A stretch of DNA of 64,000 nucleotides, taken from assembly GCA_011316305.1 (NCBI GenBank), contig SAUG01000023.1, positions 1-64,000 of the forward strand, given 5' to 3'. Below are positions 1 to 64,000 of this stretch, one piece after another. Source of the stretch: Rusavskia elegans. Taxonomy: Eukaryota > Ascomycota > Lecanoromycetes > Teloschistales > Teloschistaceae. Each line of letters begins with the position of its first letter. The first letter of the stretch is position 1. The position numbers were made by a program, and so were the translations under genes. Below the pieces are notes generated by a model, which did not search any database, was not told where the DNA came from, and saw nothing but the letters and a program-made list of their open reading frames with translations.

Positions 1-536
1 GGGGGGGGGGCTCTTTTCAGAATAGCAGCTGCGTTATATCCGAGTAAGCGTTAGGTCGATATCTCGTGGTTATCAAGTAGCTGACTGATGTACGCTGCTC
101 GTTGCGGGCGATTTTTGATATGATGATGTTGCTTGGATTGGAGTTGAGTCGAGTCGAATGGTGTGGGTTTGTTGCAGTAGGGAGGTAGGTTTGCTTTGTG
201 GTTGTTTGGCTTGGTATGGCTGCTTCATGCGAATAAGATAGGATCAGGTGCTACCTGCGTGAAGAACTTTTGGAAGGGTGCGGGAAGCCGGTATGAGTCA
301 TGTGCATTCTTCCATCTACAGAGAGATAAAGGGATGGATTTCAAGAAACATTCATAGGACATAAACTGGTTCCATTCAGTCGAAGTGAATATTCCATACC
401 AACCTGATGTTTGCATCGCCGCATGGGGCCCTGGGGTATAATGCTCTGTACAAGAAAATAACGAACACCAGCACCATGCACCATCTACTGCACCCACTGA
501 CGCTTACACACTCTCGCACCAACCCCATCAGACCCG
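1..536. other. Intergenic, 3' flank of the UGT gene
   Basis: No convincing gene is seen. The window opens with a run of ten G. The open frames here are short and overlap on both strands without domain-like content. This is probably the downstream flank of the minus-strand glycosyltransferase gene. Confidence 0.5.
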
Positions 537-3500
537 TCATCTCAATCCCTTCAATCTCTGCCCCCTCCTCCACTGCTCCAACTCCACGGCCGCATTCCCG
601 ACGCTCTCAAATTTCCCCTCTTTAATCAGTCGTCTGCCTTCCTTGCGAAACCTCCATTTCGCTTTGAAGCCCTCATCTTTCACGACCGCGAATTCCTTTG
701 CGATATCCATCACCACCTGCCACGCCTTCTCAACCTTGTCATCTTCCTTCTTCCTTATTTCACCATCGAGGGCTTTCACGTCTTGCACGCCTTGTGCAAT
801 GCGCGCGCGGCGGATGAATTGTGTGGGCTGGTGGCCTTTGTTCATTTCTTTGTGGACGCCTTTCATCGTGTAGGCGATCGGGCCAAAGATGGCGGCGAGA
901 TCTTTGAGAATGAAACCACCGAAACCTTTGCCGACGCCTTGAACGAGACCAAGGGCCCCGTTGTCACGGGCGCCACGGTAGGGTTGTAGCCAGAGACCTG
1001 TGACACCGTCATAGACACCGAAGACGAGTTCGTCTCCAGCAGCGCGAAGACCGGATTTGATGCCTGTAATGCGCAGCGGGGTGCGGACTGTGGTGTCACC
1101 GTATAGGCGAGGGGCGTTATGGAATCCCTGGGCAATGGCAAGGGACAGATCCATTGGTACTATAGAGATGTCAATTCATGCATAGAAATAGAAGTGCTCG
1201 ACAATACCTCGTGCAAGTGCTTCGCCACTCTTCGCCAGTCCCATGCCTGCGTCGACGGCCATGTCCTGAGCTAGATTGTCGTCAGATCCGGACGAGACAT
1301 CAGAAAGGCGGCCTTCGTTTTCCTCCTGTATGATTTGAGAGCTTTGGACTGGGCCTACACGCACGCCATTCTCATTCCTACTCAGACTGGTTGTCTTCTT
1401 GAGGTTCGACCGACCTCGTTCCTCGAGTGAGATTCCATGAGGCAGATGCTTTTCCACGCCATGTTCTCCACCAGCCGGATCGGCGTCTGGACACGTTGGT
1501 TCTGGAGACACCGGTTCTGAAGGTTTACCTTTAGTTAACATCGACCGTTTGCCTTCTGCACTAGTCTTTGGCGTGGCTGACTCCCGTCTTTGCTCTTGCT
1601 TCTTCTCCCGCTTCCTAAGGGTTTTGGCCCACCGTACGGGTGTACCTCCAACGCCTTTCACAATGCCACCAGCAGAGCTAAGCAAGGCCGCGCCCCCTCC
1701 GGTGAAAGGCTCGCCGGGACCTTCGAAATCATTCCATTCTCGATGTCTAACAAGCCTCAGCTCATTCCATTTGAGCTTCTTCTTCTCGACCAGCAGCTCA
1801 GCGGCCAACGGTGATAGTTGTAGAAGGTTGGCTTTCTTGAGTTCCCATACAGCTACTCGTTCTTGGAAGATAGAGCACCTCATAGAATTCTTGCCCTGCA
1901 GCGGTAGATGGCGGTGGAACGAGTCCACAGCATTCTTTGCGCCATCGCCCTCCAATTCAATGTCTCGCGCAAGCTTCTCGGCGTTTGCCTTTGCTTGGGG
2001 AGTGAGACATTGTTGGATCCCTTCTGCTAGACTCTCCGCATTCAGGTATTTGTAAGGGATTGGTTCTTTGGCGCCTGCCCCTGCTTGAGCCACCATCGCG
2101 CCCCAGAACGGTTGATCGCCAAAGAAGGGAACAATCATTGTAGGTTTGCCGCACTTCAAGCCAATAGCAGTGGTGCCGGCACCGCCGTGGTGAACGACAG
2201 CGCTGACACGAGGGAACAGCCAGTCATGGGGCGTATTCTCAAGCATGTAAATATTGGCGGGCGTATTCCCTTCATCGCCTAAGCCCCCCCAGCCTTTGCT
2301 TACCAAGGCCCGAACACCAGCTTTTTCGACAGCCTTGAAGATCATGGTGGTGAACTTGTCGGGATCATCAACGACAATACTACCGAATCCAATGTAGACT
2401 GGAGGCTCTGCGGCGTTGAGGAAATCGGTCAGCGTAGCAGGCGGCTTGAAGGATGATGCCAGATCCAGGAAGACGAAACCAGCGATGTCGATCTCGGGTC
2501 CCCAATCCGACGGTTTAGGAATGAGGCCTGGAGACCACATGTAGGTATATGGCACCTTCATCCGAAACAGCTGCCCCGGCGCCCAAACAGTGGAAACAGG
2601 CTCGAGGCCTAGGGTGTGCACACGAAATCGATTTACTAGGTCGCCGAGACCTTGCCACGTCCTAGATAGCTGTCAGCCATCATCGATAAGGCTATGTTGT
2701 TGGGCGCCACTTACATCATCTCGACTAGCGGATATGACATGAAGTTGGTATAATTAGTGTCCACGTTGGTCTTCTTGATATTTGCCAACGGGTGCGGAAA
2801 CTGCTGAGTAGGAGTGTAAGGGAATGTGAACATGAGATGTAGGGGTATACCAAGGCGCTCTGCGCAATGGACGTGGGCGAATGAGGGGGGGTTGGCGATG
2901 ATGGCGTCCGCGACGAAAGGGTTCCATGCCTCCATCATGGTCAAATTGGCCGGGTCATTCTCATCATCGGTGGCATTGATACATGCTCGCCAAAACCCTT
3001 GGAACATTTCGAACATGGAGTCCCGCTTCCGACCAATTTCACCCGCCTTGACGGTAGATAATGACGGGATGAGTCCTGGATTCTTGACCATGAAGGCCAT
3101 GAGCTCTGCTGGATCCCCGCCTACTGAGAAGAATTCTAGGCCCGAGTCTTGTTCAATAAAGGTCTTGAATGCAGGATGCGTCGCTATCCGAACACGATGC
3201 CCATGCTCCTCTTTTAGCAACTTCCCCAGCTTCAAAAATGGTTGGATGTCCCCTCGGCTTCCAATGACCATGACGACGATGTTCAACTTAGGCTTTGGCG
3301 TGGTTTGACTCGCGATGGGTATGCCAGTAACGGTCGAGACGCGATTCTCCAAGACCGGCCGGGGAACAGGCCGTATAGGATCATCCGCTTCAGTTTCATC
3401 ATGTTCGACTTGCACTTCCGCAGGCTTCCGGATCGATCTAAGGTGTTGGTGAAGGGTGGTGCCGAGCGCTTTGGTAAGATAGCCTGTATTGGTGGTCTCA

Positions 3501-4075
3501 TGGAGATTGATGTCTAGCCTCCCGCTGGTCTTGGACACCTTCCCACCCGTTCTAAAGTTCTCATTGCCAACGGAGAATTTTCCATAGGTTGGCTGTTGTT
3601 TTACCGCCTTTGGCCGTTTTGTAAATCTTCTCTTTGTTTGGAGAGTAGTGGGAGAGGAGTCGGCTTCATCGGACGACGAGGAAGAGAATGCATCGGAGCC
3701 CGGGCGATATGCGGCGCTGGTCAGTGCTGTGAGCCCATTATCGGTTTGACCACGTCTCATGCCAAGGCGGGACTTTCTCTGCGAAGGTATGGGTCTCTCC
3801 GAAAGATGTCTCTTGTCCAAGGGTGGGCGCCATCCCTCGGGTTGGATCGGGTGCGACGTTACAGGCTCTGATGTTGTCTTTGGTTTCGTGGCTTTGGCTT
3901 CATTGACCGGTGATGGGAACTTCTCTGGCGAGGTTGTTGGAGAAGTTTTGGCGGTTGGCAGGGTCGAGGGGACATCCGACGAGTCGACGCTGTTGCGAGG
4001 GAATGGGAATTCCAGGGGTGGAGGGATTGGCAGGATGTTGGTTGCACCGTTTTGTTGAGCCGGTTGGGGCGGCAT
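537..4075 (-). CDS. UDP-glycosyltransferase, sterol 3-beta-glucosyltransferase-like (GT1/GT28 type)
   Basis: Exons 4075-2715, 2661-1208 and 1159-537 (introns of 53 and 48 bp, GTAAGT/GTATTG donors) join in frame to 1145 residues. Around residues 265-285 the N-terminal GT28-like domain starts with a GSRGDIQPFLKLGK motif typical of sterol glucosyltransferases such as Atg26/UGT80. The C-terminal nucleotide-sugar domain has HHGGAGTTA near residue 611, followed by the P-F-F-G-D-Q motif, so transfer of glucose from UDP-glucose to a sterol or similar lipid is likely. The first ~260 residues are Pro/Ser-rich and look disordered; I see no GRAM or PH domain, unlike full-length Atg26. The last ~200 residues are glycine-rich (DGVTG, GVGKG) and recall lipid-transfer protein tails, which is only an impression. 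Family assignment is firm; substrate is inferred. Confidence 0.9.
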
Positions 4076-4971
4076 TGCTGAGATGACAGAGGGCGGATGG
4101 CATGCAGAGAGCGTTAGATGACGATAGGTGTTCTTGATAGGGAAAAAGTTGGATCAATGCTGGCGAAGTTCAAGCTTCCGATGTAATTGAAAGAGCCGCA
4201 AGTAACGTGGGTCTTTGAAGGAGCGATGGGCTCTCAATTCCAGTCACAAGCTTCAAGACATGTTCAATGGATGACATGTGGGACATGCCATCCGAGCAAA
4301 CAAGCTGGATATTGGATGACATCGTTTCTTCCTTGACTTCGGTAAATCGGCCGTTGGATATGTCGGTTGCACTGCACCGACGCGTTCCGAGTGGACAGAA
4401 TTTGATATTTTGACATCATCCCGCAGCCCTACAGCCCCGGGTGCACCAGAATTAGCTTTTCCGGGCGGGAGGAAAGCCGGTCCACACAATAAGGGGCGTT
4501 GCACCAGAATACACGCTAAGGCTCTTACGGAGTAAGGTACTCCCGACGACCGTAGGCTACGGTCGGCTTTTAGCCTATATCCTGGACTTTTGGTGCCATC
4601 TCGATGAGGGATTCAGTTATTACGATGCAGCTGCGACGTGTACCGGATTCTGACTGCCTTACGCGCCTCGTCGTGTAATGAGTTAGTTGCAATAAGAAGT
4701 AACAACAGTCGACACCTCAATGTTGGAGTTCGGTACGACGATTGCCTAGAACCTGCTGCGCAGATGCTACCAGACACCAGCTCGACATCGAGTAGTGGCA
4801 CATACTGCGATTGATTTTTTACACGACGAGCGCCCTTGTTCTGTCGATGACAGCACAAGATGGATGTCCCGAATAACTTCGTTCTCTGTATAGGGCGTTG
4901 GACGGGAATCCAGTGTTTTCATTCTTTTATGTTTCATTCGCTATATAAACACCAACCGTGTCCAACCATCA
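4076..4971. other. Intergenic: UGT promoter side and WetA 3' flank
   Basis: About 0.9 kb between two genes transcribed in the same (minus) direction. It should hold the UGT promoter (next to 4076) and the WetA terminator (next to 4971). No conserved ORF, repeat or RNA gene is visible. Confidence 0.5.
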
Positions 4972-6504
4972 TCACCCATCAACCAACAACCCCTCCCTCC
5001 TCAACCCCTCCGTATCCCCTCCCGCCTCCTCCAGCGCCCTTAACACCGCCGCACTCAACTTCCGTTTCTTCTCGTTCGCCTCCTGCTCCCTCCTCGCTTT
5101 CGTCTTCGAACTCCCACTCGGTGCAACACCCGTCAGGATCCGTTTGCTGTCGTGCGGTGTGAAGTTGACGAAGCCCATGGACATGGACCCGTTGGATTTG
5201 GGCGTCCGCAAGGTGGATGCCGATTTGCGTCGTGGCGGAGCGGAGGATTTGGAGCGGCGGTGCTGGTGGGCGCGTGATGGTGTTGGTGGGAGTGAGGGGG
5301 AGGAGATTCGGCGTGGGGGAGAGTGTGATGGCGAGGGTTCTGGATGGGGGTGTGGGGGAAGGGAGGGAGGGTCGGGATATGAGTTGAGGGGATTTTGAGA
5401 CGGTGGGAGGGGTTCTGTGGGTAAATGGTCGTCCACCAGCGGACCAGCGGAATCACTGAGTGCGCCAAAGCTCTCGATGGAGAATTGTGTGCTGAGCTGG
5501 TATGGGAGTGCCGGTGCTGATTTGGAGGCGAGCCCATTCGTGTAATAGCTGTCTCTGCCGCCATCGGGCAAGACCTGGTTGCTGCAGAGCATGTAAGTCG
5601 CCTCGCTGCTTGTAGAAACGGACGGGCCCCATGATGGTGATTGATGGAGTTGATGAGGAGCCAAGTCGAGGTTGCCATCTTGTGTCTGGAACGGGTCGAA
5701 ATGCTCGTCTTGTGACTGCTCGGCAGGATCGATGGTTGTATTCGGATGGAATGGTTGATCGCCAATCCGTTCGCCGTGAAAGAATTCATCCCGCAACGTC
5801 ATATGACGAGGCGTGTGAAATGCTGAAGCTGATCCGTTCTGGAGGTGCGGTGCGATATTTGTTGATGGAGATATCGAGAAATGGCTCGTCTCCGAGTGTA
5901 GGCTAAGCTGTTCCAAGCCGTGCGTCCACTCCTGCGACTGCGGCGATTCATGTTTGTAGTTGTACAATGGTCCGTTCATTGTTTCAAAATGCCCGTTCCC
6001 TAGATGGAGCGGTTTCGTAGGGTGTGTGCTTGTTTTGGCTGTGCGGAAACGAGGTTTTCTTCGTAGTGGTAGGGTTGTTATCGTTGCGGGCGCTGAATGA
6101 GGAGGATCTGCAGCTCGAGGTCTTCTGTGTGCCTGCCCTTCAATGTCGAGTAGTAGCTCGAGCCCGGAGACCGCGGGTGGCAATTTCTCGCGACGGGGTT
6201 GCGTTTGGTAGTTCTGCGGCAGGAAAGCTGTTTTCGACAAGCTTCTATGACACTGCTCTTGCGGAACGTTGTAGCGAGAATGAGAAGACGCGTTCGAGGT
6301 AGAATCGGTGAGTGTCTCTCCATCTGTGAAAAGATCCGGGTAATCGAACTCATTTGCCTCAGCAGACACCGTGTGTGTCAGATACTGGTCAAAGAAATCG
6401 CTGAACGGTTCTTCGAGGATCTGCGCCGAACAGTCGAAGTCTTTGTCCTCTGAGTCATACGGGAAAGCTGCTGGGCTGAAAGGTGTCATGGTGAGTGTTT
6501 GCAT
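4972..6504 (-). CDS. wetA: WetA-like developmental regulator of conidial maturation
   Basis: Single-exon frame of 510 residues with ATG at 6504. Most of the protein is low-complexity (Ser, Pro, His, Gln), as expected for WetA. The C-terminal ~80 residues carry the conserved block seen in WetA proteins: MGFVNFTPHDSKRILTGVAP, then a basic SSKTKARREQE stretch, a KKRKLS cluster and a terminal helix (AAVLRALEEAGGD). In Aspergillus WetA acts in the BrlA-AbaA-WetA cascade, controlling spore wall maturation and spore-specific transcription; that role is family knowledge and not visible here. The length is close to that of known WetA proteins (~550 residues). The acidic N-terminus (about residues 15-60) could be an activation region, which is speculation. 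Assignment rests on the C-terminal block. Confidence 0.82.
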   Translation of the reverse strand: MQTLTMTPFSPAAFPYDSEDKDFDCSAQILEEPFSDFFDQYLTHTVSAEANEFDYPDLFTDGETLTDSTSNASSHSRYNVPQEQCHRSLSKTAFLPQNYQTQPRREKLPPAVSGLELLLDIEGQAHRRPRAADPPHSAPATITTLPLRRKPRFRTAKTSTHPTKPLHLGNGHFETMNGPLYNYKHESPQSQEWTHGLEQLSLHSETSHFSISPSTNIAPHLQNGSASAFHTPRHMTLRDEFFHGERIGDQPFHPNTTIDPAEQSQDEHFDPFQTQDGNLDLAPHQLHQSPSWGPSVSTSSEATYMLCSNQVLPDGGRDSYYTNGLASKSAPALPYQLSTQFSIESFGALSDSAGPLVDDHLPTEPLPPSQNPLNSYPDPPSLPPHPHPEPSPSHSPPRRISSPSLPPTPSRAHQHRRSKSSAPPRRKSASTLRTPKSNGSMSMGFVNFTPHDSKRILTGVAPSGSSKTKARREQEANEKKRKLSAAVLRALEEAGGDTEGLRREGLLVDG

Positions 6505-6903
6505 GCAGATAGAATCAGATCAAAGGATTGCTTGGTGTAAGCCACTTGGAGAAAGCAAGAGACTGTAATTGAGAAGACAAACAAAACAGTCGGCGCAGTA
6601 ACAGCGCCATTTTAACACTTACCGGACTGCCTACATTCTCGACGTGTGGTTGGAGATGGGAATGCTAGCCGATCTGATTGCATGCGGACTGTGGCTGGGG
6701 TTACCTTTGAGGAATGAAAGCCTCATGTGAGTAGGTTGCATTCCAACGACAGGGCGCTGGGAATTTAGCGAGCAACAACGTGCAGGTAAAGGCTAATCTT
6801 GACAAGGACCTTTCGATAGCATTTGGCTTATCTGACAATAGAAAGAAAGTCAATAGCGGTACCTGGGAGACCGACCCCTTGCGGGAGTTGACTGGGGTGA
6901 AAG

Positions 6904-7925
6904 TCAAACGTCAAAATTCTGAACGTCAGGCATGATACCTAGACCTCCTCCACCAGTACCCTGGACGGACTGGGCCAAACCTTCGCCTCTCACCTTAGCC
7001 GAAGAGTCTTCATGCACCCCGCCAGCGCTGCGATCCAGTACATGTTTCCTCAGCATTGAGAGAATCTCACTGTTCTTCCATCTTTGTGGCACTGGTCTGT
7101 ATGCCGGCTTGAAAGTGCCAACGGTCTGAGCCCATTCGCCACTTCTTGGTGCGCCTTTCCTCCATGCATCGGTCTCGGATTTATCCATTGCTTTGCCCTG
7201 GGCTGCTGGGGTAGAGCTGTCGGGATTGCCACCTTCGGCCGTCTCTCGGGAGGTGGGCGTTGGCTCTTGTGTAGCCCAGTAATATATGTCCCAGTCGTTC
7301 TCGTCGAGGAAAACATCGTATTGCTGGAGCTGCTTGGTGGTCATGCGAGGCAGATTGGTATCGGCGAAGGTGGAGAGGAGCAGGTCACTTTCGAGCGTTC
7401 CCCTTTTGCGGCTCTGGTCTATGGAGGTGGACATGGTGTTAGTTCATGTGCTTGGGAGATGCAAGGGAAGAGCATCGAAGCAAACGGACATAACAACCTC
7501 GCCCGCATGGTGTTGTCGTCCTCGCCGGTCCGCCTCAGAGGCTCGACCCTGAATTTTGCACCTTCCATCTCACCGACATCGAGCTCCGAGTTGACACCGG
7601 ATTCAGGACCACCTTCTTGGGTGCCTCCTGTCATCCGCTCCGTGTTCTCAGGGACCGAGTCCTTAGGCACGAAATGGGGATCGACGGAAGTGAGGAGCTC
7701 CGGGGGCGCCTTGTCGGCACCAACACTGGGCATTTCGTTGGCGATGGTGGAGTTGGTGTTGGTCATATGAGGACCGGTAGGCTTCGACTTTTGACTTTCT
7801 CGCCATTCAGGTTGGGTGTCATGTTCTCGTTCATTGGGCTGGAAGCGGGGAAAGGAGGTGGAAAACGGTCGTGTTACGCCGCTTACTGAGCGAACAGAAC
7901 GCTGTAGGAGCCGTGGTAGAGACAT
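6904..7925 (-). CDS. SDH5: Succinate dehydrogenase assembly factor 2 (SDHAF2/Sdh5), mitochondrial
   Basis: Two exons, 7925-7490 and 7418-6904, joined by a 71-bp intron with a GTCCGT donor and CTAAC branch site; product 316 residues. The N-terminus is rich in Arg, Ser and Leu without acids, a plausible mitochondrial presequence. Across the junction the frame reads [20 protein letters not shown] and then [17 protein letters not shown], the hallmark of the SdhE/Sdh5 fold that promotes covalent FAD attachment to the succinate dehydrogenase flavoprotein. The SRKRG motif is cut by the intron, which fixes the splice sites. The C-terminus after DIYYWAT is longer (~110 residues, Ser/Gly-rich) than in yeast or animal homologues. 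Other assignments are unlikely. Confidence 0.93.
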
Positions 7926-10158
7926 GAGCGTATTTGACGAGGTTTCAAGGAGGTTTGATTGACTTAATATTGTGTGGGGAGGATAGTTGACGTCGTGATG
8001 ATACGGATCGATTTTGTGGAAGGGTCACTGGAGTGAGATTCAGGTAGAGTGGAGTCGACCTATCAGCTTGGTGTCGACATACACCTTCGCCGCACGCTAG
8101 CCCACGCTAGGTAAGCAAAAGTCTTGGCAGACTTTGATTGGGCGGGGGGTACGTATAGGGTTCGGGCGCTCTTCGGGTGTTACCCGGGCAGCCAATCAAC
8201 GAATATAGGGGTGTCAAGCGTTTTAGCGTGCGGCGAAGGTGGATGAACTCGAGTATCAAATAAACTCCTTGGCTCTCTTGAAATGCCTGTGACTAATCCG
8301 ATCTTGTTCCATAATAACACACCCGAAAATTCATTTGCTCATCAGGCTGATCCGCTTTAAAGAGCCAACGACCTTATGTCGGGCGTAAGTATAACCTTTC
8401 CAGGCACTCCTCATTCCGTTTTTTCATATTTTACTGTGTTTCGACACCTCAATACGCCGAGTCACACGCGAAATCCACCTTGGGATCAAGTCCAGTATTG
8501 GCACCTGTCTATCCCGTAGGGTTAATTGTACTCGCGGAGCTCAGACGCCCAGAGAAGATCGCAATGAAGACCTCTTGAGGGCACTGAAACCAGAAAACTC
8601 CAGTCGTATTTGGAGGTCAGGATCTGCTACTCGTAGAGGACATACCTCCGCAGCCCTTCCCAAGCGTACTACAGAATGTTGCCGGGCCCGATGGTGAATC
8701 TCCTCCTATATCCCTGATCAAATACTCTCGAACCTCGATAACGTGCCCAGTGTGTCACCGCATTCAACTCGACCTGTATGCTGACAATGAGGTGTCCAGG
8801 CCAAGAATGTCATGAATGAAACGGAACGCTTGCATCGAATCCTGCGTTTGCGGTTTGGTATGGAAATAGGAAGGCATCTTTTCCAGAGGGCAGTGCTATT
8901 GTGGCAACATCGACTGGTACCACTTTGATAGGTGTATAGGGTGTATTTGGCGGCTGTCGGCCGTTCCCCATCACGTATCGCGATTGATCTCTAGAATGCC
9001 AAGTCCCCCTCTTTCCTTCCTGGCCGACTTTCAAGCCGGTTCTGATTTTGACTTCTCGAATCTCACCAACCGGTCACGCGGATTTCAGTCATTGGGCTTC
9101 TAACGTCCTACGAGCGTCATGCATCGAAAGATGTGAAATACCTTCAAAGTCGGATCGTCCTTGCAGGACCCACTATGCTTTGGACACAGCGGTTGAATTT
9201 CCGAAGAGTCAATCTTTTGCTGATCGGAAGTTCGATCTTAACATCTTAGTGATTGAAGCGGACTGGAGATCTTGACCAGAGTCGTTGCCTGATATTCATC
9301 ATGAGCCCAGTGTCTATTGTATCTATTTGCTTGCCTCATTTCGATGTGTAAGTCCAATGTTGAATCATACTTGTGATCCACTGCGTGGGCGACTCTGGTC
9401 TCCTACGGTCTTTTAAGGTGAAGGCTGAGTATGTAGAACGAGTTCTGATAATGTTTGACTGTTTGCCAATGGGATTGTTGGACTGGTCAGCGCTCCGGTG
9501 ACGTTTCCACTACGAACACAAAGACTAAGTATGCTATATTCTGATTTATGGATTGCAATTTGTAGGACATGTGCACAAGTTCTAGAAAAGCTCCATAAAA
9601 TCTGTACCCCCAGGAGCCTCGAGCTTCTAAATAGCACTCAGATGCTCGACTACTATACACAGACGAAGGGACTTCCAAACAGTCACAAGAAGCCTTCCAC
9701 GGCTCTTCATATATCACCCACCCAAAATGATAGTATGTGCGGCTACAACTGCCACAGGCAACCCCCTAGTTACAAGGCAAAGCCTTCTTCTTCCCCTCCG
9801 CGAATAAAAGGTTTGACGCAAGCTTTCCATTCCACACATGGCAGTCCATACCTGTGCAAACTGTCAGTACGCTGGTCGCTATGATTCTCAGGCCATTCGA
9901 GAACCAGGGTTGGAGATGTCCTACCATCTGGTCCCTTGGCATTTTCCTCTTTGTTATCGGGGACCGGCGCTGGTACTGGCGCTTGCGCTGGCACTTCCAA
10001 TATCGGGCCGATTGATGGATTCAAGAAGGAAAAGAATAACAATATAAAGAGCTGCTGGAATTGATTTGAGTGTTTCAGATGCTATTTTGATACTTCTATA
10101 CACGGATCGCTTGTCGCTTGTAAAACTTTGGAACACCGGCACCGGTGTAGTCCTAGTA
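7926..10158. other. Long intergenic stretch without a recognised gene
   Basis: More than 2 kb with only short frames on both strands. A minus-strand frame at 9770-10042 has an Ala/Pro/Val repeat but no homologue that I recognise. A short direct AT/GC-mixed block around 8040-8240 contains inverted copies of the word GCACGCTAGCCCACG/CGTGCGGCG-like sequence, too imperfect to call a hairpin. I cannot support a gene here. Confidence 0.4.
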
Positions 10159-10558
10159 CTAGTGTGTAACACACCACCAAACGACTAGGTAGCTTTTACA
10201 ACTGGGGTTTCCAGGTGCCGTGCAGCTAAAAGGATGACACGATGTCCGTTGCATGTGGCAGGCTGCTGCGCGATGTCCGGGTTGTTGCCTGAGCTGGTGC
10301 CAGCAAATCTGGTTACTAGCGCACCCTGCATTGAGAACAAACAGATTTTCTCCGTTCTGAATGAGTAAAATGAAATCTACGGCCGGGAAATGCAAGGATC
10401 TGATCCGGTATTTGTCTTTTGGTATGCGACGGATCGCGGACAGCATTGTAATGTCTGAAAAATGTTAGTTATAAGTAGGCGATGAGCTTTCAGGACCTAC
10501 CGGCTACTCGGCGAAGCGCAGACACTGTAATCTTGTTTCCCTGTTGCGCACGGTACAT
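10159..10558 (-). CDS. Possible small cysteine-rich protein (spliced, weak)
   Basis: A good fungal intron on the minus strand (10500-10455; donor GTAGGT, CTAAC branch point, TTTTTCAG acceptor, 46 bp) joins 10558-10501 to 10454-10159 in frame, giving 117 residues. The C-terminal half has seven Cys residues in about 60 positions, including spaced C-x5-C and C-x4-C pairs, as in small secreted proteins, but the N-terminus is basic and not a clear signal peptide. The true start may lie further upstream (in-frame ATGs near 10590 and 10617). No family recognised; it may be a chance frame around a non-coding transcript. Confidence 0.28.
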
Positions 10559-11880
10559 GTTGTAAGCTGGCGTAGATCTACATGCCATGCCCGTGACGAC
10601 TATGGCCCTCTGCATGTGTCCGCAAGTGCGATGGCTGCCATGGCAGGGGCGGTACCTGAGTGCATATTCTGTGCAGAGGTGTCGAGGTCGACCTGGTGCT
10701 CCAGTGCCGATTTTTGCTGCCTGGCTTGATTTTCTCTTTCACCCGGCATGATGTCTCTCTTCTCCTACAGGAGTTTGGATTCAGCAGTCTTTGTGGGCAT
10801 TTCCTTATCATCATGTCAGAGCAAGAAGTGCCTGGAGCATACGCACCGGTGCTCGAAAGGGCTGATGACCTTTTGAGTGGATCCCTCCGGGGGTTCGTGC
10901 CATGCTCCGGAACGGCAGCAGTTTTTGGAACATTCACCTCTTTGTGGCTGGCTTGACGAAGCGAGGAGAAGATTCAGATGACTTCTGAGAAGTTGACCTG
11001 TATAGTCCCTTGTTAGCTAAGGTTAGACCTGGTAAAGCATAAGGCCTTTCATGACCTCGATGCTAACATCGGAAAACAAATCTAAGACAACGCAGGCTGT
11101 AATGAGGCAGGATCAAATCTCGAACGAGCGAAAAGCCTGCATACTGATAAGGAGTGACAAATAAAACAATGATAAGACTGGAGCAAAACATAATTTCAAA
11201 GGAGAAAAGCCTCTCGAGGCGAAAAGGCAGCTGAAGCAGCACAAAAGGAAACAACTTCGATCTCTCCTTCATGCTGTCAAGGCTTTCGGGTCAGTCTCTT
11301 CTCCAGCGAATGTGGAAAGAAGCAAGATATCGCAGTGATACCATATACAGCCACTAAAGAATGTTGAGGCTATGTGGATCCCAACTCGGATGCAGGTCGA
11401 GTCTCACGATACTTCCAAAAAATCTGAACGATGATCAATATTCGGACACAGCACCTAAATCGCATGGGCAGATATCTCATGAGCATTTAGGACGCAAAGT
11501 AGTCGTATAGATAATTCAAATCACGGGCGCGGGAAAGCCCCTGAAAGCTGCATCGGGCTCTGTTCCCAAGGGCTCTGTGATCCTGTACCTCATACATAAC
11601 GGAGAATCTCGCGATTTTCGACGATGAATCAGACTACAGTCCCTACAGATATTGCTTGACTCATGAACCTTATGTTGTAGTACCAACACAGCCACCCAAT
11701 TATAGTCACCTCTTGCGAATGCCTAGTGCTATAAGTGCACTAAAAAGAGAGAAGAAAGCAAATGCAGCACTTACGCATGTCAGACGACAATCTTTTTGGA
11801 CCAGGCATCGGATATTGATCTAAGCTAGTCTCTTATCTCATCACAGTGCGGCACTAGCCGATGAGAAAATCCAGCCAGCA
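10559..11880. other. Intergenic, nothing recognised
   Basis: Short frames only. The 10578-10937 minus frame and 10660-10956 plus frame overlap each other and show no domain. The segment from 11000 to 11850 is A/T-richer than the flanks and has no coding look. Confidence 0.4.
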
Positions 11881-12900
11881 TCCCCACATAGTGAATCTAT
11901 CAGTCGTCTTCGCAACGTTATCTTCGATCTCCCAGTCTCCAAATATGACTTCAACGGCACCAAACTTGTGGGCATTTCCTCAAAGCCCTGGTTGGCCGTG
12001 TCCCGGGCCCAATCTCAAATTTGCGTCACGGACGTCGTCACGACCCTTCGGACCCAGCAATCAGATCTCTACAATGACTTATGAGGCACCCAACTGCTCA
12101 AAGATTTATCGCTCATCGATGATTATGAGAGCGCAAACATGAACCTGATACCACAAGTCCGAAAACCAGATCCTATGTCGCTCCTTGACTATAGTGACTT
12201 TAACGTCGGCGACGAAGACACGGATCATATATTGCTCTATCCAAATGCCGAGAGCGGCAATTCCGGTGGTATCATATATGGTACTTCACGGACCTTGCCA
12301 CGTGGGCATTTTTCCCACATCAGCCCAGAGCGGATGAGTAGGTTCGGTTGGAAGCGATATTGAGTAGGGGGATCGAGCAGTGGGATTCTGGAAATTTCTT
12401 TTTGGATGACGAGATGGTTTCACCGGCTGTGCGATCGTGAGCTCTAGGGATGTGGATGATGCCATTGATGCTTGGGATGGTCTTGTAGCTGCAATTTCCG
12501 TGCGGATTTCATCGTTAACGCCTCCCCAGGAAGTAGTAGCGCCGATATTACGACGCGAGCAGCTCGAGAGAGAGGGTTTTCGATTTTTGTCACGCATTAC
12601 CCTACCACCAGCCGAGATCAGGTGGAATGCTCCTGGTATTAGTATCTGGACCGATATCTCCTTTGCTGGAATGGTGGAAGGCGAGTCGCTATCATCACCT
12701 TGACGTCGGTATATGGATCGCCGCCGCTTCGAAGTCGAGCAGATTCCTTTACTCCCTGTTCTGGCGGCTGCTTTTGGCAAAGAAGATCACTTTGTTCAAG
12801 TCGTCGATCCAACCTCGGGCGACGCGACACACTTTGATAAGGATTGGGGATTTGGTAAGTTCACGCTTGAGCTGGGATACATTTGTATCCGCACCTGAAG
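11881..12900 (+). pseudogene. Degraded gene of unknown function
   Basis: A single plus-strand reading frame from about 11900 runs well (RLRNVIFDLPVSKYDF, later LVGISSKPWLAVSRAQ) to an in-frame TGA at 12081-12083, then continues in the same frame (GTQLLKDLSLIDDYESAN, then SLLDYSDFNVGDEDTDHI) to about 12280. After that, coding-like text switches frame several times: a piece with GIEQWDSGNFFLDDEMVSPA, one with DAIDAWDGLVAAISVRISS and REGFRFLSRITLPP (12437-12703), and one ending in HFVQVVDPTSGDATHFDKDW (12713-12898). One stop plus at least three frame changes indicate a relic rather than introns, since no matching splice signals fit. The stop replaces what would be CGA (C to T). The family is not known to me. 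Confidence 0.5.
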
Positions 12901-13500
12901 GTTGGGTGTGGTGGGGTGGTTATGTTGGAGGTAAGAAGACAAGAGAACAGCAGGAATGAAGCCTCATTAAGCAAAGATATGGTTTTCGGATATGGTGGGG
13001 AGATTGATGTTGCTGCTACAATCCCCGATGACTCAGGCCGAAGCTTATAAAAGCTCTCTAATAGTATCAAAATGGGCGCTGGGCAGCCGCTAGAATGAAA
13101 TCCAACATCAAGGTACCGAGTGCTGTGGGCCCCTATTGCGATGGATATTCCAGACAAAGAGAGAGACAAGTCCAGGAGGCAGTACATGCGTTCGTCGACC
13201 GTAAACAGCGATCTCTCTCTCTATGCATGGTTCAACCTCTTCCTATCATCTGTGATACAACGGTCTTCGTTAATCCAGACACAGCTTCTCTCATTTCCAT
13301 ACTGCGATGCGAGGAACGTGGATCACACCCATAATATACTTGCCGGAGAGGCTGATATCGAATATAGTGTAGTCATCATCACCTGGATTATCCACATGAT
13401 GACCAGGCGACGTTGGGTGTTCGATATCCAACTACCAAGGAGATCTTCGTATTTGCCGTAAATCCAGTAGTCAGGCCTAGAGAATAACCAAAAATCGTTC

Positions 13501-14177
13501 TCATCCATGAATCTCCAACCTCAGCCTCTCCACCCAAGTCTCCAAGTTCCGACATTCCTCCACCGCCAACTCAATCCATAACCGCCCCATTACAGGATAC
13601 CAGACGTTCTCAAAAGTCCCCTGTAACCACTCCCGCGCCCCACGGCACAATGTCGTCGCCACCCTCATTGCGATCGCGGTTTCAAATAGCATCTGCAATC
13701 TCCGCGCTATAACTAATATTTGGGCCCGTCTGCTGTGGTACGCGGGCTGTTGCGCTCGAGTGCATGTGTTGATGATGTAGTTGGCTATTCGTCGGGCGAA
13801 GATGTCGAGATGGCGTTCGTACCGGAGAAGATCGCCGTGGTGGACGAGGATGCGTATTTCGGCGTTGATGAGCTGGCACCAGGAGAGCTTGTCAGTTATG
13901 GGAACGGGAAGTTTCACAGCTGCGGTGTCTCATGCACTGGCAGAGCATTCGACTGGGCTGGCAGTCGAGGTATCGGATGTTCACAGCTGCGGTATCTCAT
14001 GCACTGGTAGGGGATTCGACTGGGCTGGCAGTCGAGGTATCGAATGTTCACCTCTCCAAGCGAATAGATGGAGCCCTTACCTCTTGGAAGCACACAAAGC
14101 AGAACGGCATTGTCGATGGATGTATGTGACCGACTGCCTTGCTGGGTTAGTCCTTCCCATATGAATAGATTATCCAT
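13501..14177 (-). CDS. Hypothetical protein, 3' part of a spliced gene
   Basis: The frame 13919-13501 encodes a helical, Arg/Ile/Leu-rich segment (LINAEIRILVHHGDLLRYER ... IANYIINTCTRAQQ ... LETWVERLRLEIHG) ending in TGA. It has no ATG near its 5' end and a stop lies just upstream, so an upstream exon is expected. A GTAAGG donor at 14080 and CAG acceptor ending at 13920 join 14177-14081 to it in frame; the 161-bp intron between holds a 67-bp tandem duplication. The gene may begin further upstream, with the coding-like segment at 14820-14613 as an earlier exon. Family not recognised; transcript evidence would be decisive. Confidence 0.4.
13915..14048. repeat. 67-bp tandem duplication
   Basis: Two adjacent copies, 13915-13981 and 13982-14048, differ at only a few positions (for example GTGTCTC against GTATCTC, and GGCAGAGCATTCG against GGTAGGGGATTCG). 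The copies lie inside the predicted intron of the minus-strand gene and each includes a possible CAG acceptor on that strand. The low divergence suggests a recent event. Confidence 0.9.
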
Positions 14178-14612
14178 GGACTTACTGGTTCGATACTGTG
14201 ATTAAAAAGATGCTTCACGACGTATAAAGTACACACGGGTCGATGGAGAAGGCTATGGGTTGCGACGATTGAAAAAGAAGTTGAGCTTCAAGTATAGGGA
14301 GCGATATGACTGTATAGTGTAAATGGATGAAAGTACCTTACTTTTCTGAAGTTCTAGACGATATCGAGCTAGCGGCTGATATTACAAAGTTTGAGAAGGT
14401 TTGCGCAAGTTGACCACGCTATAACTCTTGCGTTAGGCAATTTGATTGGTGGACAAGCTCTATTCGCACTAGTGCACTATCGATTTCGTGTCACGGACTT
14501 ACAGCAGTCATATACAACGAATCGTATCTCGGCAAACCAAGTACAACTCATCAAGTATAAGAGAGAGTGGGATAGAACATGTGTGTGAAAATGATAGGGA
14601 AGGGATACCTAC

Positions 14613-14820
14613 CGAGTGACCTATGGGCAATCTCCCGTATGTTCAGCAGCTGCCATGAAACACTCGGGCTTTTGAAATCGTCTTCCTGCGACAAGAGCAA
14701 GGTAGGCAGCCTCTCATCTGGGACGAGCTCGTACGGGACCCTTCTCGTTGATCTGTGGCTCATATCGATGAGCCGAAGAAAATGCCCGCTTGGGGTAATC
14801 TTTATCCCATGCGCCGCCAT
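14613..14820 (-). CDS. Coding-like exon, hypothetical (possibly 5' exon of the 13.5 kb gene)
   Basis: From ATG 14820 the minus strand reads MAAHGIKITPSGHFLRLIDM followed by VPYELVPDERLPTLLLSQED and LLNIREIAHRSLG, then a good GTAGGT donor at 14612. The text has the hydrophobic spacing of a real protein but no recognised domain. It could be an upstream exon of the gene ending at 13501, with one or more unseen exons between 14610 and 14177. Confidence 0.3.
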
Positions 14821-15053
14821 AGTCCTTATTCCAGGGACTGTAAGCCACGCCAAGGCAAATAAGGACCTCTTCTGCCGGTGCATGGGCCAGGCTGCTGATA
14901 TACCGGCAAATATTGTAGCGTATTACCTGCTAATGAAAGTCAAACACGAATATTCCATAAAACGTTTCAAAGCCGGAGAAGACCTGGACGCATGTACTTA
15001 GCCCCTCATCCGCTTTATCACCATCAAACCTTCCCTCTACTCACTCACCCACC

Positions 15054-15581
15054 CTACAAGTTCCTCCACGGCCACTTCTCCCTGATCCCCATCTCCCCAT
15101 TCCTCTCCGCGGCTTCAAGCGCCACATCGCATGCACTTATCGTCTTATCCAAGCTTCTCAGCTCCTCTACAATTCGCGTCCAAGCGTACACATGCTCCTT
15201 GTTGCCGCTGGCTGTGGTGTCCTTTGTGCCTAAGTGGATGAGACTGGCGATACGGAGGGATAGGTGACCGCGTGTGATTTGCACGTGGTTGAGCCATTGT
15301 TTGGGGTATTGTTGGAGGGGTTGGGTGCTTGTGAAATGGGGTTTGAAGAGCTCGGTTTTCTGTTGGGGATGTTAGTGGAGGGAGGAGGGGAGGGGGAGGG
15401 GGTTACTTGCTTGGGTGAAGGTGAGGGTGGGTTTGGGTGGGTTGAGGGGCATGTTTTGGGTTTTGGGGGTTGGGGGGAGGTGGTGCGTTTTGAAAGGGGT
15501 GTTTGGTAAGAGGAGACCGACTTGGTGTTTATTTATATGGGCGAGGGTAATCTTGCGAGTGTTGAAGCAGAGTGATATCAT
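15054..15581 (-). CDS. Hypothetical protein, two exons with a GC-AG intron
   Basis: ATG at 15581; exons 15581-15411 and 15359-15054 give 158 residues if the 51-bp intron uses a GCAAGT donor (GC-AG class) and the CACTAAC..CAACAG 3' end. The alternative GTAACC donor four bases downstream would shift the frame, so the GC donor is preferred. The first ~55 residues are basic, Pro/Thr-rich and poor in acids (possibly mitochondrial); the rest is helical (HLSLRIASLIHLGTKD, then VEELRSLDKTISACDVALEA, ending REKWPWRNL). No family recognised. Upstream exons are possible. Confidence 0.5.
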
Positions 15582-15772
15582 CCTATCATTTTTCTGCGTC
15601 AGTAATGACCTCTCGTTAGAATCTCACCTCATCAGATCACACCAAGCATCGACTCGTCGATAGACGGTAGTTGAAGGGCAGAGGGCCAATATAATGGCAT
15701 GAGTAATGGTATAAAGCCAGTTCATCCAAGATCAGTTCAGATGTATCTTATATCCAAACATCTGCCTACCAT

Positions 15773-18700
15773 TCAATCCAACCACCCATTGCCCAAACCA
15801 TCAGCCCACTCAAGAAAATCAAGATCGACATTCATGAAGCTGCGCCAGATATCAACCTCCAACCGCCAAGGTTCAGTCTGTATCATGAAGATCGCCGCGG
15901 TCGTATACTTCAAAAGATCCGCCTCATCCTCACCCATGACGATGAACAGATCCCGCATATACAACACCCGGTCTCCAAGCTGCTTCCTGAATACGGCAAA
16001 CCGTTGCGAGGCGGTGTGGGGGATACTGGTTTCGGAAAACGGCATGTCTTTGGGCACGAAGATCCATTCCCATCCGCGGCCTAGGAAATCGGTGAAGGAA
16101 GTGAAGGACCGCCGATCATACCCGATCATTAAGGGGTAGAAGTGGGGAGCGGACCACAGGCGGAGGGTGGAAAAGCGGGCACCGGGGTGTTTTTTGGCGA
16201 ATATATGCATCTGAGTCTTCAGCCAGTCTTTGGATAGGGGGTGATTGACATGTCGAGGGAACGTTATTTCCGGTTGGATCAGACGGAAATCGATGTAGAG
16301 ATCTCGACGGCCGGAGGGGCCGGTGGGGACGGCCATGGCTTTGCCGGGGGTGTTTTGTTCGGGCAGGAATGTTGGACCGATGACACCAGCTTTGTAGAGA
16401 CGAGCGATGATGGGTCGGACGGCGAAGTCCCATTCTGCTGGGTAGTCGTCAACAGCGTGGGTTTTAAAGTGGCTGTCGAATTCATCCCAGAAATTCTTAG
16501 GCTTTTTGGCGTCGCTGGCGTGGGGACGTCTTGGGGTCGGGTTGAGAGCGCGTTCCCGTTGGTTCAAGAGAAGGGATTGTTTATGGGGGCTACCATATTT
16601 CGAAGAGAGGAAGGAAGAAGGGAAGAAGAGGTAGGCTATGGCTCGTGCGTCGCGGGCATCCCGGGTGACACGACGATGCTTCTCTGGGTGTACATCGAGG
16701 AAGCGGATGGTGTGATAATGCTTGAAGCTGTCATCGGAGGTCCCAATGAAAGTTTTCATCTGCTTCACGATGGCCTGGGCTTCTTCCCATCTTTCCGGTC
16801 CGCCTGGCGCCAGGTCTGCTGCGTGCCAGCCTGCCTTGAGGGCTGTATGATATTAGCAGTTGACTATATATTCGATATAGGGATGACTTACGTCTCGATT
16901 TCTCTCTGTCGTAGAAAATATCAAAGTCCGCCTTGACATCCGCACGGAAATCCCTTGGAGGTTTCCAAAGATGCAAGACTGCCATATCCTTCTGCTGCTC
17001 TGCTGAGAATACCGATAACAGGATCTCTTCCGTTATCGGACTATCGGATTTGACCATCGCAAGATCGTCTTCTCCATTATTTGATGGCTTTGCATTTCGC
17101 AAGGCGACTTCCCGTTCCTCATCATCCTCACTCTCGTCTTTCCACTCATCTTCGTCACTCTGATTATCGTTTTCCAGTAAATGACCATCGGACACCTTGG
17201 ACCCATTGGACTCATTGGACTCTAGTTCCTCGTCCGTCTCGAGATCATGCACGAACCGCTCCAAACTAGGACCTTCATTCCCAAAGTTTTCCAGAGCATT
17301 GACAGTCCCGCTATACAGAGCATTCGATGGCTCTGTCGAAGACTTTTCAGGGAACAAAACTTCGTCTTCGAGCGCATCTGCTTCACCATAGAAACAGGAC
17401 TGGTCAAGGTCTGGTGCCATTTGCTCTTCGAGTGTTTTGCCTTTGGTGTTGAGCATACGGTTTCGCCCTTTCTGGATTTCTTCCCAGATACTCATGGCGT
17501 CCTCGCCCGGCTTGAGATCTCGAGTCCGCATTGTTTCGGGGTCGTGCGTTATGGTTTTCAGTATGGATTCTGCAGGCCTATATTGATCCTGCATTCCGCG
17601 GAATCGATGAGCTTTGATGAGCGTCTTGGTTCATTAGCGTGTGCGGCTAAGATACTGTGGGAGTAATACCTCAAAGGCTGTATTGTAAAGACACGCACAA
17701 TTCTGTCCAGGCTTGAGATCCCAGATGTAGACGTCGTAATAGTCGTTAAAACCGAAATGCCAATCTCTGTTGCTCTCCGCTACTTCCTTGTCAGCCGCTA
17801 CTTCGATCAGGATCTACAAGGAAAAAATGCCTTTCTCAAAAAACTTCTCGCCAACTTCCCATCTGACAACCCATTCGTTCTTTGATGCTCGTCCGAAACC
17901 GGCCTTTTCACGATGCAGCCATAATTGTTCCTTCGGTGGCGAACGGAGGATCTTGGAGGTCTTTGCATCTCTGACCAATAAAACGACTTTGGAGGCCAGC
18001 ATAGTAAGGTACTGTAGGTATCTTCTGGTGACAGGGTCATTGCGCCTGATGTTAACGCAAAGAAAGTTACGAAACTCCGTAATTGCGTGAGCACGTCGGC
18101 CTTGACCTCGTGATCCTGTTGAGAAGTTGTTCGACAACTCTTCTCCACCATCAAATTGCATATACGGTATGACTCCCTGGCCGACAGCATCAGTCGAGGT
18201 CGCATATATTTGAGGTGAACCTTACCAATTCGAGCAGCTGCTTTCGCCGGTGGCCACCCTTCCAGACCGACCATTTCGCCGCTGGAAAATACTGAAAGGT
18301 TGCCAGGATATTGAGATCAAAGAACTCGTCCCAATGTCTGCAAAGCTTGATCGCATCTCGTAAATCGCTGTCTTTTGCGATCAAGCAGAATTGTAGCCAC
18401 CCTCCCCGGTTGATAGCCTTCTCGCTTGGGTAATTATAGATGTACTTCCCACATATCCGGACACGTATTTTCTTGGACTTGAATTTGCTTTCGTCGTCGA
18501 TTTCACCAAAGTCAATAAGTGTCTGTGATCTGATATTTCCTGAGTCCTTGAACATGTCACCTAATGCGTCGACTATGCCTTGTCGAGCTTGCTTGTTTTC
18601 GGTCACTTGTTTCTCTCTTTCTGGCGCCCACTTCTTTGGGAGACCGCCCCACTTATAAAGGTTGCTGCTCAGACCCATCCTCTTTGACCTCTCATCCAGT

Positions 18701-19757
18701 TTATTGACTTCGGTCTCCTCGTCAGGCTCTTCATACATGTCATCTTCTTCCTCCTCTCCCCTACCAAGATCTGCACAGGCGTCTCTGATCTCTTGGAGCC
18801 CCGGATTGTCCATTTTGAGAGCCAGATCTCTCAGGTCGGTGTCTGTAACTTCTTTGTCATTCAAGAGATCCTCAACACTGCCGGCTCTGATCGCGGCCGG
18901 AAGTACGGCCGCATGGGAAAGCAATAATCGACAAAAGAGTAGATGCTTTATCTCAGCCATGTCCGCGAGCAGCTGGTCGATCTCGCCGTCCGGTACTGGA
19001 GCTGTCTTTTCGTGCGTTTCCACTGGGTTATCAATGGTTCCGGCGACATGGAAGCCTTCCCCATAAGACAGCTTAATGCCGTTCCGCAAGCGTTCGCGCA
19101 CTTGTGATTTGGTGTCGTGGGCTGATCTTTCGCACCGAAAAATTGGCCCCATCTACCTTCTTGCGTCCCAAATGATCCTACACCCTCAGCCCACCTTCCC
19201 ATGAGGCAACAGGACTTACAAGCTCTTGTCTTGACTCTAAGTAGCCAGTCAGGCCATTATAGTCCTCGGTAGTACATCCATCGCGCCCCATGTTAACATG
19301 AGCAGGTGGAACGTGGTTGGTAAAGCGAATTTCCATGCCCATCATGATCACATGTGGAATATGTCCCTGGTGTAAGTAGAAGTGGCATTCCTCTCGATAA
19401 GTCATCCATGAAATAGAAGCATCTAAGTGAAATGGTGATTATGCCATACTGGAGCCCAAGCCCATTTCGTAAACGTGTCTATTTTCTTTTCAATGCGGGG
19501 AGTAACTTCGGTGCGATGAATGAATGATTCGATGAAGCTGGGCTGGAGTTTAACGCCGTTAGTTCTCGTTGCATTCGGCTGTGATTTCCGTCCCGAAATA
19601 CAGCAACTTCAAGCTCATCGTCTCTGACATTTTTGCATCCCTCCCATCCAACCCGTGAGATCCCTATCAAAGGCAGGCCAATCACATCCACAGATGGCGT
19701 CTGCGCATACTTCCTACCTGTAATTCGATACTTGATACCTTCGTTGCAACTGCGCAT
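15773..19757 (-). CDS. Large conserved fungal protein of unknown function
   Basis: Minus-strand exons 19152-18226, 18176-17818, 17766-17670, 17624-16892 and 16842-15773 join with good GT..AG signals (introns 45-51 bp) and exact phases, ending in a stop at 15773. A further exon ending at 19220 (19422/19405-19220; FYLHQGHIPHVIMMGMEIRF) joins through a 67-bp intron. The result is more than 1100 residues: an N-terminal region with CHFYLHQGH, a central part with KLCRHWDEFFDLNILATFQY and WHFGFNDYYDVYIWDLKPGQ, a highly acidic linker (exon 17624-16892, EDEWKDESEDDEER) and a C-terminal region with YPLMIGYDRRSFTSF. It resembles a large soluble protein; I see no signal peptide, membrane segment or named domain. 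The 5' end (19757-19423) is unresolved because coding text changes frame twice there. Confidence 0.68.
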
Positions 19758-21442
19758 TGTCCTTCACTTCCGATCCAATTGCCGTCGTCCCAACTGGCCT
19801 CTCCTACAACGCAATAGCACCAGAACGAACTACGAAGAGGTACGCCAAGTCGGCCCGCCTGCAAAGCGTATATAATCAAGATCGACGGTCTTTCGAGTTC
19901 CTCGTCACTTACATAAACGAGTTCCTGGACGATTGCTGCCTCACTCTACCAGAATCCATAGATCCCGTAGATAAGACCAGTTCGGAGACCCAGTCCAGAG
20001 ACTGCGCAGTCGACGATCTAGTACAGTCATTGCTCAAGGACCTACCGGTCCAAGTCCAGCTGCCGCAATGTCTCTTTCCTTTCTTGAATCAGCTCTTATA
20101 GTGGGTGTACGCCAATAATTTCCACAACCTCCGCGTCCGACAAACATACCAGAGGTCAAAATATCACTTCATAACGAGGAAGTCGCAGCGATGCTTTTCC
20201 TAGGAGAACACTCATGCGCAAGATCCACTGGTGGCCCTGACTGATCAAAGCCAAATAAATAAGGCAGAGACGACAACCAAGCATAGCGACATAAATGCTT
20301 CTCAGGGCTTCTCGCCAGCAAAAGTCCTGGACCGTCTCCTGATTATTCTCAGGAGCCGAAACACCGTCAGATATAGTGATCTACTGGACTCTCCCCAGAT
20401 CGATCTGAGGACGATTGTCCTTGAACACTTTACACACCCCCATAACTTCTTCGATAAAGGCATCACGGCAGACCATAAGCAACTCGATTCGTTGGGCGGC
20501 GACATAAGGTCGCATAGGCCGGCGATCTACATCCATCAAATTGCCGAGTATAGGTACGTTGGGCAAGCTGACTCGCTAGCTCGGCGAGTGATCCAAGAGC
20601 ATCGGTCATCGCTGTACAGAGCGCTGCACCCAAGCTTGCATTACTGGGTGTGGGAACAGCTCCCAAACGCGAAGCATACTTGGGCGGTACTGGCATATGT
20701 ACCTACCGACATAGTCCCGTCAGAGCAGCAAGGTCTGCTTATGAACTTATTCGAGATGCTCGGTTCATTGCTGTTCCAAACTCTACCCAGCCATGCTTTG
20801 GATACATACCTTGATCCTTCGATCACCCGGACAGTTTTCACCAAAGGGTTAAACGTTGCGCTGCCCATTTATCAGAATCATAACCAGGGGGCTTCCATCC
20901 ACCATCTGGCTCGTTCTAAGGACCCCTTACTTCAGCAATCCTATACCAACACTCTCATAAGATCTACCGCAGCTAGGCAGACGACTATGCTCAGTCATTC
21001 AATCATCAAATACGTCGATGGTATTGATGTGACACTTACCCCTGTCGTTTACGCCAACCCCAAGCGCGTCACGACAGCCGTTATCGCTGTACGGCACGTC
21101 AGCAGGGAAATCTTCAAGCAGCACCTAGACGCGCTGGAAATTGAGTGGGGTGATACAGTAACGGTAAATGTCGAGGTGAATCCAACCACAGCGCACGACT
21201 TCGCGTTCGCCCAGGATACCGGCAGGGAGGATCCGGCGAGACGTCTGGCCATCAGGTTGACGTCGCAAGCTGGGAAGTTCATTTATATCCACAGCAAGGG
21301 GGACCACCAGGTTTGGCGGGCAAACAGTTTGGCAGATGAGTTTGAGGGCGTTGACGAGGAGACGAGCAGAAGCAGCGAACGGCGCTGGTTCAAGCCCGTG
21401 AACAAGAAGAACAAATTCATCAATACGGCTCACTGGCCGTAG
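19757..21442 (+). CDS. Protein with a GIY-YIG-like domain
   Basis: The main exon, 20319-21442, encodes ~374 residues. Near its start (20515-20640) lies AIYIHQIAEYRYVGQADSLA followed by RRVIQEH, which matches the GIY-x10-YVG-x-(S/T)-x4-R core of GIY-YIG nucleases, with IYI in place of GIY. The remainder has mixed alpha/beta content and no other recognised domain. Upstream, coding-like text at about 20149-20230 (NIPEVKISLHNEEVAAMLFL) ends in a phase-1 GTGGCC donor that fits the CAG acceptor at 20318. A frame at 19757-20101 (Asp/Leu-rich, DDLVQSLLKDLPVQVQLPQC) probably supplies the N-terminus but has no ATG; the start may be ATG 19694. Exons before 20149 are uncertain. Nuclease activity is inferred from the motif only. 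Confidence 0.55.
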
Positions 21443-21704
21443 ATCAGGCAGGAGCCCACAAGACATCTGTATTTAGCTCCATAGCTCTAATCAAACAATC
21501 TTCGCTGTGCTATCAGCGTTTAGCCGTTAATGCCCTATCAGTCCGCAAGACAATCCAATACTCAAAGGCAGCAACTACCTGTAACCCATACGCCATCGCG
21601 AGAAATACCAATACGCAAACGCTGTGACTGTAAAGTGCAAAAGGTATTTCAGGGCATAAAGGCACAAATTAAAATGAAAGAAAAAAAAAAGAGCAAAATA
21701 AAAT
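21443..21704. other. Intergenic, upstream-in-window of the tRNA 3' end
   Basis: Short A-rich spacer containing a run of A at 21680-21690. On the minus strand this places a T-rich tract (TTTTATTTTGCTC then a poly-T run) directly after the tRNA 3' end, as expected for an RNA polymerase III terminator. Confidence 0.6.
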
Positions 21705-21799
21705 GCCTCCACTCGGAATCGAACCGAGGATCTCATCGTTTAACTTTTTTTTAAATCCAGTTATACTAGCGATGCGCTGTACCACTAAGCCATAGAGGC
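21705..21799 (-). tRNA. tRNA-Thr (anticodon AGU) with a 24-nt intron
   Basis: Read on the minus strand from 21799: acceptor GCCTCTA pairs with TGGAGGC at the 3' end; the T arm is CTCGG-TTCGATT-CCGAG; the anticodon stem is CATCG/CGATG. The loop reads CT-AGT-A and is then interrupted by a 24-nt A-rich intron after position 37, the standard place for nuclear tRNA introns. The mature tRNA would be 71 nt without CCA. The D stem has one mismatch, which slightly lowers certainty. The AGU anticodon (read as IGU) serves Thr codons. Confidence 0.87.
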
Positions 21800-21944
21800 G
21801 ATGATGATGATTGGAACTACAGCGTTTATATTAATGATTTGTTTGATCTGATAACTGTTTAAATTTCTCAGACAATGCAAGGTCATCATATGCAGTATGC
21901 TATGCACGGTCGGCATGTCAGTATAACCCTGAGTATTACATGTA

Positions 21945-22981
21945 TCATTGGATTTTGAACCTGCGCTTGAGGCGAATACACCAAAAAGCAAGCCCGTTCC
22001 TGCCTGAGCTCGCAAGCAGAGTGCCGCTGCCTCCATTTGTCGCAATTTTCGACTTCGATTTCTTCCCTTGCTTGGCAACGACTCTGCTCGACCTTGCATC
22101 GGTTTCCTCGGCTTGAATTCCATTGTTGGAGCTCTTAGTCTCCTGGACATCATCTTGCACAGATTCGGTCAAGAGCAAAATATGCTTGATTAGATCGACA
22201 TATTTGCCACGTTCGTCTTCGATGACATCCTCGATAGGATCCCACTCGGCTTCCTGCTCTTCTTCAGACATTCTGGTGTTGTAAGCTTCGTCCAGATAAG
22301 CTTCTTGTCGCTTCAGATCTTCTTTGGCTCTCAACTCCTTCTTGCGAGCTTGGACGTCTTTGACGTGCCGCCTAAAGAGAGCAGCTTCTTTCTTGATCTT
22401 TTTCTTCTCGGTTTCTCGTGCAGTCTCCTCTTCGTCCTGGCACTGCCTCACCCATTTGAACCATTTTTGTTTCTTGTACAAGACCTCGCTTACACGGCGC
22501 TCGAGGCTTTCCAATGCACGGACCACTATGAATCTCCGACTGCTCAAGGTGCTCAAGTACTGCTCATGACCATAGTCGAGGTTTAGGGAAAAGAAGCGAC
22601 TGTGGTGCAATTTACGAGCGCGAATGACACGATCTACGAGAGCGTACTTCAAGGCTAGATAGTCGTGGAGTTCACGTAATGTATCCTCGCAATCGACGGC
22701 GGAGAAGGTCTCGTTGGCCAATGGCGTTGTACTGTTGGCCAAGTAGGGGGGCAAATTGGCATCCAAGGCATCCAATTGAGCGTTCCGGTTCTTATAGCCC
22801 CTGTAGAGGCCTGAGAAAGGCCGGATAGGGTCAGTGGCTGTTGAGGATATCGGTGGGTGCAGAAGATCCCACCTTGGCATTGCCTCGAGTGAAAAGAGCA
22901 GAACAGGCCATCAATGGAGGTTGCAATTTGTTGACAGAGCGAACCATCAGATATGTTCAACGCTGTACACTGGGGAGCCAT
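21945..22981 (-). CDS. Fungal coiled-coil protein with N-terminal Cys motif, unknown function
   Basis: Exons 22981-22873 and 22810-21945 (62-bp intron, donor GTGGGA, acceptor TTTCTCAG) give 324 residues. The N-terminus MAPQCTALNISDGSLCQQIA then LFCSFHSRQ has Cys/His residues spaced like a small zinc-binding cap (C-x10-C-x10-C-x2-H). The middle (ALVDRVIRARKLHHSRFFS, YKKQKWFKWVRQCQDEEE) is strongly charged and predicted helical, followed by an acidic EWDPIEDVIEDERG segment and a Lys/Ser-rich tail. It looks like a nuclear or cytoplasmic protein common in filamentous ascomycetes but without an assigned role that I know of. Confidence 0.75.
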
Positions 22982-24016
22982 GGTCGTTCGTCTATTCCAA
23001 CTTCGGTCCCTTCATAAACTTTTAGAGATAGACTATGTTCAGTACACGGTGAAAGCAAGATAGCAATATTTCCCCTACATCCACTACGTGCCAGAGCAGC
23101 TCGGAATTGTGAGTGATAAACAATGCTGTGAAAAGGACGGAAAAGCTGGTGAGCGTGTTCGCGTTTTGGGGGCCGCGCCAAGACCTGAGCCGTTCCTTAT
23201 GTCCGGGCATAGGGTTAGGGCTTTGTATAGGGTTAGGGCTAGCTTCATATTTGCCCCAAGTCCGAGTTCGTTGCATAAGCCATAATCCACTCTTGCGGGC
23301 TGCAGGTCTTGATCCAACAACACAAGCCGCTCACCATTCCCTACATCGCAATACCTCTAGGCATTGACAGTATCCGCACATGTCTCTCTACCTCGCATGC
23401 TTGCCTAAAGAACTCTCGGCTTCACTATTCTGGACGTCTTGACACGAAGCGAAGTGGCCTGAGAGAATGGAGTGTGTAATCCGTGATAACACAGTCGAGC
23501 CCTTCCCAGGATCATTCAACTATACCGATGGAGTTTCCATTCTGTGGACGGAAACAGACAGCGACGAGGCTCCGGTACTCGGAAGGGTCGTTACCCTGGT
23601 TATGCATTCCACATACACTGGCGCCACACGCCTACTATGCCATGGTTCTAGTAAGCCACAAGGTGTGCGTCCGTGGAATTTTACCGCATTGACGGGAGTG
23701 AAAATTCCCTTGTTGCTAAGCCGTGCGGAGCCTGTAACCTCTGCGTATAGAGATTTCTTGACTGCGGAGGCAATGAGCCCAGCATTATTCGCCGGAGAGC
23801 TTATGTGGCAGTCTGTAGAGGCTGTGGGGCGACCACCTTGAAGTGTTGGACAGGTGTCCGGCTCTCTGGCGTTTTTGTAACCGTCGCTTGCTTCTCTATG
23901 ACGCTGGTAAAGGCAGAGCTGATAGCGGTGCTTCCCCATTCTTCTTTCCGGCTGCACTTGTGGTCGCCCTGTTTATTGGGATGGTAGGTTCCGCTGTTAA
24001 GGCTGTTTGCGGTCGA
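22982..24016. other. Intergenic with telomere-like motifs
   Basis: Holds the promoter of the coiled-coil gene and the 3' flank of the MFS gene. At 23208-23241 there are two direct copies of an ATAGGGTTAGGGCT word. A plus-strand frame at 23467-23841 (124 codons, ATG) has no recognised domain and is not convincing. Confidence 0.45.
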
Positions 24017-25563
24017 TCAGTCGTGTAGGAAAATTCCTACCACAGCTCCGACAATGAGTAAGAGTCCGCTGCATGTCATGAATATTGTTTCCCGATATGC
24101 GTCTCCTTTTCTCATGTCAGCGTTTGAGTCGGCGACCCTTCGAAACGGCAATGCTTACCTTCTTTAGTCAAACTAAGAGCAACGACCACGAAGATATTGA
24201 ACGGAATCCTCAACAACCCATAAATATGGGCTCTCTCACCATCCCCCACGACTTTGCCCTTCTGATAACCCATAGCGGGAAAGTACATCCCCACACAGAG
24301 CTCGAAGACGCAGAATAGCCAGAATGTGACATATTCACTCCGAAAGAATATGGTGCACAGCAGACTCCCGCTCGCTAGTACAACCACGGTTCGCAAGAGC
24401 TCACGACACGTCATCCACCTCTTGTCCGTCAAGATCTTTGTGAAGAGCATGGAGCCAAGCATCATGGCGCCCATGAAGCTGGCGAAGATGATGCCGAAGG
24501 GGAGAGCGCTGTGTTGGTGCGCGAGGAGGTGGGAGGATTTAAGAGCCGGCGACCAGAAGAAGATGAATAGGTACATGGAACCTTCGAAGCAACAGGAAGT
24601 CAGGCCGAGCGTGAGGACCTGTTTGTCGACTGCCTTCAATGTTAGTATGGTGATTTCTTGAAGTTGAGAAGCTTGGTTTAACCGACCTCCAAGAAGAAGT
24701 TTGAGGGGATCTTTCTTTTCCTTGGGGGCGCTACCACTGTCGCCAAAGTTCTCCGACTAAAGCCTCCAACGTTAGCTGGAGATGTCTGAAAGGCTGATTG
24801 ATGGGACACTCACCCATTTCCTGGCGATGATGAACGAAGCTGGGGCTAAACAGCAGATACTAGCAACGAATGGCGCGCAATTCGTCCCCGTCCAACTCAC
24901 GAACACCTGGCCCACAAGGCCGGCCAAAACAGCGACGACACTACTCAGTGTGATCATCCTGCCAAATACACTGCTCAGTTTCAAGCTTGTCCCCTCCAGG
25001 CCACGCTGGTTGTACTCGGTAACCATCCAGGCCTCGAAAACGGTATACATCAGGGTGGTACCCAGTCCTCCTAAGGCGCGTCCGGCGAATAAGACACTGA
25101 TATTGTTGGAGAGCACAGAGAAACACGATAAGCTGGTAATGGCGCAGTAAGCCAGACAAGCATTCTTCCTGCCGAATCGATCGGCCAACGAACCCACGAA
25201 AAGGGCGGAAATGGCGCCGGCGAGGAAACCGGTGGTGAACAGCCTCGCGACGATTTCTTCCGGTAACTTCTTCTCGTCTTTGTAAAGGGTGTAGATGAAA
25301 GGACCTTGCAGCCAATCGGCGCCCCAAACGAGGATATAGACGGGGAAGAAGATGTTTGTGAACTGCTTTGCTGAGCTCGCGGCAGGGACGGCGTCGACCT
25401 TGGCCGTGTTCCCCCCATCGCAGGCTCTATGGTTTTCCGCGTCGAACTCTTGGATTTTCTCGGAGAGCTCAGCTCGCTTGTCTTGTCGGTACTGGCGATA
25501 GACCATGGAGCTATTGACCAGCACGAAGGTCACGAGGTTGATTTGGTAGAAGTCCATGATCAT
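24017..25563 (-). CDS. MFS transporter, MFSD5-type molybdate-anion transporter
   Basis: Exons 25563-24814, 24756-24687, 24629-24159 and 24105-24017 (introns 57, 57, 53 bp) join to 459 residues, close to human MFSD5 (450). The N-terminal half contains a membrane segment at the start, the conserved WGADWLQGPFIYTLYKD block and the MFS A-motif form GSLADRFGRK, then a long TM series (LAGRALGGLGTTLMYTVFEAW). The loop after TM6 (GDSGSAPKEKKDPLK) is split by introns. The C-terminal half has FEGSMYLFIFFWSPAL and GIIFASFMGAMMLGS, then AMGYQKGKVV and LLRIPFNIFVVVALSLTK, all family features. Homologues in algae and animals import molybdate; that substrate is inferred from the family. Confidence 0.88.
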
Positions 25564-26468
25564 GGCTGTTGACCACGACAGAAAATGGGAAAGAATTCGA
25601 CCGCAAAAAAAGATTATTCATACGAGACTTTTCTTTTTGGAGAAGATGTGGAATGTCTCGTGACTGCGGGGGTGAATGCACCGTCAAGGGGTGGTGAACG
25701 CCACTGGTCGATCGGGATCCGTTCTTGACGGCACTTGGCAGATGAGATACCTTACTTGGTACGATTGGTGGAGATTGGGAAAGGCTGTCAGCGTATCACC
25801 GCCGCCAGTATCCGATGTAACCTGTTAATAAATGTGACCTGGATGGCAAATGAAGGATTTACGACATGGCAGTACTTCCTCGTTCAAGCGAGAGCTGAAT
25901 GTTTGTGTCCCATGTCGGTCGGCTATATCGGATTGCCGCTACTGAGAGGCTCTTCGCTGGGAAGCCCCTTGTTCGAAGTCGAAAGTCGAAAAGACACGAG
26001 ATCCAATGGTGTCTGGCCATCATCGGAGATCAGCCCCTGGCCCAGCATTCGGTTCATGCACCACAGGCGGATCCCGATGACCCGATCCCCACTCAATCCA
26101 ACCAGTGTAACCCTGGCACTAATCGCACCAACTGATTACCGCCGCATGACCCCTTCAGCTGGCCATTTCTTGCATGACAGTCACACTAGTAGATCTAATC
26201 CGGTTGGTGTCCCAGCGGAGCAGTCCGTACTTGGTATGTTTATCTGGCAACTTCGCCTATTGTTATTATCGCTCGCTTGCTATCGCTTTCTTTGCAGCCA
26301 GACCAAATCATTTCATCCTCGGCTGCCTTTCTTCATCCCTTTCTTGTTTGTGTTCATCTTCTGATGTCACAAGCTTCCTTCAACCTCGTTGAAACATGAC
26401 ATAGACGTTGAACTGCTCCCTCTGCCCTGCTTTGGTGTCTTTTCCTTCGCTCTGCTTGCACAGTCGTT
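25564..26468. other. Intergenic, divergent promoter region
   Basis: Lies between the divergently transcribed MFSD5-like and FkbM-like genes and should hold both promoters. A long plus frame (25735-26364) covers part of it but has no ATG-proximal domain, mixes hydrophobic and polar text without pattern, and ends in the C/T-rich leader before 26469; I treat it as non-coding. Confidence 0.5.
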
Positions 26469-27858
26469 ATGATGAATCGAAAAGCGATATTACCCTACAT
26501 ATTTGCCTTTTCAGGCCTTGTGCTTTTGCTGTTGGCCTTCTCGCGTATGAGACATTCAATACTACCTGGAGGAAATTCGAGTTCCATAGGACCTTTCTGG
26601 AAAAAGGGCGACCCATACTGCAAATGGGTCTTCTCGCACTACGAGCGTTGGTCTCTCACCTCTTCCACCTTCTAGCCAGTGGTTGCTCACCATCATCCAG
26701 AAAGTCCATATGAGTTGGAATGGTTCTCCAACATCGAAACCGCTCAATCCAATATCTGCGATACAGTCGCTCAACCGGAACATGCGAACGCATCGCAAAT
26801 CATCGTCGCCCGCACCGTAGACCTTATGTCTCTCCCCGAATCCTACCAATGGAAGACCTACGATACTTTCAATACCACATCCTTCCACTCCAGTGACACA
26901 TTCATGTCCCGCATGCATTACAACCGAACCTGCTACGACTCCAAGACAGAAAAATTCAACCTCGTAAAAGGCAAAGGCATACAGATGATCGAACCGCTCT
27001 GGGGCATGCTCCGTGACCCCTTCGACCGCTGGTGCAATGACAAAGCACTGCATATGGAGGGCCATCCAGGCGCGTCGGGCCAGTCAAAAGCCCATATCAT
27101 GCCTCAAGGCTACGCACCCTACACCTACACCCTTGCCGACACCGAGCCAACGGAGGAAGCATTACAGCAACAGGAGTGGCGCACCCACGGCCTGCCCCCC
27201 TGGCACAGCTCTCTCCGTCCTTACTCCGACTCCCGCGTCGGCGTCGCTTTCCGACCCCCACAAAACATCCATCTCGATCTCGGTTCCTCCTACTTCGGAA
27301 GATGGGGCGCAGACAGTGGCGCGGCGTCCGGCCAATGGTTCTACAATACCTATCATGCTCGCGGCCAACCGTTCGATCGCTTCATTGCTGTCGAAGTGGA
27401 GATATTGAACGACACCACCGCTTTTCAGCAGGTCCCGGATGATCTTGTGGGCGTGTACACGCTCATGAACGTGGGGCTTTCGATGGATGAAGGCGATAAG
27501 CTCAACACGGTCGATATGATCAAACGCGTTGTCAACCCGGAAGATTTCTTCGTCTTCAAGTTGGATATCGACTCGGCTCCTATCGAGGAACCTATCATTA
27601 AGAGCTTGCTGGAAGACAACCCTGATGAGGGAGGCGCGAGTGCGTTGATTGATGAATTGGTAAGAAGCTTCAAGTGATTGCACGCATGTGGAGTCCATGG
27701 AAAGCTGATCGACGTCACAGATGTTCGAACACCACGTCAACTACGAACCCATGGCTGCCGCGTGGCATTATCCCAAGGGCGTCGGCGATCTACACCGCTC
27801 ATACAATGTATTCCGGGACCTAAGGAAGAAAGGCATACGAGCACATAGTTGGCCGTAG
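26469..27858 (+). CDS. Type II membrane protein with FkbM-like methyltransferase fold
   Basis: ATG 26469; exons about 26469-26627, 26676-27659 and 27721-27858 give 426 residues. The first junction (GTCTTC donor, 48-bp intron ending TTCTAG) is less certain; the second (GTAAGA..CACAG) is good. Residues ~8-27 (ILPYIFAFSGLVLLLLAF) form a signal anchor, so the protein probably faces the Golgi or ER lumen. The C-terminal domain has IHLDLGSSYFGRWG (a SAM-binding-like DxGSS), FDRFIAVEVE, a conserved NPEDFFVFKLDIDSAPIEEP block and HHVNYEPMAAAWHYPKG. These fit FkbM-like proteins seen in fungi and algae. Enzyme activity has not been shown for this subgroup as far as I know, so substrate is open. Confidence 0.7.
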
Positions 27859-30472
27859 AAGTACCGTTGCGGAATAAAGAGATATATCTTCAGATAACGA
27901 TCGGAGTTCTGTATTGAGATGTACAACAGTAGCATCCAAAGGCGCTATGGGATTATGGGTTGTTAATGGGAGCAGTGTCGGTGTATCAAAATGGTAATAT
28001 GGTCGTCTGATCCTGATATGGATCGGCGATATATGGATATGCATCTCAATCGAATGTCATTTATTTCGAGCCACAGCTCCAACACCTTCTGCCCAGCAGC
28101 AATACAGCAACGCTCCACCGACTCCAAATCCTTTCGTCTCTATGACCTTTTATTCACTTCCTCCATTCCCAATTCCGCAAAAGGCAAGTCATCTCCATCC
28201 TCAACACTCCAAAATCCTCCTCGTTGCGCCATTCGCCAGGTCCACCCCATCATCGTCTACAGCTTCTACAACCTCTGTCTCCATACACATCATCAGCACC
28301 CACACAGCAAATAAATTCCCACCTCAACTCCCCAAACCATCCCCCCACGGTAACATCACCCCCTTATTCCCCTCCTTCCCAACGCCAACGACAGAGCAGC
28401 AGATGATTCGCAGGTAATCAGCTTAGCCCTCTGCCTATCCCATCTCCCCATTAAATTCTCAATTTATTAGTGGTCCGCGGAATCATTGGTTGCGCTGCGG
28501 TAAATATTTTGGGTACGGCGCTGCGAAAGGATCCAGAGATGGGAGAGTTGGTTTTGTAGGTTTGGAGGGTTGGGATTCAAGGGTTCCGGGCGGCGAGCGT
28601 GGTTGAGCGAGGTGGATTTCCAGGGGGAAGGGGGTGGGTTGGGATGCGTGGTTGAAGGGGGATGGGGTGCGGGATGGAGGATGTTGAGGGATGTTGTCCA
28701 GGGGGTTCGTGCCGAGACTTGATTTTTTCTTCCAGTTGCGATGTCTGATCCGGTAGGCTTGTCTGTTCTAGGATAACAGGGGAGTGAGATCTCATATCAT
28801 GATGGCCATGAATGATGAAATATCGATATATAGTCTCCGCCGTGGACCAGGACTCGCACGATGGTTATAGGAAGAAGAGTCTTGCTCGGAACAGCAACTC
28901 ATTCGCTCTTGCAACAAGCGAGTTGGAGTTGTTTGGGTGACGACGTGAGTATTCAGAACTTTAGGAGATAGAGATTGCTGAAGGCTACCAAGTCGAGTGA
29001 TGTGTCACTAGCGAGAATCTGATGTTGATGTTCATTTACCAGTACACGATCACGAAATAATGCCCCTCCCTCTTTGGGGTCTGCAATAGACTAGACTGGA
29101 TATCCTACCCAACCAACCTTTAAGAAGAGGTTCTTCGACTACGTAATGTCATTCCATACAGTACGCGCCCAAAACCGCCCAACCTTTATGACCAAATATC
29201 GACTCCCGAGGTGTGTCTGTGTATGAATGCGATCCGTCAATGGTTGTTGTGGTTGTTGTCGTTTGAAGCGTTGACAAGCTGGATTGCCATACGTACGTGA
29301 CTGAGGTTTGGAATGGAATAATCGATACTTAGACGTCGGTTTCATGCAAGAATCTGAATTCATATGAACCAGCAGAGGCATTGTCGATTTTTCCCCTGTT
29401 GTAAAGGCTTCGCTTGAACTCGGACGACGGAGTGACGCGATCTCGCAGGGCTCATTTTTCTAAGGGGGATAGGTGGAATAGCCTCCTGCTTTTCCGTCTG
29501 GATGCATCGGTCTTCAGACGCCGGCGATCAATATTTGTCTCCGACGACAAGTCCCTGATGTTCGGCCAATTTCCATCGTATTCTCCTGGTTACTGCGGCT
29601 ACTATTAGGCAGATTGCATCTCTCGGTGCGGATTGCTCCGGATGATGCCTTGTCCAATGGTTCTCGATGGTGTGACCTCATTACTGTTATTACTTGATCA
29701 CTTGCCATGCTGCTTGTTGCGACTGCTGTTTTCTTCAAGATTTCAGCTGTGGACAATTGCGACTGGTCCCTAACGGAAGAAGTGTCTGTTGACTAAGGTT
29801 CTCCATCGTCCTCTGTTCGAAGCTCGAGTTGAGTCATCTGCATGGAGTTCGATTGCTCACAGCAAGCAGTATGTTCGCGAATTACACGCACTGCCTGTAG
29901 GCCAGCGATCGCTGTGGTATGGAGTCGATACTTCGGTTGCTCGTCCTTTACCTTATGTAGCGAGGTTTGATACAATCCAGTGAAGGCAATTCACAGGGTA
30001 TATCTTTCGTTGCAAAGAAGCCGTAGGGTCTTACAATCAGTGGTTCGATATGGGGGGTGCTCCCTGTCAATTGCCAGAACAGCTGCTGCGCCAAGCGAAT
30101 TTTCATTAGAGCATTGCCAATATCAAGGTGGCTCGGGTGGGTGGTGGTTGTTAGATGATGAAATCAGTGGATCCTGTTAATTTTGATCCCATTGCCAACG
30201 TTTAAGCGCCCGCCAAGGCTGACTAGTGCGGGCGGCTGCTGATACACGCTTGTACACGTCAGTACGAGATTTCCCGTCGTAATCGACGTCTTATTCCCTC
30301 TTACGCGCATTGACATGAGTCCCGGATATCACACAATGCTACAGCTATTCCGCAGTAATGACACGAAATTCGTCGAGATACCGTATGTGGTCCATGACAC
30401 CCATGGTCATGAAACGACTGACCTGTAACAGGAGAACCAGAGAATCCCAATCATGCCTGCCAACCGTCGACC
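27859..30472. other. Long intergenic stretch, low-complexity, no gene seen
   Basis: About 2.6 kb. The part 28060-28430 is C/A-rich and 28560-28730 is G-rich, so frames here are composition artefacts. Frames at 29414-30180 are short and unrelated to any family. It contains the promoter of the DUF7924 gene next to 30472. No tRNA, repeat array or transposon is visible. Confidence 0.45.
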
Positions 30473-31975
30473 ATGGTTCCACGCAGGAGCGCGCGCCTCC
30501 GACAGCTCGCAGGCCAAGCAGGATTGAAAAGGGAGACAAAAGAACCACGCCATCAGCTACCTTCTCCATCGACAACAGTTCAGCAGGAGCGCCATCCAAC
30601 AGTCAAGAGGAAATTGTCCCCTGAACCCGCTCTATTTGAAGAGACACCCTCGAAAAGGTTGTGCCAGGAACAAGCGACAACACATCCTCTAGGTTCAATT
30701 GCGCAGTGGGCTTCGACGGGTCACTGGTCAGCAACATCCTCAAATCGACATCGTAACAGGCCAGCGCCCGTCCTGGGGAAAGGTGTATTGGAAGCTCCGG
30801 GCGGCATAGCAATCGAGCCATTTCATTTGCTTGAAGAAGGAGGACCTATAATGAGTCAGCCTAGTTCCAGCGGACCCAGTTCTGGCAAGCGAAAGAGCTC
30901 GTCGGTACACCGTGTCGAACGCATCAAGAAGCTATCTCGCTATGGAATATCAATGGACCTCTCGGACGAGCTGGGAGAGTCAGCCAAACAGCGTTGCGAG
31001 CGCTTCCTCGAAGGAAGTCGAGTACCCAGCCACTTCCCCGGCTACTCGCCTGATCAGGTACCGGCCGTTCTACAGCGTGCGCAGAACCTGAATGAAGGGC
31101 GCCTCTACCGAGATATCACTCCATGGGTAGTACCCTCAGCCGAACACAGTTACCGGAATGGCGAAATCACTCTTGACTATCTTGTCGACGAGGTCCAGGC
31201 AGAATGGATACGATGTGCTCCGATGGGGAGTACACGGCCCAAGCCTGATCTAACGATTGGACTGTCTCCAGACGACTTCGATGAGGAAGAGACAAGGAAG
31301 CTGGAAAGCTATTCATCACTCGATCGACCTTCTTTCGTCACCCCCAGTCTTTGCTATCCATTCCTCATGGTCGAGGCCAAGACCGGCGAGGCGGGACTGA
31401 ATAAAGCCGATCGACAGAATGCACACAGCGCCGGCATTGCGGTCAATGCTATACTCGAGCTCCAGAGAGCTGCTTTCGAAGCTATAGCGCCGGAACGGGT
31501 TCAAGAGCTCTTTCGCAAGCCTCTGGTATTCTCCGTGTCTCACAATGGCAGGCTGGCGACCTTGTACGCTCACTTTGCCGTGCCCAGCAAAACCGTTACT
31601 GGTGCCTATACGATCCAGCGTTCCGAGATCGATGTGATCAGTCTCTTCAAGCGCAATGGCGTGGACAGATATAAGCCCTACAATTTCGCCCTCAACGTTT
31701 ATCAAACCGTTGGTCAAGAGCACCGCAAAAGAATCAAGGACGCTCTGGCAGCGCTACCAGTACCAAGTGGAGTGTCCTCGGGCTTTACCCCGGAGACGGA
31801 GTCACGGCAAGATACATCGACGCAGGAAGGCGCGGTCTCCGAGATTTCGACTGAGCAGACCGCTAAGCTTGTTGAGGCGTTAACGGAGGCCCGGGCAAGA
31901 GCAGAACTAATGGAGCAACAGATGAAACAGCTGAAGGAACAATTAAGGTTAGAAAGAGATAGCCATATCAAATGA
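30473..31975 (+). CDS. DUF7924-type fungal protein with PD-(D/E)XK-like signature
   Basis: Single exon of 500 residues from ATG 30473. The first ~150 residues are basic and Ser/Pro-rich (possible nuclear targeting: KRKLSPEP, SGKRKSS). The conserved domain spans about 150-420, with CERFLEGSRVPSHFPGYSPD, RPKPDLTIGLSP (Asp259) and YPFLMVEAKTGEAGLNKADR (Glu301, Lys303). The D...ExK arrangement with a following Ala/Gln helix is the layout of PD-(D/E)XK nucleases. It then continues with PLVFSVSHNGRLATLYAHF and ends in a Glu/Gln coiled coil (ARARAELMEQQMKQLKEQLR). Such proteins are often multi-copy in fungal genomes. Nuclease activity is an inference from three residues and order; I know of no demonstrated function. 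Confidence 0.72.
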   Translation: MVPRRSARLRQLAGQAGLKRETKEPRHQLPSPSTTVQQERHPTVKRKLSPEPALFEETPSKRLCQEQATTHPLGSIAQWASTGHWSATSSNRHRNRPAPVLGKGVLEAPGGIAIEPFHLLEEGGPIMSQPSSSGPSSGKRKSSSVHRVERIKKLSRYGISMDLSDELGESAKQRCERFLEGSRVPSHFPGYSPDQVPAVLQRAQNLNEGRLYRDITPWVVPSAEHSYRNGEITLDYLVDEVQAEWIRCAPMGSTRPKPDLTIGLSPDDFDEEETRKLESYSSLDRPSFVTPSLCYPFLMVEAKTGEAGLNKADRQNAHSAGIAVNAILELQRAAFEAIAPERVQELFRKPLVFSVSHNGRLATLYAHFAVPSKTVTGAYTIQRSEIDVISLFKRNGVDRYKPYNFALNVYQTVGQEHRKRIKDALAALPVPSGVSSGFTPETESRQDTSTQEGAVSEISTEQTAKLVEALTEARARAELMEQQMKQLKEQLRLERDSHIK

Positions 31976-32319
31976 GCAAGCCGGGAATTCTTCAGGGCAG
32001 TGGCGACACAGCTTCGTGCGAAGGCCATGATCTACTACCACAAGCCCTGCCATGATGTATTTGGTTTTGAGTTGTACGAGTAATCGACGTAACGACAGCA
32101 TGATCGCTCCTGGTTATGAGTTGTGTGGATATGTTGATATCAACCGTGTCATTTTTCCAGAGTGTTGACTCAGTCACTTTCTGCTTTTCAGTGTAACATT
32201 ATTTTGCGAATCAACCTTTAAGGCTTTCTCAAGTCAACACTTTCCGCATCTTACGAAAAGCAACTTGTACCTCAAAAAGGTGACACAGCATAAATGCAAT
32301 ACCTCCACCCCACAACGAC
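31976..32319. other. Intergenic spacer between two plus-strand genes
   Basis: Contains the 3' flank of the DUF7924 gene and the promoter of the small gene at 32320. The leader before 32320 is C/A-rich (CCTCCACCCCACAACGAC), usual for fungal start sites. Nothing else is seen. Confidence 0.5.
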
Positions 32320-32988
32320 ATGGCACACCCAGAATCTCCGAGCGAAAATCTGGAACTTCAATCGCAAATCTACAAGGTACTTGGAGTCTCCATCACAATC
32401 AGAGCGTACCAAATCCCCCACTCAACACTAATTTCCACCCCAGAAAATCATCAACGCCATACCCGTAGTGGAAAACCTCTACGCAGCACCCGCCAACCTC
32501 CAACGCTACAAGACACTGAACCGCTACCGCCTTCATCTCCGTCGCTTAAACGCCTTCCTCGAAGAACGAGCCCGTAAAGTACACAAGCTCTTCGAACACA
32601 GCCATGATGGATCGCGTAAATTTTACGGCCATATCGAAGTGGTGCTAAGAGAGCCGATCCGGATTCTGGACCCGTGGATCACTACGGTGTGGCTCTTGGA
32701 TTATGAGAACACAGATGGAGTGCTTCTGGGCGCGGGGAATGTCTTGGGGGACATGAACACGGCGAAGAGGATAGCGAAGAGGGGTACTGTGAGGCTAATA
32801 AAGAAGATGTTCCCGGATGTTAAGAAGGTATGTGTGTTGTGTGTTGTGGGGGGGGGGGGCGGCGGGGGGGTGGTTTTGGAGTAGGGATATGGTTTGCTGA
32901 TTGTTGTGTCCGGGTGTAGCGAACGATTAAGGCGGATATTGAGGCTTCGACTATTAGTTTGAATGGAGGGGCGGGTGATGGGAAGTAG
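32320..32988 (+). CDS. Small hypothetical protein, three exons
   Basis: Exons 32320-32376, 32444-32827 and 32920-32988 join in phase 0 with GTACTT and GTATGT donors and good CAG/TAG acceptors, giving 169 residues. The sequence contains LQRYKTLNRYRLHLRRLNAF, a basic amphipathic helix, then REPIRILDPWITTVWLLDYE and an Arg/Lys-rich end. There is no signal peptide or membrane segment and no recognised family. The second intron (92 bp) contains a run of 12 G followed by more G clusters. Exon phases and codon pattern support a real gene. Confidence 0.55.
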
Positions 32989-33658
32989 AAGGACTGAAAT
33001 ATGAGAGATGAGATGGTGGATCTTTTGACCCACGGAAGCTGTGATTGTACGAGATGCGTCTGTCTAATCCTCATTCGCGAATAGAAGGCGAGTGGTAGAG
33101 TCCTGTCCATTCAATCTTTCCCATTCCTCTCTACCACCCCGGTCAATAACAATGGTTTCATACTTGATCAAACATCAGTCCACTTCTGGCGCTCTAGCAG
33201 ATTCTTCATACCCAACAAGCGCCTCTAACAACATCGAAACGCAACACTAACTTTCAGCTCCTGCAGTACATCACCGCAAGATTTTAAAAGTCGTTCGACG
33301 ATCAATGTTGGGGAAGAGAAAGGCCTTCATCGTCTTCGCTTAGGCTATTGCGAGTTCCTCATGGACCTTCGAGAACGACTTGTCAGGGTGGATTGCCATA
33401 AGTCCTACGGAGAAACATCAAGAGCAAGAACATGTTATCTGCAGTAGTAGCCTTTACTATATTGAGTCTAAATTTGAGGATACAACCGTTACGACCTGAT
33501 AGATCCGTGCATGGTAAAGTGCAGGCTAGGTCCTTTACCGGTCACTTATATGGGCTGAACTTAGCATTGATATCGTGATGGTGATTATTCATTCGGATAA
33601 CTTTATTTCGTTCTCTTCACTGCATTCTACCATCGTGGAAATATATGCCGTAGTACAG
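32989..33658. other. Convergent intergenic region
   Basis: Separates the 3' ends of the small plus-strand gene and the minus-strand MFS pump. Only short, unrelated frames are present; it should hold two terminators. No repeat is seen. Confidence 0.5.
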
Positions 33659-35502
33659 TCAAGTCCGACAGTCCAAGCTTGGGTCTTCTTTCCTAATAAG
33701 ACCTGTCTTGGTTTCCACATGCTCTTTACTCAGCTCGCGCTTTTCCAAGAATATAGATGCAACAATTCCCAAAAACGCAACACAAGTGTACAGTATCCAC
33801 ATGTTTCTTAGACTTCCCGCAAAGGCTTCCTTGATCGCGAATTTCTGGGCAGCATCCGTAACGGTGCTGATATCCATGACATTTGCAGCAGCATCATCTC
33901 CTGCAAACTTATGCACGATCTCTGTCGACAAGCCTGCTGCGCTTAAGGTGGTGCCACTGTTTTGCATGCTGTTCTGAAAGATGACTCCTCCGACCACAAC
34001 CGATATCGACATGGCCATATTCATGGTGAATCCATATGTTGCCGTTGCTGTGGCGGTGTCATCTTGAGCAACATGTGCCTGGATAGCGATAAGGGGCGGT
34101 TCAAACAGTAAGCCTGAGCCGATGCCGGCGACTATTTGCGAAGCAACAATCTCAACCAGCGAGGAGGTGACGTTTAAGTGGATAAAAAGTCCGAATCCAA
34201 CTGTCATCAGAAGAGTACCAATCCACATAAGTTCGAGATAGCGGCCCGTCCGGTGGATCAGCAAACCTACCATGATGCCCATCACCGTCTCGGACAGAAT
34301 GAAAGGTAGGATCAAGACACCGGATCGAATGGGAGATGCTTCTCCGACAGATTGGAAGTAGAGTGGCATGTAGTATTCACCAGCGATAAAGACCTGCAGC
34401 CCATTAACGGCATTCGAGCGAACAGTCACATCTCACTTACAAAGCCATGCACGGTATTCACCAGCAGACTCATAACGCACGACCGGTCCTTCAGCAGACC
34501 CAGTGGAATCAACGGGTACCGAGCAAGTCGCTTCTCGCTAAAGACGAAAAGGATGGACATGGAGCACCCGAAGACGATCAGGCAGATTACCTTGGGCGAA
34601 TCCCAAGGAAAGGTAGTTCCACCGAAATTGAGACCGAGTAGCAGCATCACAGTAAGCCCGATAATGGAGATGCTACCAAACCAGTCGATGGCCTTGACGC
34701 CGTCCACCAACCGCGTCTTTGGATTGTGAACGTCCAGGAATAAAAGGATCAAGACAAAGGCAAGAGCAGAGCAAGGCAGGTTGACCCAGAAGATCCAGCG
34801 CCAGGAAACCAACTGCGTGAGAGCTCCTCCAAGGATAGGGCCAATGCCTCCAGCAAGCGCCCAGATGAATTCACAGAGACCGAGATATAGACTTCTCTGC
34901 CTATTCGACCATCAGTCCCAACACTCGCCGACTCAAACTTGTTGACCGACCTCATGCTGAAGATGTCCGAGACAACGATATTGACCAGCTGAACCAGACC
35001 ACCACCCGCGGTGCCTTGGAAAGCACGACCAATAATCAGCATTTCAATGCTGCTGGCACGTGCACATACGACAGAGCTCCCCGCGAACCAGGCCACAGCA
35101 GTTGTTAGAATGAGTTTGCGTCCCCAGATATCGGACAATTTGGCCCATAGTGGAGCACCTGCTGCAGAGGCAAGAATATAAGCACCTCCGATCCAGAGGT
35201 AGCCGGATGCGGCCTTGAGGTCTGCTGAAATGGTAGGGATGGCTGTGGCAACGATGGTGGTGTCGAGGGCTGAGATGAATAGAGAGAGCTGTTAAGAGAT
35301 TAGATTTTGCCAGAGTTAACAGGTATTTGATAGCGTTACGTACGGATAGGGCGAGTAGGATCGCAGTGATGCGTAGACGACTACGAGACCCATCTTCCGC
35401 TGACGGTTGGGCCAATGGCGTAGGCTGATGTTCGCAGCTATCTTCTTTGGCGAGTAGTACTACAGGTTTGTATGGTGTTACCATCTCAATTGTGTCGGCC
35501 AT
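33659..35502 (-). CDS. MFS drug/metabolite efflux pump, DHA2 family (14 TM)
   Basis: Exons 35502-35344, 35288-34951, 34894-34441 and 34393-33659 (introns 55, 56, 47 bp) give 561 residues. After a ~50-residue cytoplasmic start, TM1 leads into ISALDTTIVATAIPTISADL, the D1 motif of DHA2 proteins; then GAYILASAAGAPLWAKLSDI-WGRK (motif A), IIGRAFQGTAGGGLVQLVNI (motif B) and GLCEFIWALAGGIGPILGGAL (motif C, antiporter signature). VSWRWIFWVNLP follows, as usual. The C-terminal half has the expected TM pairs and ends in a charged tail (FLEKRELSKEHVE). Proton-driven export of drugs or a secondary metabolite across the plasma membrane is likely; the substrate is unknown. It is 20 kb from the isocyanide-type genes, too far to link without expression data. 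Confidence 0.9.
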
Positions 35503-36014
35503 GCTGTGATCTCAAAAGGAAAGACTCAAAGACGAGATCATTAGAAGGCATATAAAACAATTTCGAACGGAGGCCGCCGATAGCCGGGGGGTTAACGTGG
35601 TGGAACATCCCGTCACCGAGATACATACGCAGGGGTCTTCAGGGCTAGGGCCAGGGCTAGGGCTATCGCACTGTGGCGGCTCTCGGGTCCACGTCACTAG
35701 CCGTTCCAAGCGGGAGATTGCTTGTTTTTAGCGGGCTTGGCAGCCGATGGATCATCCGCGATCGCAGATCTTTCATTCGTCTCGTCGCCTTCACAACAAC
35801 AACATCTCTAGGTTTTCGGTACTCCTACAACTCTCCACTACATCTCTAACTCTACAGCTCGGAGATCCCGCCTTCGACTACAGACCATGATCAGCGCCGC
35901 ACTGCCATATGTCTGGACGTTGTGATGGGACCGCTTGCTGCATGCCCTTTCCATCAGTGGCAATCCCTGTCACCCACCTGACGGGACGCCTCTTGACAAG
36001 CAACGAGAGTCAAT
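35503..36014. other. Divergent promoter region with a GGGCTA repeat
   Basis: Between the divergent MFS pump and CSC1-like genes. At 35638-35665 a short degenerate repeat of AGGGCTAGGGC is present (telomere-like spacing). The stretch before 36015 is C/T-rich with CAACAACAACATC, typical of a fungal leader. Confidence 0.5.
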
Positions 36015-39000
36015 ATGGAAACCAACCTTACATTAGATAACGGGAACTCCTCAAGCAATGACACATTCGACACCTGGTTCGGCGGTCCGCCCGCAGATGT
36101 TTCCGCTCAAGCCGGCATTCAGCTGAGAGCCTTCTTCCTCAATCTTGCTGTCAGCTTGAGTCTCTTCGCTTTTGCAATCCTAGCATTCTTCTTACTCAAG
36201 AGCGCCGCCATCGGACGCAGAATCTATCAACCCAAGACGTATCTTGTACAAGACAGGCTGCGCGTCGACGTTGTGCCTGCCGACCCAATCAGATGGATCC
36301 GTCGGATTTTCAGCATCCGCGACGATGAGCTGAAGAAGAAGTGTGGACTGGATGGCTACTTCTTCATTCGATTCCTTCGGGCAATCCTTCTTATCTTTGT
36401 TCCATTGATGGTGGTTGTCGTGACGGTGCTGCTTCCTATCAACTACAACAAGGGCAAGGGCAACAACTTTCACAAAACTACTGATGGGAGTCGCTCGCAA
36501 TGGAACGTGGCTGGACTGGATACTTTATCCTGGCAGAACGTAGATCCTGGCAGAACGGATCGATACTGGGCACATCTGGTTTGTGCCATCCTAGTCATAT
36601 CTTGGTCACTCTACCGGATGTACCGTGAGAAAGTCCACTTCATCGACGTCAGGCAGCGCTTCCTTACATCCCCAGAGCACAGACTCAAGGCTTCTGCAAA
36701 AACAATTCTGGTCACAAATATACCAAGCGAGTATCGAAGCAAAGAGGCTTTAGAAGCCCTCTACGACGTCTTTGTAGATAATGATGACAGAAGTAGGTTG
36801 GTTGTGTGGGTCAATCGGGATTACAAGTCCTTGAGGAACCTAGTGGCCAGACGCCGAAGCCTTCGTCACGCGCTGGAGAAAGAAGAATTGCGAATCATGC
36901 GGCTGTGCAATAAGAAGTTTTGCAAAAACGGCAAGGTTTCGGGTGGCAGCCAGGTAGACGAGAAGAATGTGCGCGACTCGGACGTATTCGATGATGAACA
37001 TCCAGTGCGGCAGGAGCAGGTACAACAGAGACTGACTCGTATTTTCGAGCAAGATTGCTCCGAGGAGACGCAGCTATGGCGCAACTATCTTAAGCCCTCC
37101 GCTGCCTCAAAACTGTCGCTCATCCGAGGCAAGGGCGACGACTGGAAGCCTGCTTCGTTCTTCAAGTTTTGGGTCTCTGGCGAATCGAGAAAGGCACCTA
37201 AGGTTGCCTGGCTGCGGACCGAAATTGCTCGTCTAACCATCCAGATCGACGCACTTCTCACGGATTTGGACAGCGATGCACTCTTTAAGAAGCAGAATTC
37301 AGCCTTTATACAGTTCGACAGGCAGATGGCAGCCCACATGGCCTGTAGTCTTGTTAGTCACAACAAGGCTGGCCGAATGTCTCCTCGGTTCCTGGAGGTC
37401 GCTCCACACGAAGTTATCTGGGGGAACATGGATGTGACTTCTCTTGGACGTTTCATCAGGACTTGTATTGCCCTGGTATTGTTTGTCGCCATTCTGCTGC
37501 TATGGGGCATACCGACAACGATTCTTGGGTCTCTCTCGCAGCTTGCTAGTCTGAGTTACTCCGTCCATTGGCTCGGTTGGCTCAGAAACTGGCCAAGCTG
37601 GATCCTAGGCTTGATTTCTGGTAAGTCAATTCGTGATCACAGTACCGAAACCGGTGTAACTTCATTGCCTTTGCCTCCATACCTGTAGCAAAGGTTGCTT
37701 TACTCGAATTGCGCAGTCTCCCCTGCGTTGTTGGAACCCTTTACTTTTCGGCATCAATGTGCTCTGACAGTTCTTTTTCCAGTACTGTGTTAGCAGAAGC
37801 TGACACGCATCAGGTCCTCTCGTGTCTATCTTGCTAGCTCTGCTGATACAGCTCGTCGTACCTGCGTTAGCACGGAAGCTGGCAGTCCTAGTAGGCTCAC
37901 CTACAAAGACGAAAAGAGAAGTCATCACCCAAAATTTCTACTTCACGTTCCTCTTCATTGAACTTGTGCTACTCACGGCGGTCTCTTCCAGCGTTGTCAA
38001 GATCGTGCCTCAAATCGTCGACAATCCCGTCAGCGTTCCGACTCTTCTGGCAACCAATATCCCATCATCCGCCAATTACTTCTTCAACTACCTCATCGTT
38101 CAGTCATTGAGCTACAGCGGAAGTGTTCTATTTCAGTTTCTCCGCATTTTGTACATTACTACAATCTGGCCGTGGTTCACCCAAACACCGAGAGAGGAAG
38201 CGTGGCTACAGACTACCATTCCCCATCAGGTTCGTCCGGGATTCAGTCTGCCTTCTGCCATGCTGATTATATGACAGATGTGGGGAAATGTCTACGCGCT
38301 TTTCACAAATTTCGCTGCCATCGGTAAGTACTCCAATCATTCGTCTCCACGTGTGCTCCATGATAGTGCCAATGAGCCCATCCAACTATCATTATTGACT
38401 TCTCATATCTCGGTGGCGAAGACTAATATGGCATTCCAGGCTTCATATTCAGTGTCGTATCTCCATTGATACTGGTATTTGTTTCCGTCACATTCTCTCT
38501 CTTCTGGGTCGCGTACAGACACAATTACTACTTTGTCCAGCGAAACAAAATCGATACTCACGGCCTGCTGTTCAACAACGCCTTGTCGCAACTCTTCGCA
38601 GGTATCTACGTCATGGAAATTGCCCTCATTGGCCTGTTTCTCCTGGTCCGCGACTCGGACGAGAATGTGGCATGCAAGTCCCAGGCTACAATCATGATCG
38701 TTGTCTTGATCCTGACCGCTGCTTTTCACTTCGTAATGGAGCAACACCTGCGACCCCTCTACGAATTCTTACCAGTCACCATAGAAGACACCGCAGCTGA
38801 TGCCGAACAGCGGCTTCTCTCCGTTATACGTGATGATGGCCGAGTCTCAAGGGATGAAGAAAGCGGCAACGATGTCAACGACGATGATGTCAATTCAGAA
38901 ACAGCGCTGGGCAATACGATGGATGGAGCCTTTGACGATAGTGCGCAGACGAAAAACATGTCCGCCACCGCACGCAACGCGAGAAAAGCACTTTTAGGCT

Positions 39001-39389
39001 TGGGAAAAGATACCGCAGCCAGGATTAAAGATTTCCAAGTGCACCTACCGGCGCAACCAGATATTTCAAGACGACGAGAGATAGCCGATCAGCTATCAGC
39101 AGCTATCGCGGGCTACCCAGATGAGCTTACGGATTTGACTCCCGACGAGCGAGCTGCCCAGTTAAAAGCAGCGTTTCAGGATCCCGTCACGCGAGAATCA
39201 GCGCCTGTGATTTGGGTCCCTCAGGATAAGGCAGGCATCTCGGAAGATGTGCTCAAGCAGGCGGCGAAGTATGGACGTTTCTTGCAATACAGTAATGCGG
39301 GGGCATTTCTGGCGGATAACAATAAGGTGGAGGTTACACAGCCGGCGCCGGATACGAGGCCGGATTGGCTGCTTGATTGGGTCTTGTAG
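36015..39389 (+). CDS. CSC1/OSCA-like calcium-permeable, osmosensitive channel
   Basis: Exons 36015-37620, 37814-38229, 38278-38323 and 38440-39389 give 1005 residues; the first intron is long for this locus (193 bp). The order is the CSC1/RSN1 one: extracellular N-terminus with several N-x-S/T sites, TM0 (FLNLAVSLSLFAFAILAFFL), RIYQPKTYLV, TM1-2, a cytosolic domain opening with TILVTNIPSEYRSKEALEAL (RRM-like PHM7_cyt) and carrying NSAFIQFDRQMAAHMACSLV and RFLEVAPHEVIWGNMDV, then the RSN1_7TM block (PIVL-like segment, NFYFTFLFIELVLL, NYFFNYLIVQSLSYSGSVL, WGNVYALFTNFAAIGFIFSV). The C-terminal tail is acidic. These channels gate cation flux upon osmotic or mechanical stress at the plasma membrane. 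Assignment is firm; paralogue identity is not determined. Confidence 0.92.
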
Positions 39390-40820
39390 GTTTTTCTCAC
39401 TGTATGGAGTCATCGGATCTGGCAATAGGGAGGAAGGGTTGGATTTTATATATCCTGTAGGAGTATTCATAATATCTGTATCGAGTTCCTATGCCAATAC
39501 GGGCACACGTCTACCAACAACCTTTCCGATCGATCTTGTCACGCTTAGCTTTTGCCCCGAGACTATTGAACGGATTTCTTGATCGATTGAATGATCCAGG
39601 GGTCGCGGAGCACCATATGTACACGAAAGGGGCTGGTCTGCCTGGGGTCCACCGGAACGGGTCGCTTGCACCACGACGTGTTCGTCATTGCCTTACAACA
39701 GACTATATACAGTTATCTCAGCATGTTATGCTTTCGTACCCTCTCAAGTCCCAGGTGATAATTAGTTAAGCAAACACAATACACAGCATACCCCACCATT
39801 ATCCCTAATGGCTGCTCCTCTACCTCAGCGGTAGGTAGATGCTGTAAGCGGAGGTTTTACACTCAGAAGCTGATGAAAGTACAATCCGCTCAACTCATTT
39901 CATCTTAACTTTCTCTTCTCTCGCCGCCCCCATGTCCGCTTTATTAATCCCGACCAGTGGCTCATCTCTTGTGCTATCCATCTTCCCGCTGTTCTATCGA
40001 ATGATACTCATGATTAGCCTGTACCAGTTTGATGTCTGATCGGGGGGTTGTATAGCTGCGGGGGGGGGGGGGGATTGGGTTGCTGGGGGTAAGGATTGGG
40101 TTGAGTGTGATGTACAAATATAAGTGGATACTGCTATATGGACGATTGACTGCAGGGAGTGTGGTAGACTAGCCGGAAACTTGAATGGTGTTTTTAAGGG
40201 GTGACTTACTTTAAGGGCGTTGACGAGGATGAGGATGAGAGTGGAGCTTGTGGGTTGGCATAGTTGGCGTAAGTAAGGATTGGGAACGGGATGTTGTTGA
40301 TCTGTATACGGCCGCTGTGTGGAGATGGTAGAAGGAACTGGAAGGGTAGGGAGGGATTGAATTTGTTTTTTGGGTGGATAAAGCAAAATGAAAATTTAAT
40401 ACTAATCCTAAGTAAAGTTTTTGAAAGGAAAAATACCCTTTGTATTTATCTTATTTCATGTCAGGGATCCAGAGAGTAATTACCCCCCTGCGATTTGACA
40501 CAATATGTCAGCCTAACCTCGCTGCGAACAAGCACGTCAGTGATCAATGACAGCCTCCCCAGATACTATACTTGTATTGAGTCCCCACACTCTTGACGGA
40601 CGGGAGTCCAGAAGTCTTCCTGGGTTCCTGCAGGCATTAATGACAGCACGGATGACAGCATGGAATGATGGGAAACCCAGGCGCGTTGTTATCAGCATGC
40701 TGGAACCTGCACAATGTCCTCATTCGAGACACGGATATGCGGGCAATGGAAAGCCATCGTCGCCCTTCCGATCCTCGCCCGCCAAGCTTAACACACATGG
40801 TATTGCAGCAGCCTTGCACA
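39390..40820. other. Intergenic with a G14 run
   Basis: About 1.4 kb between convergent features. A run of 14 G lies at 40060-40073 and C-rich frames on the opposite strand are composition artefacts. No gene or RNA is recognised. Confidence 0.5.
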
Positions 40821-41793
40821 TCATACTGACGAATGATTGAAATAAATATCGCTTCCATGCTGTAGCGGGATGCCCAATAGCAGGGACGAAATAGGGGGGT
40901 TTCTGACGGATGGCTGGAAAAAATCTTCGTAGGCTGTCAACGCTCTGGATGGATATCTATCCTCGTTTTCGAGCTTGCTCAATTCTCCAGCAAGGAGGTA
41001 GGCGCCTATGATTGCCAGCGATGTACCCATTCCCTTGAAGGGCGAAGGGGCATGGGCTACGTCTCCGATACAGATCACGCGGTCTGCAGACCATCGGGAC
41101 ATTTTGATCTGCTGGATATTGTGAAAATATAAATCGGGCGCATTAGCCATAGAAGCGAATATTCGCTGCGCCTCCCATCGGGCATCTCCGAATTGCGTTG
41201 CCAGAAATTCGACCTGTGTCAGTCGGTCGTTCTTAGATGAAGATGCGGCTAGCCAGGCGGCGTTTTGGGTGCTGTTGAGCGGCATGCAAAGGAATGCGGC
41301 CCTGATAGTACCGGGGGGTCTGGTCGCAGACATATGACTCTGAAATTAAGAGCATGATAGATGTTCCACCAGTTGTTGTCGTTGGTAATACGTGGGATGA
41401 TTGTACTCATACACCTTACCGTCACTCAGGCGGACTCCGACGTTGTTGTCGTTATTGGAAATCACTTCTTGGATGGTGGTACCGAAGCGGAGATCCACAT
41501 GAGGAAGATCTTTGGCGGACTCGTGGGGATTCTAGCTAAATCCCCACGGAGAATCTCGAACTCCAATGTCGGACTGGCATGGCCTTTTCGGTGGTGTTAT
41601 ATCGTCGTAATTCGTCTAGAAGACCCATTTTCTTGATGACTGTGATGGCGCTGCCTTCAAGATCGATGTTCTGGCTATAGGACAGCAAGGCACGGCTCTT
41701 TTCAAGTATAGGGATATGTGCACAGGGCTTCTTTGCGAGGAAATAGGCCAGTGTCGGCCCTAAGATGCCGGCTCCGCTAATTAGAACGCGCAT
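40821..41793 (-). pseudogene. FAD-dependent monooxygenase relic (tetracycline-resistance/aromatic hydroxylase type)
   Basis: From ATG 41793 the minus strand has MRVLISGAGILGPTLAYFLA (FAD-binding GxGxxG) and QNIDLEGSAITVIKKMGLLD. Further family pieces follow in changing frames: TLEFEILRGDLARI, then KDLPHVDLRFGTTIQEVISN (41440-41540), then NNWWNIYHALNFRVICLRPD, then RPPGTIRAAFLCMPLNS to the second FAD motif VICIGDVAHAPSPFKGMGTS (~41060) and the end at 40821. At least four frame changes without splice signals, one falling at a CCCCCC run near 41320, plus two internal gaps (about 30 and 60 residues against normal ~420-residue enzymes) show that the gene is dead. It shows how the family would look if intact but cannot make the enzyme. 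Confidence 0.85.
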
Positions 41794-42176
41794 TGTCCAG
41801 TCGGGGTGCCCTGAAGTTCACCGATTGGATTCTGGTTAGATGGAGAAGGTGAATGTTTGGTCCGGAAGGCGAGCATTGCGGTCGTAACATAGCATGTGGT
41901 ACTGATGTGTTACTCGGGGCATGACTATCCGTTGACCGTCTGCGAAGGGAGTTTGTTCCCGGTCCAAATACGAACACGCACACGTCAACGTAAGATTTAT
42001 AGTTGTCGAGCCGAGGATAATATGGTTCGGACTGCAAAGTCTGTCTTAAACAGGACTACAACGAAGGCCATCGCGTGACGTCAGAGGGAATTTATAGGGA
42101 CTTTAGACGCGTTCCCTTCACTCGAACGCGTCTTCCTCGCGGTATCTTGAGAAGCTCATCCTATTGTGCTGCTATC

Positions 42177-42422
42177 ATGGCAAGTCACAAACGCATGCAC
42201 TCTGACTCTGTTTACGATAGTGCAAAGCCTACGAAATCCTCCAAGGTCCATGACAGTCCGCCGCCTTCCGATGCACTAGAGATCGCCAACGCTCGCATCG
42301 GTGATCTTGAGCAACAGATCCAGGACCTCCATAAGTTCATCAATGCCAAGGGATTGACTAGAAGTCAGTCAAGTGCATCTATTCTTGAACGTGAACGTCG
42401 CAGGAGACTGACGCTACTCTAG
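42177..42422 (+). CDS. Small hypothetical protein with a short coiled coil
   Basis: ATG 42177 is preferred over the upstream non-consensus extension to 42075 because the upstream part is Arg-rich and lacks pattern. The 81 residues contain a Lys/Ser-rich start, then EIANARIGDLEQQIQDLHKF, a leucine-spaced helix, and an Arg-rich end (ERERRRRLTLL). No family recognised. It may be a truncated copy of a longer protein. Confidence 0.38.
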   Translation: MASHKRMHSDSVYDSAKPTKSSKVHDSPPPSDALEIANARIGDLEQQIQDLHKFINAKGLTRSQSSASILERERRRRLTLL

Positions 42423-43198
42423 CCGTCCCCCCCTCTATACAACAGATCGAATATTTACCAGCAGAGATGGAGCAAAGAGTCAGACTGTAAATACGGGCAG
42501 ATACTTCCTGTGAGAGTCCTACAGTCAGTGCACTCCAACGCCCTCTTGGTATCTCTACTATTCACGACGTTAATCTATTTACCGGCCTCTAAGGCAGAGC
42601 ATGTTATCGAACGACACTGCCCGACCACTCTTGAATGGATCTACAGTGATCGGAGAGTTAATGATCGAAGGGTGGGCTCCGCTTTTCTGTAGCTGTTCAA
42701 GCCTAATAGGATGCCAGGCTTAGACATCCATTGAGACAGATAAGTCTGATACTATAGTGCAGGTGTTTTAATGTTATGCATAGTAAAAGAATGGTTGTCC
42801 AGCTGTCCAAAAGCCAGCATATGATCGCCAAAGTTGCCCACAAACGTTTAAGTCCAATCTGTCTTATAAGAAGAGTTGACGAATGGGTGTTCACTCGTAG
42901 ATGGAAGTAGAAACAGGAGTAGAAATGCAACACCAAATACCATGCTTGGGTTGCAGATAAAAAGAGGTGCGCTGTATCCTTTCATCTCTACAGTAAGAGA
43001 AAAGAAGACAAAATTAATCAATCGAAATCTATACAGTAAATAGTAGAAGATCTCCCCGAATCGGAACGAATGACTCCGCGTGGTCCTGCCTTGATCAATC
43101 AAAACAACTGCAAGGTGTGGCAAAACCATCTCATCCGAAGCACCAACTCTCATGGCAATTGGTCTACCCTCTGGATCTTGATGCAGCATGTGCCGCCT
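42423..43198. other. Intergenic or 3' extension of the 43.2 kb gene
   Basis: The minus-strand segment 43189-43020 reads like protein at first (LHQDPEGRPIAMRVGASDEM, then VLPHLAVVLIDQGRTTRSHS) in a different frame from the gene ending at 43199 and could be its 3' exon or a frame-shifted tail. The rest is without recognisable content. Confidence 0.35.
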
Positions 43199-43762
43199 CT
43201 ATGATCGATATAACCAGGCTCCGCAGTATGATAGCTCTTCACCAGGCGACGGGGCTCTTCCACTTTCGTGGATTATGGTAAGGTCTACAACCGCGGGGGC
43301 AGCCTTCTCCCATCCAGACAGAAGCTTGATACTGCCAGAACAGAACCCATCAATACCGTATTCGCTTAGGTGTTTGTTCTGGTATTGCATACTCTCAAGA
43401 GCTTCGTCATGGTTCCATGAAGGCTCCATCTGTCTCCGTTCTACGGCCAGTTCGCTAATGAATCGATCAACCTCAGGATCCGAGGGTCTTTCACCATAAC
43501 CCGATCCACCTCCATCCAGACCCCCGTAGGAGTGCTCGGCTAAAGTCATCACGAGATCGAAGGCAAGGGGGACACCGCCCGGAAGATTTCGTACAACCTC
43601 AACCTCGTCTAGAAAGTCCATTATCGAAGCACTGAGGTCGTCCGATGTAACGCCAGTCTTACGAGCCCTATCTGCTTTTGCAGAAAGTCGTCCGTAGACT
43701 TCTGCGGCGGCATTGTGAATTTGTCTCGCAAGGATCTTGGCGGCGTTGGGCTGTTGGTTCAT
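43199..43762 (-). CDS. Hypothetical protein
   Basis: ATG 43762 to a stop at 43199, 187 residues. It contains NAAAEVYGRLSAKADRARKT, then SIMDFLDEVEVVRNLPGGVP and LVMTLAEHSYGGLDGGGSGY followed by an acidic DPEVDRFISELAVERRQ stretch and ALESMQYQNKHLSEYGIDG. The pattern is protein-like and soluble but the family is not known to me. The frame ends abruptly after WLYRS, with coding-like text continuing in another frame, so the gene may be longer through an intron or may have a late frameshift. Confidence 0.5.
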   Translation of the reverse strand: MNQQPNAAKILARQIHNAAAEVYGRLSAKADRARKTGVTSDDLSASIMDFLDEVEVVRNLPGGVPLAFDLVMTLAEHSYGGLDGGGSGYGERPSDPEVDRFISELAVERRQMEPSWNHDEALESMQYQNKHLSEYGIDGFCSGSIKLLSGWEKAAPAVVDLTIIHESGRAPSPGEELSYCGAWLYRS

Positions 43763-44503
43763 GTGCTAGCAGTCGATCTGATCAATAAATTCAAGAGAAT
43801 AGTATCTCTAACCATATCTTGTCATATCGATCATTGCTAAGAGCTATAGAATGCTGTTGAATGACATTTATATCTCTCGTGGCATGTTCGATAATGCTCT
43901 ATAGAATGCTGTCCTTACTATCTCTCGTGGCCTGACCATCATCAATTTTACCCGGTTCTTGTTATATATACGACATATAGTTTACTCTTTCTATTAACAT
44001 AGCACTTTTGTACAATTGCCAGCTCATCATCTCGAAGCTTGCTTGACTTATCAAATTCTCTCGTCAACACAGAGCTTCTGCTATATAAACTCGTATCTTC
44101 TCTTACTTTCTTGAAGAAACCAAAGTCTTTGACTAGATCTCAAATTCCCCATACTTACTCCACAAACTTTCATACAACGATGCCTTATCAAGGACATCAT
44201 GAAAAGCAACGTCACTATATCCAACGAGGTCCTTTCAAGACACCGAAACAACTCGTGCTACCCAATCCAGAAGTCCTCCGAGAGCCAGACGATCGTACAG
44301 TCGCATGTCTTCCCGAAGCATGAAGGCTCCCATACGTCATACAGACGGCTACCCGCTTGCTTTTCATGAGCACGGTGCTAGGAAGACCTATATAGCGTAT
44401 AATTACAAAGTGGTTGAGTTATATTATGGACACAGTCGCTTACACCCGTAGATATCGACCTCAACTGTCCGGGATCAAAACTCACCGATCATACGCGAAC
44501 GAA
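43763..44503. other. Intergenic, A/T-rich
   Basis: A/T-rich leader region with repeated TATCTCTCGTGGC words at 43870-43930 (two copies about 55 bp apart, each next to ATAGAATGCTGT). A 94-codon plus frame at 44039-44323 is probably chance. It holds the promoter for the 43.2 kb gene. Confidence 0.45.
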
Positions 44504-46110
44504 TCACTCTAGCAACAAGCAATACAGCTGCGTCTGCTGGGCTCTCTTTGCCAAGGCCGAAAGGATCAGCAGCATTATCACCAAGGTCACAGGCCATCTA
44601 CGAGGAGGAACTCTCAAGAATGTCTTCTGTAGTATCCTTGTGTGGCTTTCGATAGTTGAGATTGCTCCTCCGGAAGCAGTTGTAACGATTATTGTCAGCC
44701 ATGCCACGTCCATGATGGTTATATATAGAGGAAATGTGACAGTCGTGGTGGTAGATAGCTGGTATGGCGGAAGAACGAAGACGCATGGTGGTTCGCATTG
44801 AAGGACTGGATCCTGAGACGTCCATATCGATGGTGGTAGGAGAACAGTTTCTGGCCCTGATTGAGATCTGTTTCCTCCACCACCTTTACCCCCAACACCT
44901 GCCTCTCCGCCTTGGCCTTCTTCACCGCCGCCTTGGCCGATGCCATTGCCTGAATCTTTACCACCGAAATCACTTCCAGCGCCTCCTCTACCCCTCGACG
45001 AAAACACTGAACTTATGCAGCCATATAGTCGAGGCTCAATGGCTCTAGAGCCAGGGACGACTGGAATATAATCCGCACGACCCAAACTAATAAACGACAC
45101 AAACTGGACGTTTGGTCCACAGTGAAACCAACTCCTGAAGCCACCAAGCCTTGCTGTACCCAGTTAGCAGGGTTAATTCCTACTTCATTAGCCCAAATAT
45201 CCACTGAGCCGTCAACGCGATGTATCCGGATGTAGTCGGCTCGCTTGTTACCGCTAAGGTTGGCACGGCCAGCGACTTCCTTCTCGCGATATCTCAGGAT
45301 GAAGAAGAAGGATGGATTTTAGGCGGAAGGCATCAGATCAAGTATTAAAAAAAATTATAGGATCGGTGACTGACTTGATATCAGCAAGCCGAATATTATG
45401 GCGGCTACTGCCAACCCCTATGACTACGAATATGGCATCGTTGTAAGGTACCAACTTCGCAGGGTCTTCGCCGCTAACGTTGAGATATACTGCCATTCCG
45501 CCCTTCTCACTTATCCATACGTAATCTGCTTTGCCATCTCCACTACAGACCATCAGCTTTGGAGTTGATACAAAAAGAAGGTCTCAGGGAAGGATATCAT
45601 TTATGATCTGTGTACCAAAGACGTGGAAATACCCCAGAGTATCACTTACCTCATATCAGCGAATCGAATTCCCTGCCCGTCACGACCTATGCCAGTGGCT
45701 ATCACCCCTTGCGGCAGCCACACCCATCCTTTGTTAGCATCAGGGTTCCTGTCGCCATTAAGATACCCCGTATCCGCCCCAGATTCCAAATCAACCGCAA
45801 GAAAGTCGACTTTCTTGTCCCCTGGGTTTGTATCCGGAGGATGTATTGCATTGGGTTCAATAGAACTTGGACTCGGTGACTATGGGAAGATGGTTATATA
45901 TACAGGCGCTTCTTTTCATTATCAATGACCAGACGTATCTAATCTCGCGTGGCGCCAATACCAGTATTGATGACGCCGTTTCCACCTTGGGGATACCAAA
46001 TCCAGCCGTTACTGCCGCCGCCTAAACCTGACCCTATGACACGCTGTATTTGCTGGATCGAGCGAGTGACAGAGTCGAGAGTCAGTTTGCGCGAGAAGAA
46101 TAAATGGACG
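44504..46110 (-). pseudogene. VCBS/FG-GAP repeat secreted protein, broken, 5' part missing
   Basis: Minus-strand exons 45821-45650, 45542-45375 and 45292 onward join in frame (introns 107 and 82 bp). They encode beta-propeller type repeats: GWIWYPQGGNGVINTGIGAT, DKKVDFLAVDLESGADTGYL, GDGKADYVWISEKGGMAVYL and GNKRADYIRIHRVDGSVDIW, each with the D-x-N/D-G-D/K-x-D-Y calcium-loop pattern. The last part (45100-44504) has LGRADYIPVVPGSRAIEPRL and a Cys/Pro segment QCEPPCVFVLPPYQL seen in fungal secreted carbohydrate- or lipid-active proteins. An in-frame TAG at 45941-45939 and a frame change near 45113 break it, and the expected N-terminal signal and catalytic part are absent upstream of ~46110. 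Which enzyme it came from cannot be told. Confidence 0.72.
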
Positions 46111-46536
46111 ATGGGTAGCGGTCGCGCAAAGATGCGATGTTAACGGGAGATTCCAGGCACCAGGCAAAGATAGGGTTAACCCTATGCACCCCTTTTCCAG
46201 AGGGACTTCGGGAGGGTGAGCCTTGGAGAAATGTTTGTCGCCTTTCGACTCGCTACGCAACACGATAACGAGGATGAAGAACTTGTAGGATGGAAACGGC
46301 TTGACGAGAGAGGCGATTTCAGTGGTTTTGATGCCGGGAGAGCAGGTGCCGGGCAGTCAGTCAGGGAGTTGATGGCCGTCATAGACAGTGAGACGACACA
46401 GACGAAGATGTTGTCATTCCACTCATCGAATGGGTCATTATGATATCATTGGGTATTCTTAGTTTCATAAATGGAAGGTCACTTCTCCGTCACTTCCCTC
46501 AGTGGTTGCCATGGCTCACCATCTCCCCACCGATCA
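46111..46536. other. Spacer with a telomere-like palindrome
   Basis: At 46171-46185 lies the palindromic ATAGGGTTAACCCTAT. The remainder has no gene; a plus frame at 46216-46443 is short and acidic without pattern. Confidence 0.5.
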
Positions 46537-47529
46537 CTAGTCAACCCAAGCACTCCCGGCAGGGCTCAACCCCCTCTCCAGCTGCCTCTCATAGGAAACC
46601 TGTCTCAATCTGTTGTTTTCTCGTGGTGTCAGACCAAGGTAAAGCTCCACTCCAGCGGCGTGTAGAAACAGCGCCATCCACAATGCCATGCCGAAGCTCA
46701 GGCGTAAAGCGGATGCAATCTGTTCCGGCTGGCTTCCGAACTTTGCCTGCACAATGGCGAGGGTATCGGGTGTTGCTCCAGGCTGGCCGCATGATGGGTA
46801 AAAGGCGTTGACTTTCTCGCTCGTGTCCAGTATGGACAGGAGCTCCCCGCATGTCATAGTAGTGTTGTAGTTGCTGATCTTACTTGCGATGAGGGCTGAG
46901 AGGATCATTATTAGACGCATGGTGACGATGGTGCCTAGGTAGAACACAGCCCTCAACATCCAAGCACGATGTTGGTCGATTTGTAGGCGCTTGATGTTGT
47001 AGTATGCCAAGGCGATGCTGACGGTGGAGATGATGACGAGTACTCCGACTCCCGCTTGTGTGGACAGGGAGCCGCCAAAGGCTCGCCTCGCGATCATGAG
47101 TGCGCCAACGTTGCTGATGATGACAAGGGTGACAACGAGATAGCCGTTGATGCGGTGGGCCATCAGGAATTTGTGACGGATGACGGGTATGAACTGCCAG
47201 ACCATAAGGAGACCGGCAGGGAGAATGGTGGCGAGGTGGATTGTGATGCCGATGCGATGAATGCCGTGGCTGTACCAGTACCACTCGCCGGGTGAGGCAC
47301 CGTTGGCATAGCTACTGCTGGCGGAGCCGGAGATGTTCAGATAGGAAAGACGGGCGAGGGAGAAGCCCACGAGGGCTCCGGCGAAGATGATGACTAGGCA
47401 GATCAGAATGGTAAGTTCAAATTTGGAAGGGGTTGACTAACAGAATGAGAAGTTGTAGCCCTTTTGAAAGCCGAGGCGTTGGTAGCCACGTCTCCAGAAC
47501 TGGACCAATCTGTTTGGAATCTTTTCATC
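46537..47529 (-). CDS. DUF2306-type multi-pass membrane protein
   Basis: Exon 47393-46537 plus an upstream exon ending at 47442 (48-bp intron, GTTAGT donor, CTAG acceptor). The junction restores NFSFFIIFAGALVGFSLARL. The protein then has SPGEWYWYSHGIHRIGITIH, LMVWQFIPVIRHKFLMAHRI-NGY, a run of membrane helices, RLQIDQHRAWMLRAVFYLGT (the DUF2306 His/Arg signature), and a final helix FGMALWMALFLHAAGVELYL. Five to seven TM segments are visible. The coding text can be followed back to about 47529 (RLVQFWRRGYQRLGFQKGYN) but no ATG is in that frame, so a first short exon is missing from this call. Function is unknown; the conserved His residues suggest a heme or metal membrane protein, which is speculation. 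Confidence 0.8.
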
Positions 47530-48230
47530 TTGACTGGTCGATGGATGAGGGGGGGATACACTTCGATCTGCCGTGCAAAAGGTTCTCGGATCCATTGTGA
47601 GTCTAAGTTCAATACTTCGGTGGAGAAAGGCAAGATACTGAGGGATGGGGGAATATTCGAGGATTGTGACTTACATACTTCACGGGGGGGAGGGAGGTAT
47701 CTTATATCACACAATGTTTCTCAATGTTATGAAAATCGTTCGCTTCGATCCATCTAGTGGTACCTCTTTGGGTTATCCATGCGATGCTGAGTGGTGACAG
47801 AAAAGTTTTGCGACAGACGGAGCGCATGGACGACCTGAAGAGGTTTAGCGACGCATGGGCGACTGAGAAAGGCTAGACCGAGGGTTCTGCCAAGCCACCT
47901 TAGCCGAGCGCGAATCGCACTCGATAAGGTAAGGCTGACTGCAGGCCAAAGATCTCATCCAATCATACTCTGGCATTTGTTCCGCGCTACGTCATCTTGC
48001 CGAAATGATACGAGTACGTCAGATAGGAAATCTTTTACTCCCCCTACATCCCGACAACTTTGGCGAACTATGAACGCTACACCAGGGTACTGAATAAGAG
48101 CATCATGCCTTCCAATCTGTGGTCTGAACTTTGTTTGGCGTAAGACAGACAGCAATCCATCTCACTGCATGACAATGACTCGACGTGGAAGAGACGGAAG
48201 AGCATGAATCCACTCCAATCTCTCTGAACG
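47530..48230. other. Divergent promoter region
   Basis: Lies between the DUF2306 gene and the Zn2Cys6 gene, transcribed away from each other; should contain both promoters and the unplaced first exon of the former. No repeat is seen. Confidence 0.5.
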
Positions 48231-49786
48231 ATGGTGAATCCTGGCAAACCCTCGGGTGCTTGCGAGCTTTGTCGCAAACGTCGTATCAAGGTGAGATGCC
48301 TCGATCCAATCCCACTTCATGGCTGAGCCACGTCCAGTGTGATGAAGCAAAGCCGACTTGCTCCTATTGCCTGAAAAGGCAACTCCCATGTTGGTTTCCC
48401 AGGTCACAGTTCGAGGTCGCCTGGAGAGATCAAAATCGAGTGGCAAGCAATGCGGTCCAACGCCGATTGAACGCCAGGGACAAAGCCATTCCCGATGCTG
48501 AGCGCTCAAGCAAAGAGATGACCAGGCCTGACACCTTCAACGTCCCACGCGTCCTGCCACAGGATCATGAGCATTATGCTCTCACTTTCTTGTTCAACTC
48601 TTACCTTCTGCCGTCAACCCTCTCGAACCATCAGGCAGGCTTTCTCGGATGCGTGTATCCCGTCTGGACCCAGGCAGCTCCTTCATCGCCGCTGCGGCCC
48701 GCTGTCAATGCCGTAGCTCAGGCCTTGTTGGAGGCATGGTCATATCTCAATCCAAATGCACCCCAGTCTTTAGCCCGAGCGCACTATGCACAAGGCGTTG
48801 TGGCCGTTAGACGACAGTTGCAGAATGCCGAAGATATCGACGACGACCTTCTGTTGGCCACCCTTCTGCTGGATATGTACGATGGAATCAGGTCCTTCTG
48901 TGGAGCCCGGCCTCATGAAGGTCCACACGTGAGAGGAAGTGCGGCTATGATCGAGAATCGACGAAAATTACCCGTCAACAGCAAGACTTCTCAGGAGACA
49001 TTGTTAGGGGTACGTAGCCGCATTGTGGGCGATGCACTTCAGAAAGGGGAACACGTCTCGCCAAATGTCCTTACTTGGACAACAAGCATACAGAGCAGCC
49101 CTAGAACGCCGGAACTCGATCTCGAAACGATTAATATTGAAGTGGCTAACCTGCAAGTTTCGGCGTTGGGACTGAAGGCTAATTCCGCAGGGGTGGCAAG
49201 GTTGGGCTCAGAATTACTTACCAAAGCCAACGAGCTTGATGAGAGACTTATCGCATGGGCCGCAACTCTGCCTGAAGAATGGATCCCTCATTGCATCGTG
49301 GGTTCTGAGACCCTTCCCCGGAGCATCCGCGACGCGGGCCTGTACCAAGATCACTGCACTGTCCACAAAAGTATATGGACCGCCGATGCTCTCAACATAC
49401 ACTGTTGCTCGCACATCAAGATCAAGCTCGTAACCCTAGCCTGCCTGGAGTATGTGACACAGTCGGCGGCGGACGCTACTCGGACGAACGCCCGCGCCAC
49501 TTTACAGGGCTTGGCCGACATGGTCTGTGCCAGTGTCCCCTTTTATCTTGGAGACAGAGTCGAAGTCCGACGAATCGATGATAGAAGTGTAAAGTACCCA
49601 CAACCTGGAAACAGTGTCACACCCGATGAACATTACGTTCCAGCGGCTGCGTACGGTGGGATGCTCCTCATGAAAAGACTTGTGGAGCTTCTCAAGCTAG
49701 GGCCACATCTGCGAGCGGGTCAGCAACAATGGATTTTGGGGCAAATGGGACGGATCAAGAATATCTATCTCGCTAAACCGGCATGA
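48231..49786 (+). CDS. Zn2Cys6 transcription factor
   Basis: ATG 48231 and a 47-bp intron (48291-48337, GTGAGA..GTCCAG) put the Zn2Cys6 cluster together: CELCRKRRIK-CDEAKPTCSYCLKRQLPCWF, with the exact C-x2-C-x6-C-x6-C-x2-C-x6-C spacing at residues ~10-37. An intron inside this motif is common in the family and fixes the start. The product has 502 residues; the rest (LPQDHEHYALTFLFNSYLLP, LEAWSYLNPNAPQSLARAHY, LLLATLLLDMYDGIRSF) resembles the fungal-specific regulatory region of DUF3468-type factors. It probably binds CGG-containing promoter sites. It sits 1.6 kb upstream of the GMC oxidoreductase and 8-15 kb from the isocyanide-type genes, so a cluster regulator is possible but unproven. Confidence 0.92.
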
Positions 49787-51426
49787 GCTATTCTGCTAAT
49801 CAACAAGAGTGCGTTGGCTCTCAGAGATCTCCCATGAGTTTGGTTCCTAAAGAAGCTGACAATCCAGGGAAAGCTGAGACATAAATGAGATCAATCAGCA
49901 GGAGGTCCACCCCCATGTCTAGGTCATTAGTAATAACCGCACGGTGGCCCAGCCGAACAACCATTGACCTGCTGAGCGTCATAACTAGGCTTTGGGACAA
50001 TTGTCGGTGGCGGCGGTTACCAGTCATGATCGACAGTATCGATATTGTCGCTTGAACCTGCCATCGCCAAAACCACAACAGCGCAGGATTTTGATACCGC
50101 CGAGTGGCAACCGACTCAAGGGTGTATGACTTATCACATCTCCCCATTCTTGCCGCGCCCGCCACCTTGCAACGAGCTTACGAGATCCGGTCAATGTTGC
50201 TTAGGCCGTGTTGTATACTTTGTTGCCATGCGCCTTTTCTTCAAGGTAGGGCAAGCTTGGGAGGATGTACCTGTGGTACCTGTCTACAGGATGAGAGAGG
50301 AGTAGTAAGCGGCAGATGTTCAGCATCATTCTCCGTGGCAAATTCATGACCCAGCCGGACATAGCTCTCAAAGGGCTATGGTGACAAAGAGAAATCGAAA
50401 TTGGGGCTTCTCTTGGTGCTTGCCTTCCCTCAATTCTGCCGGAAGGGCCGGAGTCTCCTGTTGCATCCATATTGACGGTGGAGGATCGATCCAGAAGGGT
50501 TCTGGATGTTGCAAGGAAGAAAGACCATAGGATCGGATTCTCCGGAGGTATTAAGATGCGAAAGCGGGTTGTCTTTCGTCCACAGTGGCTGGGACGGCCA
50601 ATCAGCTGAGCGAGAGCAGCTGAAGTCAATGATTCTCTCCATTGACCAATCCGAGCGCTGCAGACGTCGCGACGATATTCGCGCAATCTTCTCCTCTGGG
50701 AGAGTATAGACTTACGGCCATAGGCACATCGACAAATCTGGAGGCAGCATTCCCAGACAAACGGTCTAGGAACGGCGAATAGCAACGTGGGGGTGGGCAT
50801 GTAGTGCAATCTGGACTGTTCTCATCCTCCGCCCGGCAGGAAGCGGCAATCTCGAAGGATCCGGCTTGATCCCATTAGTTTCCAGATCTGTATATATCCC
50901 ATGCAGCTAAAAGTGAAGGGCCTTTCATCGTGTCTGGTTCGATGGTCATATTTGATATTCCCTCTGGTTGAAGGCATTACGAGATATCAATATCGATCCA
51001 GCCACCGTCTCTTCGTTACTAGAAAAGACCGCCGTTACTTCCGTGGAATGTGTGGCCGAGAGGATCATGACTTCCTGCCCATGTCTCGCTAGTAGGTCGC
51101 TGATTCCACTGCAGCGATAGTGGGCAGGTGGGCATACAAAACGGAAAAAATGGAAGGAGCGATGGATCAAGTCGTTCCAAATAAAATTCCCCTTTGTTCT
51201 TCCTCTCAATTCTTCCATCTCTCATCGTTCACTACAATTGCTTACAGCTTTCGCGACACACTGCCCGAGTTACACCTCAAGCAGATATTGTAAGTATCTT
51301 TTCCCCTCGCATGTTCACATTCTGAGACTCATAGGACCTCGCCCACTGCAATTCAGCTCATCACTGCATCAGCACCAGGCCCTTCCTTTGTTGTGTTCGT
51401 ACCCATCTGCTTATCCATCTTCGACC
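49787..51426. other. Intergenic upstream of the GMC oxidoreductase
   Basis: About 1.6 kb. A 202-codon minus-strand frame (50809-50201) is present but lacks any recognisable domain and has irregular composition. The part just before 51427 is C/T-rich with GTATATATCC at 50889, suitable for a promoter. Confidence 0.4.
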
Positions 51427-53416
51427 ATGCTTGGACCCGTAATGTCCCACCCTAGCCGGCTACTGCTCTTAATCGTCACGGCAACAATTGCTGTAGCATA
51501 TCCGGACAGATTTGCCAAACCCTGGGCAGCTTCCTCACCCTGCAAAGATAATACCTTTGACTATGTGGTCATTGGTGCCGGTACGGCTGGTCTGACACTT
51601 GCAGCCCGACTGGCAGCAGGCTCCTCGTACAGCGTGGCTGTCATCGAAGCTGGTGGCTATTACGAGCAGGACAATGGCAACATTAGTGTCATCCCAGGTT
51701 ATGCTACCCAGTTCTCTGGGACAGATCCTACCAACATCCAGCCCTTGGTCGATTGGGGGTTCGTGACCGTGCCTCAGAAGGCAAGCCATGCTCCATTCTC
51801 AAGATCCGTTCAGTCTTGACATTTTCCTGACCAGGTCGATAGGGAGTTGATGGCAGACGGTTACACTACACTCGCGGCAAAACTGTTGGAGGAACCTCTG
51901 CCAGAAACTGGCTTTACTACCAACGGTGAGCTCCGATCTACCCTGCTACTGACAATCTCTTACGCCCTCTAGACCCAATGCCGGCTCGCTAGACAAGTGG
52001 GCAGATGTGGCTGGCGACGACAGCTACAAGTTCAGAAACCTTCTTCCATACTTCAAAAAGAGCGTCCAGTATACTCCACCAGTCATTATCGCTTCGAACA
52101 GCACGAATAATCAAGATCCCAACGCCTGGAGTCCAACTGGTGGACCGCTACAGATCTCTCACGGCAATTTTGTTGATCCCTTCGGCACATGGGTGCAGCC
52201 AGCAGCTGAGAAACTTGGTATGACGCGAATTGACGGCTTCCAATCGGGCAAACTACTCGGAAGCGCCTATGTGCCTTTTACTATCGATCCGAAGAACCAG
52301 CAGCGATCATCGTCTGAGTCTAGCTTCCTGCGGTCGCTACCTCAAAAGGCTCGCCTTCAAGTCTACGACCATACTCTTGCCCAGAAAATTCTTTTTGATC
52401 GACGCAACACAGCTACGGGGGTCGTCGCTTCATCCAACAACATCGTGTTTACCCTCAAAGCTCGGAAAGAGGTTATCCTATCCGCCGGCGTCTTCCAATC
52501 CCCTCAGATCCTTATGCTTTCCGGTATTGGTCCGGCATCTACTCTCGCCAAACACAACATCCCTCTTCGCATTGACCTCCCAGGAGTCGGTTCCAATCTT
52601 CAAGACCATCCCTGGTTCGGGACCGATTTCCGTGTCAACGTCCCTACAGCGTCCTCATTGCTAAACAGCCCCGCCGTCTTCAGCCAGGCCCAAGAGGCCT
52701 ACAACAAGTTTGCCACCGGCCCTCTCACTATCCCAGCCACCGGATTCCTAGCTTGGGAGAAGGTACCACCCACTCTTCGATCGAATCTCTCAGCATCAGC
52801 GATTCACATACTTGATACTTCCTTCCCCGCCGACTGGCCGGAGCTCGAACACATCCCTATCAATGCTTACATTGGGTATCAACGCAACTATCAGAAGGAA
52901 GATCCTACCGACGGGTACAATTACGGAACCGTTGCCACCCTTCTCGCCGCACCACTTTCTCGTGGCACCGTATCGATCTCCTCCTCCAATCCTGCTGACC
53001 CTCCCCTTATCGATCCAAACTATCTCTCTCATCCTGTCGACGCAGAGATTGCCGTAGTCGCTGTCCGCCGCCAGCGTGACTTCTGGGCCCAGATGAAAGG
53101 CGTCACTGTTGGGGATGAGGCACTACCGGGCAAAAACGTGACAAGCGATGAGGATATACTCACGTTCGTCAAACAGAGTTTGGGCATTGCTCCACATGCT
53201 GGATGTACGTGCGCTATGGGGAAGAAGGGTGTCGAGGGGAGTGTGGTCGATAACAAAGCACGCGTCTTCGGTACGCAGGGCTTGAGGGTCGTTGATTCGA
53301 GTATCTTTCCGCTTTTGCCTCCCGGCCATATTACGGCTACGGTCTATGCGATTGCGGAGAAGATTGCTGACGATATTCTGAGGGGAAAGGGGAATGGGCG
53401 GGGGAAAAGATGGTAG
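51427..53416 (+). CDS. Secreted GMC oxidoreductase (FAD, aryl-alcohol/glucose oxidase type)
   Basis: Exons 51427-51780, 51843-51925 and 51973-53416 give 626 residues. The first intron (62 bp) uses a GC donor (GCAAGC) and the AG at 51842; only this choice restores GVDGRRLHYTRGKTVGGTSA. The N-terminus is a signal peptide (LLLLIVTATIAVAYP), so the enzyme is exported. Then DYVVIGAGTAGLTLAARL (FAD GxGxxG), the GGTSARN motif, the second GMC signature region ILSAGVFQSPQILMLSGIGP, and near the end HAGCTCAMG and SIFPLLPPGHITATVYAIAE, holding the usual catalytic His and second His/Asn region. It would oxidise an alcohol and make hydrogen peroxide. Substrate unknown. It may act with the neighbouring oxidative genes, which is inference. 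Confidence 0.92.
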
Positions 53417-53708
53417 ATGGTTGAGTGTGGGGTGGGCCGATTGGGCTTTTCTCTCTGTTCTTGTCATTTTCTTCAAGTATTGTCACGTTTCGAGAGTTTG
53501 CATGGTTGAAATATAGTATCAGCTTGCTACGGATTGCATGTATAGCTTGAAATGGTATCTGGTGTTCTTATTCGTTTTTTGAATTCTCACTCAACTTGCT
53601 GGCGCAGATCCAAAGCCCTGAGAATTGACTTGACTCCTCTGGCTGTATTTGGTGCCTTGCCTGTAATTTGACAGCCTAATTCGGAGATATATCTCTTTGC
53701 CCAACGTC
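53417..53708. other. Convergent 3' spacer
   Basis: Short region between the 3' ends of the GMC and flavin monooxygenase genes. T-rich tracts near 53570 may serve as polyadenylation signals. Nothing else seen. Confidence 0.5.
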
Positions 53709-55733
53709 TTACATACAATATTTACGCTTGTATTCCCTTCCGGTATCCTTCAAATCAGCAGCAAAGCACGGCTCCACCAGATTCCCTTTCCACCCTTTCT
53801 GTCGGTGACTCGTCAATCCCAACTGCTCCAACAGCGCATCCGCGTAATCCACCACGTCAAAGTAAAACCAGCTGCCCAGCTCCCCTTTGTTTAGGTAGCG
53901 TCGTCGATCCCATGCCACGGTCTCGGCAATTTCTTGCTCCATTTGAGAGCGAGTGGGCAGGTTGCGGATTTGACCGTCGAGATAGGCGACTGACCACAGT
54001 GCTTGGATTTCCGCGGTGCGGAAATTGTTGCCGACGACCATTTTGCCGAGAAAGACGATGGAGTGGGTGGGATCGGAGGGAGGGGCGATGGCTTTGTAGA
54101 GGCGGAAGGGCGTGTCGCTGGGTGCGATCTTGCGGTATGCAGGTGGATGCTTGAGGGCAGGGAATTGGGATAGGATGGTGGGATCGGCGGCCTTTTCGAG
54201 GGCGGACCAGTAGGCTTGTGTTTGGGGGTCGGCGGAGTTGAGAGGTACTGGGAGGCCGAGTTCGAAGGCTTCGTGGGTTGGAAAGAGGGTTGATTTTGCT
54301 GACCACCCGGTACAGTAGACTAGGACGTCGATGGGTAGGGTCAATGGCTTGGATTCTTGAGTAGAGCCGCTGCGGCGAGCTTTGAGGGTTATAGAAGCTT
54401 CCGAGAGATGGGATATGTCTCTCCGATGCACGTGAACGTTCTTCGCGATGGCGGATAAGAAGTCGGGATGATTACAGACACCGGAGCTGTCATTTTGCCA
54501 AAATATTCTGGAAAGTGTCAATGTCTGCAACTGGAAGCATCTTCGGGTTTAGGGGGTACCTACGGTGTGTCATACTCCAAATTCGCAAATCCCATCTCTT
54601 TGCCTTCCTCCCGTTGATAGTCATGGAACTCCCTCAGCCCTTTGTCAAATCCATCCCATAAGCGCTTGACATACCACCGCCCGAGAAAGTTGCTCTGCAA
54701 TAACCATTTCAACCATCCCCACGTATTACCAAATCGATTGGGAAGAAAACTGGCGAGGAATCTGTTGTAGAATCCTTCATTCGAGTTCGCATATTGCTCC
54801 GTCATGGCTGGAGCGACGAAGAATGCCGAAGGTCCGTTACCGTCCTCCCGGATGATCCAGTGGATTTTTCTGCTCACGGGCGCTTTTGCACATGCGTAGG
54901 CTACGTCGGCGGCGGATTTGGCGCCGCCGATTATGCAGATGTTTTGCACTGATGGATCCTCGAGAAGGAGGGTTTGTGACTGCCCGAAGGATTTGTGGTG
55001 GAGAGTTCTGCCTTTAAAGTCGGAAGAACCGGGGAGGGTTGGGATCTGGGGCTGGGAGGTCATGCCGGTTGCGTCGATGAGTTTGGCGGTACGGACTTTT
55101 CGATTTCCGTTGTAAGTGATTTCCCAATTTGCGCCGTCGGCGGTATCGGCTGCTTGGATTTTGGTAATGCTTTCGACGTAGGAGTTGAATGAGATGCGGT
55201 CTCGGATAGTTTGGCCGGAGTAGGTGTGGTCGTCGACGTAGGATTCGAGGTAGGCGGTGGTGTATTTCCCGGGAAAGAAGCCGTAGTATTGTTCTGGGGG
55301 TGGTGTCATGGGTCGATCTGAGAATTCGGCCATTCGGACAGGAGTCTGTGTCCAGAAATCTTTGTAGATTCGTTCTGAAGAGATGAGTCAGAATAGAGAG
55401 CATGGCAGCTTGTTGCTTGTTTTGACAGATCCGTTGGTATCGCTGGTCATAGTTGCAAAGCACTTTGTAAAGAGTGTGGTATGTACATTCACGGAGGGCA
55501 TGGAAGGAAGAGCGAGACAGACAAAGGAAGTGGGCGTACTTGAGCTCCATGTCCCACCTACGACGTCGTCGCTTTCGAGTAGCAGCAACCTGGCATCAAG
55601 ATGGATATCCAAGTAGTAGCGTGCTGCTTGTATACCGTATAGACCTGGACACACGTAGATGGTTTAGCTGATGATTACAGTCGTACAACGATCGTCTCAG
55701 CTCACCCGTGCCAATGATTACGATGTCGTACAT
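53709..55733 (-). CDS. Flavin-containing monooxygenase, NADPH-dependent
   Basis: Exons 55733-55706, 55644-55540, 55374-54564 and 54507-53709 join to 580 residues. The first intron splits the FAD site (MYDIVIIGTG-LYGIQAARYY). The third exon has KRIYKDFWTQTPVRMAEF, YFPG-type FFPGKYTTAYLESYVDDH, LIDATGMTSQPQIPTLPGSS and the NADPH Rossmann NICIIGGAKSAADVAYACAK. The last exon holds VLVYCTGW, the counterpart of the FATGY motif, and IVFLGKMVVGNNFRTAEIQA. The 165-bp second intron is long for the locus. It should hydroxylate N, S or C centres or run a Baeyer-Villiger oxidation. Its position 1 kb from the isocyanide synthase 3' end, on the same strand, makes it the best candidate for an extra tailoring enzyme. 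Confidence 0.9.
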
Positions 55734-56702
55734 CGTCAGTGAAGCTTCTGGGGTACTGCGCCTGCTGTTTGCTAGAAGATTACGAGAAGATTGCCTACGA
55801 TTGCTAAGACATTACACTGTCTCTCATCGTCTCTATATTTGTTCATTGACTCGTTCAGCTCTATGGCGGCAATGATACGGCTAAGCGCTAGCCTTACAGA
55901 GGATCTACGTCATTACCCCTGGCTCGACCTTCTGTTTTGGGAGATGTAACCCTAACCCTAAGTCTGCCTTATCTCCGCCCTCGTCGTTGATCTTTCAGCT
56001 GGTGGGGCCCAACTCCAGATCCTGAAGTAGAAGCTCAGCTGGCCGCCGAAGCTAGAAATTGGACTGGACTTGAGCCTTTGAGAGATAACTTGTGTCAAAC
56101 AACGGGATACAACGATGGCGGAAGCCCTGGGTCGCACTTTTTTTCATTGTCACAGTTCTCCAGGTTACACAGTCCGTCCTCTCTCTATGCTATGATTACA
56201 GTGCTGCGCTGAAAGGTTCATCCTGGGAACTCACCAAAGTCAAAGACGAACTTGAAGGCTGTAGAAACATTGTTTAAGCTCTTGAGCCAATCATGAGGCA
56301 GCCTTCCAACCGTGCCCCCCAACATGTCTACGCGTGCCTCCCTCTAAGTTATAAGCGCTATAGGCGCGGGCTAAAGCACTTAATCTACAGTAACGATCTT
56401 ACCGCGCGGCAGGTCTCAAGCAGCTCCCCAGGGGGGGTATTTCGTGTATATAATTCTCTAATCAAGTAGCCAGAACGAACCTTGTGTGGTCTCGTAATAC
56501 CGTTAAGTATACTTTGTAACGATTGTCCTGCGCCAGCCAACCCAGCATCGCAACGACCACTGAAGGTATGACAGTTAATCTAATCGCCCCCTGGTTTCTC
56601 TATCCCGCCAGCCCAAATGCAGCATCAATTTCAATCCCAAATCATACAATTTCACTTCACCTTCTCTCAACTGCTCTAGCCTCGCTCGCTCAGCCTATCT
56701 AC
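55734..56702. other. Intergenic between flavin monooxygenase and isocyanide synthase
   Basis: Promoter of the monooxygenase and 3' flank of the isocyanide synthase. A telomere-like TAACCCTAACCCTAA is found at 55947-55961, about 215 bp upstream of the monooxygenase ATG; telo-box-like elements can act in promoters. A 61-codon plus frame at 56092-56277 starts with a hydrophobic stretch but is too short to support. Confidence 0.5.
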
Positions 56703-58935
56703 CTAATTGATATGAATGCGCCACAGTTCCCTTCCCGTCCCGGGAGTAAATGCCGTACGTGTATGCATCATACTCACATTATCCGCGACGAGAATATCTC
56801 CCTGCTCGAAATTGAAATACAGGCACACGCGGCGATCGTACAGCATCTCCCTGATCATATCTTTATAATGCTGTTCACCGTTGCTGATGCGGATTTCATT
56901 GGTGCTGAACTGTGTCATCCATTTGTACCACGGTTCGTGCCAGCGGATGCAGGGTTTGTTGTTTGTAGGGTGAGGGACCACGAGCGGGAGATCTGTCATG
57001 TGGTTGTCCCAGTTGGAGCTGTGCTTGCAGTCCCACTTCAATTTTTCAAGCTCGGAGAGAGTGTAAGGGGCCGGGAGGTGCTGAAAGAAGAGCCGGGAGC
57101 TTGCGAAGAGGGTCATGCCGTCACCGGGCGGGGAAGGGGTGATGGCGGTGAAGTATTGGAAACGAGGGACTTTTGAAACCATTTTTTCGACGCCGTCGAC
57201 GATTTCTTTTTTGAGGAAGAAGAAGCCGTCGTAGTGCATGGGCATCGCTTCGGTCGAGGTGACAGTGCTGGCTTTTGGATCCGGGTTCATGGCGTCTTTG
57301 ACGGATTGGCGGATGCCGAAGGTCCAGGGCTGGACGGTGCCGGCGTCGTAGGCCTTGGCTTCGAAAGTGTGCTGGTCCGTTGTGTCGGTGAAACCGCGCA
57401 GGATGACGGGCGAGCAGGCTTCGGATAGAGCGCGGACTTTCTTCATGTGCACGTTGTGGAAGGAGTACTTTGTGGAAGGGTCGCGAGGGGTGATAACGAT
57501 ACCCGTCGGGTAGATGTAGTTGAATTCGACGTCCATGCCGGGCCAGTTGAAGAGGTCCGAGCGCTCTCTGAAGTATGAAGGGCGGCCTTCTCGGTCGAAG
57601 ATTAGTTCGTGGGTCAAGGCTGGGACGGATGCTGAGTGGCTCATGGTGATGGATCCATCGACTGCTCGAACGAGGGCAGCGTGCCACGGGGTGGAGCTGC
57701 GGCCGAGCTGCGGAATGATTGCCATGGAAAGCTTGTTTTGCTCGGTAGATGCGTGGATCGACAGCCTGATATGGTCTGCAAGGTTTTGGGCAATGGAAGT
57801 TGCGAATGCCTTCCCGCGCACAATCATCCTTTTGGCCGTAGCCTCATATCGCTTCTTCATCTGTGCCTTGGTCTCGCCCGCTCCCTGGCTCGCCAGGTCT
57901 GTCTCCAAAAACTTGATGTAGCCCCGATACGTGAGTGTGGTGTCAGCATCTTTCGCGATGTACGCGTCGGCGTCGAAGCCCTCGGGAAGATATCTGGTCA
58001 AAAGCTCGTCTCGGAACAGAGGGGCGGCTTTCAGATACTCTTCTTCATTGATTGGTTCGTCGGATCTTTCTCCCCCGAGCAGGTTGCCGAGGCGGAGGAA
58101 TTGGACGTGATCACACCCATGATCCTTTGCCATTTGGCGGAGTGCCTGCCCATACCGCCAGACCTCTAAGTCAGAGATACCGAGAATGTCTAGAGCCATA
58201 TTAGTCATTGCTTAGAATTTTAGGCCTGAGATCCTTACCGTTGTACATCAAGCCGTCAGAGACAATGTAGACATTGGCACCTGGCTCATATACATCCCCG
58301 ATGGCAAGGCACAGGCCCTCGAGATGGGAGAGGGCAACTTCTTCACCCTTGCCTGGGAGGGTTCCCAGGACCTTGGTCTGCTTGTTGGGGGATTTGAAGG
58401 GAAAGGCAGGGAGTGACATGGAAACAGCCTCGCCTCGGACAACGTACCGCTCGACCTGAGCGAGGAACTTGGCCTTGGCACCCCATTGTTTGCTCGTATC
58501 ATTCTGATGAACGAGACGATATCTTGCAAGGACTCGGACAATGTCTTCAGAGATGTCGGCTACGGTCCTTGGTGTCGGCGGTTTCTTGCCGTCATACGCG
58601 ACCTCGACATCTTCGACTGGTTTGTTTTCTTCTACTGGTTTAGTGTCGTCTTGCAGCGCGGCGGTAAATGGTTGTTCCACTTCGATAGCTGGGGTGGAAA
58701 TAGACGCAATTCCTTTAGCCAACTTCTTTCGGACGGCTAAGAGGTGCTTGTCGGAAACGCCAGAGTCCAACTCAACAGTACTCCTCGTACTACTGGTCTC
58801 GGCATCGGAGGCGGAGTCATGTTCAGATATGTCGCTCTCGACCGGCCTGGCCGATACCTCCGGGACTTTGAGGAGGATTGATTTGTTGTCCGACTCAGGG
58901 AATGGGGCCAGAGAAACAACAGCGGGTGCAGACAT
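56703..58935 (-). CDS. Isocyanide synthase-TauD dioxygenase fusion (DIT1/PvcA + TfdA), XanB-like
   Basis: Exons 58935-58239 and 58189-56703 (49-bp intron, GTAAGG..CTAG) give 727 residues. Residues 1-~115 are acidic and Ser-rich. The DIT1/PvcA domain (~120-430) has VRGEAVSMSLPAFPFKSPNK, KVLGTLPGKGEEVALSHLEG, YEPGANVYIVSDGLMYNDIL and LEVWRYGQALRQMAKDHGC, which is the isocyanide synthase signature (converts an amino acid amine to an isonitrile with ribulose 5-phosphate in characterised enzymes). The TauD/TfdA domain (~440-727) has VILRGFTDTTDQ, the iron ligands His551-x-Asp553 (AMPMHYDGFF), distal His708 (DNVSMMHTRTAF) and Arg723 (WRIHI) for 2-oxoglutarate, so all expected ligands are present. 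The domain order matches fungal XanB-type proteins. Tyrosine as substrate is likely by analogy with xanthocillin and yeast DIT1 but unproven. Confidence 0.92.
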
Positions 58936-59658
58936 GGTGAATTGAGGTTGAAGAGCTGGAAGAGAACGTCAAAGGGGAGTTGCTTGAACAGAAGGAGTTT
59001 GTTGATCATCGGAAGGGAATTATCCTCCATGGCCTTCTTATACCAAACAAGCTTCTTAGAAGGTAGCAGTCAGGAACCCTGACACACGTTGCCCTTACGC
59101 TTTTCTCGGATCGATATGCTATGTGGCCTGGCACAGACCTGCTCAACTTACACGTAACATGTAAGCATCACTCAGCGTTACGCCAGGAGCATCGGCACCT
59201 CGTTGCTTGAACCTGAATGGATGTAGTATTCGTCTATTCCTTCCACAAGAAGATAAATCTTCGAGTCAGTGGAGGCGTGGTTACCAAGGCGGCGCCCTCC
59301 GGGGCGTCGATTTTGGTTACGTGTCAGCTGATGGCAGTCTTCCATCAGCCTCTTAACCCACGGTTTAGCTATGACTCTCCAATGAAGAGCCTCACATGAT
59401 CAGAGTCCTCAACTAGCGAGCTGGTGAGGGTCGGCAGAATGCTAAGGAATGCGTGGCTGGCTGCAAATCAGCATTAGATATCCGAGTATTCGAGGAACAG
59501 TAGTCAGATTTTAGTATGGAACTTACACACCGACGACAGCAACAATACACAACAGTCGCCGTGCACCAACCCTGGAAATTGGATAGGCTTAATTTGCAGG
59601 CGCCTGGGAGTTAGCATGGGCACCATAAGGATTGGAAATGCATGAAGGCTGAAGTGCC
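58936..59658. other. Promoter region of the isocyanide synthase, with a diverged repeat
   Basis: The synthase promoter lies next to 58936. A block at 59334-59411 recurs, diverged, at 60640-60716. At 59140-59145 there is one TGCTCA word, part of the Mac1-type copper-response site, but with the wrong flanks. Confidence 0.5.
59341..59411. repeat. Diverged direct repeat, copy 1
   Basis: The core CCACGGTTTAGCTATGACTC plus about 30 following bases matches 60664-60716. Differences seen are mainly C/T or G/A (CTCCAATG against CTCTAACG, CATGATCAGAG against CATAATCAGAA). Confidence 0.85.
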
Positions 59659-60278
59659 CCTGGCTCTCGCGTTCTCGACAACGCTTGCGGAACTGGGATT
59701 GTCATCAGAGAGCTTCTCAAGACCTACTCAGACGTTCACATTGATGCTGTCGACTATTGAGACGGCATGCTGGACGTTATTCAACCCACGCTACAGCAAA
59801 ATGGATGGACCGACCGTGTGACCGCCGCCAAGATGAACGAGTTAGCTTGCAGTTCGAAGATGGGATTTTTGACGTCTCATTCAACAACTTTGCCACTTTC
59901 TTCTTTGCCGACCCAAACAAAGGTGCCAAGGAGCTCTACCGAACCTTGAAGCCCGGTGGTGCGGCTTGTCTGACAGCGTGGGAATACTTTGGATGGTTGC
60001 CAGTGTTACACGACATCCAGAAGACGGTCAAGCCGGAGGATCCGCCATTTGGTGTTCCAATGCTTGCCAAGTGGCACGAAAAAGAGACGATGGTGGAGAC
60101 GCTCAAGGCTGGAGGATTTCTCAGCTCCAGAATGCGGATGTCGTTGCAGGGGGTCATGTATCTTGATGACAACGTTGAGGAGCTCGCCACGTCTTTGACG
60201 GGTTTGATGGAGCCAATGATGAAGGGGATTTGGGATCTTGAAGATCAGGGCGGGATGCGGGGGGATGAAGGATTGTAA
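59659..60278 (+). pseudogene. SAM-dependent methyltransferase relic (class I)
   Basis: At 59659 the plus strand reads PGSRVLDNACGTGIVIRELL, the SAM-binding motif I, then YSDVHIDAVDY, an in-frame TGA at 59758-59760, and DGMLDVIQPTLQQNGW in the same frame. Near 59845 the frame shifts by one (about one base missing) into LQFEDGIFDVSFNNFATFFF, ADPNKGAKELYRTLKPGGAA and WEYFGWLPVLHDIQKTVKPE, the post-I and motif III region, ending at 60278. No ATG precedes motif I. The two lesions plus the missing start indicate a pseudogene. An intact member would methylate a small molecule; an O-methyltransferase is part of the Aspergillus xan cluster, so loss here would change the product. An intron explanation was checked but no splice pair restores the frame. 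Confidence 0.78.
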
Positions 60279-60527
60279 GATCAGGATTGAATAGAGAAGA
60301 CAGGGTTGGCGACGAAGGCCCCTCTGGTAACCGATCTTAGAGATGCCTGGGCTGATTACTTCAATAGTTTACAGACAGAAATCTTCGGATGGAAGCTTCG
60401 GATACGATGTATGTGGACTGTGATGCTTGAGTTAAGCTTTAGGTCCCACCCTTGGTTCTTCACCGTCTTCCCTTGTGAGATAAGCCCACAGCGCGCTAGG
60501 TCTACTGTTGTAATCAGCGGTGATGTT

Positions 60528-60582
60528 GCATCCATCGGCCGCCAAGAATACACCGCTTCTGGCTCAGGCCCAACGGTCAGCC
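60528..60582. repeat. Duplicated segment, copy 1 (partner 60858-60953)
   Basis: GTTGCATCCATCGGCCGCCA then AGAATACACCGCTTCTGGCT and CAGGCCCAACGGTCAGCC match the second copy at 60858-60953, which contains an inserted 10-bp tandem array and several single-base changes. Confidence 0.8.
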
Positions 60583-60656
60583 TTATATCCATCAGCCTTA
60601 TATCCATCAGCCTTATATCCATCAGCCCTATATCCATCAGCCTTATATCCATCAGC
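60578..60656. repeat. 15-bp tandem repeat, five copies plus a partial
   Basis: The unit TCAGCCTTATATCCA repeats from 60578 to 60652, with one copy TCAGCCCTATATCCA, and ends in a partial unit. It lies in the spacer between the methyltransferase relic and the P450. It is a minisatellite rather than a CRISPR, as there are no spacers. Confidence 0.95.
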
Positions 60657-60663
60657 CTTTTAA

Positions 60664-60716
60664 CCACGGTTTAGCTATGACTCTCTAACGAAGAGCCTCA
60701 CATAATCAGAACCCTC
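60664..60716. repeat. Diverged direct repeat, copy 2
   Basis: Second copy of the 59359-59411 block, about 1.3 kb from it, in the same orientation. See copy 1 for the differences. Confidence 0.85.
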
Positions 60717-60870
60717 ATCGGCAATAAAGGTGGTTCCACCCTTGAAGATATTAACTATGCAGTCAGATATTATCCTAGAGGTCAGCAAAGATAACTAAAG
60801 TTCTACTGGGCCAAAGTTTCCGTACTCCGTAAGCTTATAATCCGCCGCGATGTCCACGTTGCATCGGTCG

Positions 60871-60910
60871 CCAAGAATGGCCAAGAATGGCCAAGAATGG
60901 CCAAGAATGC
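60871..60910. repeat. 10-bp tandem repeat, four copies
   Basis: CCAAGAATGG repeated four times (last copy ending in C). It sits inside the second copy of the duplicated segment, where copy 1 (near 60541) has a single CCAAGAATAC. Confidence 0.95.
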
Positions 60911-61687
60911 ACCGCTTCTTCTGGCCAAGGCCCAACGGTCAGCCGCAGGTCAGCCGCATGAACGAGACCCGCAACCACCGCAGCCCTAAACGAGAGCCTC
61001 ACTGTGTCTTTGCATATTGTCTTTTTCAAGGTCAATGTAGGCTATGTATTGCTGGCGCTACTAGCACCTTACCCCCATCCATCACGGCCAGATGGTCTAT
61101 AATCTCGCCCTCGAATTGTAGCAATAGCCAGGGCTGCGGTTGTCGCCCATCGTATCCGGCAAATGTTACCTACCTGTTGCCGGTGAGTCCGGCTACAGCA
61201 AGCCTCATTGTTATCTCGAAGTGGGTCAACCGGTGGGTCAACCGGTGGGCCTGGGGCCTGACACTAACATAGACGATTAATCAGCTCGCCTCAAAGGATT
61301 GCCACTCCCTGCAGTGAGCTGACTGCGCTAGATGCTTCTTCTTGGGAAAACAACCCGATACCAGGCTGCGGCTTCATCTCATCAGAGCTGATGCATAAGG
61401 CCTGACTAAAGATTGGTGCCAATGTGGCCATCCGGCCATTCGGTAAGCTATTCCCAAATCTCCCAAGCTGCCTTGCTCTGTGAACCTCTCAATTTCCTTT
61501 AGGGATATCTTCCGGAAAACATCCAGACCGAAGTGCCTTGTCTGGCAAGCAGCGTAACAGATATCACCACTCATGTCAACTCATAGTTTCTAAGTCGTGC
61601 CCCGCATTACGTGTTTAAGCGGCTACTTGGTGCACTGCCAGCCTGAATCTACAACCCTTCAACCCGCTCTTTCCTTTGAAAATTCGG
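60911..61687. other. Upstream region of the P450
   Basis: Between the repeat block and the P450 start. No coding-like frame. Contains the 12-bp repeat and presumably the P450 promoter; a C/A-rich leader (CTACAACCCTTCAACCCGC) precedes the ATG. Confidence 0.45.
61221..61249. repeat. 12-bp tandem repeat
   Basis: GTGGGTCAACCG occurs twice, followed by a partial GTGGG, in the P450 upstream region. Confidence 0.85.
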
Positions 61688-63416
61688 ATGGCTTTCGTAA
61701 CTGCTGTAACCCTTGGACTATGGTGCCTTGGGCTACTTCTCTGGTGGAAGTTTCATGTCCCCTCCAATCTCCCTAGCAACCTTCCAAAAATCCCCGTCTA
61801 TGTGTCATTGTTGGGCCTCTGGAGCGACTTGGGCCAAGACGAAATCTATGATCGCTGGTTGCGAAAGCCCCTCGAACAACATGGTGCGGTCAGGTTCTGG
61901 TTTGCAGGCCGATGGAGTATTCTCGTCATCAAGCCCCAGTATCTGACTGATTTGTTCCGCAATGAAAATATGTATGCGAAAGCCGGGAATCAGAAGAAGA
62001 TCCCATGGAGCGTCATGGCCTCGCTTCTTGGTGACAACATTATTAGCTCTCATGGGGACAACTGGAGACTCTACACTTCGATTATGAAGCCAGGGATGAC
62101 CAAACGTAACTTTGATTGTCGGCCACTCGTTAACAAGTCCCGAAAACTGGTGGAGCTCCTGCTGCAGGCCCAATCTCGTACCGCGGCTGGCAAGGGTGTA
62201 GTGATCAACCCGTTCATTCTTCGATACGCCATCTCAGTCATGGGCCAGAGTTTCCTCGATATTGACTTTCAGGTATATTTCATCCCCCCAGCAGTGCGTA
62301 CGGTTGTCCGTAGCTAAAGTGTGTGACAGTGCCTTGAGGACCAAGAGAACCCAATTATTGAGTTACAGACCACCATAAAGCGATCGATCTTCAAACCGTT
62401 CTACATGAACTTTCCGGTCGCTGATAAATATCCCGCACTTTTCCCTTCCAGAAAACGCGCATTCACCCTGGTCAAACGATTCGAAAGCCTTCTCTGTGAG
62501 CTTATCCGGGACAGACCCCGGACAGGATCAGAAAAGAAGCACCAATCAGAAAGTGACCAAGTTGTTCATATGCTAGAACAAGCCCTAAAGGAGGGTAAGA
62601 TCACTGAGAAACAATACCGGGACAATCTTAAAATCACCTTCATCGTCGCCCATGAGAACACGCAACTGCTACTCAACTCCATGTTCTACCAGATCGGCAT
62701 CGACCAGGTTTGTTACCTAAGCCTTATAGTCATTGAGTGGGAAGACTGACAAGCACCAGCAAGTTCAAGACAAACTACGCGACGAAATAAATGCAACAAG
62801 AGTTGCGAATCCGACGGCCGACACCGTCAACAAGCTCCCTTATCTGACCTCTGTAATCTACGAGCTACTCCGCCTTTACCCCCCAATCTCGCAACTCACC
62901 AACCGCGTTGCCGAATCCGACGCTCTCCTGGGTGACACCGTTCCCGTACCCGCTAACACGTACATCGGCTGGAATGCTTACGGCGTCCACACCTCGTCTG
63001 CTAACTGGGGCCCGGACGCCGAAGACTTCATCCCCGAACGATGGGGCTTAAGCGTGGAGGAAATGCAGCTGAAGTTCAGGAGAGATACGATCAGAGGCAC
63101 TTTTATCCCGTTCAACGCACATACGAGGAAGTGTTTGGGACAAGCGTTCGTGTTGCTGCAAATGAAGATCGCTGTCTTCGAGTTGGTACGGAGTATGCGA
63201 TGGAAGGTCGCTCCGGGGTATAAATTCAAGTTGCCTGGAGTGAGTATTCCATCTTGTCCGAATGGAATCAGGGATAGATACTGACATTCATAGGCTGGCG
63301 TGCTTGCACCTGTGGGGTGTCGGATTGTCTTCGAGGAGATTGAAATCCGCGGCCAGGTTTCCGAGGCTGAATCTGCTGACGATGGTGTTTCTTTATATGA
63401 CGGCGGTGATCTCTGA
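61688..63416 (+). CDS. Cytochrome P450, CYP56/XanG-like (dityrosine/xanthocillin type)
   Basis: ATG 61688; exons 61688-62272, 62330-62707, 62760-63239 and 63294-63416 (introns 57, 52, 54 bp) give 521 residues. An N-terminal anchor (FVTAVTLGLWCLGLLLWW) places it on the ER. WRLYTSIMKPGM corresponds to the helix C W-R. The I-helix reads IVAHENTQLLLNS (302-306 AHENT) in place of the usual AGxDTT, as in yeast Dit2 (CYP56). The K-helix ExxR is Glu356-Arg359 (YELLRLYPP), then FIPERW and the heme motif FIPFNAHTRKCLGQ with Cys446. Yeast Dit2 couples two tyrosine derivatives and XanG performs the matching coupling in xanthocillin biosynthesis, so phenol coupling of isocyanide units is the likely reaction, by analogy. 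All catalytic motifs are intact. Confidence 0.92.
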
Positions 63417-64000
63417 AACTGTACGCGAACAGCATGAAGATTTCCAACTTGCTAAAGCAAAGTAAAAATTGAAATCGTTCATTCTGGCGCTTCTCTACAA
63501 GGGGTTGAAAGACTTCGGCGAGCGCGGTCTAAAACTGTTCAAGCCCTATTCTTCAGCGGTGAGAGTACGGTATCTTCTGCATGATCTCCACGTGTTCTTT
63601 TGACTGATGTCGTCGGGAAGTCACCGTGCAGAATTTGCGAATTGGATGGTCTGATCACGCATTATCGTTGTGCCTACTGTTACCCTTTATCATTCGTCCT
63701 CGTATGCGGAACCAGATTACCACTTTTGAGAAACATGTTCAGACAAGTGTATACGGCGCCAGGAATGAGCCGAGCGATTGAAGGTATGATGTCGACTACG
63801 CACTCTCTAATGCATGCCTATGCGCTGCAAAATGGGAAGAGGAAGGGCATCCACTTCTCGTGACTGGTTGTGTAACATGACCAGCAACATGCGCTTTCCA
63901 CACTCATGCCCGTAGACGCTCGGATCATCCAGAGGGTGAACTTTGTACAGATATCTGATAGGATATAGAGCAGTCCAGATCAATTCTCCACGGAGCTCGG
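63417..64000. other. 3' flank of the P450, no gene seen
   Basis: A plus frame at 63600-63863 (87 codons) has four Cys near its start but no recognised domain; I do not support it. The cluster, if real, may continue beyond the window end. Confidence 0.4.

Follow-up and report, generated by a model that had tools for sequence, protein, structure and literature searches.

A candidate minimal xan-like isocyanide locus in the lichen-forming fungus Rusavskia elegans

A 64,000-nucleotide stretch of Rusavskia elegans DNA (contig SAUG01000023.1, positions 1 to 64,000; here called the window) carries an intact gene for a two-domain isocyanide synthase, an intact gene for a cytochrome P450 and, between them, a broken methyltransferase gene. 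We read the locus of this lichen-forming fungus as a minimal xan-like pathway whose predicted product is an unmethylated xanthocillin-like bis-isocyanide, and give this reading a probability of about 0.55. A xanthocillin-type product is uncertain because of two residues of the synthase, F557 and G195, and the product is probably a related isocyanide. Xanthocillin is a copper-binding antibiotic made by moulds, and the product of the window genes may bind copper as well. Descriptions of lichen chemistry deal mostly with polyketides. If conserved across the Teloschistaceae, an isocyanide pathway would add a reactive, metal-binding compound class to a slow-growing symbiosis that faces algae, bacteria and metals.

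The synthase and P450 gene pair

The synthase and the P450 are encoded on opposite strands and directed away from each other. With stop codons counted in, these outer genes end at positions 56703 and 63416. The features of the locus are:

56703..58935, minus strand: XanB-like synthase gene (ICS-TauD), 727 aa, exons 58239-58935 and 56703-58189; based on the spliced translation, Pfam, homologues and fold
58190..58238, minus strand: synthase intron, 49 nt, GT..AG; the alignment of the spliced product with its homologues runs through the splice site
57603..58455, minus strand: isocyanide synthase (ICS) domain PF05141, aa 161-428, split by the intron; Pfam
56715..57473, minus strand: Fe(II)/2-oxoglutarate dioxygenase domain TauD PF02668, aa 472-724; Pfam
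57216..57218, minus strand: codon of F557, aligned with PIsnB K107; K/R in XanB and most homologues
58351..58353, minus strand: codon of G195; G also in X. aureola, D in 116 others with data
59656..60263 (about), plus strand: methyltransferase relic of the Methyltransf_11/25 type, two frames, one in-frame stop, both ends unmatched
61688..63416, plus strand: XanG-family cytochrome P450, 521 aa, exons 61688-62272, 62330-62707, 62760-63239 and 63294-63416

After splicing, the synthase frame was open over all 727 residues. The DIT1_PvcA profile matched with an E value of 3.8e-89 and TauD with 3.4e-21, and PF00067 was found in the P450 at 8.8e-48. When the AlphaFold model of the synthase was compared with the PDB, the top matches were PIsnA/PvcA, followed by PIsnB/PvcB. 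In NCBIfam, the PvcA model reached 110 of 600 bits, far under its cut-off, and two dioxygenase models matched weakly. The initial annotation had described an ICS-TauD fusion beside a coupling-type P450, and the Pfam results and gene structures bear this out, both genes being intact. It had also seen neither NRPS nor PKS, and none was present among the neighbouring frames scanned, which were a part of all frames.

Among the best 120 of 275 matches, the nearest relatives of the synthase were Teloschistaceae proteins, with that of Xanthoria as the best. The identity to Aspergillus clavatus XanB was 46%, or 47-51% when XanB was searched against the genome. Neither the PF05141 profile nor the A. 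clavatus xanB query found a further isocyanide synthase gene, leaving the window gene as the sole PF05141 gene found.

Locus tags show that the two genes are linked in relatives. Six Teloschistaceae/Trapelia assemblies had both the synthase and the P450 among the best 120 matches (of 275 and of 219, respectively). In five of them, Loekoesia, Blastenia, cf. Caloplaca sp. 1, Ikaeria and Trapelia, the contigs of the two genes had the same length, and their tags followed each other directly or with one in between; in the sixth, Wetmoreana, the P450 was on a different contig of 4,993 bases. Teloschistaceae and Trapelia were joined in both the synthase and the P450 trees. Conserved sites were spared from change in both proteins. 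Between the window and Xanthoria, the synthase differed at 2 of 107 conserved sites and at 42 of 486 elsewhere (p 0.013), and the P450 at 0 of 66 and 31 of 427 (p 0.014). The comparison with Wetmoreana gave p 0.0002 for the synthase and 0.0005 for the P450.

The P450 is, on its sequence, a member of the XanG family and not of Dit2. Among the best 120 of 219 matches, which Xanthoria again headed, it was 57% identical to A. clavatus XanG and 38-42% to the listed Dit2-clade proteins. Its heme loop FNAHTRKCLG and its I-helix motif AHEN are of the XanG side. The trees were built from these 120 matches, from a limited candidate set, with P0222, P0225 and P0226 omitted by length, and the IQ-TREE tree from 56 of 119. 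They placed the P450 outside a well-supported Dit2 clade (UFBoot 100 for its 12 sampled members, SH-like 0.97 for 24), and the XanG group as a whole was weakly resolved (UFBoot 38). The earlier description of a CYP56-like P450 with a Dit2-like I-helix was therefore not confirmed. Since the P450 groups with XanG and not with Dit2, the xan half of the earlier label "xanthocillin/dityrosine-type" is supported and the dityrosine half, which the two-domain synthase also speaks against, is rejected.

XanG is homologous to Dit2, and the coupling of tyrosine-derived units is common to the two pathways (PMC5974471), which would fit a dit-type cluster for a dityrosine-like wall component. We consider such a cluster very improbable: dit-type membership was rejected on the P450 phylogeny and motifs, and the two domains of the synthase and the divergent orientation of the two genes also argue against it.

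In the xan-like pathway that we prefer, the first half of the synthase would convert an aromatic amino acid, most likely L-tyrosine, into an isonitrile with a carbon from ribulose-5-phosphate. The fused Fe/2-oxoglutarate half would desaturate the side chain, and the P450 would join two such units to a bis-isocyanide of the xanthocillin type. Domains, fold, homologues, the XanG-type P450, the linkage, the congruent Teloschistaceae-Trapelia trees and the spared conserved sites all speak for this pathway.

Unusual residues and the synthase tree

The main synthase tree was made from the best 120 of 275 matches above threshold, themselves drawn from a limited candidate set. P0011 (short, by choice) and P0047 (length filter) were omitted, and the tree contains no Dit1 sequence. 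P0049 was labelled A. fumigatus XanB from its position beside named xanB proteins; its database name is hypothetical. All trees were midpoint-rooted, except an ICS-only tree of 59 of the 119 sequences, which omits the truncated P0041 and P0055 and was rooted by XanB-side members. With midpoint rooting, the window synthase fell into a group of 50 sequences, outside the separate group of 69 that holds the Aspergillus/Penicillium XanB proteins.

The window synthase belongs to a clade of 27 members (SH-like 0.999). At the position of PIsnB K107, where XanB and the bacterial vinyl-isonitrile formers have K or R, it has F557. All 25 clade members with data carry F or Y here, and 81 of the 86 outside it with data carry K or R. 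The clade was recovered from the ICS half alone, in which the marker column is absent (UFBoot 88, 25/25 aromatic). Its members are lichen fungi, some Xylaria and Nemania, Halenospora and Ophiocordyceps. At the companion position, PIsnB N188, the window synthase has H650 as in XanB, so that one of the two selectivity positions (K/R and N/H) matches XanB.

According to the available part of PMC9467999, K/R at the K107 position goes with vinyl isonitrile in bacteria and L with isocyanoacrylate, and a joint change of M105-Y106-K107 cost ligand binding. It is possible, though we regard it as doubtful, that the F/Y557 dioxygenase differs in its outcome or its substrate, giving isocyanoacrylate in place of vinyl isonitrile, say, or acting on a non-tyrosine aromatic unit; the P450 would then couple or modify something that is not xanthocillin-like. 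The residue pattern, the SH-like value and the ICS-half tree argue for this. H650, the moderate UFBoot of 88 and the XanG type of the partner P450 argue against it, as do single exchanges at both positions in the bacterial orthologue PIsnB-Ah, which left the product profile unchanged (PMC9467999, available part). Tentatively, the F/Y-marked ICS-TauD branch may make a different kind of isocyanide, which together with a XanG-type P450 in Teloschistaceae and Trapelia would yield a new coupled lichen isocyanide. The branch was not found described as such in the cited literature on isocyanide synthases. It offers a direct and cheap test of what determines the desaturation outcome, a point left open in section 12 of the bacterial work (PMC9467999, available part).

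The initial annotation had credited the synthase with all visible catalytic residues. In the 119-sequence alignment, 64 positions are conserved to 99% or more and the consensus residue is kept at every one of them; H551, D553 and H708, which we take to be the iron ligands, are present in the TauD domain. The claim is nearly right, the exception being residue 195, where G replaces D. G195 is common to the window and X. aureola and is not found in Wetmoreana; the 116 other sequences with data all have D. X. aureola has in addition K181R, at a site where 116 of 116 others have K. In the AlphaFold model G195 immediately precedes helix 196-215, so it may cap this helix, and glycine is often accepted at such a place.

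These substitutions and the broken methyltransferase would fit a decaying pathway, in which the synthase half of the Xanthoria lineage has lost or reduced activity in step with the methyltransferase loss while the frames are still open. We consider this unlikely, since neither reading frame nor any intron border is damaged, the 64 positions are kept, conserved sites are still spared and G195 may be tolerated as a cap.

Methyltransferase relic and accessory functions

The methyltransferase relic noted earlier is real. It is homologous to about residues 70-272 of an intact relative of 306 aa, and neither end of this relative found a match. In Loekoesia, consecutive locus tags place an intact copy between the same two genes. 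A search for an intact paralogue elsewhere in the genome gave only distant matches (28-38%). With the methyltransferase broken, the phenols would stay unmethylated in the window species unless an unlinked enzyme acts, which predicts differences in O-methylation between related lichens.

The A. fumigatus XanC motif AGTCAGCA occurred 0 times in the window, with 2.1 expected by chance. This is weak evidence, since known xan clusters carry the motif unevenly: 23 Aspergillus promoters had 13 sites and 54 Penicillium promoters had 11 (PMC8406171, available part). No linked isocyanide hydratase (XanA) was found; the search turned up two DJ-1/PfpI genes of the isocyanide hydratase type, located elsewhere on contigs C170 and C141. 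In P. hispanicum XanG has a fused DJ-1 domain, to which the C170 gene shows a weak match (43% over 42 aa, 32% over 84 aa). A flavin monooxygenase and a GMC oxidoreductase are neighbours of the synthase and P450 genes.

In the available part of PMC8406171, XanB and XanG are termed the two essential xanthocillin enzymes, and P. expansum is without the methylating XanE and XanF; both points speak for the xan-like pathway. The gene pair alone is no proof of production, because P. expansum, which has xanB and xanG, gave no xanthocillin upon xanC overexpression (same source). One literature collection, mostly at listing level and including PMC9907504, PMC12711211 and PMC11923404, contained no isocyanide from Teloschistaceae. 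The suggestion that standard cluster searches could miss such a locus was true of 2018 tools (PMC5974471), but a 2025 lichen survey, as far as its accessible text goes, names an isocyanide synthase class (PMC12711211).

Several observations count against the xan-like pathway: F557 in place of K/R, G195, K181R in X. aureola, the unlinked DJ-1/PfpI genes, the absent XanC motif, the separation from the XanB group, the P. expansum result and the literature blank for Teloschistaceae.

Comparison with known systems

With the crm cluster, whose CrmA is an ICS-NRPS, the window has the PF05141 domain alone in common; NRPS-like domains were not detected by Pfam in the window synthase. The yeast DIT1/DIT2 pair likewise places an isocyanide synthase-family enzyme next to a P450 of the same broad group, but Dit1 is a single-domain protein (PMC5974471) without TauD and the window P450 lies outside the Dit2 clade.

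The bacterial PIsnA/PIsnB and PvcA/PvcB pairs have the same two folds, and the conserved ICS loop and the presumed iron ligands are found in the window synthase too. In the window, however, both halves are fused, F stands at the PIsnB K107 position and the D of PvcA and PIsnA is replaced by G.

The xan cluster of Aspergillus fumigatus and its relatives has XanE/XanF methylation, the XanA hydratase and the XanC regulator. In R. elegans the synthase with its F557 is in another group, the DJ-1/PfpI genes found are unlinked and the XanC motif is absent from the window. Like the window, the xan cluster combines an ICS-TauD fusion with a neighbouring XanG-family P450 and a methyltransferase, the last being broken in R. 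elegans.

Gene structures and genomic neighbourhood

The genome assembly has 44.2 Mb in 217 contigs, and the window spans bases 1-64000 of its contig C135, which has 91,868 bases. The synthase gene (56703-58935, reverse strand) was translated after splicing of two exons into a stop-free protein of 727 residues. A Pfam search showed two domains.

Domains of the synthase (Pfam)
Residues 161-428: DIT1_PvcA, isocyanide synthase (ICS), E 3.8e-89
Residues 472-724: TauD, dioxygenase, E 3.4e-21

These matches confirm the initial annotation of a DIT1/PvcA family domain with a fused TauD domain. The sequence also matched the solved PvcA, PIsnA, PIsnB and PvcB. The AlphaFold model had a mean pLDDT of 80.8, with residues 1-109 below 50, and its best 11 PDB matches were PIsnA/PvcA and PIsnB/PvcB chains.

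The P450 (61688-63416, forward strand) consists of 521 residues encoded by four exons. Between the two genes, homology blocks to a 306-residue methyltransferase were found. They are spread over two frames with a single stop, and neither end of the methyltransferase was matched in this region, so that it is a relic, as had been proposed. A 59-nt direct repeat (88%) lies on both sides of the relic, at 59353-59411 and 60659-60717, and short tandem arrays are found nearby (15 nt x 5.5 at 60577-60659; 10 nt x 4 at 60870-60909).

Upstream of the pair, the following features were found.

Features upstream of the synthase-P450 pair
48179-49783, forward strand: Zn2Cys6 protein frame (frame scan)
About 51121-53413, forward strand: GMC oxidoreductase (frame scan)
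53709-55387 (5' end provisional), reverse strand: FMO-like flavin monooxygenase frames, next to the synthase

Together with the synthase, these frames could possibly form a wider cluster. A carboxylesterase frame was found downstream of the pair. No NRPS or PKS domains were seen among the scanned frames, which are a part of those in the window, and for these frames the initial annotation was correct. The same contig also carries another P450 fragment (PF00067; L004, 5433-6089), which lies downstream of the pair at a distance of about 15 kb.

The PF05141 profile search of the whole genome returned one gene, which was confirmed by a search with the A. clavatus xanB. A second XanG-side P450 with one open frame (L006, G000:C32:132084-133484) showed 42% to the window P450, and no PF05141 synthase was found on its contig C32. 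Two DJ-1/PfpI genes were found in the genome, on the contigs C170 and C141.

Phylogeny of the synthase and the P450

The midpoint-rooted tree of 119 synthases was divided into groups of 69 and 50. The larger group contained XanB of Aspergillus and Penicillium and many others, the smaller one the window synthase and one Cladobotryum protein named xanB. Under this rooting, the window synthase does not group with the XanB of Aspergillus and Penicillium.

Inside the group of 50, the window synthase falls into a 27-member clade (SH-like 0.999). At the position of K107, a selectivity residue of the bacterial PIsnB, this clade had F in 24 members and Y in one (no data for 2). The other 92 synthases had K (77), R (4), V (3), N (1) and P (1, in a locally irregular alignment), with no data for 6. 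When the tree was calculated from the ICS half only, which does not include this position (59 sequences), all 25 aromatic members still came together (UFBoot 88). The window synthase has F557 at the K107 position and H650 at the N188 position. According to PMC9467999, vinyl-isonitrile formers have K or R at the first position with N or H at the second, isocyanoacrylate formers have L with C, and single exchanges at these positions left the product profile unchanged. F557 and H650 thus do not allow the product to be predicted. In two other ICS-TauD proteins, P0046 and the second Trapelia copy P0030, the HxD iron motif was not visible in the aligned dioxygenase half.

The P450 had been described as CYP56-like with a Dit2-like I-helix; a place among the Dit2 proteins was not supported by the trees. 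In the full tree of 119 sequences, a Dit2 side of 24 members was set apart from the window P450 (SH-like 0.97). An IQ-TREE analysis of 56 sequences placed the 12 sampled Dit2-side members in a clade with UFBoot 100, outside which the window P450 lies. The heme loop reads FHGGxRACLG in 22 of the 24 Dit2-side proteins and FNAH[STKA]RKCLG in at least 61 of the 95 on the window's side, counting the six commonest forms. Likewise, the I-helix pattern AGHENPQ was present in 13 of the 24 and not found in the other 11, and A(S)HENxQ was present in 83 of the 95 and not found in the other 12. The wider XanG group is weakly resolved (UFBoot 38 for a 40-member group). Since several proteins labelled Dit2 in the databases fall outside the Dit2 side, e.g. 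from Zopfia, Bisporella, Delitschia, A. udagawae and A. indologenus, these names alone mislead. One XanG-type P450, P0157 of Penicillium hispanicum, has a DJ-1/PfpI domain fused, which may be genuine or a gene-model artefact.

Linkage and conservation in related species

Among the matches listed, the closest synthase was from Xanthoria aureola (89%), followed by Wetmoreana, Teloschistes and other Teloschistaceae, and the closest P450 was from Xanthoria mediterranea (93%). Judged by these proteins, the fungus is probably a lichen former of the Teloschistaceae near Xanthoria. In Loekoesia sp. 1, the synthase (Q9225_001721), the methyltransferase (001722) and the P450 (001723) are each assigned to a contig of 59,237 bases. 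Consecutive locus tags for the synthase and the P450 were observed in Blastenia, cf. Caloplaca sp. 1, Ikaeria and Trapelia. Six assemblies of Teloschistaceae and Trapelia have both genes among the best 120 matches of each search, and in five of them the genes are linked, as judged from locus tags and equal contig sizes. The exception is Wetmoreana, with the P450 on a separate contig of 4,993 bases. Trapelia was joined with the Teloschistaceae in the synthase tree (SH-like 0.96) and in the P450 trees (SH-like 0.984; UFBoot 95). The search for methyltransferase homologues gave 7 matches from 16 candidates: Loekoesia, Caloplaca ligustica, Fulgogasparrea, three unnamed and Botryotinia. In the relatives whose synthase and P450 carry consecutive tags, the methyltransferase is absent, broken or unannotated.

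At position 195, the synthase has G in the window and in X. aureola, and D in all 116 of the remaining sequences with data; PvcA and PIsnA also have D in the alignment. The X. aureola protein (P0001) additionally has R at position 181, where 116 of 116 others with data have K. G195 could be a helix-cap change that the enzyme tolerates, or it could point to decay. Together with G195, K181R possibly indicates that the synthase half is eroding or shifting in Xanthoria. The window synthase keeps the consensus at all 64 positions that are at least 99% conserved. Conserved sites differed less than others between the window and Xanthoria, with modest p values of 0.013 (synthase) and 0.014 (P450), and between the window and Wetmoreana (0.0002 and 0.0005). 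The 64 intact positions and the sparing of conserved sites in both enzymes count against decay.

Relation to known isocyanide systems

Nickles 2023 (PMC10153163) reports 4,341 ICS genes across 3,300 genomes and, with one genome per species, an ICS-TauD share of 36.2%. Isocyanide synthase is listed among the cluster classes of lichen-forming fungi (PMC12711211); at survey level, lichens are thus already known to have this class. In the literature searched, no description of the synthase-P450 locus or of Teloschistaceae isocyanides was found. XanB was established by deletion and XanG was proposed as the coupling enzyme (Lim 2018, PMC5974471), and PMC8406171 names both as the two essential xanthocillin enzymes. 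The same source states that P. expansum has XanB and XanG, yet overexpression of xanC yielded no xanthocillin. From the two genes we infer the step to a product. Taken together, the synthase and the P450 form a real and conserved unit of two genes of the xan type, whose methyltransferase is broken.
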